DNA of 37,069 nt from NCBI GenBank assembly GCA_938074325.1, contig CALJFZ010000047.1, positions 1-37,069 of the forward strand, in the 5' to 3' direction. Position 1 is the stretch's first letter, and each line of letters starts with the position of its first letter. A program made the translations under genes and the position numbers. The notes under the pieces were generated by a model that saw nothing but the letters and a program-made list of their open reading frames with translations, did no database searches and was not told the origin of the DNA. Of this stretch, positions 1 to 37,069 are shown piece after piece. This DNA is from an uncultured Flavobacteriales bacterium (GTDB lineage Bacteria > Bacteroidota > Bacteroidia > Flavobacteriales_D > Sanyastnellaceae).

Positions 1-330
1 ACTTCCGTGATCCGCGCCATGTCCACGGTCATCACCGCAGCGGATGGCACTGGCCGCCGAGCAGAAACGCCGGGCGTGGAGGTGTGCGGAAAAACAGGAA
101 CCGTGCAAAACCCAGACGGAAACCACTCCGTTTTCATCGCTTTTGCACCCAAGGACAACCCCAAGATTGCATTGAGCGTATACGTCGAAAATGCCGGCGC
201 GGGGGGCGATTGGGCCGCTCCGATTGCCAGTTTAATGATTGACAAATACCTCAACGGGGAGCCCCGCCAATCCGAAAAAGAACAACGCATTCTGGCCGCT
301 ACCTATCCCTTCCCAGACGCAGTGCAATGA
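1..330 (+). CDS. mrdA: Penicillin-binding protein 2, C-terminal part (cut by window start)
   Basis: This is the last ~109 residues of a class B penicillin-binding protein, the transpeptidase that crosslinks peptidoglycan during cell elongation. The reading frame is open from base 1, so the N-terminus lies outside the window. The third active-site motif of the transpeptidase family, Lys-Thr-Gly-Thr (GKTGT), is visible at about bases 88-102, followed by a segment typical of the fold (SVFIAFAP, then ALSVYVEN). The stop codon overlaps the start of rodA in an ATGA, so the two are translationally coupled. PBP2 and RodA form one elongasome unit, which supports PBP2 over PBP3/FtsI. In related genomes mreC and mreD usually lie upstream; that is not visible here. 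Confidence 0.93.
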   Translation, partial: TSVIRAMSTVITAADGTGRRAETPGVEVCGKTGTVQNPDGNHSVFIAFAPKDNPKIALSVYVENAGAGGDWAAPIASLMIDKYLNGEPRQSEKEQRILAATYPFPDAVQ

Positions 331-1649
331 GAAGAACGGCCCCCATAACCCAACGAATCGACTGGCTCACTGCCACATTGGTTGCCGGCCTCATGGTAGT
401 GGGTCTGTTCAACGTTGCCAGCGCCACTGCTGGTGCAGATGCCGTTGAATGGTTCGACTTTGGGAGCAAGCTCGGAAAGCAGTTCATTTTCGTTCTGTTG
501 AGTGCCGTGCTGGCGTTGCTGCTGCTCATCATTGAAGGTGAATTCTTCATTCGGACCTCTGTCGTGCACTATGCTGTTAATGTCTTGCTATTGCTGGCAG
601 TTCTAGCCGTTGGAAGGACAATTGGCGGCGCGAAATCCTGGTTTTCCATTGGGAGCATCGGGATCCAACCATCGGAATTTGCCAAGACGGGCACCGCACT
701 TATGCTGGCCTGGCTTCTCAGCCGAAACAGCGATCGATTCAACCAGTTTAGCAGCTTGATCAAAGCCATTGCGGTGGTATCGATTCCAGCCGGTTTGGTG
801 CTGCTTCAGCCCGATGCGGGAACGGTTTTGGTTTTTGGCGGTTTGATCCTCGTCTTCTACCGCGAAGGCCTTTCAGGGAACGTCCTGATTGCAGTGTTCT
901 GTGCCCTGCTCGTCACCGTCGCGACCATTCTCAGCGGCGCCAGTTCCGTTCACTATCCCGGTCTGGGTGAGGCCACAGGCGCGTGGATTTTCTGGGGCGT
1001 ATTGGTCGGCCTCGGGGCGTTGCTTTGGTCTACGGTGCCCCAATGGACCGTGCCCAGAAGGAGGAAACGAAATCGCCGCGTCGTGCTGTTCAGTTTCATC
1101 ACGGCCCTGGCGTTATCGGCAAGCCTGCAATTTGGCTTGGAGGAAATCCTCAAACCGCATCAGCGCGACCGCATTCACGTGCTGTTTGGAATCGATGTAG
1201 GCAACCCAGATGCCGACTACAACATTCGGCACGCAAAAGCCGCCATCAGCTCCGGTGGATTTGCGGGAAAAGGATTTTTGAAAGGTCCCATGACCGCCTA
1301 TGGCTTTGTCCCTGAGCAAGAAACCGACTTCATCTTCTGCACCATCGGTGAAGAATGGGGCCTGCTTGGCACCGTCGCCACTCTGATCCTATTCACCCTT
1401 CTTTTGCTGCGCATTCTAGCTTTGGCCGAACGGCAGCGGAGCGACTTCACGCGCATTTATGCCTATGCTGTGGCAAGCATTCTTTTCATGCACTACGCCA
1501 TCAACATTGGTATGGTCTTGGGGTTGGCACCTGTAATCGGCATCCCACTCCCGTTCATCAGTGCAGGTGGTTCCTCGCTTTTGGGCTTTACCATGCTCGT
1601 TTTCATCCTGTTACGGCTGGATGCCGAGCGCTTTACGGTTTTACGTTAA
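327..1649 (+). CDS. rodA: RodA, SEDS-family peptidoglycan glycosyltransferase
   Basis: RodA polymerises lipid II into glycan strands in the inner membrane and works with the PBP2 encoded just upstream. The 440-residue product has about ten hydrophobic segments. SEDS signatures are present: GGAKSWFSIGSIGIQPSEFAK near residues 98-118, the loop YNIRHAKAAISSGG near residues 298-311, FVPEQETDFIF and GEEWG near 327-345, and a C-terminal GIPLPFISAGGSSL. A basic stretch (RRRKRNRR, near 243-250) is probably a cytoplasmic loop. The ATG overlaps the PBP2 stop as ATGA, which fixes the start. Length and motifs fit the family well; FtsW is less likely because of the PBP2 partner. Confidence 0.96.
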   Translation: MRRTAPITQRIDWLTATLVAGLMVVGLFNVASATAGADAVEWFDFGSKLGKQFIFVLLSAVLALLLLIIEGEFFIRTSVVHYAVNVLLLLAVLAVGRTIGGAKSWFSIGSIGIQPSEFAKTGTALMLAWLLSRNSDRFNQFSSLIKAIAVVSIPAGLVLLQPDAGTVLVFGGLILVFYREGLSGNVLIAVFCALLVTVATILSGASSVHYPGLGEATGAWIFWGVLVGLGALLWSTVPQWTVPRRRKRNRRVVLFSFITALALSASLQFGLEEILKPHQRDRIHVLFGIDVGNPDADYNIRHAKAAISSGGFAGKGFLKGPMTAYGFVPEQETDFIFCTIGEEWGLLGTVATLILFTLLLLRILALAERQRSDFTRIYAYAVASILFMHYAINIGMVLGLAPVIGIPLPFISAGGSSLLGFTMLVFILLRLDAERFTVLR

Positions 1650-1692
1650 TCGATTGATATACTTATTTTGTCGATTAAATACCGAATTTCAC

Positions 1693-1723
1693 TTGATTTA
1701 TAGCGCGATAATCCTTATCTTTG
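1693..1723 (+). promoter_or_regulatory. Bacteroidota-type promoter for the small RNA at 1729-1862
   Basis: A perfect TAnnTTTG box (TATCTTTG, 1716-1723) is preceded by TTG at 1693-1695 with a 20-base gap. This matches the published -7/-33 promoter pattern of Bacteroides-type primary sigma factors. The surrounding 1650-1730 is clearly more AT-rich than its neighbours. No protein gene starts downstream on this strand before the terminator at 1831, so the transcript should be non-coding. Transcription would start near 1729. Confidence 0.6.
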
Positions 1724-1728
1724 AGTGT

Positions 1729-1862
1729 GCTTTGTTTAGAATGATATCAGAGGCCCATTGTACACACAACCGTTGTGTCAATGGGCTTCGTCATTGCTAA
1801 AAACAAAGCGTGCAGACCATTCAAACCTAGAACCCCGCACTTCCATGTGCGGGGTTTTTATT
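1729..1862 (+). ncRNA. Candidate small structured RNA (6S-like shape, identity unknown)
   Basis: The rodA-sucB gap holds a promoter, a long imperfect hairpin and an intrinsic terminator in the order expected of an independent sRNA gene of about 130 nt. Pairings read from the sequence: GCTTTGTTT (1729-1737) with AAACAAAGC (1801-1809); AATGA (1740-1744) with TCATT (1791-1795); GAGGCCCATTG (1750-1760) with CAATGGGCTTC (1779-1789, one G-U pair); ACACAA (1764-1769) with TTGTGT (1773-1778). Interruptions are a 3-base bulge at 1761-1763, a small asymmetric internal loop at 1745-1749/1790 and bases 1796 and 1799-1800. A terminator hairpin follows. The single long rod closed near its own 5' end recalls 6S RNA, and a Bacteroidetes 6S variant has been proposed in the literature, but I cannot confirm membership. 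It lacks the GGAA-loop features of SRP RNA. No convincing ORF is present. Confidence 0.55.
1831..1862 (+). terminator. Intrinsic (Rho-independent) terminator
   Basis: A perfect 10-bp stem, AACCCCGCAC (1831-1840) with GTGCGGGGTT (1847-1856), has a 6-base loop and is followed by a T-rich run up to about 1862. The T-run lies only on the plus side, so it ends the small RNA and any rodA read-through. On the minus strand the hairpin lies downstream of sucB but has no comparable U-tract there. Confidence 0.85.
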
Positions 1863-1874
1863 TCCCGACGCTCC

Positions 1875-3128
1875 TTAAAGTCCCAGGAGGACTTCCTCTG
1901 GCGATTTGCCCGTAAACAGCAATCGCTCTGGCTGTTCGATCATTTCCTTGATCGCGTACAAGAAGCCCACGCTTTCCTTTCCATCGATGATGCGGTGATC
2001 GTAGCTCAACGCGACGTACATGACCGGACGCACTTCTACTTTTCCATTGACTGCCACCGGTCGCTCTACGATGTTGTGCATACCGAGGATGGCGCTTTGC
2101 GGAGGGTTGATGATCGGTGTAGATAGCATCGAACCGAAAACGCCTCCATTCGTAATGGTGAACGTGCCGCCTTGCATTTCGTCGATGCCCAACTCACCGT
2201 CGCGCGCGCGGATGGCCAAACGCTTGATTTCCGCTTCGATTTCAGCCAAACTCATTGTTTCCGCGTTGCGGACGACAGGTACCATCAATCCCTTTGGGGA
2301 GCTCACGGCGATGCCGATGTCAGCATATTCCGGCAGGATGACTTCCTTTCCATCGATCATGCCATTCACTGCAGGGAACTGGGAAATCGCGTGGGTCACG
2401 GCTTTGGTGAAAAAGCTCATGAATCCAAGTCCTACCCCGTGCGTTTCGCGGAATGCATCCTTGTATTTCTTGCGCAAATCCATCACCGGCTTCATGTCCA
2501 CCTCATTGAAGGTGGTAAGCATCGCCGTTTCGTTTTTCACACCGACCAATCGCTCAGCCACTTTGCGGCGGAGCATGGACATCTTTTCACGGCGCACCTC
2601 TCGTGAGCCGCCCCACTGTGCGGAGGAAGATCCGTCGAAACCAGCAGCGAGCGCGGCCAGGACATCCTGTTTCAAGACCCGGCCGTCTCGGCCTGTGCCT
2701 TTTAGCTGGGAGGCTGCCAAACCATTTTCCGCGAGCAACTTCTTGGCCGCAGGGGAAGGATGTCCGGCGGCATGGCTCGCAGCAGGTGCCGCCGCTGGTG
2801 CTGGTGCTGGAGCCGGGGAAGGCGTGGGCACCGGAGCGGGAGCTGGCGCGGCCGCAGGTTCTGCAGCGGCTTTCTTTTCTGGAGCCTTGGCCGAGGTGTC
2901 AATCAAGCAGCATACTGCCCCCACTTCAATGGTGTCCCCTTCCTCTGCTTTGAGCGTAATCACGCCCGCAGCTTCGGCAGGAAGCTCCAAGGTGGCCTTG
3001 TCGGAATCCACCTCTGCGATGGCCTGATCTTTCTCCACATAATCTCCATCTGCCACGAGCCAAGTTGCGATTTCTACTTCGCTAATGGACTCTCCCGGGC
3101 TCGGGACTTTCATTTCAAGTTGAGACAT
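1875..3128 (-). CDS. sucB: 2-oxoglutarate dehydrogenase E2, dihydrolipoyl succinyltransferase
   Basis: E2 core of the 2-oxoglutarate dehydrogenase complex of the TCA cycle; it transfers the succinyl group from lipoyl to CoA. The 417-residue protein has an N-terminal lipoyl domain with the lipoylated lysine in DSDKATLE (about residue 43), a long Ala/Pro swinging linker (about 80-120), an E1/E3-binding domain ([17 protein letters not shown], about 120-155) and a C-terminal catalytic domain ending in SYDHRIIDG, which carries the catalytic His and Asp. The ATG at 3128 ([14 protein letters not shown]) is chosen because the lipoyl domain begins there; an in-frame ATG 13 codons upstream adds unrelated residues. 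It lies 85 bases after sucA on the same strand, so the two are probably co-transcribed. Confidence 0.96.
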
Positions 3129-3213
3129 GGTGCTTGTTCTTGGTAGTGAGTGAACGTTCTCGTGCAATTAACAAAGGAAGGTAGACGGGTCAATGGCGAG
3201 GCCGAAGGATTTC

Positions 3214-5940
3214 TCAACGGTTAACATGCGAAAAAACCTCGTCGATGATGGCCTCCTGACGCTTGGCATGAACCGTGGGGCTGCCCGACGCCGGGCTGGC
3301 ACTCAAGCTGCGGGAAACCACACTCAACGGTACCGTTGTAAAGTGTTGCAGCATGTAGGACCATGCGCCCATATTTTGCGGTTCTTCCTGGACCCACATG
3401 TAGTTGGCATCCAATCCGTACTGCTTGACAATTTGGTCCAATTCCGTCTGCGGCATAGGGTGCAATTGCTCCACGCGGACGAAGGCGATGTTTGGCGCTT
3501 CCTGGTCGTCCAACCGCTCAATCAAATCGTAATAGATTTTTCCGGAACACAAGACCACCGTGTCCACCTGCTCGCGTGCTGCAGCCTTGGCCATCCGCGG
3601 ATCGTCCAAGACCTTCTGGAATCCACCCGTCGCCATGCTGGCAATCTTGGATACGGCCTTGGGGTAACGCAACAGTTTCTTTGGCGTAAACACGACCAAC
3701 GGCTTTCGATAACCGAGCTTCACTTGACGGCGCAAAAGGTGAAAGTAGTTGGCCGGCTCGGTGATATTGCACACGAAGAAATTGTCTCCACTCCCCAACT
3801 GAAGGAAGCGTTCAATGCGGCCCGAACTGTGTTCCGAACCCATGCCCTCATAGCCGTGAGGCAGCAACAAGGTCAATCCGTTCATGGTGCGCCACTTGTC
3901 TTCAGCAGCGCTCAAAAATTGGTCAAACAAGATCTGAGCACCGTTGTTGAAGTCCCCGAATTGGGCTTCCCAAATGGTCAATCCATTGGGCGTTGCGAAG
4001 GCATATCCATAGTCGAACCCGGACACTGCGTATTCGCTCAAGAGCGAATTATAGATGGTCAGTTTTGCCTGGTTTTCTTGGATCAAATTGAGCGGAATGA
4101 TTTCCTCCTCGCTGTCCTCGGTCTTCACCACTGCGTGGCGATGCGAGAACGTTCCTCGCTCTACGTCTTGGCCGCTGATGCGCACCGGATGGCCTTCGAC
4201 CAAAAGTGACGCGTAGGCCAACAACTCGCCCAACGCCCAATCCAAGCGATCTTCTTCGATCATCTTCAGGCGATCCCGCATCAAGCGCGCCACCTTCCGG
4301 TAAAATTTCTTGCCCTCCGGCAAGGTGGACATCGCCGTGGCGAGGTCCTTCAATTTCTTTGCGGCTACGGCCGTTTTCGGCGTGCTCGCCAAGGCCTTTT
4401 CGTCGGCGGGGGTGTAGGTCGACCACAATTCCCCCAAGAAATCTTCCACCCGCGCCATTTTGCGCTTCTGCGCCTTCTCGAAGGCAGCTTCCATTTGGGC
4501 TTGAAGGTCTGTGCGGACTCGTTCCACTTCCTCCGCCTTCATGCTGCCATCAGCAACCAGTCGGTCGGTGTAGAGCTTGAAGGGATTGTCGTGTTTTGCG
4601 ATGGCCTTGTACAACTGCGGCTGAGTGAACATGGGTTCGTCGCCTTCGTTGTGGCCGTATTTGCGGTAGCCAAGCAAGTCGATGTACACGTCTTGGTTCC
4701 AGCGCTGTCGGTATTCCAAAGCAATGCGCATGACTTGCACAACCGCCTCTGCCTCGTCTGCGTTGACGTGGAAGACCAACGATTGCGTCACCTTGCCCAC
4801 GTCCGTGCAGTAAATGGAGCTCCGGCCATCGAGGTAGTTGGTGGTGAAGCCCACTTGGTTGTTGACCACAATGTGCACAGTGCCTCCTGTGCGGTAGCCG
4901 TCGAGTTGGGCCATTTGGGCCACCTCATAGACGACGCCTTGCCCAGAAATAGCGGCATCCCCGTGGATCAAAATCGGCAATACGGCCGACTCATTTCCTC
5001 CGGTTGCATCGATCCGTGCACGCGAAAGGCCTTCCACTACCGGCCCGACCGCTTCAAGGTGCGAAGGATTGGGGGCCAGAGAAATGCTCACTTCTTCACC
5101 CGAATCCGCCTTCTGCGTGCGGGAATACCCAAGGTGGTACTTCACGTCTCCGTCAAACTCGCCCTCTTCGTCGTATGCCTTGCCCTCAAATTCACAGAAA
5201 ATCTCTTCGTACGGCTTGCCCAAAATGTGGGCCAATGTGGACAAGCGTCCACGGTGCGCCATGCCGATGAATACCTCCTTGACGCCGTGCTTCGTGCCTT
5301 CTTCAATGACGGCATCCAGGGCAGCAATCAAGGTCTCACCGCCCTCGAGCGAGAAGCGTTTCTGACCGACAAATTTCTTTTGCAGGAATTCCTCAAAAAG
5401 CGTGGCCTGAGCCAACTTCTTCAAAATCTGGACCCGGTCTTCAACCCCGATGCGCGGACGGTTGGCGAGCTCAATGTGCTCACGAACCCAGGCCTGGCGC
5501 TCAACGTCTTGGATGGACATAAACTCGATGCCGATGGAATGGCAGTAGGTCAATTCCAAATGGTCGACGATGTCCTTTAGTGTGGCGGGACCGATGCCCA
5601 CCTCCGTACCCGCTTGGAAAACGGTGCCGAGGTCCGCAGCGGACAGCCCGAAATTCTCCAAACTCAAATCCGGACGGTACACACGGCGCGTACGCACGGG
5701 ATTCGTTTTTGTGAAGAAATGCCCCCGCACGCGGTAGGCATGAATCAAGTTGATGACCTGAAATTCCTTGAGCGTTTGCGGGGAGGCTTGATCCTCGCCG
5801 TAGGACGCTGTGGCCAAATCAAACCCCTTAAAAAAAAGCCGCCAACTCGCGTCAACGGATTCGGGATTCGAACGGTACTGCTGATACAAGGATTCAATCG
5901 CTTGCGGCTCAGCTTGGCTGATAAAGTCTAAAGGGTCCAT
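3214..5940 (-). CDS. sucA: 2-oxoglutarate dehydrogenase E1 component
   Basis: The thiamine-diphosphate-dependent E1 subunit decarboxylates 2-oxoglutarate and passes the succinyl group to the lipoyl arm of SucB. The 908-residue protein has the usual family length. Visible features are the N-terminal E1o segment (MDPLDFISQAEPQAIESLYQQY), the ThDP region HGDAAISGQGVVYEV, the GHNEGDEP segment, and the C-terminal transketolase-like part (MLPHGYEGMGSEHSSGRIER-like stretch, then RVEQLHPMP). The ATG at 5940 is chosen because conserved sequence starts there and a TAnnTTTG box lies 25 bases upstream. The open frame continues 64 codons further upstream but that part is arginine-rich and unlike E1. Confidence 0.97.
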   Translation of the reverse strand: MDPLDFISQAEPQAIESLYQQYRSNPESVDASWRLFFKGFDLATASYGEDQASPQTLKEFQVINLIHAYRVRGHFFTKTNPVRTRRVYRPDLSLENFGLSAADLGTVFQAGTEVGIGPATLKDIVDHLELTYCHSIGIEFMSIQDVERQAWVREHIELANRPRIGVEDRVQILKKLAQATLFEEFLQKKFVGQKRFSLEGGETLIAALDAVIEEGTKHGVKEVFIGMAHRGRLSTLAHILGKPYEEIFCEFEGKAYDEEGEFDGDVKYHLGYSRTQKADSGEEVSISLAPNPSHLEAVGPVVEGLSRARIDATGGNESAVLPILIHGDAAISGQGVVYEVAQMAQLDGYRTGGTVHIVVNNQVGFTTNYLDGRSSIYCTDVGKVTQSLVFHVNADEAEAVVQVMRIALEYRQRWNQDVYIDLLGYRKYGHNEGDEPMFTQPQLYKAIAKHDNPFKLYTDRLVADGSMKAEEVERVRTDLQAQMEAAFEKAQKRKMARVEDFLGELWSTYTPADEKALASTPKTAVAAKKLKDLATAMSTLPEGKKFYRKVARLMRDRLKMIEEDRLDWALGELLAYASLLVEGHPVRISGQDVERGTFSHRHAVVKTEDSEEEIIPLNLIQENQAKLTIYNSLLSEYAVSGFDYGYAFATPNGLTIWEAQFGDFNNGAQILFDQFLSAAEDKWRTMNGLTLLLPHGYEGMGSEHSSGRIERFLQLGSGDNFFVCNITEPANYFHLLRRQVKLGYRKPLVVFTPKKLLRYPKAVSKIASMATGGFQKVLDDPRMAKAAAREQVDTVVLCSGKIYYDLIERLDDQEAPNIAFVRVEQLHPMPQTELDQIVKQYGLDANYMWVQEEPQNMGAWSYMLQHFTTVPLSVVSRSLSASPASGSPTVHAKRQEAIIDEVFSHVNR

Positions 5941-5965
5941 GCGGACTATACGTGGGTTCGATGAA

Positions 5966-5973
5966 CAAAGATA
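5966..5973 (-). promoter_or_regulatory. Promoter -7 box for sucAB
   Basis: TATCTTTG on the minus strand, a perfect TAnnTTTG match, lies 25 bases before the sucA ATG. No good -33 TTG is seen at the usual spacing. It suggests that sucAB can be transcribed independently of the rfbA/polyprenyl synthase genes upstream. Confidence 0.55.
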
Positions 5974-6025
5974 CACCCGGTGCATCAGATGGGGAAGGAA
6001 TCCTTGGCCAACCTCACTCGGTGAT

Positions 6026-6403
6026 TCAAAACGTGGTGTCCACCGCGCCAAAGGTCCAGCGCAGCCACACTTTCTGCGCAGCCCGTTCCAACGAAAGTTC
6101 AGCCAAGAGCCTCGCCGCTTGCGGGCGCTCATTCCAATCCATCACCTCCCGAATCTTGGCCTCCCCAAGGTCGAGGCGGTAAAAACCCGCGAACAAGCCG
6201 GAGGCATCTCGGTCCAATCCCCAATTGATCTCGTCTTCAAGCAATTGCACCAACGAAATGCGCACCTCAGCGACCCGCTCAGGGTTCCACTGAAAGTCTT
6301 TGACCACCTGCGCCGTCACGGCTTCACGGAAATCCTCCGCTGTTCGGCCTGCAGGGAGTTCCCGCGTTTTGAGCCATTCGATAAGGCTTGCTGAAGCCTC
6401 CAC
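6026..6403 (-). CDS. Small protein of unknown function
   Basis: A 125-residue acidic, helix-rich soluble protein that I do not recognise. It starts with GTG at 6403 (no ATG is available near the 5' end), only two bases after the stop of the polyprenyl synthase gene, so it is very likely co-transcribed and translationally linked. No signal peptide or membrane segment is visible. It has several tryptophans (for example EWLK, FQWNPERV, EINWGLD, VMDWNERP, KVWLRWTF). It ends 85 bases before sucA. Tight packing and ordinary codon use argue that it is real; the function is open. Confidence 0.7.
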   Translation of the reverse strand: MEASASLIEWLKTRELPAGRTAEDFREAVTAQVVKDFQWNPERVAEVRISLVQLLEDEINWGLDRDASGLFAGFYRLDLGEAKIREVMDWNERPQAARLLAELSLERAAQKVWLRWTFGAVDTTF

Positions 6404-6405
6404 CC

Positions 6406-7389
6406 TCAGGACGTGCGTTGCGTAACCATGCCCCCCAGGAACTCAAACCAATTGCGGTGAGCCTCGTCCAATCCCAACGCGTCCACGCATTCCATGGCGT
6501 TGGCCACGTGGGCGTGCATGACCTCCCTCGCCGCCGCATCGGCGCCCGCTTGCACCATGGCCCCGCGCACTTCCTGCACTTTGGTTGACGTCGCGTCCCG
6601 TTCGCCGTTCCATTTGGCCAATACCGCCTGAACATCCGCATCCCCGTGTTCTTGGGTGTACAGCCGGAGGTACGTCTTTTTATCCGCCAAGATGTCCCCG
6701 CCAATCTGTTTGCCTACTTGCTCGTCGCCGAACGTGTCCAACAAATCATCTTGCATTTGGAACGCAAGGCCCAACTCTTCACCCAAGCGATACCAAGTCT
6801 TCACCCGCTCGCCCTCGGCCCCTGCAGCAATGGCACCCAACGCCAACGATGCCGCAACCAGCACAGACGTTTTGAGCCGAATCATTTCCTTGTATTCCTC
6901 GACCGTCACATCGCCTCGCAATTCAAACGCCATGTCCGACTGTTGGCCCAAACAGACCTCGAGGGCCGTTTGGTTGAACAATTTCAATGCCGGAGCCAAT
7001 CCTTTTCCGGGTACCTCAGCAATGGCGACTTGCGCCAAAGTGTACATCGCGTCACCGGACAAAATCGCGGCATTTTCGTCCCATTTTTTGTGCACCGTGG
7101 CCTGGCCTCGGCGCAACGGGGCCGCGTCCATGATGTCGTCGTGCATCAGGGTAAAGTTGTGAAACAATTCGACCCCCATGGCTACCGGCATCGCCACTTG
7201 ATAAGGCGCTCCTTCTGCTTCTGCGGCGGACAAGGCCAGCACAGCACGCAAGCGTTTTCCACCCAGCTCCATCAAATAGTGAATAGGTGCGTACAATCCG
7301 TCGCCTGCGTCGCTCGGCCATTGGCTCAAAAACTCCTTCAATGCTTGATCAGCAGCTGATTTAAGCCGCGGGAGGTTGGGATGCATCAT
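6406..7389 (-). CDS. Polyprenyl diphosphate synthase (short-chain trans-isoprenyl type)
   Basis: This enzyme condenses isopentenyl diphosphate with allylic diphosphates to make farnesyl-, geranylgeranyl- or longer prenyl diphosphates for quinones and lipids. The 327-residue product shows the first Asp-rich motif DDIMD (MHDDIMDAAPLRRG, about residues 87-100), the GKRLRAV segment near residue 46, and the second Asp-rich motif DDLLD (FQMQDDLLDTFGD, about 210-222). The residue five places before the first motif is Phe, which in the family tends to limit product length, so FPP or GGPP synthase is more likely than octaprenyl. Start: ATG at 7389 (ATG also at 7386); an upstream in-frame TTG at 7395 overlaps the rfbA stop. 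Operon with rfbA. Confidence 0.88.
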   Translation of the reverse strand: MMHPNLPRLKSAADQALKEFLSQWPSDAGDGLYAPIHYLMELGGKRLRAVLALSAAEAEGAPYQVAMPVAMGVELFHNFTLMHDDIMDAAPLRRGQATVHKKWDENAAILSGDAMYTLAQVAIAEVPGKGLAPALKLFNQTALEVCLGQQSDMAFELRGDVTVEEYKEMIRLKTSVLVAASLALGAIAAGAEGERVKTWYRLGEELGLAFQMQDDLLDTFGDEQVGKQIGGDILADKKTYLRLYTQEHGDADVQAVLAKWNGERDATSTKVQEVRGAMVQAGADAAAREVMHAHVANAMECVDALGLDEAHRNWFEFLGGMVTQRTS

Positions 7390-7391
7390 GT

Positions 7392-8270
7392 TCAAAAATT
7401 ACTCCGTCCCCGCTTCAATTGTTCGAGCAGGTAATCACCGTATCCAGATTTCTGAAGGGGTTGCGCCACGGCTTCCAACGCGGCATCATCGATGTAGCCC
7501 ATGCGCCAGGCGATTTCTTCAACGCACCCGATCTTCAGTCCTTGGCGTTCTTCAATGACTTGAACATACTGAGAGGCTTGCATCAACGAAGCATGGGTGC
7601 CGGTATCCAGCCAAGCCATCCCCCGGTCCATCTTAGAAACAAACAGCTTCCCCGCATCGAGGTAGGCCTTGTTTACATCGGTGATTTCGTATTCACCTCG
7701 TGCACTTGGTTTCAAATCCGCGGCAATGCGCACCACGTCGTTGTCATAGAAATACAGGCCCGGCACTGCGTAATTGGACGGCGGGTCCAGCGGCTTCTCC
7801 ACAATGCTCACGGCTTTGTCGTTTTCGTCAAATGTGACCACGCCATACCGCTCAGGATCGTTGACGTAATAGGCGTAGACGATGGCCCCATCGGGGTCGG
7901 TATTCGCGCGGAGTTGCCGGCCAAAACCCTTCCCGTAGAAGATGTTATCACCGAGCACCAACGCCACCTTGTCGTTTCCAATGAAATCCGCACCGATCAC
8001 AAAAGCCTGAGCCAACCCGTTGGGCTCTGGCTGTTCAGCGTATGTGAGTTGAAGGCCCAAATCACTGCCGTCGCCCAACAGGCGCTGAAATCCGGGCAGG
8101 TCCGTGGGAGTGCTGATGATAAGAATGTCCCGAATGCCGCTCAACATCAACGTGGAGAGTGGATAGTAGATCATGGGCTTGTCGTACACGGGCATCAACT
8201 GCTTGGATACAGCCTTGGTCAATGGCCATAATCGGGTGCCTGACCCGCCCGCTAGTATGATTCCTTTCAT
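7392..8270 (-). CDS. rfbA: Glucose-1-phosphate thymidylyltransferase
   Basis: RfbA makes dTDP-glucose from dTTP and glucose-1-phosphate, the first step of dTDP-rhamnose and related sugars for surface polysaccharides. The 292-residue protein begins with the nucleotidyltransferase signature [16 protein letters not shown], with [17 protein letters not shown] following, and has VLGDNIFYG near residue 110 and EITDVN near 198; length is typical. The rest of the rfb pathway (rfbB, rfbC, rfbD) is not in the window. It sits between the RND exporter (14 bases upstream) and the prenyl synthase (2 bases downstream), which indicates one operon. Confidence 0.95.
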
Positions 8271-8284
8271 GATCCTGTCTTCTT

Positions 8285-10816
8285 TTATTCCTCTTTTTTC
8301 CGCTTGCGCTTCAATTCCTCGTGCTGTTCTTCACCCTTTCCTGGAGACAATCCCTGTTGGATTTCCAATTCCTCCAATTCGATGTCTTCTTCTTCATCCA
8401 ACAGCGAGAAGAAGGGTTCAGAAAACGCGTTAGTCGTCAGTGACTTTTCGAATTCGAGCAGCAAAGAAGGCAGCAGGAGCAAATTGGTGCTCATCGCTAC
8501 CGCCAAGGTAATGGAAACCAACACCCCGAGCCAACGAGTCCCTTCAAAGGTGGACATGGCGAACATCAAGAATCCGAAGAACAAAACGATGGAGGTGTAC
8601 ATCATGCTCACCCCGGTCTCCTTCAAAGCCAGGACTACCGACTGCCGAATGTTCCAGCTTTTCATGTTCAACTCCTGGCGGTATTTGGCCAAGAAGTGAA
8701 TGGTATCATCCACTGAGATTCCGAAGGCAATGCTGAATACCAACACCGTCGAAGGCTTGATGGGAATGCCAAACCAACCCATGACCCCCGCCGTGAACAG
8801 CAATGGGAACAAATTGGGCACCAAGGCGATGGCCACCATGCGGGTGGACTTGAACAGGCTCGCCATCATCAGGGCGATGACGCAGATGGCCAACGCGATG
8901 GAAATGCCAAGGTTCTTGACCATGTAGGTGGTCCCCTCGAGGAAGGTCACACTGGTGCCGGTCATGATCAATTTGTAATCCGCAGGCGGGAAAATTGAAT
9001 CCACTCGGGGGCGCACCTCATCCAGTAATTCCCGCATTTCCAAGGTCCCTACATCCGCCATCTGCACGCTGACTCGAGTGACGGCGCGGGTGCTGTCAAA
9101 AAATTTGCTCGCCACTCCGCTTGCCAGGTCCGACTCGTCCGCTGCATCCGCCGACCCCCTCAACCAAGGACCAAATTGGGTCTTCTCCATGCCAATGCGG
9201 GGCAACCGGTAGTTTTTAGGGTGACCGTTTTTAAAGGCCTGGAAGGCAAACTTGGTCGCATCTGCCGCGCTCACCGACCGGCTGAATTCCGGGTAATCAT
9301 TGAGCACGCGCTGCAAGCGGTCCAACCGCTTGAGCAAGTTGTTGTTGGTAGCTCCATTCGGCCGCTGGGTGTCCACCATGATTTCAAATGGCATGGATCC
9401 TCCAAACTGGGCCTCTACCCAATGCAAGTCCTGGATCACGCGGTCGCGGTCGGGAATGTCGTCCACGATGTTCCCCGTGGTTTCCATTTGGAACATGCCC
9501 GTGAGGCTGAATGCCAGCACAGTTGCAGCCCCGATGTAGACTTTCTTTCGGTGGTTCTCGACGATGTGCACCATCCGGTTCACTACCTGGAACATCCACC
9601 GGCGATCGAGGTGGCGCGTATGTTCGGTTTTCGGAGCTGGAAGCCAGGTCATCAACGCGGGAATCACGATGATCGAAATCACGAACATGCCCATGATATT
9701 CAGCGCCGTGATGACGCCGAATTGTTTCAGGATTTCGCTGTGCGTGAAAATGAAAGTCGCAAATCCCAGCGCGGTGGTGAAGTTGGTGAGTAAGGTGGCG
9801 TTGCCCACCTTGACAATCATGCGCTGGAGCGCCATGGCTTTGTTCCCGTGGCGCTTGAATTCCGCATGGTATTTGTTGACCAGGTAGATGCAATTCGGCA
9901 CGCCAATCACGATCATCAGCGGCGGAATCAAGCTGGTCATCAAACTCAACTCGTAATCGAACAACACGATGCTACCCACACTCCACACCACCCCAATGCC
10001 CACCACCACCATGCTGACGGCCATGACGAGAAGGTTGCGGAAGAAGAGGAAGAGCAATAAGGCCGTAACCAGGAAAGCAGCGCCGATGAAGTAGCCGATT
10101 TCCTGCTTCACCTTGTTGGTCATCTCCACCCGGATGAAAGGAAGTCCGCTCAAATACAAAGGCGATCCGTGCGTTTCGGACCACTGATCGGTCAGGGCGG
10201 TGACATCTTCAACGATGGTGCCTCGGCGATCCGAATCGAAGAGTTCCGGATTCATGAACACCGTCATCAGCGTCGCCGTCTGATCCTCATTGTACAGCAG
10301 GCCTTCGTAAAACGGCAACTCAAACAACCGGGTGTAAAAAGCATCCGTCTCCTCCTGCGTCAATCCCTTTGCCCACGCCGAATCCCGAAGCAATGGAGCG
10401 AGTAAAAAACGCCTGTCGGCCGTGTCCTTGACCACGTCAAAGGCCGCCGTCATGCAGAAAACGCTGTCTATCAGCGAAATCGGAACGGGGTTATCAATCC
10501 CATCGTCTGTAGTGTCGCGGCGCACATCCATGGTCCGAATACCGTGCGCCAATGCGTCCCAAGCTTGCAATCCTTGCGGCGAGCGCAACGGTTCCAGTTC
10601 ACTGCCAATGACCATGACATTTCCCTCCGTCCCGAATACAGCTTTGAATTCTTCGTAGGCGATGGCCGTTGAATCTGTTTCAGGAAGGAGTCCCCCGAAG
10701 GTGTATTGCAGCCGGACTTTAGGGATTTGCGACCCCACATACAGCGTCCCCAAGCCCAACACCATCAACAACAGAAGCCGCTGGCGAATCAAGATTCCAG
10801 CGATCCTATTCCACAT
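8285..10816 (-). CDS. RND-superfamily MMPL-type exporter
   Basis: An 843-residue inner-membrane transporter of the RND superfamily (COG1033-like predicted exporters). It has the two-halved architecture: one N-terminal transmembrane helix, a large periplasmic loop, a block of helices (about 230-410), a second periplasmic loop, and a second helix block (about 635-800). Each helix block carries the sterol-sensing-like segment (for example [22 protein letters not shown] and [18 protein letters not shown], whose Asp pair is typical of proton-driven RND proteins). The tail after the last helix is highly charged, first acidic and then Lys/Arg-rich (KRKRKKEE). Substrate unknown; lipids or hopanoid-like compounds are carried by relatives. 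First gene of the operon with rfbA. Confidence 0.85.
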
Positions 10817-10944
10817 CCTGGAAGGGGGTTGACTGAGGTTTCAATTTGTCCGTGTTCACCGACCGTGTTGAATCGGCCTTAAGAGGCTACAAAGTAAAGG
10901 ATAAATGCATCGTCAATTCAGATGACCGCGTGCCCGGCAACCGT

Positions 10945-10952
10945 TACCTTTG
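10945..10952 (+). promoter_or_regulatory. Promoter -7 box for lpd (near-leaderless)
   Basis: TACCTTTG is a perfect TAnnTTTG match, ending only four bases before the lpd ATG at 10957. With the usual distance to the transcription start, the mRNA would begin at or within a few bases of the ATG. A convincing -33 TTG is not present at the normal spacing. Confidence 0.55.
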
Positions 10953-10956
10953 TAGC

Positions 10957-12360
10957 ATGGAATCTTACGACGTCATCGTTATCGGCAGCGGCCCTGGAGG
11001 GTATGTCGCAGCCATCCGTGCAGCGCAGTTGGGCAAGAAAACTGCGTTGGTAGAAAAGTACAACTCCCTTGGTGGCACCTGCTTAAATGTCGGGTGCATC
11101 CCGTCCAAGGCATTGCTCGACAGCTCGGAACATTTCCACCAAGCTGCGCACCAATTCGAAACTCACGGCATTTCCACCGGCGGATTGAAATTGGATTTCA
11201 AGCGCATGATTGCCCGCAAGGGTGAAGTCGTGGAGCAGACGGTCGGCGGCATCGATTTCTTGATGAAGAAAAACGGAATCACGGTACACCACGGATTGGG
11301 CAGCTTTAAGGATGCGCACACGGTGGAAGTGAAACCGGAAAAGGGCAAAGCACAGAGCATTCGGGGCGAACACATCATCATCGCCACCGGTTCGAAGCCT
11401 GCGTCCCTCCCATTTATCAAGCTGGATAAGAAGCGCGTCATTACCTCGACAGAGGCCTTGAGCTTGGAAGCCCTTCCGAAGAGCATGGTCGTAATCGGTG
11501 GAGGCGTCATTGGATTGGAACTCGGAAGCGTCTATGCCCGCCTCGGAACAGAGGTTCATGTGGTGGAATACCAAGACGCCATCATCCCCACGATGGACCG
11601 AGCGATGGGCAAGGAACTCATGCGCAGCATGAAGAAATTGGGCGTCAAGTTCCACTTGCAGCACGGCGTTAAAGACGTGAAGGCCACTGCCAAACAAGTC
11701 ACGGTCAAGGCAGACGACAAAAAGGGCAAAGAGGTGGTATGGAAGGCGGATTACTGCCTGGTATCGGTAGGCCGCAAGCCATACACCGAAGGGCTTAACC
11801 TTGAAGCCGCTGGAGTGCACACGGACGAGCGCGGTCGGATTGCAGTCAACGACCAAATGCAAACCACTGTTCCTCACATCTTCGCCATTGGTGACGTTGT
11901 GCGCGGTGCCATGTTGGCCCACAAAGCGGAAGAGGAAGGCGTGGTGGCAGCAGAAGTCATCGCGGGTCAACATCCGCACATCGACTACAACCTGATTCCA
12001 AACGTCGTCTACACCTGGCCAGAGGTAGCCGGCGTGGGCCAAACGGAGGAACAACTGAAAGCCGACGGCATCGCTTACAAGTCCGGCTCCTTTCCCTTCA
12101 AGGCAAGCGGACGCGCACGCGCATCCATGGATACGGATGGCTCAATCAAAGTTTTGGCGCATGCCGATACCGACGAAATTCTCGGAATTCACATGTGCGG
12201 ACCGCGGGCCGCGGACATGATTGCCGAGGCGGTTGTGGCCATGGAATTCCGGGCGACGGCAGAAGACATCAGCCGAATGTCACACGCCCACCCCACATTC
12301 ACAGAGGCCATCAAGGAAGCCGCCCTTGCGGCAACCGGTGACCGAGCATTGCACGTATAA
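10957..12360 (+). CDS. lpdA: Dihydrolipoyl dehydrogenase (E3)
   Basis: The FAD flavoprotein reoxidises the lipoyl groups of 2-oxo-acid dehydrogenase complexes and passes electrons to NAD. The 467-residue protein has the N-terminal FAD-binding motif GSGPGGYVAAIRAAQLG, the redox disulfide GGTCLNVGCIPSK (about residues 41-53), the NAD-binding GGGVIGLELGSVYARLG (about 180-196), a second FAD motif ending FAIGDV, and the C-terminal catalytic HAHPTFTEA. Start ATG 10957 matches the family N-terminus (ESYDVIVIGSGP); the open frame extends 37 codons upstream into the promoter region. It most likely supplies E3 to SucAB encoded on the other strand, and leads the plus-strand operon lpd-pabB-tilS-yhhQ. 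Confidence 0.97.
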   Translation: MESYDVIVIGSGPGGYVAAIRAAQLGKKTALVEKYNSLGGTCLNVGCIPSKALLDSSEHFHQAAHQFETHGISTGGLKLDFKRMIARKGEVVEQTVGGIDFLMKKNGITVHHGLGSFKDAHTVEVKPEKGKAQSIRGEHIIIATGSKPASLPFIKLDKKRVITSTEALSLEALPKSMVVIGGGVIGLELGSVYARLGTEVHVVEYQDAIIPTMDRAMGKELMRSMKKLGVKFHLQHGVKDVKATAKQVTVKADDKKGKEVVWKADYCLVSVGRKPYTEGLNLEAAGVHTDERGRIAVNDQMQTTVPHIFAIGDVVRGAMLAHKAEEEGVVAAEVIAGQHPHIDYNLIPNVVYTWPEVAGVGQTEEQLKADGIAYKSGSFPFKASGRARASMDTDGSIKVLAHADTDEILGIHMCGPRAADMIAEAVVAMEFRATAEDISRMSHAHPTFTEAIKEAALAATGDRALHV

Positions 12361-12373
12361 CCCGGCGGCACCT

Positions 12374-13660
12374 ATGGCGGCACCTGCGTTGCGTTCACTC
12401 CCCAACTTGAAGCATGTCTTCGAGCGGGAAACGCACGCGAGCCTGTATTTCGATGGGCACCCCTCCGGTCACTGCTACCTCGCACTCGGCGCAAATCGGT
12501 CGTTCACTTGGGACGGGACAGACAGCCGGAGCTTATCTGCCTTGGAGTCGTTTCTGCGACCCAGAGGCCAGGGCACCTGGGCCTTTGGCTGGCTTGGATA
12601 TGACCTGAAAAATGGGATTGAAGCATTGCAATCGAAGCGTGCCGATGCCTTGGGATTGCCCGCATTGCATTGGGTGGAGCCACGTTTGGTCATCGCTTGG
12701 GGCGGAGAATCCGATGCGCCCAAAGTGGTGTGGGGCGAGTCGGAATCGGATGCGCAAAGCACCCTCAGCGAAGTCATTCAAGCCCTTGCAGCCGACGCGA
12801 CTGAACTGCCTGAAGCTCCCGGGATTTCTCTTAAACCCCGCTGGGACGAAAGCACGTATTTGCAGCGGGCCCTCCGGGTCAAGAAACACATCCAGCGCGG
12901 GGACATTTACGAAATGAACTTGTGCCAAGAATGGAGTGCAGACGCAGAATTACCTTCCCCTTGGGATGCATTTGTACGGCTGCATCACTTCACCCAGCCG
13001 CCTTACGCTGCGCTGGTCAAAGCTGGTGACTACCACGTCATCTGCGGCTCGCCAGAGCTCTTTCTGAAACGGCGTGATGACCAATTGATCAGTTCACCCA
13101 TCAAAGGCACCATCCGCCGAGGAACGACCCCCGAGGAGGACGATGAACTCGCACGGCAGCTTCAAAACGATCCGAAGGAGCGAGGTGAAAACGTGATGAT
13201 CTGCGATTTGGTCCGCAACGACCTGAGCCGAGTGGCACAACCCGGAAGCGTGCACGTACCTGAGTTGTTCGGTATTCATCGCTTTGAATCCGTGCACCAG
13301 ATGATTTCCACTGTGCAATGCACCGTGCGGGAAGATGCGACCACCGAAGACATCCTCCGGGCGACGTTTCCCATGGGTTCCATGACCGGAGCGCCCAAGG
13401 TCAGGGCGATGGAGATCATCGATGAATTGGAAGCTACCCAGCGAGGCGTCTACTCCGGAAGCGTCGGATTCTTTCGACCCAACGGCGATTTTGACCTGAA
13501 CGTGGTCATCCGCAGCTTGCTTTACAACGCCGCCACCCCACGTATTTCAATGCACGTAGGCGGTGCCATCACCTCCCTCAGCGACCCCCAAAGTGAATAC
13601 GCAGAATGCCTTCTCAAGGCGGAGGCCATGATGCAAACCCTGCAACGCCATGGGTACTAA
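12374..13660 (+). CDS. pabB: Aminodeoxychorismate synthase component I
   Basis: PabB converts chorismate to 4-amino-4-deoxychorismate on the way to folate. The 428-residue product belongs to the anthranilate/aminodeoxychorismate synthase family. The motif PIKGT (bases 13097-13111) has the lysine typical of PabB, where TrpE has alanine (PIAGT). Other family segments are IQRGDIYEMNLCQ, NDPKERGENVMICDLVRNDLSRV and FPMGSMTGAPKVRAMEII. The ATG at 12374 follows the lpd stop by 13 bases; longer in-frame starts lie inside lpd. No pabA or pabC is adjacent. Its 3' end overlaps tilS by 11 bases. Confidence 0.92.
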   Translation: MAAPALRSLPNLKHVFERETHASLYFDGHPSGHCYLALGANRSFTWDGTDSRSLSALESFLRPRGQGTWAFGWLGYDLKNGIEALQSKRADALGLPALHWVEPRLVIAWGGESDAPKVVWGESESDAQSTLSEVIQALAADATELPEAPGISLKPRWDESTYLQRALRVKKHIQRGDIYEMNLCQEWSADAELPSPWDAFVRLHHFTQPPYAALVKAGDYHVICGSPELFLKRRDDQLISSPIKGTIRRGTTPEEDDELARQLQNDPKERGENVMICDLVRNDLSRVAQPGSVHVPELFGIHRFESVHQMISTVQCTVREDATTEDILRATFPMGSMTGAPKVRAMEIIDELEATQRGVYSGSVGFFRPNGDFDLNVVIRSLLYNAATPRISMHVGGAITSLSDPQSEYAECLLKAEAMMQTLQRHGY

Positions 13661-14624
13661 CCGTGCAGGCTTGGTCCAACAGTTCCAGCGTTGGTGCCAA
13701 GTTCATGCCATTGAAAGCGGGGATACCCTCATCGCCGCAGTGAGTGGAGGCCTCGATTCCATGGTGCTGGCCGAAGTGCTTCACCGGACCGGACGCCCCC
13801 TTCATGTCGCTCACGTCAACTATGGCTTGCGAGGCGCTGACTCCGATGCGGATGAAGCGTTGGTGGTTGCGTGGTGCGCCGAACGTGCCATCCCCTGCCA
13901 TGTTCACCGGGCAGACATGTCCACGCTTCAGGATGGCGTTCAGGCCACGGCGCGGCGCATCCGCTACGCGCATTTTGAATCGGTGCGCAACGACATCTTA
14001 GCAGAAAGCAACGACCGCGTATGGGTCGCATTGGCGCATCACGGAGACGACCAAGCCGAAACGGTGCTGCTTCATTTGATGCGGTCTGCCGACCCCATGG
14101 CACTCGCCTCCATGCCGGCTATCCATCGCGATCGTCACCTCATGCGTCCCTTTCTGGGCAACACCCGTGCGCAGCTTGCCCAAATTGCCGAAGCATGGAA
14201 CGTGCCGTTCCGCGAGGATGCATCCAATGCCAAATCCGATTATCTGCGCAACCGAATTCGGCACGAAGTGCTGCCGCTGCTGGAAGACCTGCGTCCAGGC
14301 ACCGCTGGTCACGTGGCCCATTGGGCGGAACGCTTCAGCCCGTTGCGCACGGTCTTGTCAGACGAAGTGCAAAACGCAAAAAACCGGTGCTGGACAGAGG
14401 CTAATTCCTCTGAGGGAACGCTCGACCTAGTGGCGTGGCGCAGGGAGCCCCTTCGCGGCGAAATCCTGTTTCAATTGGCTGCGTCGTTCGGCATTGCTTC
14501 GAAGGCTGTCCCGGAGTTGGCTGCACTGACCGAGGCCCATGTCGCATCCGGCGCACACTTTTCTACCGCTTCGGCACGGGTCGAACGGCGTGGTAAGGCT
14601 TTGGTTTGGAATCGATTAACTTGA
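13650..14624 (+). CDS. tilS: tRNA(Ile)-lysidine synthase (short form)
   Basis: TilS modifies C34 of the CAU-anticodon tRNA-Ile to lysidine so that it reads AUA codons. The 324-residue protein has the PP-loop ATPase motif AAVSGGLDSMVL (about residues 29-40), then HVNYGLRGADSDAD, ARRIRYAHF, ALAHHGDDQAETVLLHLMRS and the segment FREDASNAKSDYLRNRIRHEVLPLL, which are all typical of TilS. It is roughly 100 residues shorter than long TilS proteins and seems to lack the C-terminal TilS_C domain. Overlap with pabB and a four-base gap to the next gene indicate tight operon packing. Confidence 0.93.
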   Translation: MGTNRAGLVQQFQRWCQVHAIESGDTLIAAVSGGLDSMVLAEVLHRTGRPLHVAHVNYGLRGADSDADEALVVAWCAERAIPCHVHRADMSTLQDGVQATARRIRYAHFESVRNDILAESNDRVWVALAHHGDDQAETVLLHLMRSADPMALASMPAIHRDRHLMRPFLGNTRAQLAQIAEAWNVPFREDASNAKSDYLRNRIRHEVLPLLEDLRPGTAGHVAHWAERFSPLRTVLSDEVQNAKNRCWTEANSSEGTLDLVAWRREPLRGEILFQLAASFGIASKAVPELAALTEAHVASGAHFSTASARVERRGKALVWNRLT

Positions 14625-14628
14625 GCCC

Positions 14629-15321
14629 ATGGCCCTGTCCACTGCCCCTCGTCAACGCGCCTTGCGCATCTACCTCATTCTCGCAGCCTTGTTCATCGCG
14701 AGCCTGGTGGCCTGTAACCTCATCTTCCGAAAATTTTTCCATTGGAGCCCCATCGACGGGTTGACCTTCGAGCAAAGTGTGGGCTTGCTTCCCTACCCCA
14801 TCACGTTCTTGGTGACCGATTTGATTTCGGAGTGTTTTGGGAAGAAGAGGGCCAATGAAGTGGTCATAGCGGGGTTGTTTGCCAGTGCATTTACGCTGAT
14901 CATCATCACTGTTAGCCAGTCGGTCCCTGCGGCTGCTTGGTCGCCGGTCAACGACGCAGAGTTTGACCACGTATTTGGCTCCACCATTGTCGCCGTCAGT
15001 GCGTCCATGGCGGCCTACCTTTTGGCTCAATTTCTCGATGTGCGTTTGTTTCATTTCTGGAAGCGGCTCACGAAGGGAAAAAAGCTCTGGCTGCGGAACA
15101 ACCTCAGCACCATTCCCTCGCAGTTTGTCGATACGTTCGCGGTCTTGTTTTTGATGTGCAGTTTGGGCCAAATCGAATGGGCTCTGTTCTCGAGTTTGTT
15201 AATGAATGGATTCGTTTTCAAGGTGCTGGTCGCCTTAGTTGATACGCCTTTGGTCTATGCGGGGAGTTGGCTGATTCGCCGGCCCTTTGGCTTGGAACTG
15301 GGGGAGGAAATCGAGCTGTAA
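14629..15321 (+). CDS. yhhQ: YhhQ-family queuosine precursor transporter
   Basis: A 230-residue inner-membrane protein of the VUT/YhhQ family, which imports preQ0/preQ1 for queuosine tRNA modification. About six hydrophobic helices are visible. Characteristic stretches are LLPYPITFLVTDLISECFGKKRAN (about residues 53-76) and LWLRNNLSTIPSQFVDT (about 148-164). It follows tilS by four bases, so two tRNA-modification-related genes are neighbours. No preQ1 riboswitch can fit in that gap. Confidence 0.88.
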   Translation: MALSTAPRQRALRIYLILAALFIASLVACNLIFRKFFHWSPIDGLTFEQSVGLLPYPITFLVTDLISECFGKKRANEVVIAGLFASAFTLIIITVSQSVPAAAWSPVNDAEFDHVFGSTIVAVSASMAAYLLAQFLDVRLFHFWKRLTKGKKLWLRNNLSTIPSQFVDTFAVLFLMCSLGQIEWALFSSLLMNGFVFKVLVALVDTPLVYAGSWLIRRPFGLELGEEIEL

Positions 15322-15364
15322 CAGACGTTGGGACGGTCTGCGCGGATTGCCGCGGTGTCCGCAT

Positions 15365-15372
15365 TATCTTCG
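15365..15372 (+). promoter_or_regulatory. Candidate promoter -7 box for the dsbD-like gene
   Basis: TATCTTCG, one mismatch from TAnnTTTG, ends seven bases before the ATG at 15380. The same TTCG variant is seen before usp, ferritin and the porG-like gene. No clear -33 TTG lies at the normal distance. Confidence 0.35.
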
Positions 15373-15379
15373 CGTTGCT

Positions 15380-17851
15380 ATGAAACAATCGAACTTTCGA
15401 CTCGGTAAAGCCGTGATGGCCCTGGCCTTCATCTTGGCTGGAGCCTGGACCGCTGCAATGGCCCAAATCTTGGAGCCCGTCAAGTGGGAATTTTCAGTCC
15501 ACGAAACGGAAAGCAAAAGCGAACTCGATGTCGTGTTCCACGCCAGTGTTGACGCTTGCTGGCACATTTACAGCCAGCACTTGGATGACCCCAATGGCCC
15601 GCTTCCCACCTATTTCGAAGTGGCAGCACCCGAGGGCGTGGAAAAAGTTGGAGACGTTCGTGAATGTGAACCGATTGTCGAGTACGACCCCAACTTCATG
15701 ATGGACCTGAAATTCTTCGAAGAAGAAGTGTATTGGGTCCAAACCGTCCGGGTCAACGAAGGCGCGACGCCCGGAGCCGTCACTGGATTTTTGAGTTTCA
15801 TGGTGTGCGACGCTTCACGTTGCCTCCCACCAGAAGACGTCGAATTCTCCATTGACTTGAGCAAGGTTCAACCCGCGTTGGACACCTACTGCCCGCCATC
15901 ACAGCACCTTTGTGGTGACCACGGAGAGGCGGATCACAACGCGAACGAAAATGGCATCCTCGAGCCCGTGCAATGGGACGTCAACGTTTACGAACACAAC
16001 GGCGCATACGAATTGGTTTTCCATGCCAGTGTTGAGCCCTGCTGGCACACGTACAGTCAGCATTTGGAAAGCTTCGATGGCCCCATGCCCACGGCATTCC
16101 GAATTGATTGGCCAGAAGGATTCGCTCCCGCAGGAGAAGTAGAAGAGTGCGAACCCCTCGTCCAATTTGATCCGACGTTTGAAATGGACGTCAACATGTT
16201 CGAGGAAGAAGTGTACTTCGTCCAACGCTTTACCGGACCCGATGCTGGAACCGAGGTCATTTCAGGTGCCATCACCTTCATGGCGTGCGAGGAGGAGAAA
16301 TGCGTTTTCCCTCCTGATCTCGAGTTCGAAGCGGCTTTCGAAGCGAGGAAATCCGCCTCCGAACGCCCCGATTTCTGCCCTCCGTCCCAGCACCTCTGTG
16401 ACCATGGAGGCACCTCTGAGGGTACCGTTGAAGAGTCCACAGATGGTGAGGAAGAAGAAGGACTCGCAGGCGTGTTCTTCTTGGGTATGTTGCTGGGATT
16501 CGCGGCCCTGTTGACGCCCTGTGTATTCCCCATGATTCCCATGACGGTCAGCTTCTTCACCAAGCAATCGAAGACCCGAAGGGAGGGCATTCGAAACGCC
16601 TTGATCTACGGGTTCTTCATCATTTTCATCTACACGGGACTCGGACTGCTCCTGACGGCGGTGTTTGGCGTGGATATCCTCAATGTCATCTCAACCGATC
16701 CGTTCTTCAATGTCTTTTTATTCCTGCTGTTGGTGGTGTTCGGAGCCAGCTTCTTAGGGGCTTTCGAAATCCAATTGCCTACCAGTTGGGCGAACAAAAC
16801 CGACCAAGCTGCTGACCGCGGGGGATTGATTGGGATTTTCTTCATGGCGGCCACCTTGGCCATTGTCTCCTTCTCGTGCACAGGCCCCCTTGTCGGGAGT
16901 GCGTTGGCAGGAGCTGCGACCGGTTCATTTGCCGCTCCTACCGCGGTAATGTTTGGATTCTCGCTCGCACTGGCCTTGCCGTTTATGTTGTTTTCTGCCT
17001 TCCCTGGGTGGTTGAATTCGTTGCCCCAATCCGGGGGATGGCTCAACAGCGTCAAAGTCGTTTTGGGACTGCTTGAAATTGGCTTCGCCTTCAAGTTTTT
17101 GTCCAACGCCGACTTGGTTTTGCAACTCGGACTGCTCCAACGTGAGCTCTTCATCGCGATCTGGGTAGTGGTGGCTTTGTGCATTGCCTTTTACCTGTTT
17201 GGCTGGATCCTTTTCCCCCATGACTCGAAAACTGAGCGCATCGGTGTGTTCCGATTCAGCGTGGGAATGGTGTTCTTCACATTGGGTGTCTATCTGATGC
17301 CGGGTATGTGGGGCGCCCCCGTCAACCTCATCAGCGGATTCCCTCCACCGATGTTCTACAGCGAATGGAACGGCGGCGGCGGTCACGGTGGAGGTGCCGG
17401 CGAATCAGGAGGCCATGTGGAGGCGCGCTTCACCGATTACGAGGAGGGGCTGGCTGCTGCAAAAGCAGAGGGCAAACCTGTCGTCTTGGATTTCACAGGT
17501 TGGGCGTGCGTCAACTGCCGAAAGATGGAGGAACAAGTTTGGCCGGATCCTGCTGTCGTGGACTTGCTGACCAATGAAGTGGTATTGGTTTCGCTTTATG
17601 TCGACGAACGCAAGGACCTCCCTGAGTCTGAACAACGAGAAGAATCGTACGGAGGGAAAACCTTCAAAATCAAGACCGTCGGTAACAAGTGGTCGTACAT
17701 GCAGGCCTCTCAATTCAACACCAATTCTCAGCCATTTTACGTCATGCTTGACCACGACGGTGAGCCGCTGGGCGAGGGAGTGGGCTACGATCCAGATGCA
17801 GGGATATTCGTTGATTTCCTCGAAAGCGGCTTGGACGCGTTCAATCGATAA
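15380..17851 (+). CDS. dsbD: DsbD-like thiol:disulfide interchange protein with duplicated N-terminal domain
   Basis: It carries electrons from cytoplasmic thioredoxin across the inner membrane to periplasmic disulfide-reducing or cytochrome-maturation pathways. Order in the 823-residue protein: signal peptide (1-29, ending AMAQ), two tandem DsbD N-terminal-type domains (about 30-192 and 193-350), a transmembrane DsbD domain of about eight helices from residue ~362 with redox cysteines in TPCVFP and FSCTGP, a His/Gly-rich loop, and a C-terminal periplasmic thioredoxin domain with the motif WACVNC (Cys 710 and 713). Each N-terminal copy contains a cysteine pair (MVCDASRC and MACEEEKC) and a tail CPPSQHLC. 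Start ATG 15380 gives a clean signal peptide; upstream in-frame starts lie in the transporter gene. Confidence 0.93.
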   Translation: MKQSNFRLGKAVMALAFILAGAWTAAMAQILEPVKWEFSVHETESKSELDVVFHASVDACWHIYSQHLDDPNGPLPTYFEVAAPEGVEKVGDVRECEPIVEYDPNFMMDLKFFEEEVYWVQTVRVNEGATPGAVTGFLSFMVCDASRCLPPEDVEFSIDLSKVQPALDTYCPPSQHLCGDHGEADHNANENGILEPVQWDVNVYEHNGAYELVFHASVEPCWHTYSQHLESFDGPMPTAFRIDWPEGFAPAGEVEECEPLVQFDPTFEMDVNMFEEEVYFVQRFTGPDAGTEVISGAITFMACEEEKCVFPPDLEFEAAFEARKSASERPDFCPPSQHLCDHGGTSEGTVEESTDGEEEEGLAGVFFLGMLLGFAALLTPCVFPMIPMTVSFFTKQSKTRREGIRNALIYGFFIIFIYTGLGLLLTAVFGVDILNVISTDPFFNVFLFLLLVVFGASFLGAFEIQLPTSWANKTDQAADRGGLIGIFFMAATLAIVSFSCTGPLVGSALAGAATGSFAAPTAVMFGFSLALALPFMLFSAFPGWLNSLPQSGGWLNSVKVVLGLLEIGFAFKFLSNADLVLQLGLLQRELFIAIWVVVALCIAFYLFGWILFPHDSKTERIGVFRFSVGMVFFTLGVYLMPGMWGAPVNLISGFPPPMFYSEWNGGGGHGGGAGESGGHVEARFTDYEEGLAAAKAEGKPVVLDFTGWACVNCRKMEEQVWPDPAVVDLLTNEVVLVSLYVDERKDLPESEQREESYGGKTFKIKTVGNKWSYMQASQFNTNSQPFYVMLDHDGEPLGEGVGYDPDAGIFVDFLESGLDAFNR
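15467..16420 (+). repeat. Tandem protein-domain duplication inside dsbD
   Basis: Two copies of about 160 codons begin at 15467 (ILEPVKWEF) and 15956 (ILEPVQWDV). Matching blocks are VVFHASVDACWHIYSQHL with LVFHASVEPCWHTYSQHL, GPLPTYF with GPMPTAF, ECEPIVEYDPNFMMD with ECEPLVQFDPTFEMD, FFEEEVYWVQ with MFEEEVYFVQ, and CPPSQHLC in both. Similarity is also visible in the DNA (for example near 15538-15600 and 16020-16083). Confidence 0.9.
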
Positions 17852-17922
17852 TTCGTAAACTGCGGTAGCTCTTCTGTAAAACACATCCGGTCTCCTAGGA
17901 AACATCCTTGCACCTTGCACCC

Positions 17923-18498
17923 ATGAATCAACGCAATCGATTGAACGAACATTTCGACGAAGCGGCTCGCTTGCTCGACAGCGTTCGAAAAGATGCAGCC
18001 TTCATGGATGCGGTAGAGTTGGCTGGACAGCAGATGAGTGCAGCCATTGATGCGGGTGGGAAGATCATTTCATGCGGCAATGGCGGCAGCATGAGCGATG
18101 CCATGCACTTTGCAGAGGAATTGAGTGGGCGGTACCGCGACGACCGACCCGGCCTTCCCGCTATTTCGTGCAGTGACCCCAGCCACATCACTTGTGTGGG
18201 AAACGATTACGGTTTCGACCAGGTTTTCGCACGGTACGTGCAGGCTCTAGGCAAGGCGGGGGATTGCCTCGTGGCCATCTCCACCAGTGGAAACAGTGCG
18301 AACGTGGTGGAAGCCGCAAAAGCTGCCCGCCAGCTCGGAATGACGGTCATCGGCCTTACGGGCAGAGGAGGTGGTACACTTCGCAGTTTGTGCGATGTGG
18401 TGGTCGATGTCCCTTGGGAAGGGTACGCTGATCGGGTTCAAGAAGTCCACATCAAAGTCATCCACGCTTGGATTGATCTGATCGAACAATCCCGCTGA
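17923..18498 (+). CDS. gmhA: Phosphoheptose isomerase (SIS domain)
   Basis: GmhA converts sedoheptulose-7-phosphate to glycero-manno-heptose-7-phosphate for the lipopolysaccharide core. The 191-residue single SIS-domain protein has the conserved SCGNGGSMSDAMHFAEELSGRY (about residues 46-67), a sugar-phosphate loop AISTSGNSANVVEAA (about 119-133), and a C-terminal HIKVIHAWIDLIE. Start ATG 17923 is preferred over an in-frame TTG five codons upstream. It follows dsbD by 71 bases, with no terminator seen between. Later heptose genes (hldE, gmhB) are not adjacent. Confidence 0.93.
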   Translation: MNQRNRLNEHFDEAARLLDSVRKDAAFMDAVELAGQQMSAAIDAGGKIISCGNGGSMSDAMHFAEELSGRYRDDRPGLPAISCSDPSHITCVGNDYGFDQVFARYVQALGKAGDCLVAISTSGNSANVVEAAKAARQLGMTVIGLTGRGGGTLRSLCDVVVDVPWEGYADRVQEVHIKVIHAWIDLIEQSR

Positions 18499-18507
18499 TT
18501 TCCCTCC

Positions 18508-20052
18508 ATGCTTGTAAAGACCTTTGGGTACGGCCATGCCGTGCCCGGTGGACGTGTGGCCATTGTCCAACTCCACCGCACCCGTGGTGCCCGATTTCAC
18601 GTCAGCGGCATCCCATGGACTGCAGGCCGGGCGGCCCTTTCGCGGATCTACGCCGCATTTGAAACGTGTGACCTTCCGCGCATCTCCGGTGCATTCACCT
18701 TGCACATTCGTCCCCTGGAGGGAGTGCAGGACTACCCTTTGCTCGATTTGCCCATCGCATTGGCCATGCTCGCCCAAGCCAACGTCGTTCCAAGCTCCAT
18801 CCTGGGAAGCACGCTGTCCGCAGGGGAAATGGCCTTGGATGGGCAGCTGCAAGTTGTTCGACGCGCAGCTCAGCCGGCCAACGATCCTCTCCTGCTCGGA
18901 GAAGCGGACATCCACTCCCTCATATTGCCTGAAGGGATGGGGCGAAACTTACTTGAATTGGCACCGGCTGGCCGGGCCTTCCGAGCACACCACCTGCAAC
19001 AGGCCGTTGGCTTTCTGCAAGGTGCATTCCCATTGCCTGCGATTGCGGTAGGTGCACCCTGGAAACAGCGAGAAACATGGACACCGGAGCGCAACGCTGT
19101 TTGGAATAATTTGAGGTGGTCGGACCATCAGCAACTTGCCCTGATGGTAGCCGCGGCTGGTCAATTGCCGCTGCTCATCATCGGATCCTCCGGCACTGGG
19201 AAATCTCAAATGGCCCGTGCATTGCATGAACTTCTGCCCAAGCTATCCCGGGAGGAACACGCCGAAATCGAGGCCATTCACCGCCAGCGTGAACTCGCGT
19301 TTCCACCCACCGAGCGGCCTCCGTTTCAGTCGCCTCATCATCGGTGCAGTCCCAGCGGACTCATCGGTACGGTCAATGCCAAAGGTGAGTGGGTTCCAGG
19401 AGAATGGAGCCTCGCGCACAAGGGGGTGCTGTGCTTCGATGAGCTTGCCGAATTCTCGCGTGACTGCATTGAATCCTTCAGGGGCCCACTAGAGACCTGT
19501 GAATGGCGGCTGGCCCGAGCCAAAAACAGCACCACCTTGCGCAGTGCTTCCTGGGTGGTCGCGACATCCAATCCTTGTCCATGCGGACAATTCCATGAAG
19601 GGCCGGACGCATGCTGTTGCTCAGCTGGTCAAGTCCGTTCCTACCACTCGCGCATTTCGGGCCCAATTGCGGATCGATTCTCGCTGCATATGGAGACTTC
19701 CAAGCACACGCCCATGGCAGCAAGCACGTTGGACTTATTGACTGCCCGGCAGTGGGTGCAACGGTGCCGTACACTGATCAAAAACTCTCCCACAGAGACC
19801 TGGTCTTCTGGTGCAGTACGAAGGCTCAATGCACACGTTGAACACTTTGTCCCCTCTGCACGTGGCATCGAGCAACTCAAAAAAATCGCACGCACACACG
19901 CCGCCTTGCGGCGCACCCAATCGGAGGAAGCACCCACTTCCACCACGGGAAGCGCGTCCTCTCTTTCCATCGAAACGGCGGACGTCGATTTTGCCAGTCA
20001 ATTGCGCATCTTTGACCGGCCACATTGGTGGCAAAAACCTGAATTGACATGA
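18508..20052 (+). CDS. comM: ComM/YifB-family Mg-chelatase-like AAA+ ATPase
   Basis: ComM-type proteins are AAA+ helicases that promote branch migration during recombination of incoming DNA. The 514-residue product has the N-terminal ChlI-like domain (LVKTFGYGHAVPGGRVAIV, LPIALAMLA), a Walker A of slightly unusual form GSSGTGKSQ (about residues 227-235; GPPGTGKT is usual), Walker B GVLCFDELAEF, the sensor region ATSNPCPCG, a Cys-rich loop (DACCCSAGQVRSYHSRISGP) and an arginine in IADRFSL. A Ser/Thr-rich segment near 468-483 precedes the end. It lies nine bases after gmhA, and its stop overlaps the next start in an ATGA. Confidence 0.88.
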   Translation: MLVKTFGYGHAVPGGRVAIVQLHRTRGARFHVSGIPWTAGRAALSRIYAAFETCDLPRISGAFTLHIRPLEGVQDYPLLDLPIALAMLAQANVVPSSILGSTLSAGEMALDGQLQVVRRAAQPANDPLLLGEADIHSLILPEGMGRNLLELAPAGRAFRAHHLQQAVGFLQGAFPLPAIAVGAPWKQRETWTPERNAVWNNLRWSDHQQLALMVAAAGQLPLLIIGSSGTGKSQMARALHELLPKLSREEHAEIEAIHRQRELAFPPTERPPFQSPHHRCSPSGLIGTVNAKGEWVPGEWSLAHKGVLCFDELAEFSRDCIESFRGPLETCEWRLARAKNSTTLRSASWVVATSNPCPCGQFHEGPDACCCSAGQVRSYHSRISGPIADRFSLHMETSKHTPMAASTLDLLTARQWVQRCRTLIKNSPTETWSSGAVRRLNAHVEHFVPSARGIEQLKKIARTHAALRRTQSEEAPTSTTGSASSLSIETADVDFASQLRIFDRPHWWQKPELT

Positions 20053-20573
20053 ATCCCACCCAGCCAATCATCCTGCCTTGCCGAGACCAATCTCCTGAAA
20101 TACATCCGACGTGTTGGCTTGCACCCAACGCGACCATCATCGGGCACGTGACCATGGGTGAGGACTCGTCTTGCTGGTTCAATTGCGTAATCCGGGGCGA
20201 TGTCGCTCCCATCACCATCGGCAATAAGGTCAATATCCAAGATGGCGCCGTCATCCACGGGACGTACGGCAAAAGCCAAACCGTATTGGAAGACGGTGCG
20301 AGCATCGGGCACAACGCCACTGTTCACGGCGCTCATATAAAGTCAGGTGCGCTCATCGGGATGAACGCAGTGGTTCTAGATGGTGCGGTGGTCGGGGAGC
20401 ACGCTGTGGTCGCCGCTGGTGCGGTGGTCCTGGAAGGGACCGTCATTCCGCCGCGCACATTGTGGGCGGGTGTGCCGGCCAAGCAGAGGGGAGAAGTACG
20501 GGCAGAACTGCAAGAACACCTCGCAGCCACATCTGACCGGTACGTGGAATATGCCTGTTGGTTCAAGAAATAA
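20049..20573 (+). CDS. Gamma-carbonic-anhydrase-like hexapeptide-repeat protein
   Basis: A 174-residue left-handed beta-helix protein of the gamma-class carbonic anhydrase/YrdA family. Hexapeptide repeats run through most of it (IGHVTMGEDS, VAPITIGNKVNIQDGAVIHG, LIGMNAVVLDGAVVGEHAVVAAGAVV). The three histidines that bind metal in the family are present as His70, His88 and His93, with Arg50-Asp-type residues near IRGD. Metal binding is therefore likely, while real carbonic anhydrase activity is uncertain, as for most YrdA relatives. Start is fixed by the ATGA overlap with comM. The end overlaps the convergent murI by 11 bases. Confidence 0.9.
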   Translation: MNPTQPIILPCRDQSPEIHPTCWLAPNATIIGHVTMGEDSSCWFNCVIRGDVAPITIGNKVNIQDGAVIHGTYGKSQTVLEDGASIGHNATVHGAHIKSGALIGMNAVVLDGAVVGEHAVVAAGAVVLEGTVIPPRTLWAGVPAKQRGEVRAELQEHLAATSDRYVEYACWFKK

Positions 20574-21369
20574 CGGACGGAAGTTTGTGTTCCTCCAACT
20601 GAACAGGGGCGCCGTAAAACCGCTCCGCGCCCAAACTGAATGAGTCCGTTAAATCCGAGACCATAAAACGCTCGGTGCGGGGACCCACCGTGCCCTCGTC
20701 CGCAGAATCAACGGGAGCCAATGCGTTGCGCAGTGCCTCCGCAGCAGCGTCCGCACTGTCCACCAAGGCCACTGTCTTCGGCAAGGAAGCCGCAATTTGG
20801 TCGGCGACCAGAGGATAGTGGGTGCAGCCTAAAATCAAGGCCTGCGCTCCTTTAAACAAATCGTCTTCGAAATAAGCCGCGATCAGCGCATCGCTCACCT
20901 CGCCCCCATGAAATCCTTCTTCAATGGCCGAGGCCAACAAAGGTGTGGCCTTTGACACCACATCAAATCCCTTAGCCTCGAGGAGCCGCTGGTACCAATT
21001 GGAATCAATGGTCGCTCGTGTTCCTATGACGCCGATCTCTCCTGATGGAAAGCGGTTTGCTACCGCATCGATGACGGGGTGCACCGCATCAATGACAGGA
21101 ACGTCCGGTCCGGCAACCTCACGGATGGCGTCCAACGCATTGCTTGAAGCTGAATTGCATGCCACAACGATGGAGCCACAGCCGAGCCGTATCAACTCCT
21201 TGGTGATTTGCGTCGCATACCGGCGAATCAGCGCCGGGCTTTTTTCGCCGTAAGGAAGGTGCGCGGTGTCACCGTAGTAGATGATGGAATGTTCCGGCAG
21301 CGCTCGTGCGACGGCCCGGGCCACGGTTAGGCCCCCGATGCCAGAATCAAAAATTCCAATGGGTTGCAT
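20563..21369 (-). CDS. murI: Glutamate racemase
   Basis: MurI makes D-glutamate for peptidoglycan. The 268-residue protein starts with the family signature PIGIFDSGIGGLTVARAV, and has YYGDTAHLPYGEKS, the first catalytic cysteine in VVACNSASSNAL, DAVHPVIDAV and the second catalytic cysteine in LILGCTHYPLV. It is the last gene of the minus-strand envelope cluster (bamA-ompH-ompH-murI), 49 bases after ompH. The 3' end overlaps the convergent carbonic-anhydrase-like gene, and no terminator is seen between them. Confidence 0.96.
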   Translation of the reverse strand: MQPIGIFDSGIGGLTVARAVARALPEHSIIYYGDTAHLPYGEKSPALIRRYATQITKELIRLGCGSIVVACNSASSNALDAIREVAGPDVPVIDAVHPVIDAVANRFPSGEIGVIGTRATIDSNWYQRLLEAKGFDVVSKATPLLASAIEEGFHGGEVSDALIAAYFEDDLFKGAQALILGCTHYPLVADQIAASLPKTVALVDSADAAAEALRNALAPVDSADEGTVGPRTERFMVSDLTDSFSLGAERFYGAPVQLEEHKLPSVIS

Positions 21370-21418
21370 GTGAAGCTGGGTAAGCTCTGCCCGCTGCTGT
21401 TGTTACCGCGGCGGCGGC

Positions 21419-21916
21419 TTACATGCCCAGCTTAGAGCGCACCAAAGCGCCCACGTCTTCACCTCCTGTGTAAACAGTCGCTCCGGAGCTCGTGTCGAAA
21501 ATGTAAGTGAATCCGTTTTCTGCCCCCACCTGGTTAATCGCCTCCTGAACGCGTTCCACCATGGGCATGAGCAACTCCTGTTCCAGTTGGACCAATTCAT
21601 TTTGAACCGTCGCGCCGAACTCCTGCATCCCCTGATCCAAGGCCTGCAATTCGCGCTCCTTTTGCTCGAGAATTGCTGCTGGCCACGTGGATCCTTTGCT
21701 TTGGTATTCCGCGTACTTCGTCTGGAATTCCTGCTGCATACGAGCCAACTCGGTTTCGTATTCTGCTGCACGCGCTTCGATGGTCGCCTGCGCCTCGCTG
21801 CGTTCAGGCAAGTTCAACAAAACGTCTTGTGTATCGATGTGCCCAAACTTCTGGGCGAAACTGGTCAGTGTGCATGTTGCCACCAATGCGATGGCCAATG
21901 AAATCTGCTTCATCAT
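21419..21916 (-). CDS. OmpH/Skp-family periplasmic chaperone (first paralog upstream of murI)
   Basis: Skp-type chaperones hold unfolded outer-membrane proteins in the periplasm and deliver them to BamA. The 165-residue protein has a signal peptide (MMKQISLAIALVATCTLTSFAQ), then the family start FGHIDTQDVLLNLPE, a long charged coiled coil (about residues 40-120) and a C-terminal segment TYIFDTSSGATVYTGG like the FDxS...VYT/SGG ending of the family. Two adjacent ATGs (21916 and 21913) are possible. It is adjacent to a second, longer paralog and to bamA. Confidence 0.92.
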   Translation of the reverse strand: MMKQISLAIALVATCTLTSFAQKFGHIDTQDVLLNLPERSEAQATIEARAAEYETELARMQQEFQTKYAEYQSKGSTWPAAILEQKERELQALDQGMQEFGATVQNELVQLEQELLMPMVERVQEAINQVGAENGFTYIFDTSSGATVYTGGEDVGALVRSKLGM

Positions 21917-21969
21917 GGGATCTTAAGTTGTGCTCGTTCTCGTTCGTGTAAATGTACGTTTTTGCCGCT

Positions 21970-22659
21970 TCAATTCTTACTGCGGCCTACGGTATTTCCG
22001 CCGCCTCGTACGCCCGCTGCGGCTCCCTGGATGCGGTCCGTGGCAGCGCCTTTGCCTTGGTTCATGGCGTCTTTCGCGCGGTCTTGGATGGACTTGCCTT
22101 CTTCCCCTTCTTTGCCTTCTGGTTCCATGGTCTCACCGGGAACGAATCCCAATGCTTTAATCAGGTTGTCGGAGATGTCGTACTTCGGATTGGTGTAGAG
22201 CATGTTGCTCTGGTTACTCTTGTCAAAAATGACCATATAACCCCGGCTGCTGGCAATGTCTTTGAGCTCCTCAAATACCATATCCTGGATGGGCTGAATC
22301 AGCTCTTGGCGCTTTTGGAATAGTTCACCTTCCACGCCAAACTTCTCTTTTTGCAACGCCCGTGCTTCGTTGCGCTTCGTCGCGATTTCCTCTTCACGTT
22401 TGCCGCGCATTTCAGCCGTCAGTAGCACGCGCTCCGCCCGGTAGGCCATTTCCAATCGTTCGACCGCATCGAGTTTCATTTCAATTTCAACTTGCCAGTC
22501 CACGGCCATCTGGTTCAACTGTCCTTGGGCATCAGAATACTCAGGCAGATGCAGGAGCACGTAGTCAGTGTCGACGTAGGCAAATTTCTGGGCTTGCGCA
22601 CTGGATCCAATCATCAAGGCAAATCCCAAGCTGACCAATGTGATAATTCTCATGTTCAT
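21970..22659 (-). CDS. OmpH/Skp-family periplasmic chaperone with C-terminal extension
   Basis: The second Skp-like protein, 229 residues, has a signal peptide ending SSAQAQ, then FAYVDTDYVLLHLPEYSDAQ, a charged coiled coil (about 45-125), and the conserved YMVIFDKSNQSNMLYTNPKYD segment. Unlike its neighbour it continues for about 50 residues: an acidic stretch (about 173-190), an alpha-helical Ala/Gln part and a Gly-rich basic end (GVRGGGNTVGRSKN). It follows bamA by 12 bases. Tandem ompH genes after bamA are common in Bacteroidota. Confidence 0.92.
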   Translation of the reverse strand: MNMRIITLVSLGFALMIGSSAQAQKFAYVDTDYVLLHLPEYSDAQGQLNQMAVDWQVEIEMKLDAVERLEMAYRAERVLLTAEMRGKREEEIATKRNEARALQKEKFGVEGELFQKRQELIQPIQDMVFEELKDIASSRGYMVIFDKSNQSNMLYTNPKYDISDNLIKALGFVPGETMEPEGKEGEEGKSIQDRAKDAMNQGKGAATDRIQGAAAGVRGGGNTVGRSKN

Positions 22660-22671
22660 GTCAAATTTCGG

Positions 22672-25215
22672 TTACAAGTCTCCCATGTTCATACCCATGC
22701 TGAAATGGAATTGGCCGCGGGCCATGTTGGGCATGTTCGGCACATCATCCAAGCGCCATCCATAATCCAATCCCAACAGGCCGAACATCGGCAAAAAGAT
22801 GCGCATCCCCACCCCGGCTGAGCGGTACACTTCAAATGGATTGAACTCGCGTGCATCCGCCCATGTCTTTCCGGCGTCGATGAATGCCAATGTGTAGATG
22901 GTGGCACTCGGGTTGGTGCTCAAGGGGTAACGCAGTTCTGCCCCGTACTTCGCAATGACGGGTGCGCCTGTGTTTTGGTTGGGCATGGTCAACGACAAAT
23001 CATCGAAGCCGCGGAGATTGATGATTTCTCGTCCATCCAGTACAAATCCACTCAGGAAGACACCGCCCAAGTAGAATCGCTCAAACGGCGACAAGCCTAC
23101 GACGCGGTTGTATTGGCCAATCAAGCCGACCCCGGCATGGGTGCGCAACACGAGTGTACGCGGATTCTCCCCAGCAGATTGGGTCAACGGCGTGTACCAT
23201 TCCGCTTTCACTTTCCACTTGTGGTATTCCACCCATCGGAAGCGCTCTTGGTCGGTCATGTTGACGTAGTCCGTGTCTTCTGGTCGGAATTTGCTGTACG
23301 GCGGGGTCGCCTTTACGGACAGCGAGATGTTAGATCCCCACACCGGGTAGATTGGGTCGGAAATGGAGTTTCGCGCCAACGTGAAGTTTGCGGCCAAGTT
23401 GTTGGCTACCCCGTCGGAGAAGCTGAAGAACACACCGTAATTGTCCAAATTGAAGTGCTGGTAGCTCAGGGCGACGTTCATGGTGAACCAGTCATCTGGC
23501 TTCTTCCACCGCTGCCCAAAACCGAGTTGGACCCCCGTGATTTCCAAGGATTGACGCAACTCATTGAATTCGCCATCAATGCGCTTGGGCTGTCCGTTCG
23601 ATTGAATGGAGCGCCACGCCGAGAAACTCAGTGCATTGGGCTTTTTGCCTCCCATCCACGGTTCCATGAAGCTGAAATTGTAGCTCTGGAAAAACAATCC
23701 GTTGGACTGTGCTCGGATGGAAACGCGCTGGCCATCTCCCGTCGGGATGGGTTTCCAAGCGCCTTTCTTGAACATATTCTTGGCGCTGAAATTGGTGAAA
23801 CTCACACCCAACGTACCAACCACTCGACCGCCGCCCCAGCCGCCGGACAATTCGATTTGATCCGAAGGCTTTTCCTCAACGGTGTATTCGATGTCGACCG
23901 TTCCATCTTCCGGGTGTTGTATGGGATTGATGCCAAATGCTTCTTGGTTGAAGTAATTGAGCTGCGCCAATTCCCGCTGCGTTCGGATGATGTCCGTTCG
24001 GCTGAACAGGTCACCGGGGCGCGTGCGGATTTCCCGGAAAATGACGTGGTCGTTTGTCTTGGTATTTCCCTGAACAATCACTTTGCCGATGCGGAATTGC
24101 TTGCCCTCCATCATACGCACCTCAATGTCGATGGTGTCACTCTCGATGCGCGTTTCGATCGGCATGGCCTGGAATGTTAGGTAGCCATCGTCTTGGTACA
24201 GCGAGCTCAAATCAAGCCCTTTTGGGTCCATGTAAACCCGGGTCTCCAGGCGTTCCAAATCGTAGGTGTCCCCTCGTTTGATGCCCAAAATCGAGTCCAG
24301 TTGCGTGCTTCTGTATTTGGTGTTTCCGGTGAACGAAATATCCCCGAAGTGGAATTGATTGCCTTCGCTCACATCAATCTTGACGCCAACCAATCCATCA
24401 GGCAGGCGGTAAATGGAATCTCCGAGCACCCGCGCGTTGCGGTACCCTTCTTTGTTGTACAGTGCAATGATTTCACCGCGGGCCTGGTCGAGGTTGGCTT
24501 CGACGAACTTGCTGGACTTGAAGATTCGGTACCATCGCTTTTCTTTCAGGTCTTTCATGGCGCGAAGCACCTGCTTGCTCTCCAGCTCAGCCACCCCGTC
24601 CACGACGATTTCACCGACTTTGATTTTCTCTCCCTTGTCGATAACAATGTTGAGCTTTGCTCCATTCTCGAAAGACGTATCCGGCATTTGGGCGATGGAA
24701 ATGTCTGCGTCCCAATACCCCTTATCGTAGTAGTAATCCCGCAACCTCTTTCGGGCGGTAACCATGACATTTTCGTTTACGACACGCCCCGTCAGGAGGT
24801 CGATTTTTCCGCGAAGGGTTTCTTGCTCCGAGCGATTTACTCCTTCGAACGTGTACCGGGTGAGGCGGGGCAACTCGTCAACTCGGATGACTAAGTAGGC
24901 CTGATTCTCTCGAACCTCTGCTAACTCCACGGATACATCCTCGAACAAGTTTTGCGCCCAGAGATTGCGAATGGCACGGGTGATTTCCTCACCCGGAATG
25001 GTCAATTCCTGTCCAATTTGGAGGGCACTGAAAAGCTTCACGGCTTGGGCATCGGTGTACTCGGCACCCAATACCGTCAAGCCGGCAAGCGTATACTTCT
25101 TATCGTAATCCGCGGCTGGGGCGCCCTGTGCCAGCACCGTGCTTTTCGCACCAATGGTGACGAAGCACACGGCTACCAGAAGGTTCAGGGCGATGGCCTT
25201 TGCTGCTTCTTTCAT
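22672..25215 (-). CDS. bamA: BamA outer-membrane protein assembly factor
   Basis: BamA inserts beta-barrel proteins into the outer membrane. The 847-residue product has a signal peptide (about 1-30, ending VLAQ), five POTRA domains (about 40-430; for example VEGVNRS-like TFEGVNRSEQETLRGKI and VQGNTKTNDHVIFREIRTRPGDLFS) and a C-terminal 16-strand barrel starting near LSGGWGGGR. The barrel motif VRGF is represented by LRGFDDLSL. Start ATG 25215 overlaps the uppS stop in an ATGA; the open frame reaches 50 codons further into uppS. The C-terminus reads FHFSMGMNMGDL, without the usual final Phe/Trp. Confidence 0.96.
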   Translation of the reverse strand: MKEAAKAIALNLLVAVCFVTIGAKSTVLAQGAPAADYDKKYTLAGLTVLGAEYTDAQAVKLFSALQIGQELTIPGEEITRAIRNLWAQNLFEDVSVELAEVRENQAYLVIRVDELPRLTRYTFEGVNRSEQETLRGKIDLLTGRVVNENVMVTARKRLRDYYYDKGYWDADISIAQMPDTSFENGAKLNIVIDKGEKIKVGEIVVDGVAELESKQVLRAMKDLKEKRWYRIFKSSKFVEANLDQARGEIIALYNKEGYRNARVLGDSIYRLPDGLVGVKIDVSEGNQFHFGDISFTGNTKYRSTQLDSILGIKRGDTYDLERLETRVYMDPKGLDLSSLYQDDGYLTFQAMPIETRIESDTIDIEVRMMEGKQFRIGKVIVQGNTKTNDHVIFREIRTRPGDLFSRTDIIRTQRELAQLNYFNQEAFGINPIQHPEDGTVDIEYTVEEKPSDQIELSGGWGGGRVVGTLGVSFTNFSAKNMFKKGAWKPIPTGDGQRVSIRAQSNGLFFQSYNFSFMEPWMGGKKPNALSFSAWRSIQSNGQPKRIDGEFNELRQSLEITGVQLGFGQRWKKPDDWFTMNVALSYQHFNLDNYGVFFSFSDGVANNLAANFTLARNSISDPIYPVWGSNISLSVKATPPYSKFRPEDTDYVNMTDQERFRWVEYHKWKVKAEWYTPLTQSAGENPRTLVLRTHAGVGLIGQYNRVVGLSPFERFYLGGVFLSGFVLDGREIINLRGFDDLSLTMPNQNTGAPVIAKYGAELRYPLSTNPSATIYTLAFIDAGKTWADAREFNPFEVYRSAGVGMRIFLPMFGLLGLDYGWRLDDVPNMPNMARGQFHFSMGMNMGDL

Positions 25216-25985
25216 TTTGAATCCACGTTGTGATTGGTGTCCAGCAATCCTCCAAATCGCCGCTCTCGGTTTTGAAAATCGCGGATGGCTCCGATGAATT
25301 CCTCCTTTCCAAAGTCCGGCCACAGAACCGGGGAAAAGTGAAATTCGGTATAGGCCATCTGCCAAAGGAGAAAGTTTGAAATCCGATGCTCTCCGCTCGT
25401 ACGGATCATGAGCTCCGGGTCGGGCAAATCCCGTGTGGTCAAGTGATCTGAAATCACCTGTGCATCAACCGATTCCGGTGCGATGCCGCTGGCCATGATG
25501 GCCTTGACAGCCTCCACCATTTCCCATTTTGAACTGTAGCTCAGCGCCAACGTCAATTCCAGGTTCTTTTGGTGAGCCGTCTGCTCTGCGGCCAACTTCA
25601 ATTGGGTTTGGCACGACTCCGGCAAAGCACCCGTATCGCCGATGGTGCTCAAACGAACACCTTTGTCTGCCAGGGCCTTGACTTCTTTGATCAACGTGTC
25701 CACCAACAGATCCATGAGTGCGTTGACTTCCTCTACCGGTCGGCTCCAATTTTCAGTACTGAACGCATAAAGCGTAAGGTGCTTGACCCCCAACTCCAAC
25801 GCCCCTTCGACCGAAGCGCGGACCGAATCGATGCCGTTCATGTGTCCGAATACGCGCGACTCTCCGCGTTCCTTCGCCCATCGGCCGTTGCCATCCATGA
25901 TGATGGCGACGTGCTTGGGGATGCGTTGAGGATCCAACCCCCACGCCTCACACCGTTCGATCTGTTTGCTGGGCACTGCCATCAT
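25212..25985 (-). CDS. uppS: Undecaprenyl diphosphate synthase (isoprenyl transferase)
   Basis: UppS makes the C55 lipid carrier for peptidoglycan and polysaccharide synthesis. The protein of about 257 residues has the cis-prenyltransferase signature HVAIIMDGNGRWAKERG, with the catalytic Asp, then HMNGIDSVR, LTLYAFSTENWSRP and the C-terminal DPELMIRTSGEHRISNFLLWQMAYTEFHF. The start at 25985 (MMAVPSKQIER) is chosen because its ATG overlaps the upstream stop as ATGA; an in-frame ATG at 26000 would overlap further. Downstream it is coupled to bamA. Confidence 0.96.
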   Translation of the reverse strand: MMAVPSKQIERCEAWGLDPQRIPKHVAIIMDGNGRWAKERGESRVFGHMNGIDSVRASVEGALELGVKHLTLYAFSTENWSRPVEEVNALMDLLVDTLIKEVKALADKGVRLSTIGDTGALPESCQTQLKLAAEQTAHQKNLELTLALSYSSKWEMVEAVKAIMASGIAPESVDAQVISDHLTTRDLPDPELMIRTSGEHRISNFLLWQMAYTEFHFSPVLWPDFGKEEFIGAIRDFQNRERRFGGLLDTNHNVDSK

Positions 25986-26863
25986 ATCTCGGACCAACAC
26001 GTGGTGGGTTTTTTGCTGATTCGGAAACTCAACGACGCTGTGATGTAGGCGTAAACATCTGTTCGGGATGGATCACCACGCTGCAACCCCCCTTGGTTTG
26101 CAACACCCCCTTCCGGTATCAAGCTGCGGTCCGCCATGGCAGCAGTCACTTCCCCACGTTCCTGAAGGAGAACAGCTCGATCCGCGTAGATTCCACTCAC
26201 ATCATCCAGGTAGTCGGTCCAGGTCTTTCGGACCCCCCAATCGATGTTGAATGTGGTGAACGGACCGATGTTCGATTTGAAGCCGAAGCCGATCGGCACC
26301 GAGACGCCCGTGGTTCCATACGCTTCAATTCCATACGCCTCTGCCCAACTCGTCCCTTGCCCCTCGGTTCCCAATGGTTGGAGCGGCGTCCACTGGCCGT
26401 TCAATTCCGCTTCCGGCATGTGGGTGTAGATTCCGATGCCGGTGTAGAGAAAGGCCGTCAAACGGTCTCCGGGATTTCCGATTTGGTGGTCGAGGTAGTT
26501 GATTTCTACCAGGGCACTCAATTCACCGATGTCGTTGCGGAAATGCAGGTTTCGGTTTTGTTGCCAAGGATCAGGACTGTCCGCGTCCCATGCCTCAATT
26601 CTGCCTTGGAAGTAATTGATGCGGAGCCCCAAGCGGGTGGAGAAATTGTGCCGGTAATAAGCCCCATACCCTGCGGTGAGTCGCCCTCCGAGGTGCTGGT
26701 CGGGGTTAACATCCCCCTTGTAGTAAGCGGTTCCCAAGGCAAGGCCAATTTCCTTGCTCTGTTCGAACTTGCGTTGAGCGGTAGCAGGTTGCGCCATCAA
26801 CACGCACAAAAAGAGCCAGCCAAAGGCCAACAATGCATGGGCGGATGAACGTGCGTAAGTCAA
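25982..26863 (-). CDS. DUF6089 (PorG-like) outer-membrane beta-barrel protein
   Basis: A beta-barrel outer-membrane protein conserved in Bacteroidota between nadK and uppS; relatives such as PorG have been linked to type IX secretion. About 293 residues: signal peptide (ALLAFGWLFLCVLMAQPATAQ), then EIGLALGTAYYKGDVNP, which matches the family start, and alternating strands rich in aromatic residues (GAYYRHNFSTRLGLRINYF, TAFLYTGIGIYTH, FNIDWGVRKTWTDYLDDVSG). The true start is uncertain: no ATG gives a normal signal peptide. A TTG at 26863 does so and lies about 33 bases after the predicted transcription start. GTG at 26902 and ATG at 27001 (inside nadK) are alternatives. Confidence 0.85.
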   Translation of the reverse strand: MTYARSSAHALLAFGWLFLCVLMAQPATAQRKFEQSKEIGLALGTAYYKGDVNPDQHLGGRLTAGYGAYYRHNFSTRLGLRINYFQGRIEAWDADSPDPWQQNRNLHFRNDIGELSALVEINYLDHQIGNPGDRLTAFLYTGIGIYTHMPEAELNGQWTPLQPLGTEGQGTSWAEAYGIEAYGTTGVSVPIGFGFKSNIGPFTTFNIDWGVRKTWTDYLDDVSGIYADRAVLLQERGEVTAAMADRSLIPEGGVANQGGLQRGDPSRTDVYAYITASLSFRISKKPTTCWSEI

Positions 26864-26901
26864 GGTGGTAAGGGCTTTCAGACTACCGGGTGAATAACGC
26901 A

Positions 26902-26929
26902 CGAAAATACAGGGAATTGTCCGAACCAA
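26902..26929 (-). promoter_or_regulatory. Candidate internal promoter before the porG-like gene
   Basis: Minus-strand TATTTTCG (26902-26909, one mismatch from TAnnTTTG) with a TTG at 26927-26929, 17 bases apart. It lies in the 110-base nadK-porG gap, which is more AT-rich than its surroundings, and would give porG-uppS-bamA a promoter separate from nadK. Confidence 0.35.
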
Positions 26930-26973
26930 TTGAAAAAAACACCCAACAAAACCGGGAGTTTTTCCACGAAGGA

Positions 26974-27852
26974 TTAGCGGTCCCGAGGGTCTACACCCCA
27001 ATGCATTTTGGCGCGGACCGTGCCGAAAAATTCCTGGTGTTCGAGGTTCATCAAAAACAGCCTGAACGGGGCAGTCGTAACCTGCACTTTCCGCCCGCCA
27101 TCGAGGATGAACATCCGGGAGTCCAAACTCAATAAGAATTGGTTCTCTCGGCCGTCGGCCACCAATTGCAAGGTGCCGTCCGCTGGGATAATCAAGGGTC
27201 GGTTATTGAGGTTGTGCGGCGCCACTGGATTGATGCAAAGCACTTCCGAACCGGGCATCACGATGGGACCTCCTGCACTGAGCGAGTAGGCCGTAGATCC
27301 CGTAGGCGTGGCCACAATCAGGCCATCGGCCCAGTAATTGTTGACAAATGTGTCGTCGCGCAACACCTCCACGGCCACCATGCTCGAGGTGTCCCGTTTC
27401 ATGATGGCGACCTCGTTCAAGGCGTAGGGGAAATCACCCAATTCCATTCCTTCCACCTCCACCTTCAGCACCAGGCGCTCCTCGTACCAAACCTTGCCCG
27501 CTGCCACGGCATCCATGGCCAAGTCGATCTCCTCGGTGCCGACATTGGACAAGAATCCCAACCTTCCGGTGTTCACCCCCAAGACCGGTATTTCTCGATC
27601 GCGCACCCAAATCGCCGCCTCGAGAACCGTGCCGTCTCCCCCTACCGCAACGAGCAAATCATAGCCGTCCAATGCACTGGGCTCATCGAACGAAGCCCAA
27701 TCTTTCGCCCGGCCCATTCGCTCATCGAGCACCCGCTTGAAATTCGATTCGACGATCGGCGCTGGGTCCAATTCACGGATTCGGGACAAGATGTGCTTGA
27801 TGGCATCATCGTATTCCGGCGCAAACGTCTTACCGTGGATGGCGATTTTCAT
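26974..27852 (-). CDS. nadK: NAD kinase
   Basis: NadK phosphorylates NAD to NADP. The 292-residue protein has the signature VAVGGDGTVLEAA (about residues 69-81), GVNTGRLGFLS (about 92-102), ALNEVAIMKRD (about 143-153) and the nucleotide-binding WADGLIVATPTGSTAYSLSAGGPIV (about 174-198). Start ATG 27852 gives a normal N-terminus (MKIAIHGKTF). It is 15 bases downstream of the CBS protein gene, in the cluster typical of Bacteroidota. Confidence 0.96.
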   Translation of the reverse strand: MKIAIHGKTFAPEYDDAIKHILSRIRELDPAPIVESNFKRVLDERMGRAKDWASFDEPSALDGYDLLVAVGGDGTVLEAAIWVRDREIPVLGVNTGRLGFLSNVGTEEIDLAMDAVAAGKVWYEERLVLKVEVEGMELGDFPYALNEVAIMKRDTSSMVAVEVLRDDTFVNNYWADGLIVATPTGSTAYSLSAGGPIVMPGSEVLCINPVAPHNLNNRPLIIPADGTLQLVADGRENQFLLSLDSRMFILDGGRKVQVTTAPFRLFLMNLEHQEFFGTVRAKMHWGVDPRDR

Positions 27853-27867
27853 GTTGCTAAGGAACGG

Positions 27868-28518
27868 CTATTGTCGCAAATACCGCATAAACGCATCGTA
27901 GCGTTCTCTCATTTCCTCTTCCAACTCGGGCGCATGCAAGAAGGACTGAATGGTGTAGCCAAACCGCTGGAAGGTGGCGATGACCGGCTCGATGTCCTCC
28001 GTCTGAACCTTGAGCGTCACCTCCACATTGCTTGAATCTTCTGGGTGCGAGGTTGTGCAAGCAATCACCCGCGTGCCTGCACCTTCGGCCAATCGGGCCA
28101 CTTCGGAAATGGACAAATCACGTTCCGGCACCTCCAACACGACCACACCGCCTTTCGCCGCCCAATGCGACTGCTCAGCCAAAAAGTGCACGATGGAATG
28201 GGCGTTGACGCACCCCTTGTATTTTCCTTCATCCACTACCGGTAAGGCGTCCACCTCCGCGGCGACCAGTTGACCCACCACATCGTACAAATGCGCTTGG
28301 GGCGAAGTGAACACCATCCGGGCGTCAAACGTCGCCATGGGAGTCTCTTCGTCAACTTCCATAACATCGTCCTCGTAGATCAAGCCAGAAAATGCGTCAC
28401 CATTGACCAGCGGAAGGTGCCTGACCTTGTATTCATCCATCAAATGAAGCACCCGACCCGCCGAATCTTCGGGTTTCACGGCCGGGAGGTCAGAATTCAT
28501 AATGCGCTCTGCGTACAT
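27868..28518 (-). CDS. Two-CBS-domain protein (AcuB-like)
   Basis: A 216-residue soluble protein with a pair of CBS domains (about residues 1-60 and 62-125; RIMNSDLPAVKPEDSAGRVLHLM, VRHLPLVN, LPVVDEGKYKG), followed by an ACT-like C-terminal part (VVVLEVPERDLSISEVARLAEGAGTRVIAC, then NVEVTLKVQTEDIEPVIATFQRFGY). CBS pairs often bind adenine nucleotides, so a sensing or regulatory role is possible, but no target is known. It is the first gene of the minus-strand envelope cluster and is divergent from pdxJ, an arrangement common in the phylum. Confidence 0.85.
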   Translation of the reverse strand: MYAERIMNSDLPAVKPEDSAGRVLHLMDEYKVRHLPLVNGDAFSGLIYEDDVMEVDEETPMATFDARMVFTSPQAHLYDVVGQLVAAEVDALPVVDEGKYKGCVNAHSIVHFLAEQSHWAAKGGVVVLEVPERDLSISEVARLAEGAGTRVIACTTSHPEDSSNVEVTLKVQTEDIEPVIATFQRFGYTIQSFLHAPELEEEMRERYDAFMRYLRQ

Positions 28519-28522
28519 GGCG

Positions 28523-28530
28523 TAATTTTG
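28523..28530 (+). promoter_or_regulatory. Promoter -7 box for pdxJ
   Basis: TAATTTTG is a perfect TAnnTTTG match in the 63-base gap between the divergent CBS-protein gene and pdxJ, giving a leader of roughly 45 bases. The -33 region has only TTC at 28496-28498, slightly too far away. Confidence 0.45.
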
Positions 28531-28570
28531 CGTCTATCCACCGATGGAACGAACCGGAGGTGTTGGAATC

Positions 28571-28601
28571 GAAAGGTACGGATGACTCGACTCAGCGTCA
28601 A
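28571..28601 (-). promoter_or_regulatory. Promoter for the CBS-nadK envelope cluster
   Basis: On the minus strand TTG (28599-28601) is followed after 20 bases by TACCTTTC (28571-28578), one mismatch from TAnnTTTG. The leader to the ATG at 28518 would be about 45-50 bases. The promoter reaches into the first codons of the divergent pdxJ gene, so the two promoters overlap back to back. Confidence 0.45.
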
Positions 28602-29304
28602 CGTCAACAAAATTGCAACCCTGCGCAACGCACGCGGGGGGAAAGTGCCCAACGTGTTACACGCGGCTACGCACATCCAAAATTTTGGTGCTCAAGGGAT
28701 TACCGTTCATCCTCGGCCGGATGAACGCCACATCACGTACGCCGATGTACGTGAGTTGAAGGAGGTCGTCACCACGGAATTCAACGTCGAAGGCTATCCC
28801 TCAGATTCGTTTTTGGACTTGGTTTTGGCGGTAAAACCCGACCAAGTCACCTTGGTCCCCGATCCTCCGGGAGCATTGACATCGGACCACGGATGGGACG
28901 TTTCAGCCCATCGAGCAATGCTCGAAACCACGGTAAGCCGTCTGAAAAATGCGGGCATTCGCGTCAGCCTGTTTACCGGAACAGAAGAAGCCCACATTGA
29001 AGCCGCTGCAGAAGTAGGCACCGACCGGATCGAGCTCTACACCGAACCCTACGCCCAAGCATTTGCGGCTGGCAGCGCCGACGCCGTGGTTCCATTTGCC
29101 CGGGCTGCTGCATTTGCACATGCCTGTGGGTTGGGCGTGAATGCAGGCCATGATTTGGACGCCAACAATTTGCCGCACTTCGCTGCCAACGTACCCTACC
29201 TGGAGGAAGTGAGCATAGGTCACGCATTGATTTCAGATGCACTCTACGCGGGACTGGAGCAGACGGTGAAGACCTATTTGGATTGCTTGAAGCCGAAAGG
29301 ATGA
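28582..29304 (+). CDS. pdxJ: Pyridoxine 5'-phosphate synthase
   Basis: PdxJ condenses 1-deoxyxylulose-5-phosphate with aminoacetone-3-phosphate to form pyridoxine phosphate (DXP-dependent vitamin B6 pathway). The 240-residue protein starts with LSVNVNKIATLRNARGG, then GITVHPRPDERHI, TEFNVEGYP, QVTLVPDPPGALTSDHGWD, RIELYTEPYA and a C-terminal GVNAGHDL...EEVSIGHALISDALY, all typical. The ATG at 28582 is chosen because homology begins there; the frame continues upstream, antisense to the CBS gene. The stop overlaps the next start in an ATGA. Confidence 0.96.
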   Translation: MTRLSVNVNKIATLRNARGGKVPNVLHAATHIQNFGAQGITVHPRPDERHITYADVRELKEVVTTEFNVEGYPSDSFLDLVLAVKPDQVTLVPDPPGALTSDHGWDVSAHRAMLETTVSRLKNAGIRVSLFTGTEEAHIEAAAEVGTDRIELYTEPYAQAFAAGSADAVVPFARAAAFAHACGLGVNAGHDLDANNLPHFAANVPYLEEVSIGHALISDALYAGLEQTVKTYLDCLKPKG

Positions 29305-30083
29305 CGGCGCAATCACCTGAGCTGTTTTACCGGGAGTTGGGAGAAGCCGATGCGCCTCCCTTGATGATTTTGCACGGATTGCTGGGCACTTCTGACAATT
29401 GGCAAACGCTCGGAAAGCAATTTGCCGCAACCCACCGTGTCCACCTCATCGACCAGCGCAACCACGGGAGAAGCCCGCACAATCCTGTGCACAACTACTC
29501 TGCGATGGCAAACGATGTCTTGCACCATTTGGACCGAACAGGCATCGATCGGGCCAGCATCATCGGTCACAGCATGGGCGGAAAAACCGCCTTGATGTTT
29601 GCACACCTTCACCCCGACCGGGTCCAAAAATTGGTCGTTGCCGATATGGCCGCACGCAGCTATGCACCTCACCACGGGCCCATTTTTGACGCACTGCTAT
29701 CGGCGCCCATTGCCGAAGCCCCGGGACGAAGCGAAGTGGAACAGCACCTGATGGACCGACTTGCTGACCAGAGCATGGTGGGATTCCTGATGAAAAACTT
29801 GCGCCGGGAAAAAGCCGGCGGCTTTGCGTGGCGGCCCAACATCAGCGCACTGGCACAGGCTCTCGGTGAAGTAGTCGATGCCGTGCCGATGGGGATGAAT
29901 ACCCTGCCCACATTGGCCATTTACGGGGGCCAATCCAATTACGTCAACGAACAGGACTTGGAGGTATTCGGAGACGCATGCATGCAATTCCAATCCCATG
30001 AGATCGAAGATGCAGGTCATTGGCTGCACGCAAGTCACCCCACAGAATTTTTTGAAGAGGTCAGTTCCTTTCTTGAGGCCTGA
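29301..30083 (+). CDS. Alpha/beta-hydrolase (YbfF-like esterase)
   Basis: A 260-residue alpha/beta-hydrolase fold protein. It has the oxyanion region LHGLLGTSDNWQTLG (about residues 24-38), IDQRNHGRSPH (about 50-60), the nucleophile elbow GHSMGGKTAL with Ser about 95, and a late catalytic His in EDAGHWLHASHP (about 239-250). The pattern DQRNHGRS...GHSMGGK is typical of the YbfF esterase group; the natural substrate is unknown. The ATG at 29301 overlaps the pdxJ stop (ATGA), so it is coupled to pdxJ. It converges with the CLC gene, with only three bases between them. Confidence 0.88.
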   Translation: MTAQSPELFYRELGEADAPPLMILHGLLGTSDNWQTLGKQFAATHRVHLIDQRNHGRSPHNPVHNYSAMANDVLHHLDRTGIDRASIIGHSMGGKTALMFAHLHPDRVQKLVVADMAARSYAPHHGPIFDALLSAPIAEAPGRSEVEQHLMDRLADQSMVGFLMKNLRREKAGGFAWRPNISALAQALGEVVDAVPMGMNTLPTLAIYGGQSNYVNEQDLEVFGDACMQFQSHEIEDAGHWLHASHPTEFFEEVSSFLEA

Positions 30084-30086
30084 CGC

Positions 30087-31868
30087 TCAGCGGATGCTCG
30101 TATCCTTCAGCCATTTGCGGTAGGCATCGAACAAAGTGGTTTGGGCAACAAATCCAATGTACCGCTCATCATCTACAACCGGCAAGAAGACTGCATTCGT
30201 TCGCTCAAACGCACGCATCACCTGCTCCATTTTCCCTTTTGCATCCACAGTGGCTTCCGGCAAGACCATGAGTTCATGTACTTTGAGTTTTTCATACAGC
30301 GCCTGGTCGAACATGACCTCGCGCACGTCTTGCAAATCCACCACTCCCAGCAGGTGACGGTGCCGATCCAAGACCGGAAACAGGTTGCGTGAACTGCGTT
30401 CAATAATGGGGATCAACTGGCCCAACGTCCAGTGCGGATTCAGGACTTCGAAATCCGAGACCACCATCTCATCCAACTTCATCAGGGTGAGCACGGATTG
30501 GTCTTTGTCGTGGGTCAATAGCTCGCCCCGCTCTGCCAATTCCCGTGTGTAAACGCTGTTGCGCATCCACCACTTTGACAATTGGAAACTGATGCCTGAG
30601 GTCAACATTACCGGGACAAAAAGCGCGTACCCCCCGCTGACTTCAGCTACGAGTAGAATGGCCGTAAGCGGCGCGTGCAGCACTCCGGCAAGCAACCCGG
30701 CAATGCCTGCCAATACCGCGTTTCCAATGGGCATTGACCACATGGGGCCCATCCAACCCGTCACCAGTGCAAATTGATACCCCAGCAGCCCGCCGCAAAA
30801 AATCGCCGGAGCGAAAACCCCTGCCACCCCTCCGGCGCTGAGCGTTACACCCGTCAAAATCGGCTTCAGCGCCCAGGCGAGCATCAAGAAACCAATGAGC
30901 GCCCACCCTTCCGGATCCAAGCGCCGCATCGACATGTCCGAAGCCAGCATCTCCGCATGGCCTTTGAACAAGGCATTGACCACTTCATACCCTTCCCCGT
31001 AGAGCGAAGGAAACAGCAAGATGGCCCCTCCGATGACTGCGCCGCCTACCCAGATGCGCAGCCGGCCCGAGGGCAACCAATTCACCACGGAACTCGCTCC
31101 GAGGTAGAGGCGGGAAAACAAGACAGAGCCAGCGCCGCATAGGGTGCCCAGCAACACGTAAAGCGGGAGGTTGGCCATCCGAAATCCCTCCAGTGCAGGT
31201 GGTGTCAGGATGTTGCCGTCCCCCATCAAGGCCGTTGCTGTGATCAGGGCCGTCAAGGACGCGAGGAGCAAGGGGACCAGCGAGGTAGCCGTCAGGTCAA
31301 TCATGATGACTTCCACTGCAAAAATGATGGCGGCAACCGGCGCTTTGAACAATGCCGCAAGGGAGGCGGATGCGGCACACCCAATCAGCAACAAGCGGCG
31401 GTTGAACGAACGCTTGGTTTGGCGACCAATTTCCGAACCGATGGCGGCTGCCGATTGCAGCGACGGTCCCTCAAGACCCCCCGAGCCCCCAAGCCCGACC
31501 GAGAGGGAGCTCGTGATGAGCGGTGCAAACATCCAGGTGCGTTTGATCCTCCCGTGCCGTTGCGATAACGCGTGCAAAATGCTCGGGACACCGGGGCCCG
31601 GGTGATCTCCCCGTAACCAATTTCTCACCACCCAGCGTGTCGCCAGCAGGCCGATCAAAGGCCCAATGCCCAACCACCATCCCCAACTTGACCAATCCGC
31701 AAATCCCGACATGCCGTCGTGAAGGCCTCCCACCACGCGCTTGAGTAAGACCGCGAACAGTCCTGCAGCCAACCCCGTTAGCACCGCCCAGCCCAGGAGC
31801 GCCCGTTCCGACGATTTCCAATCGGAATCGAGCAAGTTCACTGCCCATTTGCGAAAGCGACGTCCCAT
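30087..31868 (-). CDS. CLC-family anion channel/transporter with C-terminal CBS domains
   Basis: A 593-residue membrane protein of the CLC family. Signatures: GPGVP (residues 91-95, equivalent to GSGIP), GLEGP (131-135, holding the gating glutamate Glu133), GVFAP (350-354) and the anion-site tyrosine in SVYTREL (Tyr440). The residues aligned with E. coli Glu202-Glu203 read Glu186-Val187, so the internal proton glutamate appears replaced by valine, as in animal CLC channels. The Pro in GPGVP corresponds to the residue linked to nitrate selectivity in plant AtCLCa. Two CBS domains occupy about 455-590 and are probably cytoplasmic regulators. Transport mode and anion are inferences. Confidence 0.92.
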   Translation of the reverse strand: MGRRFRKWAVNLLDSDWKSSERALLGWAVLTGLAAGLFAVLLKRVVGGLHDGMSGFADWSSWGWWLGIGPLIGLLATRWVVRNWLRGDHPGPGVPSILHALSQRHGRIKRTWMFAPLITSSLSVGLGGSGGLEGPSLQSAAAIGSEIGRQTKRSFNRRLLLIGCAASASLAALFKAPVAAIIFAVEVIMIDLTATSLVPLLLASLTALITATALMGDGNILTPPALEGFRMANLPLYVLLGTLCGAGSVLFSRLYLGASSVVNWLPSGRLRIWVGGAVIGGAILLFPSLYGEGYEVVNALFKGHAEMLASDMSMRRLDPEGWALIGFLMLAWALKPILTGVTLSAGGVAGVFAPAIFCGGLLGYQFALVTGWMGPMWSMPIGNAVLAGIAGLLAGVLHAPLTAILLVAEVSGGYALFVPVMLTSGISFQLSKWWMRNSVYTRELAERGELLTHDKDQSVLTLMKLDEMVVSDFEVLNPHWTLGQLIPIIERSSRNLFPVLDRHRHLLGVVDLQDVREVMFDQALYEKLKVHELMVLPEATVDAKGKMEQVMRAFERTNAVFLPVVDDERYIGFVAQTTLFDAYRKWLKDTSIR

Positions 31869-31881
31869 GCGACAAATTTCG

Positions 31882-31910
31882 TTGGAATCATCGGTTAAGA
31901 ACTACCTTCG
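31882..31910 (+). promoter_or_regulatory. Candidate promoter for the universal stress protein gene
   Basis: TTG (31882-31884) and TACCTTCG (31903-31910) are separated by 18 bases; the second is one mismatch from TAnnTTTG and is identical to the box before ferritin. The ATG at 31934 would be about 17 bases after the transcription start. Confidence 0.45.
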
Positions 31911-31933
31911 TTTGGAAATTGATCAACACGGAA

Positions 31934-32767
31934 ATGGCACAACATCGCATCCTCGTCCCCATGGACTTCACCCCTGTCAGTGACATTGCACTCGAACACG
32001 CAATCGTTGTCGGGAAAGCGTTTGACAGTGAAATCTTGTTGCTTCACATCATCGGTTCCAAGAAGGAAATGACCGATGCGCGGTTGCGCATGGAGGCGTG
32101 GAAAGAAAAGGCCGAGGGCAACTACCCCCACAAGGTGAGTACCGCCGTGCGCATCGGTTCCATTTTTGAAGACATTGACGATGTTGCCGTGGAGCAGGAT
32201 GCCAACTTGGTCATCATGGGCACACACGGATTGAAGGGCATGCAGTTTTTGACCGGTGGCCGCGCCCTGCGCATTGTCACCAACTGTTCTACGCCGTTCA
32301 TCATCACCCAAGAACGCGGCATCAAGGACACGGGATACGACGACATCGTGGTGCCACTGGACTTGCATCAGGACACCAAGCAAAAGCTGTCGACGGTGGC
32401 CGAAATGGCGAAGTACTTCAAAGGCCGCGTGCACATCATCAGCCCAGCTGAATCCGATGAATTCTTGCAAAATCAACTCAAGCGCAACATCGAGTTTGCC
32501 AAAGAGTACTTCTCAGAGCGCGGCATCGAATACACCGTGAAAATCTCTGAGCACAGCTCCAGCAGCTTCGTCAAGGATGTTGTGCGTTATGCCGCTTCCA
32601 TTGAGGCGGATTTGATCAGCATCATGAACCTGCATGAGAAGAGTTTGATGGGCATCTTGGGGCAGCCCTACGAGCAGCAAATCATCACCAACGAAGCCCA
32701 GCTGCCCGTCCTCATCATCAACCCCATTGAGACCCGTGTGATCCGAGGTTCGGTGTTCGCACAATAA
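31934..32767 (+). CDS. Tandem-domain universal stress protein (UspA family)
   Basis: A 277-residue soluble protein with two Usp folds. Domain 1 (about 1-138) begins RILVPMDFTPVSDIALEHA and carries a nucleotide-binding-like GTHGLKGMQFLTGGRAL, where the usual Ser/Thr after the last glycine is Arg. Domain 2 (about 140-270) starts DIVVPLDLHQDTKQKL and has a degenerate loop (MNLHEKSLMGILGQPYEQQI), so it probably does not bind ATP. The start ATG 31934 (MAQHRILVP) is preferred to an in-frame ATG five codons earlier. It stands alone, converging with the phosphatase gene. Confidence 0.9.
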   Translation: MAQHRILVPMDFTPVSDIALEHAIVVGKAFDSEILLLHIIGSKKEMTDARLRMEAWKEKAEGNYPHKVSTAVRIGSIFEDIDDVAVEQDANLVIMGTHGLKGMQFLTGGRALRIVTNCSTPFIITQERGIKDTGYDDIVVPLDLHQDTKQKLSTVAEMAKYFKGRVHIISPAESDEFLQNQLKRNIEFAKEYFSERGIEYTVKISEHSSSSFVKDVVRYAASIEADLISIMNLHEKSLMGILGQPYEQQIITNEAQLPVLIINPIETRVIRGSVFAQ

Positions 32768-32773
32768 ACCGCC

Positions 32774-34570
32774 TCAAACACGGACACCCACCACGAGGAC
32801 GTCATCGACCTGTTCTTCGTCGCCTTTCCAATCGTGGAAGGCTTGGGCGAGGGCCTGTTCCATTTCTCCGCTCTCCATGGTTGCCACGTGAACGAGGAGC
32901 TCACGGAACCGCTTGCGCATGAATTTCTTGCCCTTGGGTCCTCCGAATTGATCGGGGAACCCGTCGGTTGCCGCAAAGATGACGTCCCCTGGCACGAGGG
33001 GCAGCGTCTGCATCTGGTATTGCCGCGTCCCGGGCTCGAATGAAGCGATGGCCATTTTGTCGGGCTTCAACTCCTGCAGCATTCCCTTGCGCACGAGGTA
33101 GAGCGGACAATTGGCGCCACTGTATTCCAATTCCATGCGCTCCATGTCAATGCTCACGAACGCCAGGTCCATGCCGTCGTTGACCGCCCCGTCCACCTCC
33201 GATCCAAATCCACCTGGGCGCAGCAACGCACAAGCCGATCGGTTTAGTTGCTCCAGCACCCGGTCGGGCTGGGTGTAGACCTTGGTGATCCGCTCAAGGG
33301 CATGGTGGCCAATCAAGCTCATAAACGCCCCAGGTACACCGTGGCCCGTGCAGTCAATGGCTGAAAACATGCGCACCCGTCCCACGGAGTGAAACCAATA
33401 GAAATCACCCGATACGCCGTCCCGCGGTGCGTAAAAAACTGCGGAAGTATCAAACACTTTGGAGCGGTCCTTTTCGGACGGGAGAATGGCTTGTTGGATG
33501 CGCTTCGCATAGTCGATGCTATCCCGTAGGTCACCGTATAAAGACTCCGCGACCTCCTTCTGTTCTTTTACTTCTGCGGTACGCTGCTCCACCTTCGCTT
33601 CCATTTCCCGCTCGTTGTTGGCCAAGTCATCGCGCATCTTCAAGATGGCCTGCCCCAGTGCGTCGTCTTCACTGAGCGGCGAATATTCCGCATCAAATTG
33701 GCCTTGACCCACTTGCAAACTGAATGCCCGCGTACGGCTCAATCCGTCGGCCAATCGGTTAACCGCAATGGCCATCTCACCGATTTCATCTCCGCCGGCC
33801 TCCACCTTTTTCTCCAGTGGCGCTCCCCGTCCCATGTAAATCAAGGCACGTTTGAGTTCGCCGATGGGCCGGACGATGGATTTGGTCACCCACCACGCGA
33901 TCAAAAATCCCAAGACCAAAATTCCCAATGCCACGTTGCCCGCGTACCACTGCAGCTGCGTCCCCAATTGGTCCATCTGCGTCGTTGATGCAGAGAGGGC
34001 ATCGGTCTGGGCTTGCGACATGGCGTCCATGTGGCGGCGAATGGACTCTGTGAACGATGGAATGCTCGATCCGTCCAACGCATAGTATTCGGCATCCATA
34101 ATGGCGATGGGATCGTCGTACGCCTGGAATGTGGGCAAAAGGCGCATGACTTCGCGGTACACCAAAAACAAGTGCTCGATGTCACGGCTCAAGGAGTCAA
34201 ACTGCAATTGCAAATCCTCATCGGACCAATCGGCCACCAGGGGCCGCAATCCTTGAATTTGGCCCGGGATTTCTTCCTCCATCAGTCGCTGAAGTTGGAT
34301 TTTTTCCGGATCACGAGGTCCCGACTGCACCGAAAGCCAGTGGCGAATCAGGATGCGCGTCTCACTGACCGAACGATCCAACGATTCCAACTGCTGAATG
34401 CTCGGTGTGAGCACACCGTCGATGTGCCGGCTGAGTTGTTGGCTCTCCACCAACGTACTTCGCGTCAGTAAGAACAAAGCGCCCACCGCCAACCCAAACA
34501 CGCCGAAGCCAACGGATATGCGCCATCCGATGCCCCATTGGAATTTCCTGGGTGCCGACGTGTGAATCAT
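32774..34570 (-). CDS. Membrane HAMP sensor with SpoIIE-type PP2C phosphatase output
   Basis: A 598-residue signalling protein. Order: TM helix 1 (about 17-36), a helical periplasmic domain (37-208), TM helix 2 (209-228), HAMP (229-281), a coiled-coil linker (310-352) and a SpoIIE/RsbU-type phosphatase domain (355-598). Metal-binding aspartates of the PP2C fold are visible in GVSGDFYW (Asp389), AIDCTGHGVPGAFMS (Asp406), AATDGFPDQFGG (Asp536) and the terminal DDVLVVG. The family dephosphorylates phosphoserine on STAS anti-sigma-antagonists; no such partner is in the window. It is the third gene after the YfiR-like and TPR-like genes, 40 bases downstream of the latter. Confidence 0.9.
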   Translation of the reverse strand: MIHTSAPRKFQWGIGWRISVGFGVFGLAVGALFLLTRSTLVESQQLSRHIDGVLTPSIQQLESLDRSVSETRILIRHWLSVQSGPRDPEKIQLQRLMEEEIPGQIQGLRPLVADWSDEDLQLQFDSLSRDIEHLFLVYREVMRLLPTFQAYDDPIAIMDAEYYALDGSSIPSFTESIRRHMDAMSQAQTDALSASTTQMDQLGTQLQWYAGNVALGILVLGFLIAWWVTKSIVRPIGELKRALIYMGRGAPLEKKVEAGGDEIGEMAIAVNRLADGLSRTRAFSLQVGQGQFDAEYSPLSEDDALGQAILKMRDDLANNEREMEAKVEQRTAEVKEQKEVAESLYGDLRDSIDYAKRIQQAILPSEKDRSKVFDTSAVFYAPRDGVSGDFYWFHSVGRVRMFSAIDCTGHGVPGAFMSLIGHHALERITKVYTQPDRVLEQLNRSACALLRPGGFGSEVDGAVNDGMDLAFVSIDMERMELEYSGANCPLYLVRKGMLQELKPDKMAIASFEPGTRQYQMQTLPLVPGDVIFAATDGFPDQFGGPKGKKFMRKRFRELLVHVATMESGEMEQALAQAFHDWKGDEEQVDDVLVVGVRV

Positions 34571-34610
34571 GCCAGCAATTTAACGCGGGAAGGTCAGGTT
34601 TTCGCGCCGG

Positions 34611-35537
34611 TCAGTCTTTCTGCAAAACCGCCTCGATTTTGCGCTTGTAAGCGTCCGACTCGTCAGGTTGAGACAACGCATAGTGGATGGTCATCAATCC
34701 TTTCAAAGTCTCTAAGCGGTTGGGACGCTGTCGATGTGCCATTTCCATGGGGACCAACGCCGTTTCAAACAGCCCCACGCAAGCATCCTGAATTTCCATG
34801 AGCTCAAACATGGACGTCTCGTGGTTGATGCGCTTCAATTGGCGCACACCGTGATTGTACAACGTGATGGCCAAGTTGTACAGCGTCGGGTAATGGTCCG
34901 GCGCGAAATTCAACGACGACTCATAATGCGCTATCGCGCCCTCGAACAGCATGGATTCGTCTTCCTTCCCAGCGTATCGGTCCGATTCCAACAACCTTGC
35001 ATGGGCCTGTCCGAGGTAGCGGTGCAAATCGGCGCGCTGAGCCTTGGCGTCGTGCCCGGGATCCAGGGCTTGTTCGATGGCTTCGTACCGTCCCATCAAC
35101 CCCATGATCTCAGCCTCCGCTCCGAGCGTGAACCCCTCGACGCGTTCGATGGCTTCACGGAAATACGTTCGGGCCATGAAATCCAGCGCCTCACGGGCCG
35201 TCCGATCATCACGCGAGGACAACATTCCCAAATCCAACGCACGTTGCAGGCTGTTTACTGCTTCCGTACGCTCTTGTGCTTCTAGGCCTGACGCTCCACT
35301 CGCCTTGAAGCGCTCTTTTTGGATGAATCCCAGCACCAGCCACGCCCGCGCATTCGAGCGCAATGACGCGTCCTGCATTTGTCCCTGCAACACCGAATGG
35401 GCCGCGTCCCATCGTTGTGCCTGCATGAGCGACTCCGCTTGTTCCAGCGGAGATTGGGCCCAAGCAACCACCGTTGATAGCGCCATCAGGCCTGCCAGCA
35501 ACGTCACAGCAAATCGTGGAAGTTGATTGGTTTTCAT
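34611..35537 (-). CDS. Secreted TPR-like helical repeat protein
   Basis: A 308-residue exported protein: signal peptide (MKTNQLPRFAVTLLAGLMALSTVVAWAQ), then helical repeats resembling TPRs, for example LEQAESLMQAQRWDAAHSVLQ, ARAWLVLGFIQKER, EGAIAHYESSLNFAPDHYPTLYNLAITLY and a final METAL-like ETALVPMEMAHRQRPNRLETLKGLM. No enzyme motif is seen, so a protein-binding role in the periplasm is likely. Start ATG 35537 overlaps the stop of the YfiR-like gene in an ATGA. Its position between YfiR-like and phosphatase genes suggests it belongs to the same signalling unit. Confidence 0.82.
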   Translation of the reverse strand: MKTNQLPRFAVTLLAGLMALSTVVAWAQSPLEQAESLMQAQRWDAAHSVLQGQMQDASLRSNARAWLVLGFIQKERFKASGASGLEAQERTEAVNSLQRALDLGMLSSRDDRTAREALDFMARTYFREAIERVEGFTLGAEAEIMGLMGRYEAIEQALDPGHDAKAQRADLHRYLGQAHARLLESDRYAGKEDESMLFEGAIAHYESSLNFAPDHYPTLYNLAITLYNHGVRQLKRINHETSMFELMEIQDACVGLFETALVPMEMAHRQRPNRLETLKGLMTIHYALSQPDESDAYKRKIEAVLQKD

Positions 35538-36070
35538 GGTGTTTGTTTTATGGCCCAACGCATGGTTTTGATTCCAATGAGCACCCCCTTTTTGGCGGCG
35601 TCATCGGTGTTGATCTCGTACCGAATGCGGTTGTTCAAAGCGACAAAATTGATCACCGCGCCTTGTTGCAATCCATCGGGTGCGTCACTCACCAACACGG
35701 TGGGCGTGTCTCGGACAGCATCGGCCAAGTTCCGAAGCTCTGCTCCGCCTTCGTCGCAATAAACCAAATGGTGGAACTCATCCGCAGGCATCTGAGACAC
35801 ATCGCTGTATCCATTGACATGAAGCGGCTGGGCACCGACCATTTTCATCGCGTATTTGTCAACCAGTTCCTCGTACAAGCGATCATTCCCAATGATGGTC
35901 AAGTGGAAGTCACCGCTCTTGACCTCCTCCGGCCATTCATTCGATGCAGCAAAATGGTACAAAAAGTTCGCCTTGGTCACAGCACGCGTGTCGGTATCGT
36001 CCATGCTGTCGCTTTGGCCCCATGCCCATCCGGTCATCACCAACGCCAAAACCAACATACAGCCGCGCAT
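35534..36070 (-). CDS. YfiR-like (DUF4154) periplasmic protein
   Basis: A 178-residue secreted protein: signal peptide (MRGCMLVLALVMTGWAWGQ), then AVTKANFLYHFAASNEWPEE, which matches the start of the YfiR/HmsC-like family (usually KaafiynfakfteWP), DFHLTIIGND, and the C-terminal VGVLIGIKTMRWA-type end (KKGVLIGIKTMRWAIKQ). In Pseudomonas YfiR is a periplasmic inhibitor of the HAMP-GGDEF enzyme YfiN. The start ATG 36070 gives a clean signal peptide; a GTG at 36127 extends it by 19 polar residues. It is coupled to the TPR-like gene by ATGA overlap. Confidence 0.8.
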   Translation of the reverse strand: MRGCMLVLALVMTGWAWGQSDSMDDTDTRAVTKANFLYHFAASNEWPEEVKSGDFHLTIIGNDRLYEELVDKYAMKMVGAQPLHVNGYSDVSQMPADEFHHLVYCDEGGAELRNLADAVRDTPTVLVSDAPDGLQQGAVINFVALNNRIRYEINTDDAAKKGVLIGIKTMRWAIKQTP

Positions 36071-36137
36071 GCTCGCCCTTCTCGAAAAAATGCACGGCCC
36101 GGCATATGGATGTTGGATTGCGTACACTGCTTAGAAA

Positions 36138-36632
36138 TCAGGCGCCTTCGATGCTTGTAATGTCACGGTCGAAGAGATACATCGCACCCTTGTCTCCGCC
36201 TGCCAAGGCGAGTTTATCCAATAATTTCCTCGCCAATCCTTCCTCTTCAATTTGTTCGGCTACGTACCACTGCATGAAGTTGTGCGTGGTGTAATCCTTC
36301 AAACTCAGGCATGTATCCACAACATCATTGATGCTGGCCGTCACACGGGTTTCGTGCTCCAAAATCAACTCGAAGATGTGTTCCAGGCCTTTGAATTCCG
36401 TTTGGCTGACACTCAAGGATGGGACCAATGCCGTTCCACCACGCTCGTTCACGAAGCGCATGAGCTTCAACATATGTTGACGCTCTTCTTCTGCATGGGT
36501 GTAGAGAAATGCTGCCGTTCCATCGAATCCGTTGGTCTCAGCCCATACAGCCATGGCGAGGTAGGCATGGCTGCTCTGGCCCTCCAGCGTAATTTGGGCA
36601 TTCAGTGCGCCCTCGATTTTATCGTGTAGCAT
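36138..36632 (-). CDS. ftnA: Ferritin
   Basis: A 164-residue bacterial non-haem ferritin that oxidises and stores iron. Family features: IEGALNAQITLEGQSSHAYLAMAVWAE (Glu of the ferroxidase site), FLYTHAEEERQHMLKLMRFVNERGG (Glu and His ligands), a third helix with LEHETRVTASINDV, and NFMQWYVAEQIEEEGLARKLLDKL (Gln/Glu ligands). Length is typical. ATG 36632 matches the family N-terminus; the frame extends 34 codons upstream. A TACCTTCG box lies 16 bases before it. A GbsR/MarR-type regulator gene is immediately upstream on the same strand. Confidence 0.95.
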   Translation of the reverse strand: MLHDKIEGALNAQITLEGQSSHAYLAMAVWAETNGFDGTAAFLYTHAEEERQHMLKLMRFVNERGGTALVPSLSVSQTEFKGLEHIFELILEHETRVTASINDVVDTCLSLKDYTTHNFMQWYVAEQIEEEGLARKLLDKLALAGGDKGAMYLFDRDITSIEGA

Positions 36633-36647
36633 GGGTGGTGTTTTCTC

Positions 36648-36655
36648 CGAAGGTA
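36648..36655 (-). promoter_or_regulatory. Candidate promoter -7 box for ferritin
   Basis: Minus-strand TACCTTCG, one mismatch from TAnnTTTG and identical to the box before the universal stress protein gene, 15 bases upstream of the ferritin ATG. The closest TTG (36680-36682) is 24 bases away, a little too far. Confidence 0.4.
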
Positions 36656-36684
36656 CGCATCTGCAGAATGGAAATGAAGCAATT

Positions 36685-37069
36685 TTATTTTGTTCGCAAG
36701 GGGCCCAAAATCCAGCGCCACCACCAACGTTCATCCTCCCGCTCTGAGCGCTCCACAGCGATGTTCAGGCGTTGGGCTTGGTCGGCCATTGCATGCAAGC
36801 GATCCAAAAATTTCGCTTGGTTTACATCGCCTTTTACGGGACCTCCCTCTGGGCTCCAATCGACCAGTTGAGCGAAGGGCACCAGCTCCCGTTCCCTGCG
36901 TTTTTTCACGACGGCCAAAAGCATGGCGAACCCATCGGTCTCGGCCACATACCGCACTTGCCGCGTACCCAGCGGTTTGAAGGCGTGCACCAATTTCCAG
37001 TCCACCAACGATTGCAGCATGGTGTGGGCGTTGCCGCGGCTGAGTTGCAATGCGTTCATGGCATCGTCC
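36685..37069 (-). CDS. GbsR/MarR-family transcriptional regulator (5' end cut by window)
   Basis: The last ~128 residues of a winged-helix regulator of the GbsR branch of the MarR superfamily. The recognition-helix region reads DDAMNALQLSRGNAHTMLQSLVDWKLVHAF, very like the SRGN...L..W.LV pattern of GbsR proteins, followed by a wing (LGTRQVRYVAETD) and KKRRERELVPF. The frame is open to base 37069, so the start is outside. It ends with a Trp-rich basic tail (DERWWWRWILGPLR). It precedes ferritin by 52 bases; whether it controls it is unknown. Confidence 0.8.
   Translation of the reverse strand, partial: DDAMNALQLSRGNAHTMLQSLVDWKLVHAFKPLGTRQVRYVAETDGFAMLLAVVKKRRERELVPFAQLVDWSPEGGPVKGDVNQAKFLDRLHAMADQAQRLNIAVERSEREDERWWWRWILGPLRTK

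Follow-up and report, generated by a model that had tools for sequence, protein, structure and literature searches.

A candidate small RNA gene between rodA and sucB in one genus of Flavobacteriales

Within the stretch of DNA analysed here (37,069 nucleotides from an uncultured Flavobacteriales bacterium, hereafter the window), the gap between the convergent genes rodA and sucB in all likelihood contains a genuine small RNA (sRNA) gene, kin to copies in close relatives, judging from sequence comparison. Of 20 rodA-sucB gaps retrieved for the genus, 19 contain the RNA, the window's own counted, and across these 19 gaps the -7 box, the CCCAUUG helix, the TGY/GCA closing bases and the ends of a linker occupy the same positions. 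Its own promoter, a conserved non-coding body and an intrinsic terminator are the features by which an intergenic sRNA is recognized at the sequence level, and the new RNA is very probably ordinary in kind, that is, an intergenic regulatory sRNA and, on present evidence, not a 6S RNA. The fuller reading, under which a genus-restricted, independently transcribed regulatory RNA possibly pairs with mRNAs through its linker, appears to us evenly poised between right and wrong.

Few of the small RNAs of uncultured Bacteroidota have been mapped, and the phylum uses promoter signals of its own; a compact candidate sRNA that combines a seed-like linker with a conserved duplex and matches no Rfam model at its cut-off is a defined object for checks against metatranscriptomes. 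Its distribution also suggests the pace at which sRNA genes are gained and lost: most of the genus has it, one species carries a decayed copy, and the searches of sister genera did not find it.

Anatomy of the locus in the window

The features of the locus are collected in Table 1. According to an excerpt of PMC9723704, the -7 box of Flavobacterium, TAnnTTTG, lies at -12 to -5; given this spacing, transcription is predicted to start near 1728, where the closing stem of the hairpin begins. A preliminary description of the gap had proposed a promoter in which a TTG is followed after 20 nt by the -7 box; both elements are present, and the spacer between them is 19 nt.

Table 1. Features of the rodA-sucB locus, numbered from the first nucleotide of the window
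Feature	Positions	Strand	Remarks
rodA (FTSW_RODA_SPOVE)	327..1649	+	upstream neighbour; Pfam PF01098, E 3.4e-75
Predicted promoter	1694..1723	+	TTG at 1694-1696 (about -33) and -7 box TATCTTTG at 1716-1723
Predicted sRNA	1728..1861	+	about 134 nt; start (+/- 2 nt) predicted from promoter spacing, end from terminator
Rod hairpin	1728..1813	+	MFE fold; lower stem 1729-1737 (GCTTTGTTT) with 1801-1809 (AAACAAAGC), perfectly complementary, and upper helices
P3, CCCAUUG/CAAUGGG helix with variable apical hairpin	1754..1785	+	
A/C-rich linker GACCATTCAAACC, predicted unpaired, candidate seed	1814..1826	+	13 nt
Intrinsic terminator	1831..1859	+	perfect 10-bp stem, AACCCCGCAC (1831-1840) with GTGCGGGGTT (1847-1856), and T-run to 1859
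sucB (2-oxoacid dehydrogenase E2)	1875..3167	-	convergent neighbour; Pfam PF00198, PF00364, PF02817
sucA	3214-6132	-	follows sucB; E1 domains

The remaining parts of an sRNA gene that had been described for this gap, a rod whose two ends pair and a perfect 10-bp terminator with a U-tract, can all be read in the sequence. Beyond the lower stem, the rod is extended by pairs between 1725-1728 and 1810-1813 (one G-C and three G-U, in line with the weak, mostly G-U pairing reported earlier), and the two blocks previously noted in the terminal helix were both found, namely GAGGCCCATTG (1750-1760) with CAATGGGCTTC (1779-1789), including one G-U pair, and ACACAA (1764-1769) with TTGTGT (1773-1778). 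The only loop with at least three unpaired bases in the predicted fold is a 4-nt bulge, and there is no central bubble. The predicted end of the sRNA is 13 nt from the sucB stop codon. Positions 1720-1865 fold at -65.7 kcal/mol, compared with -32.5 +/- 4.3 for 200 dinucleotide shuffles, none of which was as stable (z -7.8); when the terminator is left out, the hairpin still has a z of -6.9, with 0 of 200 shuffles as stable.

When read on the minus strand, positions 1814-1859 present first the terminator hairpin and then the complement of the linker, which is rich in T, so this element could also end the sucB transcript and serve both strands. An apparent antisense promoter (TAGGTTTG, minus strand of the a-type copies defined below) was dropped as the other types, by eye, do not retain it.

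Conservation within the genus and support for the fold

An orthologue of sucB (at least 89% identity) was identified in 20 of the 22 genomes of the genus, the other two (G003 and G021) having only paralogues with 36% identity. Copies of the RNA were extracted from the gaps by two anchors, CCCATTG and TANNTTTR; the gap of one genome (L121, from G006) has neither and was left out of the later counts. When the window's own genome and 59 relatives were searched at the DNA level, six other genomes of the genus had clear matches (E 1.5e-5 or better), and G010 and G005 had partial ones; some match at E up to 1 was obtained in 40 of these 60 genomes, and we take those beyond the clear and partial matches in the genus as chance.

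The 19 copies fall into three types by their lower stems: a (nine copies, including the window's), b (four) and c (six). The -7 box reads TANNTTTR in all 19, this motif having been an extraction anchor as well, and has TTTG in 16; a TTG at about -33 was seen by eye in seven of the nine a-type copies and is not clear in types b and c. In all 19 copies, the rod ends with a GCA that is aligned with a 5' TG. The CCCATTG strand is identical in all 19 aligned copies, again as an extraction anchor, and its partner strand in P3 is nearly unchanged. The GCA that precedes the linker and its terminal AACC are invariant, and in 16 of the 19 copies the linker has a mean unpaired probability of 0.94 or more (55-59% in L125, L128 and L129). 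Every copy ends with a terminator-like hairpin and a T-run, the stem sequences of which differ. The identity of the RNA only slightly exceeds that of the 60 nt upstream both within clades (0.79 vs 0.69) and between them (0.62 vs 0.56), the upstream stretch being no clean control given its overlap with the rodA coding sequence.

The copy missing from L121 looks like a decayed remnant, with the RNA lost in this one species. L121 aligns to four of the nine copies tested with scores of 53-65, in each case above all 200 shuffles of itself; against the remaining five, the scores are within the shuffle maximum, and under the covariance model it reaches at most 5 bits. This gap has lost the -7 box and the CCCATTG strand and retains a terminator-like end.

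The stability of the hairpin is a common property of most copies: when measured without the terminator, 16 of the 19 hairpins were equalled in stability by no more than 2 of 200 shuffles (L115, one of the 16, was measured on a shortened hairpin), the ones that do not clearly beat their shuffles being L125 (17 of 200), L128 (50 of 200) and L129 (9 of 200). The consensus fold of the seven a1-type copies comprises the whole rod, and 5 of its 45 pairs changed on both sides somewhere, with a covariation term near zero. When all 19 copies are folded together, P3 is recovered, the terminator appears with one of the two alignments, and the lower stem is missing; the lower stems of different types do not align column by column.

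We also compared the arms directly, an assessment that ignores relatedness and whose result comes from types a and b. Arms with their own partners scored -13.7 on average, compared with -10.4 +/- 0.6 when the arms were re-dealt among copies, and 0 of 10,000 re-dealings were as good. For the b-type 5' arms, the score is -12.8 with b partners, compared with -5.2 to -6.2 with others; the b-type 3' arms pair equally with a1-type 5' arms (-12.7) and with their own (-12.8). For type c, the arms score -8.8 with their own partner vs -9.6 to -10.2 with other clades. Support for the rod thus comes from types a and b, with type c adding weak support.

Alignment of the relatives, which the preliminary description had called for, bore out the conservation of the gene parts and yielded no compensatory changes in P1 and P3: none of their 11 pairs was altered on both sides, which is no better than shuffled columns. 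In P3, 96.7% of the cells are paired and there are no double changes. Their absence from P1 and P3 follows from the fact that both helices hardly vary. Our confidence that this is a real RNA gene, high as it is, is tempered by the all-copy fold that lacks the lower stem and by the fit of b-type 3' arms to a1-type 5' arms.

Taxonomic range and relation to known families

A covariance model (R1) built from the 19 copies finds one copy per genome in 19 of the 22 genomes of the genus at E 1.6e-11 or better, these being the very copies from which the model was made; the additional matches in the genus are antisense to the same locus (G002, G008) or at chance level (G004). Among 128 genomes outside the genus, 16 had R1 matches (E 0.027-0.5), and the -7 box, linker and terminator did not occur together at any of the 10 such loci inspected by eye; one of these (L172) has a 16-nt linker-like string alone and another (L173) has TATATTTA alone. 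The matches outside the inspected set are L174, G096, G099, G112, G119 and G222. No R1 match below E 0.9 was obtained from 38 sources, 33 of which are sucB loci, with L031, the contig of G006 judging by its length, among them. The pattern of TTTG plus P3, searched in 114 genomes of the family, was found in 14 genomes of the genus and, in other genera, at 11 sites spread over 10 genomes. Where rodA and sucB are neighbours in another lineage (L059), they are about 30 nt apart, too close for the RNA to fit between them. As far as these searches reach, the RNA appears to be restricted to one genus of Flavobacteriales.

The Rfam scan of the window revealed no family at gathering score. When 13 of the 18 other RNA-bearing loci were compared with Rfam, three weak matches (E 0.16-0.9) were obtained, one of them to the rnk leader, at L122, overlapping the end of sucB and the terminator. 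The best sub-threshold match at the window locus is the leucine operon leader (RF00512; 28.9 bits over 1720-1860, cut-off 50), which resembles the RNA in its layout of a hairpin plus terminator; this identity was rejected given that the downstream gene is the convergent sucB, that there are no leucine genes and that no leader peptide or other frame is common to all copies. The remaining weak Rfam matches at the locus are under their cut-offs and out of context. Among the literature matches listed, no paper was recognised as describing this RNA. The preliminary description of an independent, unassigned structured sRNA is thus supported, the promoter box, hairpin, linker and terminator recurring throughout the 19 gaps.

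A coding gene was also considered and rejected: from the two longest frames of each copy, no reading frame common to all 19 emerged. The four b-type copies have a common frame of 14 codons, and L128 and L129 have one of 30 codons.

Possible modes of action

The RNA would be transcribed by the primary sigma factor from the sigma-A-type -7 box. The rod of about 86 nt, with its ends pairing at the predicted start site, may protect the 5' end and present the linker (of the GCAAAAC..AACC type), which could then act as a seed that pairs with target mRNAs in trans, in the manner of GibS. We favour base-pairing in trans, tentatively and at somewhat less than even weight, because of the anatomy of the RNA and the GibS precedent. 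In the excerpt of PMC7366714 that describes it, GibS of Bacteroides thetaiotaomicron is, like the present RNA, intergenic and conserved in its genus, with its own promoter and an intrinsic terminator; it is about 145 nt long, compared with about 134 nt here, and its unpaired conserved part, the counterpart of our candidate seed, serves as the seed that pairs with start-codon regions. According to the same excerpt, GibS has little structure and carries its seed at the 5' end, whereas the RNA described here is a strong rod with its unpaired part just before the terminator, and the likeness is one of description. A closer taxonomic parallel comes from an excerpt of PMC9723704, where the Rfp sRNAs of Flavobacterium psychrophilum are independent Flavobacteriales transcripts, of which some are structured and show conservation between species; the genome that encodes them has TAnnTTTG promoters. 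This is a different organism, and the likeness is again by description.

A search for sites antisense to the linker in 7 of the 22 genus genomes yielded 27 non-self matches compared with 19 for the control; the excess comes from G015 alone (13 vs 4), and without this genome the counts are 14 vs 15. Nine sites, none of them from G015, were inspected, and two proved to be common to two genomes each. One lies close to where an open frame of 521 codons ends (its 3' end) in G001 and G013. The other, a near-complement of the a-type linker, is located about 27 codons after the likely ATG of a frame in G004 and G013 (L194 and L204, position 1501) that we take, from its reading, to be methylglyoxal synthase. 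Neither site was found in the other genomes searched at three mismatches, and for this reason we do not call them targets.

The main rival explanation is that the P3 duplex and the adjoining U-rich strand bind an RNA-binding protein, which would be sequestered or guided by the RNA. Between clades with different lower stems, P3 is conserved in sequence as well as in pairing, and at least four U follow P3 in 14 of the 19 copies, by eye. Protein contact may explain the strict sequence conservation of P3 better than pairing in trans; the copy in the window, however, lacks the U-run and reads GGGCUUCG, and on the whole we consider a protein-binding role rather unlikely.

The preliminary description had offered two options, a new sRNA family or a 6S-type regulator that mimics an open promoter and binds the sigma-A RNA polymerase. 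The rod shape, the single copy per genome and the genus-wide presence are compatible with the latter, and 6S-Flavo (RF01685) is likewise a rod-like RNA of Bacteroidetes of similar size. Nevertheless, 6S-Flavo is absent from the window at its cut-off and from the window's own genome at E 0.001, and it does not exceed its cut-off in any of the 22 genus genomes, the single match being at chance level (E 1.3, G018). The general 6S model (RF00013) is also below its cut-off in all 22, with chance-level matches in G002 (E 3.45 and 7.36). As a control, 6S-Flavo exceeded its cut-off in none of 14 genomes and matched four at a lax threshold, such that its absence elsewhere in a genome is a weak test; RF00013, at an E limit of 10, matched 8 of the 14, four of them over the cut-off. 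That neither model found a 6S RNA elsewhere in the genus is a weak point in favour of this reading, given that across the order 6S-Flavo matched at E 0.001 in only 2 of 199 genomes, both below its cut-off, so that absence here says little on 6S elsewhere in the genus. The bubbles of 6S RNAs are larger than 7+7 nt, which is the largest internal loop among the 19 MFE folds (L120), and the window copy, unlike 6S, has no central bubble; moreover, the rod is followed by an unpaired 13-nt linker and a terminator. Membership in 6S was accordingly rejected after these searches and the loop measurement, a 6S-type function is improbable, and a new sRNA family is the better of the two options.

The same low probability applies to a termination element, in which transcription of rodA and/or sucB would stop at P3 and at the final hairpin, the linker being, when read from the sucB side, the T-rich tail of a bidirectional terminator. 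The two genes are convergent, the linker is T-rich on the minus strand, and in 14 of the 19 copies P3 and the U-run behind it (1754-1791 in the numbering of the window) look, by eye, like an internal terminator; such an element leaves unexplained the fixed -7 box (19 of 19), the closing bases and the invariant bases far from the final hairpin.

The resemblance of P3 and the U-run to an internal terminator also allows an sRNA of two lengths, a form of about 65 nt that ends there and the 134-nt form made by read-through. The linker AAACC would pair with a GGUUU that follows P3 in some copies (by eye) and reopen the conserved helix, and the balance of short and long forms would be the regulated signal. 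Given that the window copy has lost the U-run, such a switch would vary within the genus. We regard the two-length reading as quite improbable. Least probable is a cis-antisense regulator of the 3' end of the sucB/sucA mRNA, formed where the convergent transcripts overlap: a sucB transcript reading through the short distance to the sRNA would be perfectly complementary to it, but this overlap is itself hypothetical, and conservation of structure is not expected from antisense pairing alone.

Outside the genus, the 6S-Flavo model gave two sub-threshold matches in two genomes of one other genus, at L145 (1398-1518, minus strand, 46.4 bits) and L146 (1501-1623, plus strand, 41.4 bits; cut-off 85). 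Both sites adjoin a pair of reading frames resembling an ABC-transporter ATPase and permease, and they may be divergent 6S RNAs to which the Rfam model assigns too low a score.
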